The notes below the pieces were generated by a model. It was not told the DNA's origin. It saw only the letters and a program-made list of their open reading frames with translations, and made no database searches. Of a stretch of DNA of 64,000 nt, positions 1 through 64,000 are shown one piece after another. Position numbers and translations under genes: made by a program. This DNA is from Saksenaea vasiformis B4078 (taxonomy: Eukaryota; Mucoromycota; Mucoromycetes; Mucorales; Saksenaeaceae), in contig JNDT01001536.1 of NCBI GenBank assembly GCA_000697055.1, positions 111,262 to 175,261 on the forward strand, given 5' to 3'. Position 1 is the stretch's first letter. Each line of letters begins with the position of its first letter.

Positions 1-2486
1 ATATTACGGCATAAACTTCCACCACGTAACAACACTTGGAATTTCTAACTGTGACCCAACCCCCCTTTCAATTGTCGTTTACCATAACTACATATTGCGC
101 GCGTAAAAAAAAGAAAAAAAGAAAGAAGAAGAAGAGGAAGGAAAAAGGCGCAGTGCATCTCGTCTCCTAATTACTTAAGGCTTTATTTCCTCATATGAAG
201 TTCTTGTACATAAGGAATAAAATGAATGAACGTTAACTTTGAGAAAAGTTGGTTGTCTATTTACCATTTAGGTAAAAACGCGATCATTTCACATGTCAGT
301 TTTCGATGTTTCTCTCGGTTTCTTACAGATTTCTTTTGACACGCGCCTTTGTGTTACACAGTTTATGCTTTTTGATGATATGTCCGGTAAAAAAGAAAAA
401 AGGAAAAGAAAAGAGATGACATTTGATCACGTTTAAACTAAGTGAGGCATTACTCCTTTATTGGCGGTAGAAGATGAATTCTAATTAGCGTAAGAAAAGC
501 AGAACAGAAAAAAAGAGAATCTAACCAAGAAAGCTTCTTAGATTAAATGAGCCAATCCGATTGCTAGAATAAATTGGCTAATTTACGCATCTTGATTGTC
601 AGTGCCAAAGAAAGGAAAATGGCGGACTGTCACTTTTTTCTCAGAAGATAGGACCCTGAGTTTTTCTATAAGCTACTTGGCAATAAATGGTATAGTTTAC
701 ATTTACGATATAAATTTCCATAACATGATATATTTCTTGTTGTTAAATGTCGTATGAAAAAGGGAAAACAAAGGTTACAATTTATATACATGAGGATAAT
801 ATGGTTATTTTGAACCAGAAAAAAAAGAAGTAGAGAAAAAAAAAAGAAACGAAAAATTCTACAGATATTCTTTGTAAAACCTTTCGGAACATATAATAAA
901 GAATTCGAGTCCCCCCGAATTAGACTTTTTTTTTGTAACATAGTGACAATGTTAGGGAGAAAGGAAGGAGATGAAAAAGAAAAAAACATGATGAATGAAG
1001 TTCAATGAAAGGAGGAAAAAAAAAAAAGAAAAAAAGACCAGCTTGAAACAAAAAAGAAAGAAAAAACATGAGAAGGCATGAGAAGGGAATTTTTGTCGTA
1101 TAGAAAAAGAAGTCTTGGCCCCGCCTGGTTACCAAAAAAAAAAAAAAAAAAGAATTGTAACTTGGATACACGGATGATAACACCGGGAAATCTGCAAGTG
1201 ACGCGTGGTTGAAGTAATAATTGATTTGATTTATCCCAGCTGAAAGAAAGGAATGACTTGTTGTTGTTGTTGTTGTTTTTACTTGACATTATGCGTATAA
1301 TGGACAATCGGAGGAGACGTGTTTTGTTGAGCCACAAAAGTAACACAACTTGTTGGTCGCGACGTTTCGAACAACATTACAAGCTTTCGTGAACATAGTT
1401 TTCGTAGTAGTCATGCGAGGCATAATTGGTTCTTCGTTTCTTGTTCTTTTTTTTTATATGTTTTTTTTTTGTTTTGTTGATCTCGTTCTTGTAGCGTAGT
1501 ATATATAAAAAATATATATATAAAAGAAAAAAAAGAAGAGGAAGACAAAAAAAACTGTCTTGCGTAGAAAGTATAATTGGCAGTCAAGAAAAAAAAAAAG
1601 TTTACTTGCTGAGCAAAGAACAAAAGAGAAAAAAAAAATACGGTGAGTTGAATGGCAACTTATATATAGGGGCAAAAAAGATAACAAAATCCCCGAAGCG
1701 AAATGGAATCCTAAGTTGTGCCACCTACATGTTCGAGATCTACATCTGCAAAAAAAAGGCCTTTGACACACGTGGGTCATGTCAGTTTAGCTGGTGGGTT
1801 TTTAGTTACACACTGAATGAATGGATTCTTAAGTAAAACACCCTCTATCTAAAACCTATCCAGTTATCTCTCGCTATTTGAAACGAGGAGTTTACCATGA
1901 CAATTATGAGTGAATAATTTGTCTGGTCTGGCACGGGCCATAAACCCCAATTACCTTAACACTCTTGGTAAAAAAAAAAAAGTTTCTTTTTTTTTTTTTC
2001 GTTTGTTCCCCAATCGAGGGAACCAGTAAGTACCAGCGTCGGGGAAAGCAAAATAATAATAATAAAGAAAAAAAAAAAAAAAGCAAGACCAACGAATGGT
2101 TTACATGTATTCACCAATCGCAACAGATCCGACTATTTGGGCTGACATCGTATTTTTCCTTTTCTCTATTTTGCTGCTGCCCTTGCATCACAGTGCTTCT
2201 TTTCACTTTCCTCCATCTCGGTACAACTGCGGCACACTGTAAAACAGTTGAAATTCGAAACAAAAAAAGACTGGTGCGGTGTGTAACTATCCGAAAAAGG
2301 TGTCTTTACCTTTTGAAAGGACGCGCTTTTTTTATTTTTATTTTTTATATTTTCACTCTTAACATCCTATGTTGGCGCTGAATTCAAATGATCGTTTTTT
2401 TTTCTTTGTTTGGCAAATCTCCGGAATCAAAAAGAAGAACTTTTTCTTAATTCACCCTTGTTGTCTTCTTGAACTTATGTATACTC

Positions 2487-2506
2487 TATCTCTCTCTCTC
2501 TCTCTT
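2487..2506. repeat. TC dinucleotide microsatellite
   Basis: A run of CT/TC dinucleotides is read directly from the sequence in gene-free DNA. Confidence 0.8.
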
Positions 2507-5500
2507 TCTACTGGCAAAAATAGCTGAGATGCAAAACAGGCTTGCAGCTAAAAAAAGAAAGACGGAAATCTTACTTAGATCGAAAGAATGAACGCATTTG
2601 GGTTATGCATAGATTGTAACACCTCTCCACCTGAAAAAAAAAAAGGCTGGTTACTATCGATTCATGCTGTCATAGCATGCAATAGTGACTTGCTCTGATG
2701 AATCAGGGCCCTTTTTCGTGGTACCCTGAATCATCATTAAGCTACGAACAGATGTTTAAACAGATGACCTGATCTATCTTATCCATTTTGTACAAGCATA
2801 TGGTCAAACTTCCCATGTACCTTCTGATCTAATAAGGATTACTGCCTATTCTGTTAAAACAACGTAAAGGCAAACATGTGCAGAACAAATGTTGATTTTT
2901 CATGATAATGAAATGGTAATCCCTTGACTCCTCATTCCGCAACCACCCCCCACCCAAAGACCAAATCTTTGTTACCTGGCCCTTCCCCTTCTAATTGATA
3001 GGAGACTGATCGGCTCCCCCACAAGCAAAAACGGCTGAGCTCCATTTAAAAGGGGTTGAGGCTGAAAGGGATCTGACACGCGACAGGTGACAGAACTGGA
3101 TGTTGCGCAAACAACTAGCTCGATCTCGGGAAACAAAGAATATTTGATCTATATCAGCCCATAGTGTCCCCACCCTAGGATGACACATTTGCCCCAGATC
3201 AACACGTGCAACTTCAAAATCTTGGCCTTTACATTGGTAACCAGTTCCCTTTTTTAGATTCGACATGAAGTTGATCTCACAATCATCATAATAATAATCA
3301 TATCTTTTTGCCTGCAAGCGGGGCATAACGCAACCTGCCAAACGCCATACCTCCGAAATGGCACGCTGGCAAATCATTTTCGCGCTTAACGATTACCTCT
3401 ACCAGCGGAATTCTGATGTCTCTTTTTTGGGAAATTTGCTAAAGTGCGGATGAACTTTACTACCTACATACCTTTAGACATTGATTCCCATATTCATTCT
3501 ATTACTAATAGACTTTTTCATGCGCACCAGCCAAGTTAAGACCTGTCGATCTAACCATTTCTCGATCATCGTGAATCGCACAACCCTCTAAACGAGAAAC
3601 AAAGAAGATTCAATCCATACGCGCTAGCGCAGGACCAATAACTGCGCTTTGATTTGCATATTCCCGCTCCCTTAACGCGCGTTTTTCTTGAACTTAATTG
3701 AGTTAGGGAAACAAGGGGCTGATGCCATGAAATTTTCGTCAGTTAATCAATTTTGCAGAGCACAAATGTCGGCCATTAGATATCGCTGACAGAAAATAAA
3801 AAAAATAGAGAGTCCGCAAATATGAGCATAATCGTTTAGCAATACTTCTATGCAGATAGAAACAATAAAAAAAAACAATAAGCACATCATTTTTTTTTAA
3901 AAAAAAAACCAATATTTCTTCAATTCATTTATTGCTTGTAAAAAAAAATCATTGAAATTTACTGCACGAATTAACAAACAGAAAAATTTGTATTTAGCTT
4001 TGCACGCGCGGGGACATAGTGACTAAAATAAGCAAAATGGGAAATCGAGATCAGTCCTTCACCATTTGCATAACTTTTTTTTTCGGAGAACCTCGCCCGA
4101 ACTCGAGAGCGTTGTGTATTTTTTTTCTGACCCTTTTTTTTTTTTTTTTGCTTTTGCAACAAAGTTCATGTTTGTGCGTCAGCGCGCAGACCATATGTTT
4201 TCTCTTAATGCTATTGAACAATTCTCCACTTTGTCAACCTAATCGTCTTGAAGCCTGTCGCGTTACATTGGCCCCAGTAGCGCTATCTTTGACATCATTC
4301 CGCTTCAATGATATCAAAAAAAAAACTTGTTACGTCGTCATGTTTAAGAACCATGCTAATCACCGCTAATGAGCTTACAAAGCCTTTGTGACCCAACATC
4401 AAATGTGGATCTTTGATTTAACCAAAGAGCGCCTAATGTTACCCAAAGAGGCTTCCTTTAATGAAACTAGCAAACCCATATCCGTTTTATTCCTTAGACC
4501 GCTTCCCCTTACTCCTTTCCTATTACGTAGGACACACTAGGAAGTCTTCTTGTAAACATGTTCCACATGTTTACTGTACTGAAATATAGACATAGTATGA
4601 CTATCTACGGTAAAAAAAAGATTGGTCAGGTGAAACTTGCGATGTACTCCGAAATCTGATTTGCGTCTTTCAGAAGCCAAGTCATCATTTTCTTAGCCCG
4701 CAACCTTCTAAGACACACCGTTGGACACTTGACCCTTTTGGACAAAATGCTCTATTATTCTTTCTAGTAATAGAGCCAGCTATTTCTGAAGAAAAAGGGC
4801 AAAAAGGAAATAAAACAATGGGTAGTTCACTATTAGCTCCCAAAGAGGAGGAGAAGTTTGTCTTTTTTACGTAAAATAGTAAATCATGTTTGCTTGTGAA
4901 AAAGGTCTATCCGTATGAGACGCGTAATAAAGTGAGTAGAGGTTGCATTCAACAGAAACGTAGAAGGGCGGTAGGCACGACCATTGACCTCTTTGTTTGG
5001 CTTCTTCTTCTTCTTCTACACCGACGCTCGGTACTACACCCTGATATCTGGGAGAAGTTTTCCATAAAGACTTTTTCGTTTTATTAGAACTAAAAGATGA
5101 TTCCTAGTGGCTGTTTTATCATTTCTTTTGGACGAAAGAATACGTTCAGCAGAGGTGTAGAAAGAGGAGGGACGCACAGTATGTCGGTTAGTCCATGCTG
5201 CGCCCAGTTTCTATAATCAAACAACGAAGATAGAGCTCTCCACATGACGCCGCGAAATGACCGCCGCCCTCTCTTTTTCTTTTCCCAAACTATCCCAAAA
5301 CCAATAGTATAAACCTAGTCTGACGCGGTCTCCTTTTTGCTAGCGAGAATTACTACTACGTTTTTTGTTTGAGTACAACGATGCAGGTAACTTTCCTTTT
5401 TTTTTCTGGAAAACTATCCGTTGTTTTGTGGCGAAGAATCACGTTGTATCATTCGACTCGCATACCTAGAACATAAAGCTAACCCCCTGGAACGTTCGCT

Positions 5501-8069
5501 CAAGATACTACTGAGGAAATCACACCCCTTGTTAACAGGGCAAATAAGCTTCATTAGAGATATAGAACCAGCAGTATGTGGACGACGCTAAGCAGAGAGT
5601 TACAAGTGTTGTCATTGCTACCGATTCAAGAGGAAGCACTGAAAAGGAAAAGGCTCGCTTTGGCAAAAAGCAATACAGTTGGCCAACTGCACCGAGCTCG
5701 TATGCACACATGCCTGTGTCTCCCGAGATTGGCACAAGCAACGAAACAAACAGGAAGCCAATGAAATCAACGTACCAGTGTAAGTTCTGACGAGCCTCAC
5801 GGTCTATCATATGATGCCTTCTAAGTATTCTGCCAGTTACTAGAATGGATAGAAAGTTTATAATGAAAACTGTTTCAAAAAGACAAAAGGTAGTCTTTCC
5901 ATGCTGTTGAATTTTTTTTCTTTTTTTTCTGAAGACGGGTTTGGGCTTCGCCTCAACGTCGTTCCGGCGATGCGAATTGTAACTGGCTTCCTACGAAATC
6001 ATTTGTACTGCCCTATATTTAGATCACCGGCATAGTGTTGGTGCTGTCCAAGCACACAACCTATTCGTAACGAAGCAGTTCATGAACTTTGACTAGGCGC
6101 TATACCGGAAACTATGATCAAAAAATCAATGGGTTCTGTGTTTTGGTCGCTGTGCCAAATTTTCGTGTCACCCAATTTTCGTAAGACTCTCTGTAAATGC
6201 AATTGGCATGTTAGTAAAGATAGTATCGGCAACGCTTTCGAGAATATCGCCTTCAGTTTAGGTAAGGGCGTCACAAGGTTCTAGTAGTAGTAGAGGAGGA
6301 GATGAAGCCACCTTAGGGGTCGTTTTACAGATTAGGAACGCTGCTACAAAAACAAAAAAAAATAAGAAGCAAAAAGAGCGGACGGCAGTAGATGTCCTTT
6401 TACAGTGGGAAAAACGGTCTTTCAATGGGTTAAACTGTTTTAGTCGCGCGAGGGTCCCCGTAAGTCTGTATACGTTTCCTTCCTTATGAAAACATACCGT
6501 TTTTTCACCTTTCTTTGAACTTTCTCAACCTATATTCTAACGAGCAGACGATCAAGCGTGGACTACAGGAAAGCACGCGTTGTTGTTGTTATTACCTACA
6601 TACGGTTACCCCTCGTTCACTTCTTTAGGCCTCCAAGACAGAGAGTTAGACGCTGTTGTATTCTTGCGTAAAGATAGCGGGAACAGCTCTAGACCCTTCA
6701 GCAACCTAGTACACTGCGACCAAAAGAGAATTTCGTTAGTAAACACAGCGTCCTTTTTCTCCAGAGAACTTTACACCAAGAAGGCTAGTGATATCTTTCC
6801 CTGCGGCGACACCAGTTTTTTTTCTCAACGTTGATGAACGTCAGTAATAGGGCGCTGTTTACCAATAACCGAATTTGTAAAGCATAGACATTTGAAGGCC
6901 TCTAGATTTACCTATCGACCTTCAATCGTTAGTGGCGACGTCTATTTCCGCGCAGGTTGCGTACATCTCTCCGAACACAACACCGCCTCTTATGATCGAC
7001 CGTTGCTTCTATCAAAGAATGAAGTGGTTGTAGTAGCTGAGGTACCTATCTGCATTCAGTTATGGGCCAAGAAAACTGATCCAGCTATCAGACCGTGTTC
7101 CATAATATCGATACTAGGGTGATATTGCGTCCAATTTACTTTGTGTAACCCCTCCCACTTGGTCAGAATCACTGTTTGATGACCCCATTTGCCATCCAGA
7201 AAATAACTGAAAGCAATTAGTTTTTACATGACTTTGTCTTTCCGCCCATAAGGAGATCTTTTGTGATCAAAAATTAAAAATGAATACGCTGTGTGATCGC
7301 TGCCCCGAACCAGAAGTCACTCATAAAATATCTTTCAATTCGCGCGAAGAAGTACCGTAGCAAACTGTCGAGAACATTCTCTGCAAGCTCCTTAAGCGTA
7401 TTTGCACAACATAGCGCAATATATATGCCACCTGCAATAGAGTAGTAAATTTTTTATATGGACTGCCGTGCTGTCAGCTTGGCATGGCTACTGCACCCAT
7501 TTGTTGCCTCTCTTGTGAAGAGATGAGTGATCGAAGAAGGCTATATGTGAACAGCACTAATAAAAGCGATGCCATCGACTCACTCTGCAAAAAGAAAGAA
7601 AAAACTGAGCTTGACAGCCAGTCAAAGGCATGGTCGTCCTCTCCAGCGTCCTCGGAATTAGATGCGAGATGAGACATGGCGATTTTGGATTTTACCCGAT
7701 CGGCTCGATCATTGGCCCTCGCTATCTTGCATCATCACAGCTGTTTTGACGCGTATCGTAGCTTATCTATGGATTGATATCTTGGGTTCAAGATCATCTT
7801 TACATCCTACTGATAGGGTTTTACAGACGTTATCCTGATGGCAGCGCGGGATACAGGAAGTGCGGAGGGTCTACACGTTTTGTCCTACCGCTGTACTCCT
7901 ATGCTTTTCCAGTAACTCGGGATTAAAAAAAATAGCATTTTATCCAGCAAATTCCATAACGTTCCACGAATCAAATAGCATGAGTGTCTGATTCCGTAAA
8001 GGCGGGTCATTTAGAAGTGGCGTGTATTGCCTGAAAAACGTGTTCGTTGTCAAAGCCTGTTGCCATTTA

Positions 8070-8102
8070 CTTTTTCTTTTTTTTTTTTTTTTTTTTTTTT
8101 TT
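8070..8102. repeat. Long T tract
   Basis: About 30 T with a single interrupting C, the longest homopolymer seen in the window. It inflates a spurious poly-Phe ORF on the plus strand. Confidence 0.85.
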
Positions 8103-9720
8103 ACTTAGTCTTCAGCATAAGATGGGCAAAAGAAAAGGGTCCCTTTTTTTCTTTCTTACTCCATTACTTTTAACCGATCATGCTTCCTATCTGCTGTTTC
8201 AGAGAGCACGAACAGCGTATGTTCATTTTTCATGGCCCTGATCGAAATTGTCCGTCCCAACGCCGTGCGGACGCCGTGCTCTATTTGAAAAAAGTCCGAT
8301 CATGTTACACCTAAAATGATGGTGATCATTCCAAAAAATAAAGAACGCAAGAGGCAAGAACAATGGAACGCGTCTTGATGGTTCCTTCCCAGTATGGCTA
8401 TCGGATCATTTCTCGAACCGATGCATGGATTTAGAGTTTTGGTTTGTCGCAAGATGATTCGTTACCGAAAGAGATGGAGGAAAAGCAAGTTGACATTCGT
8501 AGACTCCGCCTGAGACCTGAAGCATGGGTCGAAAATCGCATTTACCCAATTTAGCTTGGGCGGATAACAGTGGAACATGGGACCCATTTCTTTTTCCCTT
8601 TCTTTTTTTTTTTGGTGACGATCGGTCAACAATAACAGTAAGTGTCTCTCTATTTTCAATCTCAATAAATTTCGGCGCGATATTGTTTGATACAAATGCC
8701 TTTAGGTAGTGGTCCCTTTTTTGTTTCCGAAACGGTTGTGTCCTGTCAATGTAGACTTTCGGACTCAGACCGAGGAAATGCGCTGTTCTGGTCATTCATC
8801 CATCCTCGAAATCGGCAACGTGACTCCAGATCGTACGTACAACGTGGCAGTGCAGCGTGAAGACATTTTACTAACCTCAAAAATATATGATTATCGCACC
8901 GCCTGTACTAGAAATTTTTCCCGGTCGCGTGTCTGGTGAAACTCAACAGCCACGCGGAACTTCCCGTGGTTTGCTCTGGAAGTTCAATCGCTGGGTCCTC
9001 CTCCTGATCTCGTCACCGTTGCTAAGAAAGTTAGCCCCGACGAGCTTAAGAAGGTGGCCTCTGTGACGAATTGATAGATTATAAAGGCAAACGTTTTGCA
9101 TGTACTTCAGCAAGCAAATGAATTAAAAACTGTGAATGTTTCGGTACTAAATAAGTAGTGGTGTTGTTTGACTGAATTGATAGTGTGTGGTGTTCTAGAA
9201 TTAGATCATGCAGGTTACGCTCTACCCACCCAGCCAGTAGAAGCATTACTTAGAAAACGAAAAATGAAAGCTTGGTTATTGATAGGTCAGTCTATCTAGG
9301 TGTTTTTACGACGGTGCTATGACTCATCTACGGTGCTTTGTATCTGAAAACGCACGTAGAAACCGATCTTTTTGAGCGAGTCAAACAGTCCAACGCTATC
9401 TCGCATCTGTCAGAATCAATACAGGTCGAGGATCCAATCGTGGCGGGGGCTGTGTCCGCGCTAGCTACAAACTGACAGGAACAGGGATGAGGTTGCGCAG
9501 CTGATGATGCCCCTATATGAAATATGGAGAAGCGTTACAACGCCATCTCTGACCAGGCAGTGGCCATGCATGCCTGTCACTCTGTACATGGGTACATGCA
9601 GCACATTGCAGCTACAGACCTGTTTAGCCCTAATCCTTAATGAATTCTATACGTGGCTGCCAAATGGAACAAGGATGCACCTGGCCATGAAGTTTTGTGC
9701 ACGGAACGGCATCATGCACC

Positions 9721-9765
9721 TTCCCTAACTTGTTTAGTTTCCCTGACTTGTTTAGTTTCCCTGAA
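9721..9765. repeat. Short tandem duplication (18-bp unit)
   Basis: The unit CTTGTTTAGTTTCCCTGA occurs in two adjacent near-identical copies, with partial flanking matches (TTCCCTAACTTGTTTAG before them). It lies in non-coding DNA. Confidence 0.7.
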
Positions 9766-12298
9766 CGTATCGATGACGACTAAAGCTGACGTAATGACAA
9801 CGTGTGTGGTGATGTCTAGAGACGATTGCTGTGGTCGATAAGTCAGTATCACTAGGTTCTATGGACAGCTCCTGTTATAAAGAAGTAAATGTCCTATACT
9901 GGTAGTCAATTAACATAGACATCTTTGCAGCACAGGTGCAATTACCATCGTATCATGAAATCGTTTCTTTCGCTACTGTCTACACGACGGTTAGGAATGC
10001 TGAAGTAATTTGATACCTCTATAGTTATAACTGATATTAGAGGGTCCTGAAGCTCATTCAGCGTTCTATTGTACTCCTATCATGCGAGACTACTATACAA
10101 AATAACCAGCAATACCTTCCTGTTTTTTAACAGTCGCGAATTCAGCCGTAATGTTTGTGCCAGCCAAGGTTAGCTCAAAGTTTTTGTAGAACTCAATTGC
10201 ACCGTTGTTCAAATGACACGTAGCAATTGACAATGACAAATCCGCAGCGTCAACGGCAAGCCACGACATCGGGACCTGTTGATTTTGTCACTAAGCCAGT
10301 AAGCGCATTATCAGTCTCTCGGCGACAGAGAGCCCTCGTGCACCAGGCTTTTTTGTGATACTCGCGTGCGAATGACGATTTGCAAACGTAGACTAACCAG
10401 AAAATATTTACCATTAAGTCCCCATTTAGACATTTTATTGTGTTTTATTTGTATTACTCTGTACCGTTTGATTCACGCTCCTAAGCCATAGATTATGAAG
10501 CTAACTTTTACTTTTTCCCCGACCCATTTACGATCAATCTTTTCAACTGCTACTGCTATCACAGCTGTACATTCATGTTTAGCAAAACATAAAGCTCAAA
10601 AAATTCATTAACCGTTAGCCATTCATCGAATACGCCGCGTTATTCTAAGCTGCAGATATATAATTTTTTTTATCCTAAAACTTGTTCTCGTTGCCAAGCC
10701 TTCAATAAAGACGTCTTGGAATATTGATCGAAAACTTCCATTTTACTACGATAACGATAGTAACTTGCGCTTGTACCACAGTCCCGCTGCCAGTTGATTC
10801 TGTCAATTTAATGAACACAAATAAATGAGAAATCAACCTAAACATCGTAAGACAAAGGGCTGCAAAATTTTTTTAATTCTTTGCACCACGGATGCAGCAC
10901 GCGAGCCGAGGATCGCCTCAAATCAAATGGGAAACGGTAAAATGTATTCCGGATGTCTCCGAACACGGTCTTCCAAAAGAAAAAAAAAATTTTTTTTCCC
11001 CTTTTTCTTTGGTACCAATAGAGACACTCCAATTGTCTGTGCTTCTTATTTTTTTTCCCTAGAAAAGATAGACCCGAAGACAACGCGTAGCACGTCGTGT
11101 GGCAATTCCTATATATGGAAGAAAGCCTAATAGGCTTTTTTTTCATTTTCCACTCGCTTGAGACGCCCAGCCCCCCATCAACACAGCCTTTTCGAACTGC
11201 ACTGTCATTAATTATAACGGAATCTGAAAATGATCGTCAGTCAAGGTTCGTGTTACTTGCCTGACAGCAGTTCCGAATCAGTCGCAATAAAGGCTCACAA
11301 GGCGTAACCATGTACCTTTTTTTTTGCCGCCCTATACCCGTAGGTTGTTCTACATAAAGGACTCGAACCGATCAGTCCGCTGCACGTCTGCAAGCAATCG
11401 ATGCACAGCATATATCTATGCGTTTATCCGTTTGAATCACTTCCTCAGCTGAGTAAACACGTATACATCGATGGTAACAACATGTGAATAAAAATAATTC
11501 TTTTTATGAAAGAAGAAGAAGAAGCGTACGTCTTTGAATATTTATGGTTAGTAATGTATTTCATTAACATTAAAGGAAAATACGGTGGAAGATAGTCAAT
11601 TATCCTCACTGTATTGATTATCTGTTCCCTTCCGTTTCATGAACTTTTTTTTAGGAGTCGCCCTTTCTTCCCCAGTGAATGGGAAGAAGTAATCTGATAA
11701 TAATAATAATCACAGCCTAGACTTGCCTACTGAATGTTACACCTATGCTGGAACGATACCGCTCACGTTGCGATGAGATAGGGTTAGACAGTTCGTGTGG
11801 AATGAAACGGACTTAGTCTAACTGATCATTCCATTTATTTCTTTGTTTCTTGCTAATAATCACATCGATAGCCAGTTCAGATGCCGCGAAAAGAGCGGTA
11901 AACATTGAGATCGAGCTTTTCTTTCTTTTTTTGCTCAGATGTTGCACGAACAACCACTGGCGGACAAAAGAAAAAAAAAAAGGGTTCGGCGTTGTTGAGA
12001 AAGAATTTGACGACGGGGACCATAATCTTTTTTCTATGATGAGTAGGAAGCTTTTAAGGTGAATCTCCAACGAATTCACATTTACATGCTATCGTGCATG
12101 GAGATTGACGCGTCCTTTTTTTTTCTAAAAATGACGTGACAAAAAGGGAAGAAGGATGGTTTGTAGGCATCATTTTGCACCGATCGACCGCGTCCTAGTG
12201 ATTGTGGACGATCTTTTGTCCAAAAGCGGTAACCGCGTTACACTCTACTACTGCTTCCCACCAAAAAGGAACTCGCCAAAAATTCGAGGCTACGTACT

Positions 12299-13951
12299 AT
12301 GGATCTTGTCAACCTGAAGCGAAATCACCCTGACCACCGGTACCAGCAAAAAATAATCAAAACAGGTCTTGTTCATCAAACCATTCAGGCTATACAACAA
12401 CTGGTCGCGACTTACCCTCATGAATTCGACCTCCATTTCCTCGCCGCACAGACATCGCCCATTCCGTTGGCGGATGCAATAGCCAAACTCTACGAAGATA
12501 CAAGGACATTGTACCAGTCTAATAACATTCACTTTGATGATCATTGGGTAGAGAGCCGAATTGTTATTATTTTTCTTTTTTGTCTAATCCTCTGTAGCAT
12601 TGGAACATCGCGTGGCGTCAGGCACTGTCGTATGAAGATCTCCTTGAATTAGCCGACAACGACGCGGCTGCTATTGTTCGGTCCTCCCATACAAGAAGTC
12701 ATAATGCAATTACAATGATTTATGAACACGGGTTAGGGCGTTACATGCGCTGGTATCCATGGCGATGGTTTTCCGACCTCGTATTTGTGGGTGCAGGTGG
12801 ATTTTCCGCGGTTTATGCAGCGACAGCGAGATTGCCCTATGATGTCCCTGAAGAAGAAGACCAATCCTTCGGATCTCGTGTGCAACCAGTAGCTCTCAAA
12901 ATCGTAGATGAAAAAATCTTGAATGAGGTAAGACAGGGAAAGCAAGACTTATATGTGTCGTGCTTATATTTTATATACAAGATTGCAGTTCAGTCAAGGG
13001 CATTTCTGGCTTTACTGTTTCATGGTCTAACCGTTTGTGAAGCCACGGGCGATCTTATCATGATTGCCACACTGTCTGAAGAGGGCAACCTCGAGATGAA
13101 GATCGAGAGACCCTTCAACAGCACTGACAACTTCACCGCTGTAATGGATATCGCAACACGTTTAGCATTCAACCTTGCTGGCTTGCATGATGAAATCGGC
13201 ATGTGTCATCGTAATATCCATCCACGTAATATTCTTTGTGCCGACGACGAGGATCTACTAGTAGACTATCGATTTTCCACTGCCTCAAACGAAGCAACGG
13301 AAGTGACTTGCTCATCCCAGGTACACTATGGTAAGAAGAAAAGGAAAAGATTCGATAGATCATACTGAAACTACCTCTCTTTCTTTTGAAAAAGGACGTG
13401 TACCCTACATTGCTCCTGAGGTTGCCCTGGGCCGCTATACAGAAAAATCGGATGTCTTCAGTCTTGGAGTGGTTCTATGGCAATTGGTTTCTGGTGTTTC
13501 TTTTCCCTCTGTAGAAGTCATGCTCGATGATCCCAAAGTATACGTAATCGAATGGATTCCTGGTGTGCCCCGGTGGTACCAGGAGCTCGTGATGGCTTGT
13601 CTTGAGCCACGAGCGGAGAATCGTCCAGATGCAGAAGAAGTTGGCCTCATTATTCGCAAAATACGCGCGTCTCCTGATCAGCCACAACTGGATCAAAGTT
13701 GGATAGATTATGTACGTCGGCGGAGGGAGTCGTACGGGCTCCATTGGCAACGGTGGACGGCAGCCGCCACTAAACTCCCTCAAAAGGTTCCAGATAGTCG
13801 GCCAGATATCCCTGAGAAAGATCAGCTCGTAACAAGCGCTTCCCGCGTCTATCCACTTGACAAGCTTCCAGCCATGAAGCTATTTGTAAATTTACCATTT
13901 CATGATCGTCCATTTGACGCTGGCAATGTTTTGTGTTATAGCAATGAATGA
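12299..13951 (+). CDS. Protein kinase-like protein, predicted pseudokinase
   Basis: Four exons give 490 residues: 12299-12547, 12598-12927, 12994-13330 and 13395-13951. An N-terminal part of about 140 residues with no recognised domain precedes a kinase fold. It has a glycine loop (VGAGGFSAVYAA, about 147-158), a VALK lysine (K184) and an APE-like IAPEV after the last intron. Two catalytic motifs are altered: the HRD loop reads HRNIHPRN (about 265-272), so the catalytic Asp is Asn, and the DFG motif reads DYR (about 284-286). I infer a pseudokinase or a very weak kinase acting as a scaffold. The second intron is a multiple of three, so retention would insert 22 residues. The substrate and pathway are unknown. 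The fungal kinase-like assignment is firm; the subfamily is not. Confidence 0.8.
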
Positions 13952-15862
13952 ACATCATAAACTATGGCCTCAATCATAACCCATAGCTAATGCTATATTT
14001 TTTTTCCTTTTTTTTTTTTTTTACACAGGTATATGCAATAAAGTTGCCTCCCAAAAAAATTTACTTCATATAGATTAGCTTACTAAGTTTAGCTACTTTG
14101 CAATTCACGGGGTTTTACTTGCGCTCGTCTTTTTCGGGGGGCCGCCGCGCACATACACAGACGTTTATCCATTTGCATCCTAATTCCGTCGTCGAGATCT
14201 CAGCCATCAGATCGACGTATATTCAAATTCTAAGTTAAAAATGGGTACTTAGCGATCTGCAGGGAAATTGCAGCGAAGTAAAAAAAAAAAAAATGCAGGC
14301 GTGTCGATATTCATTTCAATGGCAGACGAAAGCAATGGAGTGAGAACGCATACTGCATTACCCTTTTTTTTTCTTGTGCTCAGCACGTCTGTGTTACCCG
14401 AATGGAAAACGGATACCTCGTCCAGTACAGATATAGCATGGTTGAAAAAAATATTTATTACGGGGTCAAGATAGATGTACTTTCTATTGGTTCGGTTGAT
14501 AGGAAAGGTATATAGCGATATAATCATGTTACAATGCCGCAAGAAAATTTCTTCATGACAAGTATTTCAAAGTACAAGCTCTTCGTACTTGCAGACAGAC
14601 AGACAACATCATTAATCTTATGTTGGGATAGAACTGGACGCCCAGCAATGTGTATCATTTCCAATGGATACAAGGGATATGGGTAGGTGCCACCTTTCAT
14701 GCGCCATAACGCTTGCAGAAAATGGTCGGGGTTAAGGCGATTTTCTGGATATTTGTTTCTCATCCTTCGAAAGTTTCTTTTGGAGTCTCAATGAAGTAGT
14801 TTGAGGGAGTGGAAGCAAATCAACTACGGCTTCCTGTTTTACAGTCATTTATTCAAAGGAGTGACACGTTTAGACATGTGTTGTTTTGCAATATTCTTCT
14901 TCTTCTTCTTCTTCTTCTTTTTCTTCTCTATTTTCTTTGCAGAGTGTACTTCTTCGGCATTGGCTGTAGATTTTGGGTTAGATACTGAGCTTCCTTGCTT
15001 GAGTTACAAAGGAGGTGATACGAACCAGGATGATTTGGATAGCAAATACAAATCCCGATGATGGAGCATAGCCACAATGTGGGATGGTTACCCCCTAATA
15101 CTTTATGTTCAGCAACAATGGCACAGCTACTATCTATTGTCATGTACATACAAAGAATTAAGTTCTTGGCACACCTTGATAGGTTAAGGAGTAACTAGCT
15201 CTACCAGCAACATGTGAAGTGCCTCATTTATGCCTTGACCGCGTAGCAATTTTCTCCACCAGGGACGAAACTTTCATTACTTGCAGACACTACAAGTACG
15301 TCTGTCTCTGTCTGTCTGGTTTAGCCAATGCTTTATCAAAGTTAATTGTGTAGTAGTCGTAGGAAAAAAAAGATGTAATTGATATATTGTAGTTCCGCCG
15401 AAATGAGTCTATTTCTTGGTCATTGGTACCAGCATGGAGTCGTTGTGATGATCTCTATGAAAAAGAACGAAAGTTGTGGTCTTTGAATGAACGTTTCTGA
15501 CATGAAATATACAAGTTGTGCTTCTCGTCATAATGTTTGCAGAAAGCGTTACCAAAGCCACAGCCAGATAAACCAAGGAAGCTCTGCCAAAGTGACATGG
15601 GTTTGAGTTCGAGGCATCAAAAGGCCTTTCTTGGGAAATGAGGCATTTGGCACGCCTTTCAGAAATGAGATGCCTGAGAAGCACTATCACTATTCTGAAG
15701 GTAGCCGCACGCTATTGTTGTAGAAAAGAATATGTCAAAAAGTGCTTGAAACGTTGAAGCACATTCTCTCTGTGTGACTGTAGACCCTCATTGAGAAGAG
15801 GAAAAAAAAAAAAAAAGAAAGAAAGGCAGCATTCTGGGGTGGCATAATAACACGTTCTAGCG
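13952..15862. other. Intergenic region with unassigned ORF fragments
   Basis: There is no supportable gene. It holds T/A runs, a TTC microsatellite (about 14894-14918), and minus-strand ORF fragments at 14524-14763, 14928-15149 and 15409-15690 that lack known motifs. A GACA-rich run near 14595 and a GTCT-rich run near 15305 face each other across these fragments. Confidence 0.5.
14894..14918. repeat. TTC trinucleotide microsatellite
   Basis: Eight or so consecutive TTC units are visible directly, in non-coding DNA. Confidence 0.8.
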
Positions 15863-17955
<2,093 letters not shown>

Positions 17956-18096
17956 TGGCTCAGCTCTCGAACCGTAATCTTACAACCAACCTAGTTAAAA
18001 GAAAAATGCCAGATAAAACATTTCAAAGAAAAACAAAGAGAATATTCATTTGCAGAACTCGAATTGTCTATAGCTTGTAAAAAATTTTGGGTAAAT

Positions 18097-18832
18097 CTAA
18101 ACGTAGGTAAACTTTCTTGAGTCCAGCTCTAGCGTGACAGGTCCTAAAGAAAGCAACTTAATATAATATAACAAGTTTACCGCTAGTCATTTACCATCAT
18201 TCGCAATATCTACGAGCATCATAGCGCCAAATACGCCATCTATAGTGCGAACATGAGTTTCGTGCTGCGGTAGCTACGGGGGCGGGGGAAAGTACCTTGA
18301 ATTTTAGAAGGATCGTACGCTGTACCCAATTTGTGGAGGAACTGCTTATACATCTCTTTAGCGTTGTCGGTTTTCATGGCAGCATGGAAATCCGGCTTAT
18401 TGCCTATGTCTGTGGATGAATAAGGGGGAGAAAAAAAAGAGGAATTGTCATTGTACCTTTGGCGGTTTTGCCCTGAAGTGTAAACTGAGACACTAGAAAG
18501 TAGAATCCATTAAGTAACAATTGTATGTCCAGAAACTCTTTTCAACGCACCACAAAGAATCTCGAGACCGAGATCTTTTGTACTCTTCTTCCACATGGCA
18601 CCTGTACTCTCGTCGTCGAAAACACGGAGATTGACAATCTTGTTAACCATGTAATCAATGTCCTTCTCAGTATCATCCGTAGCAATGCCAACTAAGACAC
18701 ACACGCCTTTCTGAATCGAGCCGACGACGACATTGTCCACTGCGACAAGAATTCAGCAACAGTAATTTCCATCTTGGTTTTCCACCGACCTGTAACACTA
18801 GCCCTTGCTACCCTTTGAAGTACGGCCCTCAT
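18097..18832 (-). CDS. DTD1: D-aminoacyl-tRNA deacylase (DTD)
   Basis: Six exons on the minus strand (18790-18832, 18551-18739, 18457-18492, 18296-18409, 18195-18239, 18097-18143) encode 157 residues, close to the family's usual 150. The enzyme hydrolyses D-amino acids from mischarged tRNA in the cytosol. The start [15 protein letters not shown], the core [11 protein letters not shown] and MWKKS, the active-site segment SQFTLQGK, the NKPDFHAAM stretch, and the C-terminal motif [11 protein letters not shown] fit the family throughout. Without the last intron the protein would stop at NDGK, so removal of that intron (18144-18194) is needed to complete the substrate-binding NGPVT-type loop. It is convergent with DED1. 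Confidence 0.93.
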
Positions 18833-20287
18833 CGTGTGCTATCCTTCAAGAATAGTTCCAGCCTGGGCAGCGGGGTCCTAAAAAACGGTGGGGGAATCAA
18901 CAGCCACCCGTTGAGACGGAGGAGGGTTAGTACTACTACTCTTCACTCTGTCTCTCTCTCTCTTTGAAATTTTCGTCGCGATAAACATCTGTTGTTTCGT
19001 TGTTGTATATTCCCTGATCGTCGATCCAAAAAGAAAAAAAAAGAACGGAGACGGGTGGCAGGGGTTCTCTGCATTAAGCAAGTCTTCCGTGCAAATTTCT
19101 GGAGGATAATTGCGTAAAGAAGGGGAAGGAAGGGGGCGATTGGATGATAGATACATACATACGTTTTTGTAAGGTAAAAAAAGAAAGTTGAACTGTTTAG
19201 ACGACAAAAATCTAGTTTATGATGGTTGTATAATTCATTGACCGCTCTCGTTTGCATGCATTCGGTGCATGTGTTCGTACACCAAGAACCTTCTGCATTA
19301 ACCCACGCGGTTCAGTATGCCAAAACACAAACATTCGTCGGCTGCAGGAGAAAAAGAGAAAGAATAGAGAGAGAGAATGAGAGAGAGAAAAAGAGAAGGT
19401 ATAGGGGATGATAGTAAAGAAATACATAATTATCACCCCACACACCCACACCCACATAACGAGTGATTTCTACTGTGCTCAGACATCAAGAGACAGCAAG
19501 GTTCAATACTTTTCTACCTTTTTGAGTCACGTTGATGAGCCTGTTTTCCGTTACTCCTCCTCCTTCTCCTCCTCTTTACTCCAGCTAAATTAAACTAAGG
19601 AAGAAAAGACTATAAAGCCTTGGTAACACTCTTTCGATGTATATGCATCTCACTGTCTGTGCCCCTGCCATGTATGCCTGTGCGAGGAAAAAAAAAAAGG
19701 GAGCATGACATGTGTTCTTACATATCTTTTTTTCTTTTCGAAACAGTAATTCGTTGTCATCATAATAGAACGATAGCCTACATTTTCTTTTTTTGTTTAT
19801 TCTTGTTCTAATTCTAAAATCGTGATCTACAGTACGTCTCTAAGGTAAAAAATCTACTTTTCTGTTTAAAGAGTAGGACATTTAGCTTGTTGCACGAGGC
19901 TACTTTTTGCCCTCTCTTTTCCTCCTCCCCCTTTCCGCTCTAACCGGTGATGGTATAGGACCAAAAAAAGGGGTTGCTACTCTCCCGTTTCCTTGAGCTT
20001 GTCTATCAAGGCACAGTGTAGTACACACACATCCATACTATGAATGATGCATAGCCAAAAAAAAAAAAAAAACTCAGAGATGGTGAAAAAGATAACCAGA
20101 GGATGCGTTAGCACGACTTTTCCGGTCGCCCTTGCCTCCTTAGCTACAGCCTCCCTCGGTAAACACCGCTTTCCATTAGGTATCTCCTGAATAGAATAGA
20201 CAAAAAAAGTATAAATAGGAAGATCTCTAACTTGCCAGCAAAACCTCATTCCACATCTTTCCAGTGTTCTTCTTCTAATAATCAAAC
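18833..20287. other. Intergenic region with purine and CA tracts
   Basis: No gene was seen. It contains a GA-rich purine tract (about 19345-19397), a CACACCC run (about 19436-19456) and several T runs. The right end holds the promoter of the secreted protein gene. Confidence 0.55.
20210..20217 (+). promoter_or_regulatory. TATA box of the secreted repeat protein gene
   Basis: TATAAATA stands 71 bases before the ATG at 20288, in an otherwise ordinary leader. The spacing fits a TATA-driven, probably strongly expressed gene. Confidence 0.6.
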
Positions 20288-20899
20288 ATGCGATTCAACT
20301 TCATTGCCCTTTCCGTTGCTGTCTGCCTCTTCGCCCCCTCCCAAGCCGCTCCTATTGATGCACTTGGCACTACCGTTGCACCCGCGGTCAACACAGACGC
20401 TGTCACTGGCGCAGTTCCCCAAGCTATGGCGACCACCGGTGCCGATGCCGTTGGAGAGAAGGTCGGCGCTGCCGTCGAAAAGCGCGACGGTGTTGCCACA
20501 GTCGATAAAACAGACGTTGGCGTTGATAACTTGCCCGCCGGAACCGGTCCCGTTGGTGTCAGCACTGGACAGCCCATCGATACCGCCAACGTCGCATCTA
20601 TCGCCGATGCCAAGCCTCTCAGACGCAGAGACATTAGTGACGTTCACACACTCAATGTTGACAAGTCTCCAGTTGCCAGCAATAACGCCAACAACAACAG
20701 AATCCTCAATGGTGCCAACGTCCTCAGCGGAAACACCATCAACCCTTCCGTGAACGCCGAAAACGTCGCTAACCCCAAGGTCGACAAGAGCGTTAACCCA
20801 GACACCGTTGCGAAAGTTGACAAGAGCGCAAACCCTTACGCAGACGCTAAGGTCGACAAGACCGGCAACGTCCTCTCCAAAGACGGTAGCCGCGATTAA
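20288..20899 (+). CDS. Secreted repeat protein with dibasic processing sites
   Basis: A single exon encodes 203 residues; I do not recognise the family. Residues 1-20 form a clear signal peptide with a cleavage site before APIDALG. The rest is Ala/Val/Asp/Asn-rich, has no cysteine after the signal peptide, and lacks a membrane segment. Dibasic sites typical of Kex2 processing occur at VEKR/DGVA (about residue 67) and LRRR/DISD (about 117). Variants of a VDK[ST] unit recur along the chain, closely spaced near the end (KVDKSVNP, KVDKSANP, KVDKTGN). This fits a Kex2-processed secreted peptide precursor or a wall-associated protein; both readings are inference. Codon use is C-ending and strongly biased, suggesting high expression, and a TATA box lies upstream. 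Confidence 0.8.
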   Translation: MRFNFIALSVAVCLFAPSQAAPIDALGTTVAPAVNTDAVTGAVPQAMATTGADAVGEKVGAAVEKRDGVATVDKTDVGVDNLPAGTGPVGVSTGQPIDTANVASIADAKPLRRRDISDVHTLNVDKSPVASNNANNNRILNGANVLSGNTINPSVNAENVANPKVDKSVNPDTVAKVDKSANPYADAKVDKTGNVLSKDGSRD

Positions 20900-21486
20900 A
20901 TTCTATATCGCGCCTTCAAGCCGATACGCGCCTAAACCGATAAGGGCGAGTCATTAAAATTGATAATAGTAATAATAGTATTTGGAATAAATGTTTGCGT
21001 CAACTAGATGTCCTTTTACGCTCAAGCCGAAGTGCATTTAGCGCAGAAAAGTGATGTGTCTTTTGCAGGTGAAAAGTGATTTATTTTGCATCAATCCAAG
21101 CAATAGTTCGTACCTGAGTAAGACCAGTTTTGCATGAAAGCGCTTCAGTGATGGTCTTTCACTATCCCTTCGGAAGCAGTAAAAAATGTCTCCAGGCAAG
21201 GAAGATGTTTCATGGAAGCAAGAACATCGTTTTTGCATTGAGATGCTTCAATGATGATTTTTTTTTCGGTATCTTTTAAACATGAAAGTTGTAGAGAGAA
21301 TATAAAAAAAGCAGGACTTATTTTTCTTTCTAACGACGCCATGTATTTGCGTTGTCTCGATCAGAAGCTTCCGGTCTGTCGGCTACTATTGTGTGGGGAG
21401 AAAACCACGTGGATGTTACATTCACGCTGACTAGCATTATTTAATACAAGGGAAATCCGCCGTTCCTTCTTTGTTCTTCTTCAACC
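20900..21486. other. Intergenic region with degenerate direct repeats
   Basis: There is no gene. Two imperfect 28-base copies (TTTTGCATGAAAGCGCTTCAG near 21130 and TTTTGCATTGAGATGCTTCAA near 21230) lie 100 bases apart. They resemble units in the repeat field near 41 kb. Confidence 0.5.
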
Positions 21487-23991
21487 ATGCCTTTTGAATT
21501 ACCATCACAAAAAGCTACGTCAGATAGTGGCTTCTTACAAGTAAACCCCCCCCCCCTTCCTTTAGCAGAGAATTCTTGATAGCTCAACAGATCATAACAC
21601 CAGGAACCACCCACGTTGAAAAATCAATACGAAGACGACCTAGTTTTCCAGCATGTTTTACGTCGTCTTTTGCCACCCACCGTCTTGCAACAAATTGAAC
21701 CTGATCTTCGTCGCTTTGGTGATCGGGTCATAGGCGGTAAGGAAATGCAGACGCCATGATTGTAAGCTCACATGCTGTCACTGTAGACATTGCCGCCATG
21801 GGCGATGATGTTGAAAATCCTAATCATTACCCACGTCTACGACAGTACGACGCATGGTGCAGGTAGGCAAACGATCTAGTTTACATTCGTACTAAGTTGT
21901 CTGTTAGACGAGTGGACGAGATTCAAGTAGCCAATGGCTGGAAACAGTTAAACGATGTCGCAGCCGAAGAAGGGTAAACCACGAACACGCTACATGAATA
22001 ACTCTCTCCTTACTTTTGCTTTTTTACATGGATATAAAGACTCGTTGCTATCGGTTACGAAAGAAAATTTAACGAGCATTCTCGTCTTTATCAATTTGCA
22101 AAGCAGTACCTGTACGCGCCGTCGTCTTCCATGTATTCCTGTCCCTTGTCGATGACCGGTAAAATCGTTTAAGCATTGGCTTGTGTAACCTCCTAGTAAC
22201 CTCTTTGCAGACGGAGCAGCTCGCGTGCTGGAGCTTTTGGGAACGGAAAAGATGAAGGATACCTATTATACCCGCCTTACCAGGTAATCTATAGAGAATA
22301 CATAAAATGGGAATTTATGTTTCGGTTTAGTCGCGATCCCAAGTTGTTCTGGACAAGTGGACAATGGATGACGGAGAGGCCAGGTGGCAGTGATGTTGGT
22401 AAGCTTTCCTATTGCTCGCTCTCTCCCTCTTGTTGTCTGCATATGCATTTTTAACTCATTGTATTCTGCTTAGGCAAAAGTGAGACCCAAGCTGAACTGG
22501 TGGATAAGGCAAACAACCTGTGGAAAGTAAGCGGATTCAAATGGTTTTCTAGCGCCACGACAGCAGATATGACCATGCTATTGGCAAGGACCATTGATCC
22601 CGAGACGGGCTACGTGCAACAGGTTTCTATTATTACTACTGGAGACGTCCAACATGAATGTTCTAAGAAAAAATGGTGTTTAGGGAAGCAGAGGTCTATC
22701 ACTTTATGTGGCTGAAATGCGAAAGCCAGACGGCCAATTGAATGGCGTTCGTGTGCACCGACTAAAGGAAAAGTATGGCACAAAAGGATTACCAACCGCT
22801 GAACTTCAGCTGGATGGCATGGAAGCTCAACTTGTAAGTCATCACCCCTCTTAGGCTTATGCTAAATCAGCTCTAAAGGTCGGAAAACCTGGGCGAGGTG
22901 TGCCAAGCATTGCTTCCATTTTGAATATTACACGTATTTATGCATGCTTGGGTGTGGTATCAGCACTTCGACGTAGTCTTGCCATTGCCAAAGATTACGC
23001 TAAGAAACGTCAGGTAGAACAAACTTTTGCTGGAGCTTTCTCCACTTTGATTTAACATTCCACTGGCAGGTCTTTTCGAAAGATCTAGACAAGATCCCGT
23101 TGCATATCACTACACTGGTTCAGCTGGAGCTTGTTTTCCGTGCAAGTGTCCAAATTGCGTTTTATGAGATCCAATTGTTAGGTCGAACAGAATGTCTGAA
23201 GGATAGCCAAGAAGACGCGAAAATGCTTCGTTTTCTGACTCCCATTGCCAAAGCTTATGTGTGCAAAATTGGTGTAAACGCATGTAGTGAAGCAATGGAA
23301 GCTCTCGGTGGTCAGGTAAATAAATTAGATACCCATCCCGCCAGTTGAACACTAAAAACCCCCACGTTTTGTCTTAGGGTTACATGGAGGAGATCGGTAT
23401 TGGTCGTCAATTGAGAGACGCTCAGGTCAATACTATCTGGGAAGGCACAACCAATGTGCTGTCGATGGATGTTATTCGTGTACTCCGCGAAACAAAGGGA
23501 GCTGCGTTGGATACATTTGAACAAGTAAAGAAAAAAAACAAAAGAATCCATTTGTTCCTGGGATGTGTTCTAACCAATGAGCGTAGGTTGTTTCGGATAA
23601 GCTCGACCGTGCTCAGTCCTCGTCGGGCTTGCGGGGATCGGGAGCCACTCAAATTCGTCATGCATTGCGAAATATTCGTCATTTTGTCACCATAGCGTCA
23701 CCCAGCCAATTAGAAGCCGGTGCCCGTCAGCTCACCTTCGCCCTGGGTCGCGTGCTTGCCGGAGTTTTATTAATTGAACAAGCAGCGTGGGCTGTGGAGA
23801 ACAAGGTGCCCGGCTGGGAAGAAGATATTAGCGTAGCAGAACGTTGGTGTTCCGATCGTGAATTCACCGAGGCGATTCCTTTGGCTAGCAATGAGTCCAT
23901 TTTGGAAGGTAAAAAGTGAACATGAACATTCATAATCTCATGATTTCAAGTAGAAGCCAAAATTGTCTTTGGTTCCCATGCTAAACTTTGA
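21487..23991 (+). CDS. AidB/ACAD11-type acyl-CoA dehydrogenase, predicted peroxisomal
   Basis: Fourteen exons encode 591 residues: 21487-21540, 21604-21736, 21787-21862, 21908-21973, 22040-22158, 22211-22283, 22331-22398, 22474-22622, 22684-22833, 22879-23013, 23070-23315, 23378-23524, 23587-23908, 23954-23991. It is a FAD-dependent acyl-CoA dehydrogenase family member. The FAD/substrate core shows YSCPLSMTDGAARVLELLG, WMTERPGGSDVG, the AidB-like HRLKEKYGTKGLPTAEL and ITRIYACLGVVSALRRS. The C-terminal catalytic region shows EALGGQGYMEEIGIGRQLRD and WEGTTNVLSMDV. If the last intron (23909-23953) is spliced the protein ends SHAKL, a PTS1-type peroxisomal signal. If retained, it ends GKK and lacks it. 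The exact substrate is unknown. It is convergent with the cystathionine gamma-lyase gene. Confidence 0.88.
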
Positions 23992-24133
23992 ATTCGCGAA
24001 TAAAAAAAAGTTCGTTGCGCTCTCTATGGAACTGTTTTTATTATATATTTTTTATACACAACATGACAGAAAATGAAACGAAACAAAAGGGAATAGAATG
24101 AATACAACTGAACGAATCTTTTTTTTTCTTTTT

Positions 24134-25429
24134 TTACAAGTATGCCTTATCCAAAGCTTGTTGGAGATCCTTGATCAAATCCTCCTTGCTTTCAATACCG
24201 ACAGACATACGGACCAAGGTATCGGTGATGCCCAATGCAGCACGATCTTCAGGGCTGACAGCACCGTGGGTCATAATGGCAGGCACCTCAACAAGCGACT
24301 CGACACCACCAAGGGATTCAGCCAATGTGATGTATTGCAAGTTGCTCAGCAGCTTGTTGACATTATCAAGAGTACCCTTGACACGGAAAGAAATCATACC
24401 ACCAAAACCACGTTGTTGACGCTTGGCAAGTTCGTGCTGAGGATGGGATGGAAGACCGGGGTAAATAACTTCTTCGATATGTTCGTTCTTTTCCAAGAAA
24501 GCGGCAAGAGCCTTTGCGTTCTCTTCATGACGTTGCATACGGATCTCAAGGGTCATCAAACCACGACGAGCCAAGTAAGAATCAAAGGCAGAGGGAACAG
24601 CACCCATGGAGTTCTGCATGAACTTCAACTTCTCGTAGACAGCTTCATCACTGGTAACAGCAACGCCCATCACAACATCGGAGTGACCGTTGATGTATTT
24701 GGTGACAGAGTGAACAACAACGTCAGCACCCAATGCAAGAGGGTTCTGGAAGTAAGGGCTCATGAAGGTATTGTCGACAACCAAGAGAGCACCATGAGCA
24801 TGTGCGTAATCGGCAATGGCACGAATATCGATAATACGGAGAGTAGGGTTTGTAGGCGATTCAACCCAGACAAGCTAATTTGTTTCTGTGTCAGATCTTC
24901 TCCTGTTTCTCCGTCCATATTTTTTTTTGTTTTTCTTACCTTTGTGTTGGGCTTGAAGTAGCTTTTGATGTTGGCAGCGTTACCAAGATTAACAAAGTCA
25001 GCCTCGACACCGTTGTGAACGGCAACCTTGGTGAAGTAACGGTAGGTACCACCATAGACGTCATTGACGGAAATCAAATGAGAACCAGCATGCAAGGTGT
25101 TCAAGATAGTGGCAGTGACGGACGAACCAGAGGCAAAGGCCAAACCGTACTTGCCACCTTCCAGTGCAGCCACAGCAGTTTCAAAGTTGTGTCGGGTAGG
25201 GTTTCCGGAACGAGAATATTCGTATCCCTGGGAAAAAAAAAGATTTAATGGACCTTATTTTTTATGTATTGTGGGAAAAACTTACAGTGTGGACACCAGC
25301 AGCGGACTGCTTAAAGGTGGTAGACAAAGACAAAGGTGGAATTACAGCACCGGTGACGGGATCAGGCTCCTGACCAGCATGAATAGCACGAGTACCGAAG
25401 CCAGTGGTTTGAACGTTGGAAGGGCTCAT
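24134..25429 (-). CDS. CYS3: Cystathionine gamma-lyase
   Basis: Three exons (25286-25429, 24940-25227, 24134-24874) encode 390 residues, the normal family length. It is a PLP enzyme of transsulfuration that splits cystathionine into cysteine, 2-oxobutyrate and ammonia in the cytosol. Visible motifs are GTRAIHAGQEPDP near the N-terminus, ASGSSVTATIL, NDVYGGTYRYF, DNTFMSPYFQNPLALGAD and the PLP lysine motif SVTKYINGHSDVVMG (K203). The C-terminal half has SLGGVESLVEVPAIMTH, typical of the Cys/Met metabolism PLP family. Codon use is strongly biased, as for a well-expressed gene. Cystathionine gamma-synthase is less likely, because length and N-terminus match the lyase. Confidence 0.93.
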
Positions 25430-27163
25430 AGTAATTGAAAAGTAAAAATTTACAAAAAGGGGGGATTTAGGAATAAAACAATGTTTTGACGGGATGGATC
25501 AAAGATTTTAAATACTTTATTTTTTTTAGCAGTCAGCCGGATCCGCTCATACTCCAGACCGGGCCGGTTCGAACGCCGATATGTCTCATTACTAATTCCC
25601 CGCCCCAGGAACCCAATTGTGTATTTGTCATGGTCTGATCCAGCGTATCTAAATAGGTAAACAAAGAAGCGTAACTTACTTCCTAAAGAGAAACACCTGG
25701 ATTCATGGTCTTGTTATGCTGTTCTACGTAAGATAAGGATGGGTTTGCCTTGACAACGAGGCATGAAGTTTTCTTGGTAAATGCAAGAAAGAAGTGGGAT
25801 CTTCCGTTTGCGGCATGAACAAACAAACTCAGTTGTAGAATAATGTGGAATCATTATTTACATTTCTATCGTCCAAATGCTTATCAAGCAAACAATCTAT
25901 CCGGACATGGGATGGTAATCGTCTCAGATTTGCCACAGCAATTTATTATCCATGTTCTTCAACCTCCGAATAGCCTGTCAAAACATTCATCTGTGCCCCG
26001 CATGCAGATCCTCTGGTATCATTGGTTATGTACTTGGCCATAATAGCTTGAATACAAATGAGTCTTGTTCCACGAATACTCTCTTGATCGTATAGTACAT
26101 CACAGCAGGTAGCTTATATTATGCCGAGTAAATACAGCAATTGTCTCACAAGTATAAGCTTTTTGGTGAGTGTATATCTCAGAACGATTTATGCACAAGA
26201 TAGGAATATCCTTTCACAAAATCAAGGGTTCCTCTTGTAAGCATGCACTTATGCGACAGAGGTAGATAGTCCCATTTACAATCAACGTCGAAAGAATGCG
26301 GAAATTCATTAAACTTTGCTAGTGCACACACGCACATACCGAAATTCCATGTGAACTTTGAAACGGTAAGAGATCAAACGTATAATGTCTTAATTCTACA
26401 CATGATCGAATGGAAACGTTTTTGTGACATGGCACGTAGTCTGGACTTGCACAACGTATAACAAAATTCCCCACAAGTGAATGCCAATTGGCTGACATAG
26501 CTCTAAACCAACGTAGCACAGAAAGGGCATGGCAGCAGATGTGACCATCTCGGGGCTGTTCTAATTAATGTGCCCGTAGTGAACAAGATGGCTTTTATTT
26601 CCTTTTTTGAGTGAACACAGCACACTCTTTTGTTACCAAATTACGCAATCATAGTTCCGCGCCCTAATCCACCAGTGTCATCTTAGCACTACCTCTCCTT
26701 AGTAAGCAAGTTCACTCTACCGAGAAAGTCTACATGCAACGGAGTCGATGTGCTGACCACGTACCGTTGCCAAGTTGAGCCATACCGACGTACCACCCAC
26801 ACCGCACGTGAGACCGAAGCATCGCAGTTCGAGTTGGATATGATGCAGAGCTTAGTAATAACGTCATTCTCTATTCCGCAGTCTAGCACGTTGGCTGTTC
26901 TACATAGACCGAAAGGCGTAGGCGATAAAATTATAGGCATCATTTATAAATACAATGGCGTCACTCCTTTACTGAGAACAGCTTAAACCATGGTCATCTT
27001 TTTTCTCCATAACAAAAAAAAAAAAGAAGAAAAAAGACGGTAGCTATGACAGCCAGGCCAAGGGTTTGCCTCTGATCGGTCTCCATACAAAGCCAGTCAC
27101 CCTCTGTACAGCACTGCACAAAAAAAAAAGTAATTCAGTTCCATGTGTACTGCGACTACAAAA
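25430..27163. other. Intergenic region, no gene seen
   Basis: It holds the CYS3 promoter on the left and the TSR4 promoter on the right. Short ORFs between (25843-26043 plus, 26319-26519 minus, 26750-26986 plus) show no motif and no spliced extension. Confidence 0.5.
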
Positions 27164-28615
27164 ATGGCCCAGCAGAATCCGTCTCATTCAACCCAGTCAA
27201 ACGCGAAAAAAGCTGCTACGCCTGTACTGCTCGGCGTTCCCGATGGTGCGATTTCTGTAGACGATGACAAAGATCCCTATGTCACCAAGATCGGAGGTGT
27301 GCCGGTATGAGCAGGAGAAAAAAAAATAGGAAGTTAACTTTGCGGATCCTCAATACCTGCTTTAGGTATGGCTTAAACCCGAGAATCCACCGTCTTCTGA
27401 GGTTTGTCGGTGTAGTATTTGTCATGAATGGATGTATCTGGTATTTCAAGGTTATGTACCACTTCCTGACTCTATTTATCATCGAGTCGTTTATGTTTGG
27501 GCATGCAATCGTCGAGCATGTATGCGTAAACCCGGCAGGTAAAAAGATGGATTGTCAATGGTTGCCTTCGATCTAATTCAATCAAAGCTTCAAAGTTCTC
27601 CGGTCACATTTGGTAGATCAAGAATACTACCAGGCTCAGCAGAAAAAAGAAAAGAAGCGGAAAGAACAACAACAGAAGAAAAAAGCTGTGGCAGTTCAGA
27701 AAAAGCAACAACAACAGCAGCAGCAACAACCATTTGGTGCACCGGGATTTCAGGTTTGTAACGTGATATAGTTCTACAAATATTCATTCAAGATTGATAT
27801 GTTAGTTGGGTGATTTGTGGGGCGCTAGTCAACCGTTCGGTACACCTTCTTCTACTTCGTCCTCCTCTGGGCTTTTCGGTAGTACACCAGCACCAACACA
27901 ACCTGTGAAATCAACAACGGCATCAACGAAGCCAAAACCGCAAGTTCATCCAAAAGAGGATGAATTGGTAGAAACATTCGAACAATTATGTCTGAAAACG
28001 GAGAACAAAAATCCCATTGATGTTGCTGTGCTGCCCAAGTTCCCTGGAGAATATCTCTACATCGCTGAAGAAAACACAGAAAAGTATGAGACACTAGGCT
28101 TAGACATGAGTCGCTATCAGCAGTATCTCGATATGGAAGCGGATATGATGGCGGACGATGGCGAGGAAGGTACATGGATGGGAGAGACGTATGAAAAATC
28201 ACAGCTACCACGTGGTGTGGATAAGCAATTCAAGAAGTTTATGGAACGTGTTGAATGCGATCCAAGCCAATGCGTCCGGTATGAATGGGCTGGCACGCCT
28301 CTACTCTATGGTCAGCTCCAACAACAACAACAACAACAATCACTTCAGGGACGCTGCCAGGCGTGTGGCGGTCCACGGATATTCGAGTTCCAACTGATGC
28401 CTAACATACTATCGATCCTCCCAACAACAGAGTATGCTGCTGATGCTGCCCCAGTCAAATCATCGGATGCGAAAGCTTTACTAGATAGTTGGAACATTGG
28501 TATGGAATTTGGTACAATCATTGTTTTTGTATGCCAGAAGGATTGTCATCCTGGGGACATTGATGAGGTAGCTTACATAGAAGAAATGGCCATTGTACAA
28601 TACGAGACAGATTAA
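27164..28615 (+). CDS. TSR4: Tsr4/PDCD2 family ribosome-assembly chaperone
   Basis: Four exons (27164-27304, 27366-27538, 27588-27753, 27806-28615) encode 429 residues. Yeast Tsr4 is a dedicated chaperone of ribosomal protein uS5/Rps2 needed for 20S pre-rRNA processing. The N-terminal domain has LLGVPDGAI, TKIGGVPVWL, the CRCSICHEWMYLVFQGY zinc-binding part and the hallmark YHRVVYVWACNRRACMRK. A Gln/Lys-rich linker and an FG-like GLFGSTP stretch follow. The C-terminal PDCD2_C domain shows YEKSQLPRGVDKQFKKFMERV, RYEWAGTPLLYG, CQACGGPRIFEFQLMPNIL and a final acidic part. A poly-Gln run (seven Q) precedes the last zinc pair. It is convergent with CAF40, 202 bp apart. Confidence 0.93.
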
Positions 28616-28817
28616 ATCATGAAACAAAAAGAGAGAACAAAAAAGTAATGATTTTTTTTTAAAAAAAGAAGAAGAAAACTTACACAGCAACATTAAAATT
28701 TACATTTCGTTGGTCCCTCCAACATGCGCAGCAGAGATGTGATAAAGTTTCGGTCGTACATGTACAACATTATGCAGTATGATTGTAAACGTGGGGGGAG
28801 TCGTTTTTGTTTTTTCC

Positions 28818-30359
28818 CTAATTGATACCTTCGGACAAGTTGATTAACAGCTGTCCAAGACAGCGTTTTGTTGCCAGATCATCCTTTAATGCTTGATGGA
28901 AGGTCGTGTCACGCAAGGGTTCAGGAAGACATTGGCGTAATGCTTCACGTGCTCTGTTAAAAGAATAGAAATTAAGAGGAAGTTCGCGATGCAGGTTCAT
29001 TTGTTTTACCTTGGATTGTCCGAAAGCCTCAAATAGCATCGAATGACGTGCTTCAAAAGACGCATTGCTTGCGTCTCTACCAATTGATTCACCATATTGT
29101 GCAAGACCGTAGCGACGGCGAAAAAGCGTTCGTACGTTTGGCAAATATAATACTACAACGCCACCCAATCAATCAGTCGACCCGTCATTTTTATCCTTTC
29201 ATTTTTTTTTCCTTACAAGTCCAGTTTCGTCTAGTAGGATCTTTTGCACGATGAAAATCGCCACCGTTTTAGAAAGTTCACTTCCTGTCTCCATGATTCT
29301 GAGACACAGAGGAATAATCTCCGTCGACAGCAAGAAGCTAATTACTTCGGGATTGTCATTCTATACAGAGCCATCAGCCACGTGTGCAGGGTGTACCCAA
29401 GTACTCCTACCTTAACTAAAGCTCCAATAACCCCTAAACTCGTCAGGCGCAAATATTCAAAAGGTCGATTTTTGCTGGTTGTGTTGAGAAAAGGGTACAA
29501 GTAGAGAGGTATATGGGCTAAATCAATCAATTTTTCTTTTTATGAGTACACGTTCTCCAGCCTTTTTCCCTTTTGTCCTCCCTTTTTTTTTCTGGATTCC
29601 CCACTAACGTACCATGTAAAAATAATGTGCGAGTCTCGTTATGATTGGCAACGCATTGTAGTAGTGCCAATGCGTTACAGACTCGATTGGATGCTGCCCC
29701 ACTCAACGTGGTTGGGGTCAAGAGTGGGTACGCCGACACAATCTCCTGGAGCAACACGGACATAACTCCTAGCAAAATGTGTTCAAAGCTGCATTAATAT
29801 CCGACGGGGCTATGTTTCTATTTTCTTTGTTCACGAACTTCTTACCAAAAGAGTACCATAGAACAAGAGCCAGATCCTCATACTGCTCTCGTTTCTTGCT
29901 CAAGTCTAACAAGGCCTGCTCTCTGAGCGATGGATTTAGAAGTTCAAGGACCAGTGTATAAATCTTCTCCTCGTCCAGCTGAGCAAGCTTATGAACTTGC
30001 TGATGATCTTGCTGCATAAAAGGAAAGGTGGCCGACATGGCATTGTTGGTAGGCATGGCGTTTTGATGACTGTTGTTAAGAAGGGCAGCATAAGCATATG
30101 GGTCTCCTCCACCAGCGGCGACAGTTGCAGGTGTGCGTGCGCTTATTCCCGCTTGTGCAGCCTGGGCTGCTGCTGCTGCTGCTGCTGCCGCCGCCGCTGC
30201 TTGCTGATTGCTGTTGAATGGGTAATGTTGCGATAGCGTGTTCATACCGCCAGCGCCTGCACCGGCTGACTGAAGTACGGCCGCCAACGGATTGGAGCTA
30301 CTTGCAGCAGAAAGAGATGATTGTTGCAGGTATTGATGTAATTGGGAATTGGGATGCAT
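28818..30359 (-). CDS. CAF40: CCR4-NOT subunit Caf40/CNOT9
   Basis: Six exons (29846-30359, 29613-29768, 29411-29517, 29217-29360, 29010-29152, 28818-28953) encode 399 residues. CNOT9/Caf40 is the armadillo-repeat subunit of the CCR4-NOT deadenylase that binds regulatory peptides. The conserved core begins near residue 125 ([20 protein letters not shown]) and continues with [109 protein letters not shown]. The N-terminal 120 residues are low-complexity, with twelve consecutive alanines and Gln/Asn-rich flanks. This resembles the yeast layout rather than the short animal one. Confidence 0.94.
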
Positions 30360-31700
30360 GGGAATGAAAGGAACAAAAAATACCTAGTGAAGTGCAAGTT
30401 GGCCGATTAATCCCACATCTTCAAACCTACGTAATTGTGACGTTCGTTTCTTAACCAATTCATTGGGAGAGATCCCATTGTGCCACATGCGCTGTAACAA
30501 AGACATTCTGCTATCAGCATGATTTCACGTAGAGAATAAACACACCCTATTTGGGTCAGCAGCCCTTTGCCTAAGCTCTTTTAGTCCTTGAGATCGCGCA
30601 CTATTAGCCTTCTCACAATGAGTACCGTCGGGGTTTCACATGGACATCCTTCACACATCCAGTAAGAACTCTGCACTTCGCGTATATTCGAAATCAGCAT
30701 CCGCATGGCAAGAATTTTATATACCATGGCATAGTACTAGTCTTGAATGTAGCCCATGTAGCTTTCAGCAATAAGATGAAGGTCATGGACGTCTCGACTT
30801 TTGTATCAGTCCAATGGACAACATGTACTTCCCTGCTTGAGCAACGCGTATGCTTCGTACCTCGGGTCACAAGTACACCAAATCGGAGAAAATGTTTCTG
30901 ATGGAAAATTGACACGATGCAGTAGGATGCATGCTTGCATTGCATGGGTCGCATTTCGAGCCTGCGAAAAGATTGTATAAAAAGATACATCATCATGAAT
31001 GTGTTTGATAGTTTGACGGGTCCGTCACTCCTTTGATGATGGTTTAATACACAAGAGGTTTCGCAACGACGGTGTCATGACACCAGACTTCCGAAACAGA
31101 ATGCTGCAAGTATTCGGTATGTTAACGCAAAACGTGTAAGCGGCTTGTTTTTCAAGCAATCCAAACATGGACTGAAGAACCTAAACGAATGCTGCAGCCC
31201 AAATCAGGTGCAAACGGATGGGACAACATGGACGGCGGATATGTAAGACATGGTTTCACTATATGCCAGTTCCTCCAACAAGATGAAACTCTACCAGACA
31301 ACTTCTACCGATTTGGAGCAAGGATCGGGGAACATTGCTTCGAAGAGAAAAAAGAAAAAGGTATTGTTTTCAAACGACTTGGGACCTCAGGCAAAAAATG
31401 TGCCGTATCCACATCGTGGATATCGTAATGCATACCATCTCTTCTGGTCCATAAACGGCTTGTTCGGACGTTTCAATTAACCGTGAGAAAGCAAACCTGA
31501 CATACATCATGAACCTTTTTTTTTTTAAAAAAAAAAAGGAAGATTCGTACGTGTCAGTAGGAGGATTAAAGAACACAATCCGAAAAAAAGAACCGGGCCG
31601 AGCATTACGATAGTAACGTGCTGTTATACCAATAGACAAAAGCTTTTAATGTCCAAAAGGAAAGGAAAGGAAAAGAAAAAGGACATTCACCAATGTCTAT
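30360..31700. other. Intergenic region, no supportable gene
   Basis: It contains the CAF40 upstream region and ORF fragments at 30694-30996 (minus) and 31189-31428 (plus) without convincing motifs. A/T runs occur near 31517. Confidence 0.45.
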
Positions 31701-32294
31701 TCACTTATTCAATGTGCGTTTGACCTCTTCTCCTGCTTTCTTCGTCTTTTCCTGTGCTTCATCTATTGCTTCATTCGCTGTATGCTTGGCCTTCTCAGTG
31801 GCATTTCCAACGGTGTCCTTGACATGGTTGACCGTCTCCCCGGACTTCTTTGCACCCAAACCCACTGCCTCCTTTGTCTTGGATATCACTTTCTCAAAAC
31901 CCTTTTTAGCCTTCTCACTGGCTTCATGCATCGCCTCAGATGCGGTCTGGTTTAAAGAACTGTTACAAAGAGGATCATTTTTTTGTTCTTTTCTCTTACT
32001 TTTTGAGTCACATCTTCCTTCACTTCAGTGGCTCTGTGCGACGCGTCTTCCATTTTTTCCAAAACCTTGTCCACTTTTTGGCCTGCCTTGAGGTTGGCCT
32101 CGTGCCCCATCTCCTTTGCCTTTTCAATCACGCCCTTCTGCTACGTAATTTCCCCCCTTTTCAGCATGTCATGAATTTTTTCTCAAAAAGGCAAATACCT
32201 GAAACGCGGAACTATGGAGCGCAGCCACTGGAACATTCACTCGCTGGTACCATACGATACGCTGTGTATATCGAAGAAGAGGTAAAGCTGTCAT
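31701..32294 (-). CDS. LEA-like protein with predicted mitochondrial presequence
   Basis: Three exons (32199-32294, 32000-32140, 31701-31946) encode 160 residues. Exon 1 encodes a basic, hydroxyl/aliphatic-rich, acid-free leader (MTALPLLRYTQRIVWYQRVN, then VPVAALHSSAF) that looks like a mitochondrial targeting sequence. The rest is a hydrophilic, Lys/Glu/Ala-rich amphipathic helix of repeated 11-mer-like units (for example EKAKEMGHEA, KVDKVLEKMEDA, EKVISKTKEAVG, EKAKHTANEAID). This is the late-embryogenesis-abundant group 3 style. Such proteins protect membranes and enzymes during drying or freezing. The mitochondrial site is inferred from the leader. Exon boundaries separate leader and LEA domain cleanly. 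A TATA box lies about 50 bases upstream. Confidence 0.8.
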
Positions 32295-33886
32295 TGTTTC
32301 AGGTAAACTATAGCAACTATCTAAATAATGCAGCCCATCTTCCTTTTATACCCATCTTACGGTTTGATGTCATTATTACGTGTGAAATTGTGACATGTAG
32401 TGGCGTCTGTTTCACTCGGCTTTTATGAAGGGAGTGTGAAGGGGGCTAGACACTTCCTAAGCTATACAGGATCCTATAGGAACGAGTCGACACCACACTT
32501 CTGTGTAATCGATGGTACCACGAATCATAAATAAGAGATCGGCTGCACATCTATCCAGTATTCGGGTGAAGAAGCAAACACGGATGTATCGTAAACGTCG
32601 CGAAAACTCAGCATTATACATGCGTCTGACAGATTTCCTACATGATAGTCCCAGCGTATAGCCTCCTAGACAGGAAAGTTTAACAGGACCCTAAAGTGGC
32701 TCGGCTGAGGCAGAAAATGTCACAAAATGCCTTACCTAGGTTGTTTTTGGTACCAACACACAAGAGGCAATTGTTGACACATGAAAATGAATACTGGTCA
32801 AACAGCATTTGTTGCTTCTCAGCGTCAATGTCTTACTTCAACGGAGCCACTTACGGTTGGTGGTTCGACTTATATCCCAGTTCGCTCATCTGGAAAGACA
32901 GTGCTGAAGAGGACGCTAGTCCATAACGTGACTAACAAGAAGAAGAAGAAGGCAAAAGGTATTTCAAAGAATGAAGGAAAAAGAAGAAGAGTTTATTGAA
33001 GCACCAGCCGGGCAGAAGAAACCATGAGAATAAAAATATGTCACGCCTAAAACGAAGAGATCTTAATTCAGATAAACAATGTTTACGTGATCGATAGAGC
33101 CTCTGACATGAAGGAGACCTGACACGAACGAGAGTAATTCTAGATCATCCGTTCTACAAAAGCAAATGTCATGCGATAAAGTTTATTGCATCCTTCTGAT
33201 GGAAGAAGTTCGACACATAGATTATCACGCACCCATGCATAGGCAGGAAATACTATCGCCGAGAAAAAAGAAATGGTCTTGCCGTCAGCAGAGCATGCTC
33301 TTTGTCTCGAACCATCAGCGGCCCACTGCGATCCAACCCTCAGGTTACCCGAGAAAAAAAGAGCTACTGAGATCAGTGAACTCTTACGGCGCACTTTCCA
33401 GGAACACTGAGGAGAATTGTTGAAATTTCCGAAATATCCTACTCAACAAGTGGTTGTTATATCACGAAATAACGTAGCCGATACATCCCTATTGACGACA
33501 TTTGTAACAAATTCAGCAACATATACATAATATTACAATGCATTTGCAGCCTATTAAAGACAAAATTGTAGACTTCTTAAACGCAAAATCTACGGTTCCA
33601 GTGCAATGTTTCTTAAAAGTGTGCAGCATTTAGCTATCAGCGCAGAGCTTGTAGACTTAAGATCCAACACATTTCCTTGAGCGTTTCAACTAGAATTGAA
33701 CGTCCGCGCAAATCAAATCTTTACTGAAGTGTCAAAAAGACACTCAGAGAACGCAACGAAAAGAAAAAACCCCATACTTTGTACCCGTGGTTTTGAAACG
33801 CCGCTGCGTTTGCTGGGTGCTCCAATAGACGTCCGGCGCTGTTCGGTTTTCCCCTTTCCCTCTTTGCATTCTCACAATCATTCGTC
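32295..33886. other. Intergenic region with a possible gene relic
   Basis: Apart from the LEA promoter there is only a plus-strand frame at 32781-32999. It has a Gly-Gly-Ser-Thr-Tyr core followed by a Lys-rich stretch and no continuation. No complete gene was found. Confidence 0.4.
32342..32350 (-). promoter_or_regulatory. TATA box of the LEA-like gene
   Basis: TATAAAAGG is read on the minus strand about 50 bases before the ATG at 32294, a usual position for a stress-inducible fungal gene. Confidence 0.6.
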
Positions 33887-34575
33887 ATGGAAATCTCATC
33901 CAGTGCTGTAGAAGACACGCCAAATAAATCAACACAAAGGCACATGGATCAAGCTACTTATCGGGATCTTGTCATTTTCGAAGAACGCTTACGAGGCAAC
34001 ATGACTCGATTACAGCAACGAAAGAGAAAGTTCGAAGGTAGAATGTTCAGGGATCTTTCGACTGAGATCTGAACCTTTTTTACCTCTCTACATACAGCGC
34101 TCCTATGCTGCCTTTTACTTTTACTAGCGTACTTCTTTTATTCAGTCTTCATCGAACCCAGCAAGGTACGAATTTTATCTTACACATACATGCCATGACC
34201 TTCTTATTCCAATCCTCTTATTAGGCTTTCCTTTACCATCTTATCAACACCACCGCTCTCCTAATTGTTGCAGGCAGCTTAGTCTTCTTTTATCGCTCTG
34301 GAATGTATTCCGAGAAAATTGTGTATGCTGCCAAGTAAGGATACGGATATTTAAAAGCGTCAGTGTCTAATGCCTCCTGGATTAGATTTGTACCTCATTG
34401 CAATCGAGCACTACAGTCTTTTAATCTTCAGTTCAATCGGCGTGGTCGTTCAGGCGAACTGGGATTCTATAGTAAAATCCCTCAGGCGTTTCAAGATGGC
34501 TTCAATGCCTATCGTAAACAGTATTACGCACGGAAAAGGGCCCGTCAAGCAAAAATGAAACTCAAATCTTCATGA
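33887..34575 (+). CDS. SPO7: Spo7/NEP1R1 regulatory subunit of the lipin phosphatase
   Basis: Four exons (33887-34037, 34098-34165, 34225-34334, 34386-34575) encode 172 residues. Spo7/NEP1R1 partners Nem1/CTDNEP1 at the nuclear envelope and ER, where the complex dephosphorylates the lipin Pah1. The sequence shows YRDLVIFEERLRGNMTRLQQ followed by two membrane segments (ALLCCLLLLLAYFFYSVFI and FLYHLINTTALLIVAGSLVFFY). Then come the conserved FVPHCNRALQSFNLQFN and a basic tail. This is the Spo7/TMEM188 layout: helix, hairpin of two membrane passes, cytosolic C-terminal domain. It is convergent with the acyl-CoA oxidase gene, 102 bp apart. Confidence 0.85.
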
Positions 34576-34677
34576 TGATACCTAATTGCTTCACTGTCTC
34601 CTAAACATGGAATTGACCCTTATCATGGTCATACATTATATCTATTATTTTCCAACAGATCTGTATAAACAATAATA

Positions 34678-37270
34678 CTAGAGCTTGGCTGCTTTAATGT
34701 AATCGATATTGTCTCGGCGATGCAGGATTTTCTTAGCAAGCGCCTACAAAAGGTGAGTGAGTGAGCTGAGTACCCACCAACCATCTCAGGCAACAAGTTC
34801 AACCTACCCCGAACTGCTCCCGGCCTTCCAGTGTATTGATTGGTTCACGTTGCACGGCCTCCCAAAAAGCTTCGTAAGCCCTGCCATCCTTACGACCGAG
34901 AGCTGTATTCAGTTCGCGGTCTGTAAATGCAAAGGCATCTGTAAGAGCGATACCATCATCAGCAATGGATGCTACTGTGGCACGCAATTGCTCTTCTATT
35001 AGCTGCACATCCTGAGGACGAATGGTGGATGTAACAAGGAAGGACGCCAGCGATGTCTGGGAGATAGTGGAAAGATAAAACTATTGCAATATTAATAAAC
35101 GTCAGGATAGTGATCTAGGTTGCGGCCCCGCTGGTCACGTACCAGGTTCGCCAGTTTTTGCATGACGGCCGCCAACGGTGCGTACTCGGAAGACTGCTGA
35201 AGCTCTTTTACTTTGGTGAGTATTTGCTTAAGAATAACGTATTCCGCATGTGCAAAATTCACATTCCAGCACTCAATGTTGAGGTCTGACCATGCACGTC
35301 CCGCTTGCAACTGTTGGCCCAAGTCGGCTACTAGACGGGCGGCACGTGTGCCAAACACCTTTAGCTGTACCTGGGGACCCAGTAACGCAGCAGGAGAATC
35401 AATTGCTAGAGGGGTATCTATGCTGCCTTGGGTAAGATGGGTAAGATAGTCCGTCGTGATAGACTTAATAGGTTTTCCTGCCGTTACGGCTCGAAGTTGC
35501 TTCAGGAGATATCTAGCTGTCTGCTGTGCTAATACATAATTATCTCCCTCGTACGTGTTGGCAGGCACAAAGCTTGCAAACAGGTCAGACAAGCCGCTGA
35601 AAACAGAATAGCCGTGGCCGCCCATTGCTTTACGGCACTCTTCGATACCATCTGTCGAGCGCCGAGTACTCCAGCTTTTGAGAGCACAGCTTGTTGCGTG
35701 CATTTCTGGTAACATACGTGTATTTTCCTGTGCTAATTGTTGCAGCAACTCTCTATACTGCACGCTGAGATTTTGACCTGTAATAATCAAAGCATAGGCA
35801 GTACTCAACAACGGGAACAAGCGTCGTTGCACTGAGGAATAACGAATCACTTGGGTTTCGAGCGATTCGAGGTCTTTGGCGTCGCCGCCAAACTGGCGTC
35901 GAACGGTACAGTAACGAATAGCAATGGTTGTTGCCTTTGCCAATTTACGTCCGGAATCAGATACGATATCAACTCTTAGTTTGACCATACTGCCGTAGGA
36001 GAGTTTGTCGTGTACCGGTGCCACATACTGACCATCCTTGGTGACTTTGGCAAAACGCATCAACATATTCTCGCGTGGAATGCGAATATGATCAAAGATA
36101 GCATCTGTACAAGTGTCAGATTTAATTTCCACAAGAGGCTGTGACCTACATCCGTTATCCATTGTTGAAAAACCGCCATATGCCTTGGGACCAATATCGC
36201 CTACATGCACGCCTTGGAGTGGCTGATGATCAACTAGCAGGAGAAAAAGTCAATGGGATCGCATGCACAAACTTGTGTCCGTTCCTTCTCACCTGGAGAA
36301 CGAACAGGGACAATAAATAGATGTGGACCAAAGGATTTTCCAGCAATGATCAGTTGGGCCTATGGATACCTGTCTAAGCTAAACTGGCTTGTTGATGCAC
36401 ATCGCATACCTGGACCACCGCATGTGTGGCTATTGTGCCAAGGCCACCGATCCACCATTTGGCAGCCTATGCATAGTAAAGTAAATAACTGTGCGTTTGC
36501 ATCTCTTGAATGGCACATACGGTTAAATCAGGGGTATGAATAACGAACTCATCGGTTTGAAGGTCGAACGTAGCGGTGGTCTTTAAAGCGGCGACATTGG
36601 ATCCATGGCTAAAAAACAAATGGTTACACCTATGTTTCAGCGTTGAATGAATGATATTACCCCAGTTCTGTCTGGGCATAGCAGCCCAAAATTGCATGGC
36701 GCTTAGCTGCCGTGTACCATTTATCTACTTGCTCTGATGTTCCTTGGGCCTGAATGACAGCCATAAAGGCTGCATAAAAAGGAGTATTCTATGAGCGACC
36801 GATCGGAGCTCAACATCCTGATGTATTTTACCTGAGTAATGGAGAGACAACTACAAAAATAGTAATAAAAAAGAATGCGTAAGGAAATAGCATTGGAAAA
36901 TCAGCATATGTTTACCGGAGTCAGCATATCGAGATAGATAGCAATAGCTTGGAAGTCTGCTTCAGACAAGCCGTGTTCTTCTACTAGTTCAATCGATCGT
37001 GCGGCAACGCGAACAGCGTGATCCAATTGCTAAGATTCGGTGTTAGTAGTCGTAATTTAAATTCTTTAAAACCTGTTGCCGACTCATAAAGGGCATGTTT
37101 GATTTGTCAAATAGTGGTTCACGTTCGACAATAGCCCTGAGTTTCTCGAGGCGTTCTGCTGCTTCAGATCCTCCTTGTAGCATTTGTTGTAGCAGCTTTG
37201 CGGGAAACGTCGTTTTGCGTCGAACATCCTCGACATCCAACGCCATTCGTTCCAAGTGATGACTACCCAT
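34678..37270 (-). CDS. Peroxisomal acyl-CoA oxidase
   Basis: Eleven exons encode 684 residues: 37073-37270, 36916-37029, 36832-36850, 36661-36769, 36521-36608, 36410-36466, 36293-36359, 36150-36233, 35101-36104, 34808-35056, 34678-34743. It oxidises acyl-CoA to trans-2-enoyl-CoA with release of H2O2, the first step of peroxisomal beta-oxidation. Motifs are CYAQTELGHGSN, AAKWWIGGLG, VHVGDIGPKAYGGFSTMDNG, DHIRIPRENMLMRF, TIAIRYCTVRRQFGG, MGGHGYSVFSGLSDLF and the catalytic-Glu region YEGDNYVLAQQTARYLL. The last exon gives the C-terminus AAKL, a PTS1-type signal. Exon 3 is a 19-nt microexon needed for reading frame. The 45-nt intron 36105-36149 leaves the frame open if retained, but removing it restores NGYAIFDHIRIP. 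Confidence 0.92.
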
Positions 37271-37850
37271 GCCAAGGAAAAAAAAAAAAAACGCGGGGAA
37301 AAGCAACTAGAAAACCAGGGGAATTCTTAAATAAGACAGCTCGGATAAGTGTCACATGCAGATTATTGTGGTAAAACAATAAACCCTATATATCGGACAA
37401 ATTTGTACCAAAACCAACATCTAAAGCCACTTGGCTTATTTCTGGGACTTTGCTTTCACTACAGTTCTGCCCTAAGAAAAAGGGGTAAAGAGTCTGAATC
37501 ATCCATGGTTAGACGTTCAGTAACTTGTTTACTGCATGAGCTAATCCTTTACCAACGCTATGCATAACAGGATCGAGACCATCCGATGGATGCGAACAAA
37601 TCTTTGCGAGGAAGGCATTGCGTTGTCGGTTAATTTTACGGAAATGTTGTTGATTGGCTCGCAGAATCAAGGAACGCCTGAACCAATCCTCCCGTAGGAC
37701 AAGCAGTTCAGGATCGTAACAACGGAAAAAAAAAGTTTAATGGCCGATAAAATGCGTTATTTTTTTTTTTAATTCTGGAGGGCTAGTGTTTGAACACCAT
37801 CCAGGTATACATATTGTCAGGAAATAAGAAAACAAAAAAAAAGCTCCCAG
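37271..37850. other. Region between acyl-CoA oxidase and DGAT1 with an orphan minus-strand frame
   Basis: An open minus-strand frame of about 70 codons (37509-37735) includes DPELLVLREDWFRRSLILRA and HSVGKGLAHAVNKLLNV. It has no ATG near its start and no good acceptor. It could be an exon of a small unannotated gene or a relic. Nothing else was seen. Confidence 0.35.
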
Positions 37851-39492
37851 TTAGCCCGTTGCTGCGTCTTTGTGAGCAGCTGCCCATTGATAGTAATACA
37901 AAAGGGCAATTGTAGGTTGTCCAACGACACAGAAAGCAATCCTAGCCGTATCCATTAGATCTCACATGCAATTTTCATGCTCTGCATGTTTTCACTTACC
38001 AAAAGATGGTGTTACCCAAAGCACTGCCTCTACCACGCCACTTTTCCAAAGGTTTTGTGATAGCAATCAAGGGGATCTGACCAAGCATTCCCCAGAAAGC
38101 AAATCCAGTCAACGCGTGTGTAGGGATACCCACCAAGACTTCGTGCAAAACAGCAGATACAAAGAACACAAGGAATTGACATAGTGCAGGAGACGCTCCA
38201 CGCTGAACGCTTGGAATATATACATGGCGTTTGAAAAACAAGTACACAGGTCTATTCCATAGTCGCCAGTAGGTTGCCAGGTTACCAGAGTTCCACCAGG
38301 CCAGGTAAAATGTACGATCACCAAACCGAAGCACTTCACTGAGGGCGTTGAGGAAAGCATGGAAGAGTGCATAGAACATCAATAACCAGATCACTACTGC
38401 AGTTGTTGAGAGTTTCAACACGCGTTCAACAATAGTGACCCAGTTCTTCTCTTCCAATGCACGCAAGGAATTGGCCAAGGTTGGTTTGGCGTACTGTTCC
38501 GTAAGCACATACATCATCACCACGCACACGATAAGTTCTGCGACACGCTTCAAGAAAAAGGTCAAACGGAATTCGGTGGTTCGTGGGTAGGATGGTTGGT
38601 AACAAAGAGTAGGCGCAAAGAAGAAGTACAAAAGATTACCACCGTTGACGTTGTGTGGATAGGTTGCAGCTTCATCATCGCTGTAAATTTCGTCGGGCCT
38701 GCCGCTCATTAACTGCTTCCGCAAATCTCGGTTCACGAGAGCAAAAGATGTCAGCTTCAGGAACGTGATAAGGCAGATGATCAACACGCCGGAGCCCACT
38801 ATAAACAAACCGTCAGTCTCCGTTTACCTTTCTACTTATTTCTTTCTTTACCGAGAGGATGATAGATTTTAGTATACACAATGTAGGATGGAAATGTGAG
38901 GAGGAACGAAAGGTGGATAATGTGTGTAGCAGAAACGACGTGATCAAGAATGGCCAATTTTCGGAGGAAGTCCGGCTTCGCATCTTTTGCTTGTACAGCC
39001 AGTTTGGCCATACCATACTCAACCACGAGGGAAATACCAAGACTGAGCGGAACGCTTAGCCAGGCAAGAGCAAACCAACCATAATCTTGGTACGGAATGT
39101 AACTATGCGGAAGTTGAATGAGGAGACCATACTTCATCCAATTCTCGATGATCAGCCGGATGTTGCTAGCACCAAGTACAAGCACTATATATTGTCATGT
39201 TAACGATCGAGAAGTGGCAAATGCGTGTCTACTTACTTCCCAGTCGAATAAAACCGCTGTAATTCTCTGGCGGGGCTTCTTTCGATAGAACAGAAGCTTT
39301 GGATAACGTGTGGATGGGTATTGTGTGGCTCAAGCCAGTATAGGTCTTCTTTTTCTTATCTTCATGCTTCTCTTCGGCAATAGTTGATACTCGTTTAGTG
39401 AGGCGCAAGTCACGTCGCTGTCGAAACTCGGCTTGGTCATCCTCACTATCAGTGACGACCTTTGTAGGTCTACGCTGTTGAGGGGTCGTCAT
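37851..39492 (-). CDS. DGA1-type (DGAT1): Diacylglycerol O-acyltransferase 1 (DGAT1, MBOAT family)
   Basis: Four exons (39237-39492, 38852-39184, 38000-38798, 37851-37941) encode 492 residues. DGAT1 esterifies diacylglycerol with acyl-CoA in the ER to make triacylglycerol. A polar N-terminus of about 80 residues precedes SGFIRLGMLVLGASNIRLII, typical of the DGAT1 start of the first membrane segment. Later come FFFAPTLCYQPSYPRT, the FYxDWWN-type motif as FYLAWWNSGNLATYWRLWNR, and the catalytic-His segment SAVLHEVLVGIP. It ends NTIFWIAFCVVGQPTIALLYYY. In the FYxDWWN motif the usual Asp/Glu is Ala. It belongs to the MBOAT DGAT1/SOAT group; the sterol acyltransferase alternative is less likely by length. 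The symbol field states the type only, because yeast DGA1 is a DGAT2. Confidence 0.88.
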
Positions 39493-39713
39493 GTACAAGT
39501 AAAGTTTCTTTTACAGAAAACAAAAGGAGGATACAGAAGAAGAAGAAAAAATAACTTTGTTGCATCTATAGAGAGGAGTATGGATTATTCAAGACCCGTC
39601 AGAGTCACATGCAATTCATGAAAGGAAGCGTGCTTTTCTCGGGAGGCACGTTTTCATTTGCTCGAAACAGAAGCGTAAATCGGTGCGGTAACATGTCTGG
39701 GTTGGCAAATTGT

Positions 39714-39908
39714 TCATTCCCCGATTCGAAAATTGTGTAACAAGACCTTCTTGTATTCAGGGTTCGTAACAGACATTTCTGCATAATGAGAATCAGTTCC
39801 CAAACGAGCTGCTTTTTGTCCATAAAGCCGGCCCGAACTTAAAGTAAAAGTAGCTATCGATAAATATTTCATTATCATCTCTTGCTGCATTAGATTATAA
39901 GCAACCAT
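39714..39908 (-). CDS. Small protein resembling ATP synthase subunit K (Atp19)
   Basis: A single frame of 64 residues starts MVAYNLMQQEMIMKYLSIAT, has one short apolar stretch and a charged C-terminus ending LLHNFRIGE. The length and the N-terminal pattern (aromatic, short loop, KYLxxAT, then small residues) recall fungal Atp19, a small membrane subunit associated with F1Fo ATP synthase dimers. The match is weak and no decisive motif exists. It lies upstream of DGAT1 on the same strand. It may also be a chance ORF. Confidence 0.35.
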   Translation of the reverse strand: MVAYNLMQQEMIMKYLSIATFTLSSGRLYGQKAARLGTDSHYAEMSVTNPEYKKVLLHNFRIGE

Positions 39909-40392
39909 CAAGGAGCGGACGGCGCTAGGTTAGCTGTGAAAGCCATCATAATCGGTCTTCAAGGAAAAAAGATCAATTAGGAAGTGGTTGAAGCTACACA
40001 TAGACAAAGAGTGCTGCCTTTGCGGTCCGTGAAGACAGCTATTGATCAGAAGCCGTTGAATCTATGTCGTTCATCACTCTGTAGACGGGCATTGGGAGCA
40101 GTATCCTTTCGTACCGATAATGGACAAACTTATGTTGGCAGCGTTGGAGAACGGTCGAAATTGACTTACGTGTTTTAGCATAATTGTGCCAAAGAGGAGT
40201 ATCTTCAATGTGATATCTTTCCCTGATATCATTCCCGGTGAAAGGTCAACATTACTACGAAAATTGCGTACTACTACAGCAATTGAACAAATATTTGGGT
40301 AAAAAATCAGAGATGAATTACGTCAAAACGTCTAAAGCTTTATCAACATGTTTTATCTTCTTTGCAAATGAGCCATTTTGGGATATATTTTT

Positions 40393-40671
40393 TCAGAAGT
40401 CGGTTACTTTTCCACCAAAGCTCCAATCACCGTGTTTCAAAGGTTCATTCTTCGGTCCGTTCACTTCACCAGTCTTCGGATTCACATTGCCTTGGAATTC
40501 AGGCTCAAGCGTTCGAACATCGTCATGAAGCGCCCCTTCGTCTTTCAGATCACTCTGTTGCTTTTTACGAATCATGTCCAACATTTCTTGTTGTTGCTTT
40601 TTGTTTCCCAGGGGAAGAGGTCCTGGGCGATTTAAACTAGTGTAAGTTCGTTTTGCGTAGTGTCGTAACAT
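40393..40671 (-). CDS. SDHAF4: Succinate dehydrogenase assembly factor 4
   Basis: A single exon encodes 92 residues. The basic N-terminus (MLRHYAKRTYTSLNRPGP) is a mitochondrial presequence. The C-terminal block has PEFQGNVNPKTGEVNGPKNE followed by PLKHGDWSFGGKVTDF, the invariant ending of SDHAF4/Sdh8 (DUF1674). The factor binds flavinylated Sdh1 in the matrix and promotes assembly of complex II while limiting reactive oxygen. Length and end match the family. Confidence 0.95.
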   Translation of the reverse strand: MLRHYAKRTYTSLNRPGPLPLGNKKQQQEMLDMIRKKQQSDLKDEGALHDDVRTLEPEFQGNVNPKTGEVNGPKNEPLKHGDWSFGGKVTDF

Positions 40672-42019
40672 GAGAAACAGGGCAATGTCAAAGAAGCTCT
40701 GTGTGTTTTGGTTTTCTCGTTTTTAAAAGTCAGATCAAAATGCGGATTCGGCTGGCAGTGAAGGAAAATGTCGTGAAGCTCAGATGAGGAACGGTCCAAT
40801 GAGAACAGGCTATAGAGAAGAAGAATTGAAGTGGCGCTTCAACACGACCTTTTTACTCAATAAGGTAAGATGGATGTCGTGCGCGATATCTTTCACCGTT
40901 TTTGCCAGATGCTTCCTTTGGGAGATGCCTGAATATATCGTTTTCGTATTTCACTAAGACATGATGTTAAAGTCAATGCTTGTTGTCGTAAAGATAACCT
41001 TCTGAATTCATGCCCGGATACACGATCTTTGCATCGCTTCCAAGGCCGCGTGTTTTCGTTTATCAGATAGTCTGCCCTAGGTTGGATTGATAAAGAATAT
41101 GCATCACTTTCCATTATCTAAGACATCGTTTTTGCGTGAGACAAAAAATGCTATCTTCAAAACGCCTTTTGCATGAGACAATGGAATCCTGTTTATGACA
41201 CATCGTTTGGATGAAATAACAAGAATCCGATCTCTGATACACCGTTTGCATGTAATAAAAGAATATGGTCACTGGCACGGGATAATCGAGCCCTATATTT
41301 AACACGTCCTTTGCACCCTGTGTCTGACACATCTTTTGCCTTAGATAACGGGAAAGTATCAATGACACAAACGTAACATGGAAGAGTATGACACGTAAAT
41401 CGTAGCATCGGATGAACGTAAAAATACGTACTTCAAAGCGCAGAGTTCATTTGGAAATAACGCCAAATAATTTCAAATAGATGCAAAATCATCGGAAAAA
41501 TCCTGTACGTTCCTATTTCACTCCAAAAAATCCGCACAACGCATAGAATGTGCAAGAGCCTGCAAAGCCAAATAGGCGGTAATGAGCTAAAGACATGGGG
41601 AAAAAGCCCTGGATACGATACGGATTTTCTTATAGGAACAATGCTGGCTCTTTGACCTCCCATGGATTGTTAATAGTGACAGACATGTTGCCACGCACTT
41701 TCCTTCGTCCATTCGATCAACCATATGCAAGTATCCCTGATGCATACTTTTGCATCTCCCCAAACTGGAATGGGATGTCATGCGTTTGCCAGTCAGTGGA
41801 TTTTACGATTTTGCGTTCATTTTAATAGTTTACTGAAGTAGCTCTTTTTGCTTGCATCTCATGCTTGATCTTTTGGATACGGTCATTTTACGCGTTCCAA
41901 TTGGCTTCCTGCGCAAAAGCTCACCGTTTTTCAGTGAAGGATCGGTTCAGCATCAATGCAAGCTAGTATCTAGCTGACATAAACGTCCTTTCAAATACAG
42001 CATTTCATATTAAATCTTT
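40672..42019. other. Intergenic region with degenerate repeats
   Basis: No gene was found. The central part is a field of imperfect repeats listed separately. The right part is the 3' flank of the anillin-like gene. Confidence 0.5.
40960..41370. repeat. Field of degenerate 25-60 bp repeats
   Basis: Recurrent phrases of the form ACAyCkTTTGCATGnnAyAA occur in a row. Examples are GACATCGTTTTTGCGTGAGA, ACGCCTTTTGCATGAGACAA, ACATCGTTTGGATGAAATAA, ACACCGTTTGCATGTAATAA and ACACATCTTTTGCCTTAGAT. Spacing is 25-60 bases and units are diverged. Related phrases occur near 21.04-21.26 kb. Confidence 0.5.
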
Positions 42020-44872
42020 TTATTTTTCATCCATCCATGCCCACCAAGATGGTATTTTACCAATCATAACTTTAAGTACTTCTAACCATCGCGTACGCTC
42101 TTCCGCAGAATCACAGACGAACTCAATTTTTTCTCCGTTGTTAAATAGGATCTGGAAAGAATTCTTGACAGATAGTTCAACCTGATCTAATGACGTTCGG
42201 TTGGAAGATAGTGGCCTCGATTCAGTACACTTGTCTTCCTGCGTGACTCGCTGCAATTGCACAAGTATGTCTTCATCATCGTGCATCAGAGTGCTCTCTG
42301 ATGTCATCGTAATAACGCTGTTGTCGCATGCAAGCAGCACTGCCTTTGAAAGGTCAATCACTGCCCGAGGTGCATGCAAAGTATCGGTATAAGAGAATAA
42401 GCGACCACCGCATAATCGGAAGTACCGCCGCCGCCAAACCTATACCACAACGTTGAGAGCCCATACATCTCGACGTGAAATAAGTACATTAACATCTCCT
42501 CCAAGTTGCGACATAGAGCCTGTCTGCCAACACGTTTGATGGAATCTTCGAATATTTAATGCTTGTTCGCAGGTATAAATACTTTCCGGAAGGCCTGTAT
42601 TTGTCTACAGATAACAAATATAAGATTTACCACGTGCTTTGGAACCTCACCTGTGGATCCACATTAGGTAGGTAGAAAAGTTCTACAGTCAACCTCCCAA
42701 CCGCCTTTTCTGGTACAGGATCGCATCTTTTTCCATATCTAGTTTTTGTCGCGATCGTATGCTTCGTCCGCCGATACCATCCATTAACAAGTGCAAAGGA
42801 TGCTGTACATAGCTTTCCTCGACAGTGGGGCACAACATCATCAAAGGAAATACGCGCCTGCGCAAGCGCACCATTGCTTCGGTTGATGTAACGCATCAGA
42901 TCGTTGGATCGTGAAGTGATGAATCTTTTCAGTTGTTGTCCATGACCAGTAAAGTTATCCTTTACTCTTAATGTCAGCGTGAACTCGCAACCAGACTTCA
43001 CGTCGCTTGTTTGATTTTGTCTTAGATGGAACTATTTTGTGTAGTATGATATCTTACATCTGGCATCCATGATGAAAGGATATATGGTGACCCATTTCTT
43101 GGTAGTTGGATAGTTGTTCAGTTTTTCCATCATTAAGGACACAGCATACAGGCGGTGCGTCTGTATCAAGATGTGAATGAAAAAATCTGGTAACCACAAT
43201 AATAGCTCGTACCTTTGTTAACAGGGAAATCGAGGTTCTCAGCTGCGACGACTCTCAGGTACAGTACGCCTCTTGCATCCTTAGCCGATCCACTGGTGTC
43301 CACAAGAGACTTCACATCATTCTTTTATACAAAAAGGTAAGATCATGTGCCAGTCCGTCCAACATGTATCACTCATACCTTTTCCTCATTCAGCATCAGC
43401 CATGGAGATCCTGTTCCTGGCGTCGATTTTTGTTGATCCTCCTTTGGTGAATCCTTGTCGTTTGAAGAAAGGACGAAAACAGATTTTTGTTTTTGTTTAT
43501 GCTGGGCGGTCTAGATAATAGTAAAGCAAACGAGGATTAGCTTGTTGAAGAAAAAGGTGCGGCAACTTACTGAATCTTCCGAGATCCGCTCCAGTTCATG
43601 GATCAAGGTCTTGCCAAGATCGGTCATCTGCACGTTCGGTGTTCCTTGAGAATCATCCCAAACCTTTTCTTTATTAGCAGCTGGCTGCGACGAAACGTCA
43701 TCCAACGAGGCAGCTGTTGATGCCGACAAGACTGTATCTGTTTCTTCGTAATCTGCAGGATGTTCCAGATGTTCTGGCTTTTGTGAGCTTTTCCCTTCCT
43801 CTCGTTCCTCTTCTGTGCCTTTGTCTGTAGCGATGGCAATGGCAGCGGTATCGATCCTACTAGTTGTAAAAGAAGGGGTAATTTTGGACGCGGTAACTTG
43901 GGCTGCTCTGGCCTGAGCTTCCCGTGCTCTGGCAATGGCTGCCATGATCTGATTCTCTATGGATTCTAGTGAATCCTGCTCCTGCGTATCGTTGAGGCTT
44001 TGACTACTGAGGCGGTCCTTGTCCTCTTCGATTGGCTCATAGGGTCTGCGTACTGGACTAGCAATGAGAAGGTCGAGAATGTTGTCCTTTATGACCCGCC
44101 TTGGCGCTTTACTTTGGTTTGATGTAGCTTCATTATTCTGTGGATCTATAGGCTTTTGTTGTTTATGTTTTTGTATTTGTTGCTGCTGCTCGGTATTGTT
44201 CGGACGTGGTGCAATCATTTGTTTGTCATTCGCAGAAATCGTTTGTTTATTACTTGCACTGTCGAGCATGGAAGATGTGGAAGACAATAAACTTTTAGGG
44301 GGATCTTCTGTTGCTGCTGCCAAAGGTGTCGGCACTTCTTCTTCGTCCTCCTCCGATGTGTCATCTTCATCCCATTTGGTATCTTGTTCAACATCCGCCG
44401 CAAACACCTCGTCTTCGTCCAAAATCTGTGATCCTGACTCTGGTGTGGTTGATTGATCAAAGTTTGCAATCTCATGAACGCGAGGGGTATCGCTGAATGT
44501 TACTGTTTTACGTAAACCTTTTCTACGTCCGAGGGCAGTAGAATCTACCGTGACAAGCACTGGTCGTGTTGGATCGCGGAGGTGTCCACCACCCCCCAAC
44601 GTTATCTCGGATGGCGCGGAAGTGTAAGGTTGCCTAAACTGGTGATCCATATCTGAGAGAAACGCCTGAGATTGGTTTGACCGAATAGCAAGCGAGGCCA
44701 CTTCGATCTTTTTTGCCGCGAAATTTTTCCCTAGTTCTGGTCGTTGCAGGCTTTGTCTCAGTTCCTTTGAGCGGAGACAGGTAGCCGCAGTGAAGGCGTC
44801 CAAAGCCGGCATTCCGTTTTTCGGTGCAACACCGGAAGTCTCTTGGTCATTCGTTGTTGTCATGAGGCTCAT
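42020..44872 (-). CDS. Anillin-like / Bud4-Mid type protein with PH domain
   Basis: Seven exons (43571-44872, 43379-43510, 43213-43321, 43058-43160, 42651-43020, 42488-42604, 42020-42439) encode 850 residues. Anillin-like proteins organise septins and actomyosin at division or branching sites. The first 480 residues are disordered and acidic/Gln-rich, with RKTVTFSDTPRVHEI near residue 120, a motif style seen in Bud4. The middle contains the anillin-homology part (GVLYLRVVAAENLDFPVNK, FTLTLRVKDNFTGHGQQ, SFALVNGWYRR, VGRLTVELFYLPN). The end is a PH domain (QLGGDVNVWRRRYFRLCGGR, APRAVIDLSKAVLLA, IEFVCDSAEERTRWLEVL, final WW). The intron 43021-43057 is only 37 nt. Bud4 versus Mid1/Mid2 cannot be decided by eye. 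Confidence 0.8.
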
Positions 44873-45414
44873 TGCGGGAAGACGCGATGTAAAGAAAGGG
44901 GGAAAATGTGGTCAACAGAGATAGAGCAGCAAAGAGTAAAAAAGATATGTTTTCTACCACTTCTGTCGTGAACCTGTTATGCGTGTACATGGCTGAATTT
45001 AAATTTAATTGCCCTCTCGGGTTGTTTGTTTTCTTTTGCCTCTTTTCACAAAAGGCAAGGAGAGTAACAAAACAGCGAAAACTTAAACAATCAGGGATTT
45101 TTCGTATCATTCTGCGTCAGTTCCATTTGTATGACACAGAGCAACGGGATGCAATGGGATAGTGATCTTCGGTCGCTGCACCCCGCAAAGAAGTAAAGTT
45201 GACAGCCCAGGATCAGTTCATGGATGGAACTTATGCTAATCTATAAAGCCTTTCGCCTATTGGGGAGCAAGTTGATGTAAGTACAGTACAGATTTGTCGC
45301 CAATTCATGTATTAATGGCTGCATATTCAATTCTTCATTGGTGCAGATTTGACTCCCCATGGATGCAACGTTGATATAGCATAAAAATGCGTTCAATAAA
45401 TAGCAAGTCAAACA
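44873..45414. other. Short intergenic region
   Basis: It holds the upstream region of the anillin-like gene and the 3' flank of the zinc-knuckle gene. Nothing else was seen. Confidence 0.5.
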
Positions 45415-46402
45415 TCAACTAAACAAATTACAATATGGCGGTTTGTGAATAACAGCATTGTCTTCCATAGTGTAGTACAAGCGATAAGCCTCGGTGGGGA
45501 TGTGGTGGTTACCACCACATTGATTGGCGTTGTTGTTAATTGGGGGGACTTACGAGTACATCGTTCATATTGAAACGTCGTGTGCAGTTGACAAGCGAAT
45601 GTCCGACCTGCTTGCATAACTGGCATCTCGGAACTTGATTCCAGTCTTTGACAAGCCCAGCCTCAGCGAGATGCACAGCGTCTTGTTTCCACGTCGACGG
45701 AAACTCAGGAAGACGAGCAAAACTGCCCATTGATTCTTCACAACTGTGGCCGACCTTGAGAACCACGCTCACCGCGACATACCGACAAGTTATGCTGCGT
45801 TGCAGATTCATTATAGCGGAAGAACCGGGTGGCTCTGTTTCCGTAGCAATCAGCTGCAAACGGGACCGGTAGTCTTGAAGTCTGCAACCAAGAGTTTGCA
45901 GACATTCGTCTTGTTTGCTTTTGGAATAGATTGACATGGCATCCATGAATTGGTCAACGTCAAGGTTTTGACACGCTTGTAAAACGGTACCCCAGGCCTG
46001 ATCTTTATCCAAAAACGGAACAAAGGGACATAAATAGAATACACGGTGGTCGGAATTACCACAGTAGAGACAGCACACTTCATTGTCTGTGGTTATCAGA
46101 CAATGTCGTCCATCTATGAGCATTTCCTTGCCGTCATTGTCAAACCATGGTTCGTCATTGTCTAATACCTTGAGGATACTTGTAAATTGCTCTTCCAAAT
46201 CAGTCCATTCTGTGCTATCCAGGTGAGAATTCCGCCACTGATGCGAATCCTGAGGAAACGTGCTCTTCTGAGGAGCAGCTGTTGGTACAGCCACTTCTGA
46301 ATCAGGTGAACTATGAAAAGTTTCTTCCAGATTGCAAAGCGGCGGCAAAGCTTTACCAGCGTCGCAGTGAGTAGTTTGCTCTCGATAAAAATCATAACAC
46401 AT
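45415..46402 (-). CDS. Unidentified protein with two zinc-knuckle-like motifs
   Basis: The firm part is exon 45554-46402 joined to 45415-45489 by a GTAAGT...GAG/G intron. It gives about 307 residues from the ATG at 46402. I do not recognise the family. Two CCHC-like motifs are visible: CCLYCGNSDHRVFYLC in the middle and CQLCKQVGHSLVNC near the end, the second matching the CX2CX4HX4C zinc knuckle. They suggest binding of RNA or single-stranded nucleic acid. Without splicing the protein would end VLVSPPN; splicing gives an extra 24 residues ending PPYCNLFS. Upstream frames at 46406-46594 and 46870-47598 probably belong to the same gene. The joints there could not be solved, so the true N-terminus may lie further upstream. 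Confidence 0.5.
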
Positions 46403-46869
46403 AGACTAATGATGCTGGCGGTTCCCTTGTTTTCCTTGTGAGGGTTGTTGATGATCATAGCTATCCATGCCATACGGAGATTGCTCTTGATTCTCAGTTG
46501 GATGCCAGGGTGTATACATTGAAGGTAGCCGGTGAGATGCCGGCTTCGTCTCGTATTCGAGAGGTTCATTCAACGAACTCTTATTCGGAGACAATGGTAG
46601 CTAGATATGTGGTGAATGCATATATGAAAATAGTATAGAGCACATTTCATTATCTATAGGCGGGAAGAGGGTCCATTTTTAGTCCATGCAACAGTTTCTT
46701 TTATTTTTACCAGAATCTCTGGTTAAGCATGCACGATTTGGGTGACCTTGTGACGAACTTGAGTTTTCTGATATGTGAAGAGACAATTGCTGTACGTCTG
46801 TCCACATGTACTTTCAGAAAGTGAAGTCTCATGATTGGATTTTGACATATCTGCACTGTTCACATAGGT

Positions 46870-47598
46870 TTATGATTTCGGATGTCGAATGTGGTTCTTC
46901 TTTCTATGACACCTTTTCTTAAAAGACGACTGATCCTCCAATCCAGTCGTCCATGAATATTCCTTACTGGAACATGTTTTATCAATTGCATCGTCATGCA
47001 TCTGTCTCACGTGTAGATAAGGCGAATGTTCCTTAGGAACATTCAGCGTCTTCTCCCACGCCAATACGCGCTCTGGCTCCACTTCTTCCCAGTCTCCCGG
47101 CTTCGATGGGATCAGTTTGACGTCAGGGACCCTAGATCTCTTTTTGCATCTCATAAGCAATGCAATCTCACTTGTTTTTACCACCCGTTCTTCTTTTGCA
47201 TCAGACTTATTTACTTCAGAACGGCCATGTATCCCTCGCGTGGAGTGTCGTGCTTCTCGTTTGCCGTGCCTTTGCTGTCCAGGGCGGGACTGGTGTACTA
47301 GAGTCGTGGCGTTTTGATCAAGTAACGCAGATGGCATGTGATTATCCCGAGAATCATTCACAGCTTGACGCCCACTGCTGTGGCGAATATGTCCCTCACA
47401 TAATGGGCTCGGCACTTGGTGCAGAAGTTGGATGGTTAACCGCTATCTATAATTTCCAGGTAGATAATGCCTCGTATCCGAAGAAACATTTCTCCGCAGA
47501 GTTAATATACCTTGTTGTGTAGCCTTTTCATTGAGATCGTAATGATTCTGACAGTTTGCATTAGAGGCACGGGTTGCGTAAGAGTTTGTGTTATACAT
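46870..47598 (-). CDS. Probable 5' exons of the zinc-knuckle gene, or a separate gene
   Basis: A frame starting MYNTNSYATRASNANCQNHY (ATG near 47598) can be joined through a 45-nt intron (about 47462-47506, donor GTTTCT) to the open frame 46870-47461. That frame carries a basic region, then PGDWEEVEPERVLAWEKTLN and VPKEHSPYLHVRQMHDDAID and a Lys/Arg-rich end. The sequence looks coding by composition, but no known domain is visible. Its link to the zinc-knuckle exons downstream is inference from strand and proximity. Confidence 0.3.
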
Positions 47599-49073
47599 TT
47601 TAGTATTAGTTTACGAAAAAGGACATAACAAAGAGAAGAAAGAGAAGTGAAGAAGAAGAGCTGAATAGAAAAAGTAGAAAACGAATGATCATAATAGATG
47701 CAGGGGCTATGTTCCAAGCAAAAAAACTGGATAACTTTCTGAGCTGCTACTGTTCACAAGGTCATCTTGTTTGGAAAACAAAACACGTACCAGGCATGCT
47801 TGATGCTGTCTGGAATGTGTCAGAAAATTATGCAAGTGGTTGCACATATTGTAACAGAAAGGAAGATGTTTAGGTAGCGCTACTCTCGAGTGGTTTCTTA
47901 CAGTACCGTGAAGTTCGGTTCAGTTCGGAAATTTGTCAAACTCATAAATCTTAAAGTGAGGCAGCAGATGTTCAGAAAATATCTCCTATCATGTGGTGAT
48001 TCGATACAACTTCAGATCGGCATCTTCTCAGATATGTCTGTTGGGTGTTGAAATTACCAAGCTCACCTTAGGAAGGTACAAGCTCTGACCAGTCAGATGT
48101 AATAACTGATTTCCAGCAAGACTAACGTGGAAAAACGATCTTTCTTTGACTTTGGAACTATACCCTTTCCAGAAGACAGATTGAAAGCGATCCTAGGTGA
48201 TGTTATTACTGCAAACAATAATCTCGAAAATATAAAGCACGATCAGTGGTCTAGCTGTCCCGATAACCCTTTCCTGAGCGCCAACCATCGCCCGAACCAC
48301 GAGAATAAATAATTAAATCGAGGTAGTGATGGACAAGATACGCTGAAATGTCAATATATCTCAATGAAGCCACTATATCATACGCAGATGGGGCGTTTTT
48401 TATGGTGCTGATTCTTAATTTGTTTTATCAATCAGATTACTCACATCTAATCAAGTTCACTAAAGAATGACATAGGAATATAGACTTGTAAGATGTGCCA
48501 CAGCACTAGTTCCCCTAGCAGGAACAGGTAGACTTCTGAAGTACAAGTAAGTCCTAACCAAGAGGTGTTATTCCCTGCGATCAGGACGTGCTAGTCATTG
48601 CCGTTTCAGTAGACGCTTGCACTGTGACAAACAACTTGCTGCACCGTGGCAACGCTGTTCCCGACGGAACAGATACTGGTGTCTATCGCTTCTTCAAGAC
48701 ACGCAACCGAACAAGGCAAGAGCATCGGATGTTTCCCGTCATGGCCAGTCGCTTTCCCAGAAATCCTCACCGTTTCCAATTAGATATAACCTAACTCAGC
48801 GATCCAGGCTTTCGCTGTGGCTATTCACAGTACAATTTGGGTGAGAAAGAACGTATTTTGTAAGACGTTATTGACGTTGTTTTCCTAAGGTCGTAAGATC
48901 TGCATTTGACTGATAGTTGCACTCACATCGAAGCATCAAGGAAAGATAAGCGTGCATGCCTAAACGCGTGTTGAACCAAGTGACATCAAGGGTGTCAGGT
49001 GCTCTGTTCACGCCGGTAATTGAAATTTTCGCTGTGGGGCGTTCGTTCTTGCTGTGCTCCACTTTACTTTGCC
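47599..49073. other. Intergenic region, no gene seen
   Basis: Only short unrelated ORFs occur (47685-47873, 48127-48312 and 48588-48794 on the plus strand). They have no motif. The right end contains the leader of the Tag1-like gene. Confidence 0.5.
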
Positions 49074-51983
49074 ATGCAAGAAACAAGCGATTCCAAGGGT
49101 GAACCGTCATCCTCCAACTTACAATATTCTCATGGCATTCCTGACACTTCGGAGTCAGCACCATTGCTTTCATCAGAAGAGGAGAATACCAGCCCAACAA
49201 CACAGCGGAAAGATAAATTTCCTGCTTGGCAGAGTGTAACCAGTTCGGCATATGGAGCAACACCTCCGCTGGAACCAAGACGTCGTTCCTCATCCAACGG
49301 CGCATGGTTAGCGCAAAGTCGACTGCGACTATGTTTAGCATTTTTCCTTCTAATTGCTCTCTCGTTGCTTCTTGTGCTTGTACTTGTCCTCATGACACCC
49401 GGTTTCGCCCAGCGATCATTTGAAAATGACGTTCTTTTTGACTTTGAGCAAGCCTCCATACTTAACGTGTCCAGTCCTGATGGAAAAACAAACGTTATCA
49501 CCATGCATGTTGTCGGAAACATAGTACTTCTGAATGCGGTTTACAGTCTAAGTCAAACAGCTTCTTGGTTGTTTGGAGCCATCAGTATGCAAGACACAGA
49601 TCTGCAGGTTTTTTATTCCCCGCAGTTACCAATAGCCTCACCACCATTTCCACTGGGCGCAATGGGCACGATTTCCTTGCCGATGTTGGCGCTTCAATCA
49701 GACAACCATGTTACCCGTTTCGACTTCGTCACTCAGTTTGCCATTGATGATGCTAGAGCATTGATCAGCTTCTGTAAAGAGGCTGTTGCCTTGAGAACGG
49801 TCAATTGGAAGATCTCGGGAGATGTCATGCTACAGATCGGTTGGCTACCTGTAAAAGGACGGCTAAAACTTGAGAAACTGATAGATCTCGAAGGTGAGCT
49901 TCGCTTTTGCACCTTCGGCTGAGCAGTCTGTTGGACCCGAAGATCCAAGAATTAAAAGAAAATGTGACAATTTTGTAGGCATGGATGGATTAAAGCAGGC
50001 AGAAATGCAGTCTATTTCTTTCCCTGGTGTGCATGAGCTCGGCGGTATTGCTCTTCAGGGTGTCGTTGGTATCTATAATCCATCCAGCGTCCTTAGCCTT
50101 AATCTGGGCAATGTCGATTTCGGAATATACCTTCCTGCCAAGGATAACCTAGGAAACGACGCAATGATTGCAGTTGTACAAGCAGATGATGCAAAACTTC
50201 TCGGCAAACGCATGAATGAATTTGGTATCCATGGACGCTCGCTCTCAATAGACGACAAAGATACATATGGGAAAATGCTGATTGAACAGTTCCTATCGTC
50301 CTATCTTCATGGTGAGACTACCACAGTTATAGTTCGAGGAAGTGCCTTCGGGCCTGGTGACGGTGGAAACGCTTCTAGCACAGCGCCGCCTCCTTGGCTA
50401 CGAACAGCACTCCAGTCAGTCTCGCTCGCTGTTCCATTTCCAGGCACAAAAGAGACGGACCTCATCCGTTCACTCGAACTTACAAATCTCAAAATTGACT
50501 TCGGACCAGACAGCGAGTTACTGGTCTCGGGCGATATTAATGCACATTTGAAGTTGCCCGACGAGATGCAGTTTTCGCTAAATGTTACAGAAATTAATCC
50601 TACCGTATACCTGTACCTCAAAGCGGATTCATCCAAGCCATTTGGTCGAATCGTTCCAGAAGACCCCTGCCCCGCCAAAACGGTTCCAGATAACGACAAA
50701 CTACCCAATGGCACTATTCAAGTGCTATCCAGACTTGACAAAGCACCATTTTCCGTGATGGAGGACGAAGATTTCCAGAAATTCATGTCAAAGATCTTCA
50801 ATGGCAAACGCAGTAAGGTTTTCATTGAAGGCTCGGCAGATGCCAAGGTAGACAGTGCATTCGGGATTTTGATGGTACGAGGCCTAAAGTTCAAGGGAGA
50901 AATCGAGACCAAAGGTACATAAAAGAATTGGGGAGACACCGAAGGATATAAGTGCCTTTTTTATGAAAAGAAAAAAGAAATAGAGTGTCTCTTCAATTAA
51001 ATGAGATAAACATGACTTTTTTATGCGTTCGCATGACAACGTTTGAATTAACGAACCCTTTTATTGAAAAAAGGAATGAAAGGAATGAAGGATCCGCCAC
51101 CTGAGGTAATATCGATGTCAATTGCTAAAGGATATCCGAAGGCCATCCACGCGTGGACGACACTTGTCATTAAGAATCCTTCAGACGTCCATGTCAATCT
51201 TGGCACTGTGAATCTGATTGCGATCTACAACAATCGAACAATTGGCAATGCAACCATTCAAGACTTGCTCCTAGCGCCTCTTTCGGCAAATGAGGTTAAA
51301 GTCTCCGTCTGGTTGCATTATTTCAACAATATCAAAGAGGACCACAAGTATATGCTCGATTTTATTGGGAAGTACATATCTGGTAAGGACTATCTCATTT
51401 TTTTCTGGCTTTGAAGAGACTGACATATATATATAAAGGCGAAGACGATGTTAAGCTAACGATTTCTGGGAAGCATCCGCATGCCACCTCGTCAAAGCTG
51501 TTGAAGCGTATAGTCAACGATTTTGAGTTCAGCGTGAGTCCACCACCGTTCGATGGCGAACCTTTACTGGCAGACATGCAAATCAATATCCTTTCTTCAA
51601 CAGCTGTACTATGGCTCCGTAATCCATTTCCTGATATATTGATGCAGATCGTGCAGATCAACGCGTCTGCAGCGTATGAAGGCCAAGTGATTGGCACCTC
51701 TTGTGCGAATTTCAGTGACAAAGGCGAAGGGTGGAAAGGACCAGTTGTATTGCCTCCATTACTCTGCAACACTGGTGATAACTGTACAGGAACTATCGTC
51801 GAAACGCCAAAACTCCCAATCATGACGAAGAACCTCGGTTATGACGCAATTAAGCATGCTTTGGGAGGAGAGATCCAAGTTGCTGTCAATAGCACCGTGA
51901 TCGTTCTGGTGGACAACTTCTTGCTGGAGAATTTGGCATACAGACGGCATCATCTGATAGCCAAGGTCAGGAAAAGCTTCTGA
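49074..51983 (+). CDS. Tag1-like vacuolar membrane protein (DUF3712)
   Basis: Four exons (49074-49893, 49979-50914, 51074-51382, 51439-51983) encode 869 residues; all introns are phase 1. A cytosolic N-terminus of about 85 residues carries ESAPLL, an acidic dileucine motif of the AP-3 vacuolar sorting type. One membrane span follows (about 86-107, LCLAFFLLIALSLLLVLVLV), then a large lumenal part with N-glycosylation sites (NVS, NVT, NRT, NAT, NCT) built of repeated beta-rich units. This matches the fungal DUF3712 layout. Yeast YLR173W/Tag1, needed for termination of autophagy, is the named example known to me. Each repeat shows the LEA14/lipid-binding-like pattern of alternating apolar strands. 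The third intron side is unusual: intron 50915-51073 is 159 nt. Confidence 0.65.
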
Positions 51984-54900
51984 GCATATCTTCTTTGTGA
52001 AGCAAAACGGCAACAATTGCCGATAGTTACATAGGACATCAACATCTGTTTTCATTTTACTCAGCAAAATCTCATTCATATCTTTCACGCATTCATTGTA
52101 TCCTTGTATCACCCGAACAAATGCGTTGTAACATGGGTTTCTTCCATGCAAGTAAAAGCTTGAATAAAGCCCTTTGGTAGCAAAACCAGCTTTATGAATG
52201 TAAGAGTTATCTGGTGAAATATAATGCAACATATAATAGCTTTGATTCTAGTTGATCAACTGCATTGACTGCATCGTCGTTTTATAAGTGAACTATGCAG
52301 CTGTATCTTTATATGCGCAAAAGCGCTTCCACCTATTCCACTAACGCAGGATTTCTCATACTAGGGACATACAAGTACGTCTGCAGCAAAGTACTCAGCT
52401 ATACTTACGGGAGACTATTGGTTGAACATAGAATGTACTTAGTAATGAGATCGTGATTGCAACATTGAAATACTTACTGAGAGAGGAAGGCAATCAAAAA
52501 AGTAGAAAAATGGGACTGAAGGACGTGGCTAACGGCTTTAACAAATTCTACTGTATGGACGATTTAGTCAGTGCGGCGGTAAAATGCATCTGTCGGATCA
52601 GCTCAAGTTCTGCACTCTGTGCTCCGGAACAGTATATAGGGCTGGCTTTTGTTAGAGTCAAAGCGACGCTATTCTTCCTTGAACAGCTATCGTGTTCCAA
52701 ACGAACAATTCAGATCATATGTAAGACGCAGGAGAGGAAGACAGGTAATCCGGAGCCGTTTGACAAATCCAGTTTCCCTGAAGTTTGAACCCCTGTCCCG
52801 AGACCCCAACGGTGTGCATCGTATGGTTCGTATCCCTTGAATGAATAATTACTGGCGGGTTCGGTTCTTGCGACGTTGTAGCGTAGTAATCATGAAACGT
52901 GTAACTCCTTCTGTTTAAAAGTGTCTATGCCGCTTGTCCCAGCGAACTAATTGAGAGAAGCTTTTTTTTACCTGTGGTTATCGCAGGTTAGCCTTGGAAA
53001 ACTGTCCCTGTATCCTTATGCAAAGTTAGCATTTCCCCACAATGTCGTGTAGGGGAATACATGCAAGACAATTGTACTGTATTCTTGATAAGAAGGAGTT
53101 TTGGATCCACTCCTCGTTCGTAACATTTGAGACGTCTGCGTTTGCTATTTCATTTTCGTAGCACCAAAGTCTATCGAAAGCTCCTAGCATCCACGCCCCA
53201 GCGTTCACACGAATGTGAAATGAAGATTCCAAAATTACTCAGGCGTAAGTCGAAAACAGAACAAAAACGATACCTACCGCTTCCTTGATATGGTCATATA
53301 GCCACATTACAATTTCGTCTTCTTCCGGCATTGACGCGAACGTGAAACGAAATCTTCGAAATCACTTGATATTGCCTTGTTGCGTGCCTCACGTATTCTT
53401 GTAGTCAATATCGCTTCCATCACTATGGAAAATAGGTTCCTGATTGACTACTTTTCCTTAAGAGAAAAATAGTCCATTAGGGTCCCGTACTACCTCAGTT
53501 CTCGATAGACTGTTTGTTTGTTAAGGAAAAATTGTCAAGCAGGAACCCATTTTCCATAGTGCACAAAACGCCTCTTGCGCGTAACAATACCCATTGACAG
53601 TAGCAGACGGATTGTCATTAGTATAGCCTGCGACAGTATTCTTGTGCTTTGAATTCGCGTCTCTACTTTTTAACATTCTCGGAAATGCTACCAGTACAGG
53701 CGTTGTACTGCTTAACCCATCTTTGATGCGGTACAAACATTGATCTCCGGCTGTTTATGCAGCCGACACACTCAAGCACTTGTCAATTTTCAGCCCAAAG
53801 GCGTAACCTTATCTTCTGAGGTATAGCAAACATACTTATGTGTTGCAACACTTCTTTCATGCGATTAGCCTCATCACTTTGCTTGTTTGCTTGCATTGCT
53901 TGGGTATGAAGAACCCGAAAGAGCCGTCTCTTCAAAGTAATCCGTGCGAGATGTAACCTTTTCCACGACAAATTGCCCCTGGTCAATAATGTAATACATA
54001 ATTTCAGGATTACCATTAATATCTACGATATTTCCTTCGCACTCATTTTGAATCGTGAAGTAACAGGGGAAACCCATTTCTGAACACGCGATAGTAGTTC
54101 TCATTGGCTCGCGACTTCAATTTTCATTGTAGCAATTGTGCCCAAAATCGTTCTTGGGAGAAATGACGCACGCACAAACGAAAAGAGTTAATCTTTTCTG
54201 CTCTTTTAGGAAACCACATAGTGCTAGATCAGCTGCACGCCTTGGTGTTGTGCAAGCATGTACAGAAACATACCGGCTTCCGAGAGACACTGGTATCCCG
54301 AATGGTATATTATTATAAACACACTACTCATGCAGATAACTGTAAAGTGGATAGTGAAATTGTCGTCAAGCGGATTGTATGGTAAGCTGCACAAAGATCA
54401 TGCAAGCTAGTACTTCATTGTCTACGTAGAACGCTAGTGGTCCTTACCGTGGCGAGTTTCGGAGAGGGGGATAGACTAGCGTCGCGGGATATAAATTTAG
54501 GCGTGTCCATGCTTACGTCTTGGCAACCTTTAGTTACAAGATCTTCGATCAAGTAGTTTATGTAAGCAGTTTGTATGAATAGGGGCTTTTCTATTTTTCC
54601 AGCAAAAGAACCGGATATTTCTTTGGAAACAGTGGATTTCTTTTCTACAGTTATTACTACGATCGTAAATCACATGGTTTTAAGCGGAGGTAAGTTGTTA
54701 GTGCGAAAACAGTTGGATTGTGGTACATTGAGGAGGGACCAAACAAACATGAAGACAATAAACGTGCACAGCTACCCTAAACTTTCTTGTAGGCAAGGAG
54801 CCAATGAGACATCGCGAAGAAAATTATTATTATTTTTTTTTTGCTCTGGTTCTCCTTTGTGCAGACCTCTTCCCCTTTTTCTCCTCTTTTCCCTCTTTAA

Positions 54901-54992
54901 CCCTTCCCTCTCTTTAAACCTTTAGTTTTTGTTTGCCTTTCCTTTCTTATACAAGAAAAAGCACTTTCGATAGGTCATCGGCTTCAGGCAGA
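51984..54992. other. Intergenic region with ORF fragments, possible gene remnants
   Basis: Minus-strand fragments at 53026-53232, about 53280-53370, 53521-53736 and 53874-54104 look partly coding. They cannot be joined into one clean frame. A plus-strand ORF at 52453-52788 has no motif. A minus frame at about 51990-52232 ends against the Tag1-like gene. No complete gene could be supported. Confidence 0.4.
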
Positions 54993-56318
54993 ATGCGATA
55001 CAAGAGTACGCAAATAATATGGATATCTGTCTTGTTTGTTTTGTTTGCAAATCAAGCCCAGGCAGGAATCTTTGATGGAATCTTTGGAGGTGATAAAGGC
55101 GATACAACTACTGCTGCACCAACCTCAGACCAGCCTACTCAAAATCCTGGCGGCGGTACCACGTCAGTAAACCCCACTACACCTGGATCGCAACCACCTT
55201 CCAGCAGTGGATTCACTATTCCACCACTTATCCCTTCTACCACAGATCAACCAAAGCCATCAACACAACAGCCTGTCCCGCCCACCTCATCCCAGCAACC
55301 AACGACGCCAAATCCGCCGCCGCCTTCTACCTCCTCTTCAGCTCATCCAGTTCCTGGCAGCAGCAGCAGCAGCAGCACTACTACAAGTACTAGCAGCAGT
55401 TCTAAAAGTCATAGCGGATCGTCCTCAGCTTCGTCGCAGCAGGGTTCTGCTACCGATTCTACAGCTTCACCCACCGGTACCACCTCAAGCGCTTCAAGCA
55501 GTGGAACGTCCGGTAGTAGTAACACCGGTGTGATTATTGGCTCTGTTTGCGCTTTCGTGGCTGTTATTGGTGCAGGTTTTGGATATGCTTTTCTTTCAAA
55601 GACACGGAAAAAAAAGCGAAATAACCGCCTGTTTAACGATGATGGCCTACCAACCCACGACTACAATTCACCTAATAACAACGCGCACAGTCCTTTCGAT
55701 GGTCGGCCTTCGCCAGGAATCGCTGCTGCTGCTGTTGCTGCTGAGGATATCCATCATCAACAACAGCAGAAACCTTATGGCAACTGGGAAGACCCCAACA
55801 TCGCTTCGCAGTACATGTACGGTCATCCTTCCCATGGTGTGTCTCCCCAGATGCCACCAGCGGCCGCGACACCAATAACACACGATCCATATTACTCTCC
55901 GCCAATGACGACAACTGCACTGAATCCAGCGATGAACTATCCCGACGCCGGTGTGTCGGGTGCGTACTACAACGCGCAAACACCTGCTTCAAATGCACTA
56001 CCTGCACACTACTACGAAGGGGCTTACAACAACCAGTACGATCCCTATGCCCAACAACAGCAATACACTGGACAACCAGCAACAGTACCCGTTGTACCCA
56101 CCTCTCCCACGGGTGGTCCTACCTATTCTGTTCCTCATACTTACGATGAACCTTCTTCCGGCCAGGCAGCCCAACCGCATCAGTCTCCTAATACGTATGA
56201 TCAAACATACCACGTTGCTCACGACCATCAGCAACCCAATATAAACGGTTATCAACCGCATCAGCCACCAACAACAGCTGGTCATGGCTATGGCGGTAAT
56301 GAATGGGGTTACAGATAA
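54993..56318 (+). CDS. Ser/Thr-rich single-pass membrane protein, Mid2/Wsc-like wall sensor layout
   Basis: A single exon encodes 441 residues. I chose the ATG at 54993, since the signal peptide (RYKSTQIIWISVLFVLFANQ, cleavage after AQA) starts there; an upstream ATG at 54933 would mask it. A Pro/Ser/Thr-rich extracellular stalk (about 25-178) suits heavy O-mannosylation. It is followed by a membrane span (about 179-201, GVIIGSVCAFVAVIGAGFGY), a KTRKKKR stop-transfer and a 230-residue Gln/Pro/Tyr/Asn-rich cytosolic tail. This is the plan of fungal cell-wall integrity sensors. There is no cysteine-rich WSC domain, so Mid2/Mtl1-like is the nearer comparison. Function is inferred from architecture only. 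Confidence 0.7.
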   Translation: MRYKSTQIIWISVLFVLFANQAQAGIFDGIFGGDKGDTTTAAPTSDQPTQNPGGGTTSVNPTTPGSQPPSSSGFTIPPLIPSTTDQPKPSTQQPVPPTSSQQPTTPNPPPPSTSSSAHPVPGSSSSSSTTTSTSSSSKSHSGSSSASSQQGSATDSTASPTGTTSSASSSGTSGSSNTGVIIGSVCAFVAVIGAGFGYAFLSKTRKKKRNNRLFNDDGLPTHDYNSPNNNAHSPFDGRPSPGIAAAAVAAEDIHHQQQQKPYGNWEDPNIASQYMYGHPSHGVSPQMPPAAATPITHDPYYSPPMTTTALNPAMNYPDAGVSGAYYNAQTPASNALPAHYYEGAYNNQYDPYAQQQQYTGQPATVPVVPTSPTGGPTYSVPHTYDEPSSGQAAQPHQSPNTYDQTYHVAHDHQQPNINGYQPHQPPTTAGHGYGGNEWGYR

Positions 56319-56572
56319 ATGAAGCTCCACCCTCTTGTCTTTCCAAACTATCACCCTGTACAGAACATCCAGCAGTGTTCGACCAGCTACATTTTGCTAG
56401 ACTAACAGGGAGAACACTTATCCGTACATTATTTCATTCGTAACTGTTATTTTTTTTATATATATCATTGTCCTTTTTTCTTATCCTTTACTACTGTTTG
56501 ATCGTACTGAGTTTTTGTCCAATCAACTTTTGTGTCTCTCATGATCCGGAATTTTTCCTTTACTCATCGTTT

Positions 56573-57337
56573 TTATTCCTTTTTGGAGGCTGCTTGCCTT
56601 TTTGCGCGATATTCAGCAACATCTTTGTTAACCAGCTCCATCATTTCTTTGTGCAGTTGTGGGCGATAGCCAAAAGCAAACAGAACTTCAAAGAATACAA
56701 AATAAGGTGCTAGGACAAGTGCTGAAAAACGAAGTTCGTTACTGCCTGCTTAACCAAAAAAGGTTTACTTACCTTGAACAATGTTGTCCATTAATTTGGG
56801 GCTTCGTTTTTCAGCAAATCCGTGGCCGATAAACTGAACGATCCAGGACACCACATGGATTGCCAATGCGTGTCGGATAGCATCGGGGTTGTTCGTGTAA
56901 TACTGTGTCGCAGTGTAAGCAAATCCATAAAGAATGGGCGCACAAAGCAACTTATTTTGTGGGTCAGTACTTTCATTCACGTTCCGTACAAAGCACTTAC
57001 GGCAGCGACGGGATCCAGTATCGCGTAATAGACGCTATAAAATATAGTAACGAAAAAGCTAAGATTCGGACCGAACGCTTTCAACCAGCTTAGCCAGGAA
57101 GGAAGTTCAGCAACGTCGAGTAGAGGACCATGTTTAGCCCCGAAAACTAAGGCTATAGGAGAATTTACAGCGCATGAGGCAATCCTGCATTACCTAATCT
57201 GTAATGCTCCCATGAGAAAACTTACATGTCCAAAGAATGGTAGGGACGAATACCATATGGATGGCAATATTGACCTTATTATTGTGATGTGTTCCGTAGA
57301 ATACAAGTTGCTTTTTCAGATTGAATATGTCAGACAT
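56573..57337 (-). CDS. MPO1: Mpo1-type 2-hydroxy fatty acid dioxygenase (DUF962)
   Basis: Four exons (57226-57337, 57001-57152, 56773-56950, 56573-56721) encode 196 residues. Yeast Mpo1 is an Fe(II)-dependent ER dioxygenase that shortens 2-hydroxy fatty acids during phytosphingosine breakdown. Family hallmarks are MSDIFNLKKQLVFYGTHHNN, VNIAIHMVFVPTILWT, the second His cluster HALAIHVVSWIVQFIGHGFA, EKRSPKLMDNIVQ and the tail LAPYFVFFEVLFAFGYRPQL. The start at 57337 fits the usual short N-terminus; an in-frame upstream ATG at 57409 would add 24 residues. It ends convergent with the wall-sensor gene. Confidence 0.92.
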
Positions 57338-58690
57338 CTTGAAGTAACCGAAGTCAGAATGGGAAAAGGAGACCAACCGCTTAAAAACGTTTGGTTCGCT
57401 CGGATTCATCACGTGTAATCATGCAAATACTCATAAAGACTTCGCAAGGCAAAATATTCAACCAAAGCATACGATCCTCAGTAACACCGAGGCCCGTTAG
57501 ATTATCCGTACCTCGTAGCACTGCGCTTACTCCAAAGAATTGTATAACACCCTCATACCAGGTTTTGCAGTAGTCACGAAACAAGATGCGCCCCACTAGA
57601 AGCGCCTCTACAAAGCTCTCATGAGCACAAGAAACATGGCACTTTCCGTAGGTAGGACGCCCTATGCAAGAACTTCGAGACTATGACTATATTCTGGTCT
57701 GCGGGCCTTGATGCGAACTAAATAACTAAATTGACGAATGTTTGCCGCTAACAGACGAACGTCTGAGTAATGATGGCGAGCCGTCGTTCTATCGAACTGC
57801 AACTGCATAATTTTAACGAAGGTATCATCTGGCGTCAGCAACGCTCTTTGCAGTAGGGATCTCCTAGGTATTGCCAGGATCATCGGATCAAACCGGCATT
57901 ACGATTATACCGTTTTACGCATAATAGAGCTTAGTTGAAATGCCTGTTTTCATTACAAAAGTACGCCAAACTTCTTTTTTTGCTCTCCTTTTTTTTTTTT
58001 TTGCGGAAATTAACTCATTTACATTTTTTTTTTCTACTGAGATCCATTTGCTGAACAATGAAAATGAGGCCAACTGCTTTAATTAGACAAACGCTCTTCA
58101 ATCTCATTAATCATTACAGCGCTTGAGAAAGACATCATACAAATTTTGTTTTTCGCTTAAGTGAAAAATGTTTATTCGGCGCTGTAGACAATGCCCAATT
58201 TGGAATAGTTGTCCGAAGTGTCTCCACTTGATTAATTATCGCTGCCATTGTCTTGATACATGTCCATGTCATCGCTAGTATGCGCTTCTTAACTTCGTAT
58301 GATGTAAGCTGCCGGGAAATAAGTAAAAAGCGACAATTGAAGATGTGCATCCTTCCGGAAGAAGTAATTGTTTCACAACCCTCTCATTTTTTACTACCCA
58401 GACATTTAACCAATTTGGGAAATCACGAAAGGATTGTTTATTACAGTTACTTTGAAGGATGAAGCAACAAAAGCGAGCGACCTGATGACCAGTATTCCTT
58501 GGTTTCTGGGTGGTGACACAACAGATTTTGGCGTCTTACCCCTTTGTACCTTATGTCGGACTGCACGACGGCCCAGAGGGTGCGTTTTAATTCGATCGTT
58601 ATACAACGAATTGCAAAGCGGAGCAGGTCATTCGCACAAAAATTATTTTTTTCGGGAACTTTGGTTCCTTAGCATCTTTTCTTCGGTGAC
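57338..58690. other. Intergenic region with unassigned ORFs
   Basis: Minus-strand frames at 57381-57596 and 57662-57883 and a plus frame at 58434-58724 have no recognised motif. T runs occur near 57988-58034. Confidence 0.45.
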
Positions 58691-59482
58691 ATGGGTAATT
58701 CGCAATCTGTTGGGCAGGTGGTGAAGGAGGGAATTCAGATCTACCAGACCATCAAAGCTCAACAAGACCAACAACAACAACAACAACCACCTCAGCATGG
58801 ACATGTGAACAACTTCTACCCACCGCCACCTCACGAACAGTTCGCAGACGACCAGGACCACCCTGACTATAGCCGTCTACGTGCTTTAGCTCATGAAGAA
58901 GCAGAGAAACGAAACCAGTACTATGAACAGAGCCAAGAGGCTTACCATGCTGGAGACGGGGCTGCTGCCAAAGAACTGTCCAACAAAGGCCATTACCATG
59001 ACAACCGTATGAAAGAATATAACAGACAGGCAGCAGATCTTGTGTTTTCCCGTGAGTAGTTAAATAGAAAATTGGGCAGTAATTGATCATCGATAGTGAA
59101 AAACCAGAATCGGCCCCCAACGGAAATCGATTTACACGGCTTGTTTGTCCATGAAGCCGCAGAAAAGGTGGAACAAGCTTTGAGCAGATGCCAAAGGGAA
59201 GGATATGATCATCTAGTCATTATTGTTGGCAAAGGCCTTCACAGCCCAGGTACAACTCCATCATCGACACTTTGCTTTTAACTCGGGGAGCGTTGTTTAG
59301 ATAAAATTGCTAAGCTGAAACCGGCTATGTTGGATTTGGTGCACAAGTACCAGGTTCGCTGCGAGCCAAACCGGCCCAATCCTGGGTGCATCTATGTCGA
59401 ATTTGGTAAAGGCGTCGGCGACATGGATTGGCTGGATGTGTTTGTCAATAAGATGGCAAATAAGGATTGTATCATCATGTAA
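58691..59482 (+). CDS. DUF1771-Smr domain protein with N-myristoylation motif
   Basis: Three exons (58691-59051, 59097-59249, 59301-59482) encode 231 residues. The N-terminus MGNSQSVGQ is a classical N-myristoylation signal (Met-Gly-x-x-x-Ser). A Gln/Pro-rich linker follows, then a DUF1771 helical region (DYSRLRALAHEEAEKRNQYY, AKELSNKGHYHDNRMKEYNR), and the Smr domain. The Smr domain starts with the hallmark EIDLHGLFVHEAAEKVEQAL and continues with VIIVGKGLHSPD and GCIYVEFGKGVG. Smr domains are nucleic-acid-binding, often endonucleolytic, and eukaryotic DUF1771-Smr proteins include yeast YPL199C. The second Smr motif, usually GKGxHS, is intact. Without splicing at 59052 the protein would lose the Smr domain. 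Confidence 0.88.
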
Positions 59483-59839
59483 ACAAATTGATATAAAGTG
59501 TGATCCGTTGTATTTTTGGGTGACTCCATCCCAATGACTCCGAAACCTGCCATGGACGTCGTGTCGCACAAAACACCATCCTGCTGATGGCGAAGAGAAG
59601 TGTTCAGTGACGCTTTTTTTTGTTGTTTCAATTTTGGTGCAAGCAACTATAACAAACTTTTAACTTCATCTTTTTTGTTCATTGCTCTAAACTTCCATTC
59701 TGCATCTTTGCTCCTACCTCCGAGCAAATTACCTTTTTTTCGTTCACATCTACGAAGGAGGAGGTGATCATGACAACGGTACAATGAAAATTTCTTATAT
59801 ACTATCAGCGTTATTGAACTTCTTTGTTCTTTTCTTCCT
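59483..59839. other. Intergenic region
   Basis: It contains the 3' flank of the Smr gene and the leader of the glycosyltransferase gene. No further feature was seen. Confidence 0.5.
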
Positions 59840-62800
59840 ATGAAGAAACCCAATGCGTTGCCATCGTTTCGACAGAAAGCCTTGTCGTTGTCCAGCCTTA
59901 GTGTGCCTCGTCGCTACCATATCCCAGTGATTTTGCTACGAGCACTCAGTCTTATACCTTGCCTGCTCGGTGTCATTCACAACTCACAAGCCGCTTGGAA
60001 TGTTCCTTATCGAGATGCGGGAGGCCCGATCGTGTTACGAAGTACACCTGTAGAGTACTGGGTAGCAAATGCCTGGGTATGACCGTTACTATTCTCACGT
60101 TACCACGAAGGTCACTAAATTTTTGTGTCTACCGTAGTGTATCTTAGCAGGATACTGGAGTTGGATTTTTACGACGAGTATGATGCGACGCTGGATATAC
60201 CATTATGAAATAAGTAATGCTATCGTTCGCCTTATTACTTTGACTGTCATCAACTGGTCCGTTTCAGCTTTTGTGAACTCCAAATACGATTCAGATCAGG
60301 CCATCAAAACATGGATCACGCTTTGCTTTATCTTGTTGGTTTGCAACATTTTCAAACTGATCTTTGCAACGAGTCCAAAGTATCACAAAAAAGCCGAGGA
60401 TGTACAAAGCCCGCGTATCAACATGAAGTCAACTGTAGTCAAGGTCCTTGTCCTTCCTCTCTTTGTTGTCACATGTTTGACGACGTTTGCGGCATTGCGA
60501 CAGATCAACCATTTACAGTATACTACGAGTCAACTTATGGATCAGCCGTTTCAGTTGGATGCCACTCTAGCAAGACACGAGTTAACCAGCGATGCTTCCG
60601 TTAACGTTCTCGTTCTTATCATGTCATCATGGTCAGCTAAAAGCTTGGAACGCCGTCAAATGCTTCGCGACACATCGTTGAAGCTATTGTCTTCTGTCCC
60701 TCACAATGTGTCCATCACATACCGGTTCGTTCTCGGCCAGGCACCCTATGCTCAATCTCAGATGTCCATGGGATCACGTTTGGTACAGGAATCCGCCGTC
60801 TACCATGACCTACTTGTAGTTCCTACTTCTGATGCGCGGGAACACAAGAGTCGCAAAGTCTTTGAAGCACTACAATGGTCTCGGGAGCTCAAATATGATT
60901 ATCTTATCAAGACAGACGACGATGTCTTTACACGCTGGGATATCATCGGGTCGGAGCTAGCGAATTTGGATTCGCCAGCTTACTATTGGAAGGGATTGGT
61001 TTATAGGTACGTAGGCGAAAGGTACACAAGTTTCTGATCTGAATGGTATGTTAGAAATATGCCAACAGACTCTAAGCATGCGGACAAAAGCATGGCCGCA
61101 GATTTTGGCTTATCGATATTGCCACCTTTCACTTCGGGAACACTGTACACAATTTCGCGGGATATTGTTGACTTGGTTGTCACCTCTCGAACACCACGAC
61201 GTTTCATTGCTGCAGATGACCACAATTTCGCAGTTTGGTTATTTGGTTTCAGTATTGAACCTATCCATGATGCACGGATACAAGATCGTGAAGTCTGCAT
61301 AGAGGATCAAATTGCAAAACGATTCCCTCATTCAGATATAGAGAACATGAAACGGATGTATAACAATATCATCAGTCAGCAGAGTCAATGTGTTGGTCTC
61401 GATACGAGCGCATGCGCCGTCTGCTATCCCTGCCACGGTAAAAAGGATAACTGGAGATCGTCAAACCTTGCGTGTGATTCTTTTAGAGGTATCACATTGC
61501 ACGAACAACCCAAGTTTAGAAAGGTATCTGGCATATCTGCGAAGGATAAGCTTCCGCAATTGAAAATTGGAGGCAACGACGATGAGTGGATTGTCAAGGA
61601 TGTCCTATCAAAACGTAGCTCGATCTATTCGGATACTGATCAATGGAATTTATTGTACTGGGTGTGCTGGTCAAGCGAACCATCCACATTTACGGATCGC
61701 CACTGGAGAACACTGGAACTCGTATGGGTCCATGAGCCTCGCGCTATAATTTTCATGATATCCAACACATTACCGGAAAACTTCTTCGACGAATACATCA
61801 GATATGGATACAACATCCGAGTGGTACATTTCAACAGGGATAATCTGATCGATTGGAACTGGCATTTCGGATCAGGTACAGAAGATTGGTTACGTGACTG
61901 GGAAAAATGGGAAAAAGGTCCAAACTTCAACTGGCATTTAACCGATTATATTCGCCTGTATCTGCTATACAATTATGGAGGTACCTATATGGATATGGAT
62001 GCCCTATGGATCAGGATGCCTCCTGATCCGCAACTGGAGTTTATTGGATCGGATTACAGCAGGCTCGAGAGCGATCGTGAGTGGACCTTGGATGATAAAG
62101 GACTATACCTTCCACAAGGTTTGATGAGATTTAAGAGGGGATGGCGCATTTTCCGGGAGATTGCCGAATCGTCCTTTTCATCATACACGTATGATGCGGA
62201 GTGTTTCAACTGTCAAGGACCAAAGGCGATCACTACCTATGTGCGTGGGCATCGGCATACGCTGGAAGCAAACGGTTTTACAATTCTACCTCGCGAGACG
62301 CTGTACCCCAAAGATTACCAAGAAATTAACAAGTATTTTGCTCCAGATCCGCTCGCTGAGCAAGAACTCAAAACGAAGCTTATTCCTAATACTTGGAATA
62401 TCCATTTGTTCGGAAAGATGACGACAGATCTTGAAGTCCGATTTGGAAGTGTGATCGATCTGGTATTTAAACGATTTGATCTGGATATCCCACATCGCGA
62501 TATCGAAACGCGCTCTATTATCAGCTCGACCAATACATGGAAGGTCCCGATGCGCTTGGTCGGACCGAGGACATATATCTATCGAGCTTACACACCATCC
62601 GATCCAAAGATGCAACAGCAGCTATGGAAAATGCCAGCTGCTGGAAAGTTCCAGGGCCTTGATGTAATTTATGTGCAGGGAGGACCAGTCGTTAGTCCTA
62701 CGGTCAAAGTAGACTTCAAGGTTGCACGTGGTAAACTTAGATTTGACAATTCTGAAGAGGAATTTCTATCCAAGTCAGTTGAACTCAAGCATACCACCAT

Positions 62801-62987
62801 GAAAGATGTCAATGTTCTTCTCAACTCAATCATTTACGTACCTGATCCACTACTGGTCGCAAACGGTGGCCGTGACCAGTTGATCATCAATGTTCAGTAC
62901 AGTGGAAGCGGCAAGTCCGGGACGGAGCAAGACAGCATTCAGGTGGACATCATTGTAATAGAGACCGAAGAAGATGAGGAAGACTAG
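59840..62987 (+). CDS. Multipass GT31-GT32 double glycosyltransferase
   Basis: Three exons (59840-60076, 60138-61006, 61055-62987) encode 1012 residues. The first 200 residues hold about five membrane spans (near 28-47, 74-93, 108-126, 136-155, 180-200). A GT31 (beta-1,3-glycosyltransferase) domain follows at about 230-470, with SLERRQMLRDTS, the DxD-type KTDDDVFTRWD (about 337-347) and YWKGLVYRNMP, PPFTSGTLYTISRDIV. A second catalytic domain of GT32 type (about 570-870) shows RTLELVWVHEPRAIIFMISN, NWHLTDYIRLYLLYNYGGTY and the DxD of MDMDALW (about 682-684), and later WNIHLFGKMT. The last 110 residues look like a beta-sandwich (VSPTVKVDFKVARGKLRFDN), and the tail is acidic. I infer a Golgi enzyme that adds two sugars in sequence to a wall or secreted glycan; donor and acceptor are unknown. 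Confidence 0.82.
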
Positions 62988-63197
62988 ACTCCTTCCAAAG
63001 CTTGTTAATAGACAGATTCCCCAACAAAAATGTTGTAGCATTAGCATTTGTTCCATGTCATATACTTGTTGTTCTTGCAAACGGAGTTACTGCATTGATT
63101 ATTTGTGAGCATTGCGTAACCAAGAAAGAAAATGGTACAGTTCGACAAGTCTGTTGGATTTTGCAACTGCTTCATAACTAGGTTAAAGAATAGTATC

Positions 63198-64000
63198 CTA
63201 TAACTGAATACTGCTAGGTTTTTCTGGCCTACGGAAAGCGAGAGGCCGTTGATTGTTGTTGTCTCTCATATAAAGAAACACGTGCAATATATTTGTTGCA
63301 GCCATTTTATCTCGATTCCAGAACATGGCCGTACATGATTTTTTCTGACATGTCAGCACGGCATGTATTGTCGATCCTTGATGGCCTTGCGCGTCGTTTT
63401 CTTCATTTGCTTTCTGTAAGTCTCGAGTCTCACACGCTGGACAGACCTGGGACGTAAGATATTCGTCTATGAGGGAAACGTATGTGGGAGCCTTTCGAAT
63501 TTAAGGTCAACGATAAGTTTTTGGACAACTGTAGAGCTACCTTTCGTCGCCTAGCCTGCTGTTGTAGTTCCTTAAAAATTGCCTTGGTAGGAGCAGCATT
63601 TTTGCCTTTCATGCTACCGGAAAACCCTCCATTCCCATAAGCGACGATAATGGGCTTGTTCTTCTCCTCAGCCTGATCGTTCGGAGAAAGAGGAACCCAT
63701 TTCGAATTACTCTGCTTCCGTGCTTTTTGCTTACTGTGTTGCTCGTACTTCTTGCTACCGTGGAGTAATCTCTTGGCAATCTCACTTCGACTTTTTTGTT
63801 GTCGGATATAAGTTTTGAACTTTAACTTGCTATATCTGAAAAAATATACACATGTTATGACAAAATAAATAAAGAAAATAGCAACCAACCTTTGATCCCG
63901 GCTAAAAAATTCAGAGATACGCTCATAGTGCCGGACGCAATATCGGATCGCAGTAATTAATTTCTCCATACTGGTTGTCTTCAATGATGGTATATTATTG
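63198..64000 (-). CDS. Fanzor/TnpB-like RuvC nuclease, C-terminal part (5' end beyond window)
   Basis: Three exons (63890-64000 and beyond, 63541-63835, 63198-63491) are visible on the minus strand; the frame is open to the window edge, so the N-terminal domain and first RuvC Asp are missing. About 233 residues are read. A basic helical part (YSKLKFKTYIRQQKSRSEIA) leads to KPIIVAYGNGGFSGSMKGKN, then after an intron VSLIDEYLTSQVCPAC, a zinc ribbon (CPAC, 27 residues, CQKKSC) and WNRDKMAATNILHVF. In TnpB-like nucleases the last motif carries the third RuvC Asp. The Glu in LIDEY sits where Fanzors have a relocated catalytic Glu. The presence of introns and the protein type suggest a eukaryotic Fanzor, often carried by transposons. 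A non-Fanzor TnpB derivative is the main alternative. It converges with the glycosyltransferase gene, 210 bp apart. Confidence 0.68.

Follow-up and report, generated by a model that had tools for sequence, protein, structure and literature searches.

Fanzors are programmable eukaryotic nucleases that are carried by transposons. TnpB and Fanzor proteins take their guide RNA from the 3′ end, and Helitrons are defined by a 5′ TC and by a 3′ hairpin followed by CTRR. According to the parts of the 2013 survey by Bao and Jurka that are drawn on here (PMC3627910), Fanzor1 genes are passengers of several transposon classes, Helitrons included, and share the motif D-X(125,275)-[TS][TS]-X-X-C4-X(5,50)-RD; its table gives four Fanzor1 families for Rhizopus oryzae, three for Phycomyces and ten for Mucor circinelloides. 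MCi-2 of Mucor circinelloides is described there as having 11 copies with no recognisable inverted repeats, and Fanzor1 lies in a near-constant 3′ part that is joined to varying 5′ parts. The CRe-1, 2 and 3 elements of Chlamydomonas are the Helitron-borne case in the same survey: their 3′ ends are kept and are Helitron-like, their 5′ ends are often truncated or variable and are common to Helitrons, Fanzor1 occurs in them without Helitron genes of its own, and duplications, varying in length, accompany most of their insertions (PMC3627910). Helitron-linked Fanzors have been likened to TnpA/TnpB in the relevant part of Saito et al. (PMC10432273). Among the proteins with solved structures, SpuFz1 of Spizellomyces punctatus (PDB 8gkh) uses D383, E541 and D606 as catalytic residues, and PpFz1 of Parasitella parasitica (PDB 9cf0), which like the present gene comes from the Mucorales, carries a cyclophilin-binding insert in its RuvC, as given in the sections of PMC11423790 used here.

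The gene considered here lies at the right edge of a stretch of 64,000 nucleotides of Saksenaea vasiformis B4078, hereafter the window (C263:111262-175261, in an assembly of 38.7 Mb and 666 contigs). Contig C263 stops at position 64000, which is the window's last base, and the gene is cut at its 5′ side, approximately its last quarter being present. On the minus strand, positions 63198-64000 can be read as three exons and two GT-AG introns, which give a single open frame of 232 codons with the following features:

63890..64000, minus strand: Fanzor1 exon, 5′ part lost to the contig end (spliced reading)
63836..63889, minus strand: intron 1, 54 nt, GT...CAG (splice signals; stretch absent from homologues)
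63541..63835, minus strand: Fanzor1 exon, RuvC part, IIVAYGNGGFSGSMKGK region (spliced reading, homologue alignment)
63492..63540, minus strand: intron 2, 49 nt, GT...AAG (splice signals)
63198..63491, minus strand: last Fanzor1 exon with LIDEYLTS, four-Cys zinc ribbon and WNRD (Pfam, motif)
63462..63464, minus strand: RuvC-II Glu, aligns with SpuFz1 E541 (structure-sequence alignment, motif)
63441-63443, 63432-63434, 63348-63350 and 63333-63335, minus strand: zinc-ribbon Cys codons
63309..63311, minus strand: RuvC-III Asp (WNRD), aligns with SpuFz1 D606 (structure-sequence alignment, motif)
63198-63200, minus strand: stop codon

Sequence comparison identifies the fragment as the C-terminal portion of a Fanzor1 gene with introns, comprising RuvC-II, the zinc ribbon and RuvC-III. 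The gene belongs to Fanzor1, a group whose Mucorales elements have been known since 2013, and we consider it quite probable, taking all parts together, that it is carried by a multicopy Mucorales element which would combine RNA-guided cutting and copy-in with, at about even odds, Helitron-like movement.

The predicted splicing is supported by four fungal homologues, since they span both junctions in alignment without any insertion of intron length. Intron 1 splits a codon and intron 2 joins whole codons, both of which fit the frame, while the remaining two frames of the spliced reading contain many stops. As intron 1 has no in-frame stop, the frame would also be open if this intron were retained. 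Thus, two frame-preserving introns are predicted, and they coincide exactly, as GT-AG introns within one frame of 232 codons, with those that the sequence-only reading had placed at 63836-63889 and 63492-63540. That reading had also let the gene run off the right edge, where the contig itself has turned out to end, and the ordered zinc ribbon and C-terminal motifs that it reported on the minus strand were recovered at the positions given above. A pattern written post hoc for these motifs, DE[YF].TS..C..C...C..C...NRD, has a single match when all six frames of the window are read, and none in 50 mononucleotide-shuffled windows.

The assignment to TnpB/Fanzor, likewise proposed from the sequence at the outset, has held, and its best-matching solved structures are Fanzor1 proteins rather than any unrelated zinc-ribbon protein. 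PF07282 (OrfB_Zn_ribbon), the profile that had been put forward as a check, matches the last exon at 27.8 bits (cut-off 26.3); the NCBI guided_TnpB model remains far under its cut-off (16.7 of 100 bits). Against the sequences of solved structures (PDB), the fragment is led by the Fanzor1 proteins GtFz1 (2.9e-8), SpuFz1 (8.8e-6) and PpFz1 (1.1e-5), after which come four DNMT3B sequences. That the gene encodes an unrelated zinc-ribbon protein could be argued from these DNMT3B chains, the best of which matches residues 64-110, a Lys-rich stretch, at 1.5e-4, and from under-cut-off matches to RB_B and to a model for a succinate dehydrogenase subunit (15.7 of 443 bits), but all 20 distinct solved sequences found at 0.01 with a homologue profile bear guided-nuclease-type names (Fanzor, TnpB/IS605, LaTranC, Cas12 types or AI-designed RNA-guided nuclease), and the idea is rejected as hardly credible. 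The profile, built from 31 of 100 distinct homologues, places SpuFz1 first (1e-21, 80.9 bits) and PpFz1 second (1.3e-16, 64.1 bits), ahead of the TnpB-like L79 (40.1 bits) and of other proteins named as transposase or TnpB (at most 29.6 bits); GtFz1, which is also a Fanzor1, scores only 32.8 bits, slightly under LaTranC (33.1 bits). These bit scores against solved structures, a comparison set with no named Fanzor2, support placing the gene in Fanzor1, which is more precise than Fanzor/TnpB in general. PpFz1 is nevertheless distant from the window gene (28.8 bits with the fragment). The fragment has matches in five database proteins, the named ones being from Rhizopus microsporus (two) and Parasitella (one), and a profile search yields 98 proteins at 1e-5, of which the named are mostly from Rhizopus microsporus, with others from other Rhizopus, Umbelopsis, Helicostylum and one Borealophlyctis.

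In the profile alignment, D383, E541 and D606 of SpuFz1 coincide with the family's VDPG, DEY and WNRD, residues having been matched by hand count because the SpuFz1 chain numbering is shifted by 394 in the alignment. The window holds only the second and third of these catalytic residues. As in SpuFz1, the C4 ribbon is preceded by TS and followed by RD, so that TS, C4 and RD (X=6) of the published Fanzor1 motif are found in the window, and its D is found in sister copies about 200 residues ahead of TS (segment lengths added by hand). In contrast to SpuFz1, whose sequence is distant, the upstream part is longer in the sister copies, which also contain several introns.

These sister copies are part of a large population. 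At least 131 of 150 scored places in the genome exceed the Pfam cut-off for PF07282; first-look candidates numbered 388, and the window's own place is outside the 150. The last exon recurs at eight other loci with 96-98% identity, and these eight together with one on C235 make nine other DNA copies that are 96.9-99.3% identical over 826-829 bp. All ten copies share their last base, CCTAGTTA at window position 63175, and beyond it continue into unlike flanking DNA. When the 3′ 29-mer was searched with up to three mismatches, it was found at 11 places, namely the ten copies and a partial copy at C165, and its reversed control at none. Damaged, older relatives are present at C66 and C651. Since near-identical copies sit in different flanks, the Fanzor1 gene is carried by a multicopy, recently spreading mobile element, the end of which and the neighbouring gene of which are as follows:

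63175..63181, minus strand: element 3′ terminus CTAGTTA, shared by ten compared copies (copy alignment, 29-mer search)
61038-62987, plus strand: glycosyltransferase gene, convergent neighbour (best two matches from Apophysomyces, 79% and 73%)

Homologues of the neighbour carry PF01762, PF04488 and PF04572 domains, and its two best matches suggest a Mucorales host close to Apophysomyces. The end of this gene is 187 bp from the element end, and the element has therefore inserted just beyond a host gene. A contig end falls inside the element in four of the ten copies (the window, C658, C329 and C616). Young near-identical copies presumably break short-read assembly, which would explain why the window gene is cut.

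Beyond the part seen in the window, the gene continues upstream in sister copies with a RuvC-I exon, a segment of 413 residues and N-terminal exons bearing a CPRC...C stretch, all with predicted exon borders. The 413-residue segment is a long open part where the sequence-only reading had asked for a REC-like recognition part; three upstream segments of L043, including this one, gave no Pfam match over cut-off. The RuvC-I Asp, which could be checked in sister copies only, is present in six of nine: as WGVDPG in L040, L042, L047 and L059, as SGVDPG in L046, and in L041, where a frameshift follows directly. It is Gly in L043, the frame is broken at the motif in L045, and the motif lies beyond the available sequence of L044. 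Loss of the Asp in L043 is the kind of change expected if a nuclease-dead Fanzor had been domesticated as a DNA-binding regulator, yet RuvC-II Glu and RuvC-III Asp are kept in the window, the RuvC-I Asp codon is kept in six sister copies, and copies that are nearly identical yet differently flanked look mobile; domestication is accordingly rejected as very improbable.

A more serious alternative is that the element is a dead or dying transposon relic, which spread recently and has no working nuclease now, the open 232 codons reflecting nothing but youth. None of the six copies that reach the N-terminal exon (L040, L041, L043, L045, L046 and L059) is undamaged, as all have stops, frameshifts or deletions, and the replacement or disruption at RuvC-I in L043, L041 and L045 points the same way, as do two changes in the last exon of the window copy, S for F and L for P, that occur in none of seven aligned family members. 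The sequence-only claim that the gene is intact rather than decayed stands only for the 232 codons in the window. Against a relic, three of the four copies cut by contig ends are open over their visible part (the window, L042 and L044, the exception being L047; an extra base in L044 falls in intron 1), and intact copies may be the very ones that went missing at contig ends. The selection acting on the last exon also speaks against it. Between families, synonymous sites are saturated in all seven pairs, with dN of 0.25-0.37. Pooled counts within family A, that of the window gene, give 42 synonymous and 35 non-synonymous differences at 61.5 and 229.5 sites (eight of ten copies, L047 and L059 being left out). 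Pair ratios within families C (0.10) and D (0.30) agree with constraint, and family B (1.37) has a close pair without constraint, with 2 synonymous and 10 non-synonymous differences. On these counts, the last exon is under purifying selection between families and, pooled, within family A, and a working source copy therefore existed recently. We regard a relic as a considerable possibility, although rather less probable than its opposite.

The position of the 3′ end relative to the gene is common to several families. Family A ends with CTAGTTA, 23 bp beyond the stop codon; family B (L048, L049 and L055) ends with CTTGTTA, 39 bp beyond; family C (L051-L054 and others) ends with CTTGTTA, or CTTGCTA in L053, 26 bp beyond. 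The end of family D is CTAG, the TAG of which is the stop codon itself, and TT comes next in six of seven distinct copies, so that the terminus CTAGTT includes the stop, and the last codons contain a seven-pair stem. The family D end, with up to three mismatches, is found at 13 places and its reversed control at none. The three other Fanzor families thus resemble A in ending with CTWG and mostly TT(A) at a distance of 0-40 bp from the stop. At least four families here, L001-L008 being set aside, hence have their 3′ end 0-40 bp from the stop codon, and this fits the derivation of TnpB and Fanzor guide RNAs from the 3′ end. Two candidate stems are located at such ends:

63182..63204, minus strand: possible short stem GTTA.AGGAT...ATTCT.TAAC by the element end, overlapping the stop codon (RNA fold)
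G000:C371:27188-27220 and C624:341413-341445: 3′ stem of family D, located within the final codons, its outer pair being compensated (G-C to T-A)

When the last 120 nt of the window copy were folded, 2 of 200 shuffles were as good; in its last 40 nt, a different pairing wins and 42 of 200 shuffles are equal. The 120-nt fold of a family D copy is nothing unusual (32 of 200 shuffles as good). Folds of 40 nt are strong in family D (all five folded, of seven) and in three of four C copies. A 3′ stem common to the families is not supported, as the 40-nt folds are not strong in ten A and three B copies. Covariation in the D stem is weak, with one two-sided pair change among seven distinct sequences and 83 of 500 shuffles equal, and an Rfam search of the 64-kb window gave no matches. 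It is conceivable, and in our estimation unlikely, that several Fanzor1 families ride Helitron-like elements whose last 30-40 bases serve at once as the end of the frame, the rolling-circle 3′ signal and the guide-RNA scaffold.

As to how the element moves, its 3′ end is constant and belongs to the CTAG type, its 5′ ends vary, no duplication of 7 bp or more is evident and three scanned upstream segments of one sister copy gave no transposase match in Pfam, and for these reasons a Helitron-like, rolling-circle mode acting in trans on the element DNA is suggested, at about even chances. The 5′ ends are mosaics of repeats; MCi-2 and CRe-1, 2 and 3 likewise have variable 5′ parts. At the position of the CTRR feature, families A and D have CTAG, and B and C have CTTG. 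Helitron_like_N has 23 matches in the genome, 20 over cut-off, several of them being pieces of one copy. At C628, a 291-bp module lies 2.1 kb ahead of a Helitron Rep match, which is followed by a PIF1 helicase. The module has ten other matches, of which at least three are at Fanzor loci: C523 (74%) and C633 (80%), both of the window gene's family, and C193 (79%). Its start, TCATACATATAAAACGG, is seen in three of nine copies after three different flanks, and a TC start is unclear in the other six. At L065 (C628:82400-82900), the module begins directly after a stretch with 96-98% similarity to the 5′ region in five family A copies; this placing of module beside Fanzor 5′ fragment is probably a nested insertion.

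The competing view concerns the mobility part of the explanation only, and holds that another class (MuDr, Crypton-like or unclassified) moves the element, as in other Mucorales Fanzor1 elements. In the survey sections on MCi-2, its complete copies have target duplications of 11-12 bp, which sets it apart from the present element, and one of its subfamilies has a partial Crypton transposase (PMC3627910). A search for Helitron 3′ ends at C628, C648, C560 and C282 revealed no shared terminus (the C628 contig stops first), which counts in favour of another class and differs from CRe-1, 2 and 3, where the 3′ ends are Helitron-like as well. CTWGTTA is absent from the 1151 bp that follow the helicase in the kin element at C560, and the C282 stretch has no match among the other loci compared and no CTWGTTA-type end. 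At L068 (C648:82300-83400), about 3 kb past a Helitron_like_N match, there is a recombinase-like frame (Phage_integrase, 25.3 bits, under the cut-off of 27.1). On the other hand, none of the six copies for which upstream sequence is available contains the 3′ end in exact inverse form (TAACTAGG or TAACTAG). In 11 copies, whose 5′ ends are not all fixed, target duplications of at least 7 bp did not rise above chance: words of 7-8 bases occurred in four copies, at rates that 42 to 109 of the 200 control positions equalled, and the other seven copies had no such word. The 5′ module is common to Fanzor loci and to the Rep/helicase locus, which again argues against another class. We put that view only a little short of an even chance.

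By analogy with studied Fanzor1 proteins, the protein of the preferred reading, a Fanzor1 nuclease on a spreading element, would be RNA-guided, binding a short RNA for which the 3′ end of its own gene supplies the scaffold. The guide would be the host DNA just beyond the element end, leftward from 63174 on the minus strand. With it, Fanzor1 would cut the matching empty site, and repair may then copy the element in, the element DNA itself being moved, if the evenly balanced proposal above is right, by rolling-circle machinery. The predicted guide of each copy can be read from its flank. At least 131 ribbon places, together with a young family whose copies, ten or more, have one exact 3′ end, make a good natural experiment, and a sharp 3′ end with many relatives in one genome is a useful test case for the spread of Fanzors.

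As a minor observation on the composition of the window, its positions 1-2000 have a G+C content of 0.338, which is lower than that of the other 2-kb steps (0.387-0.483).
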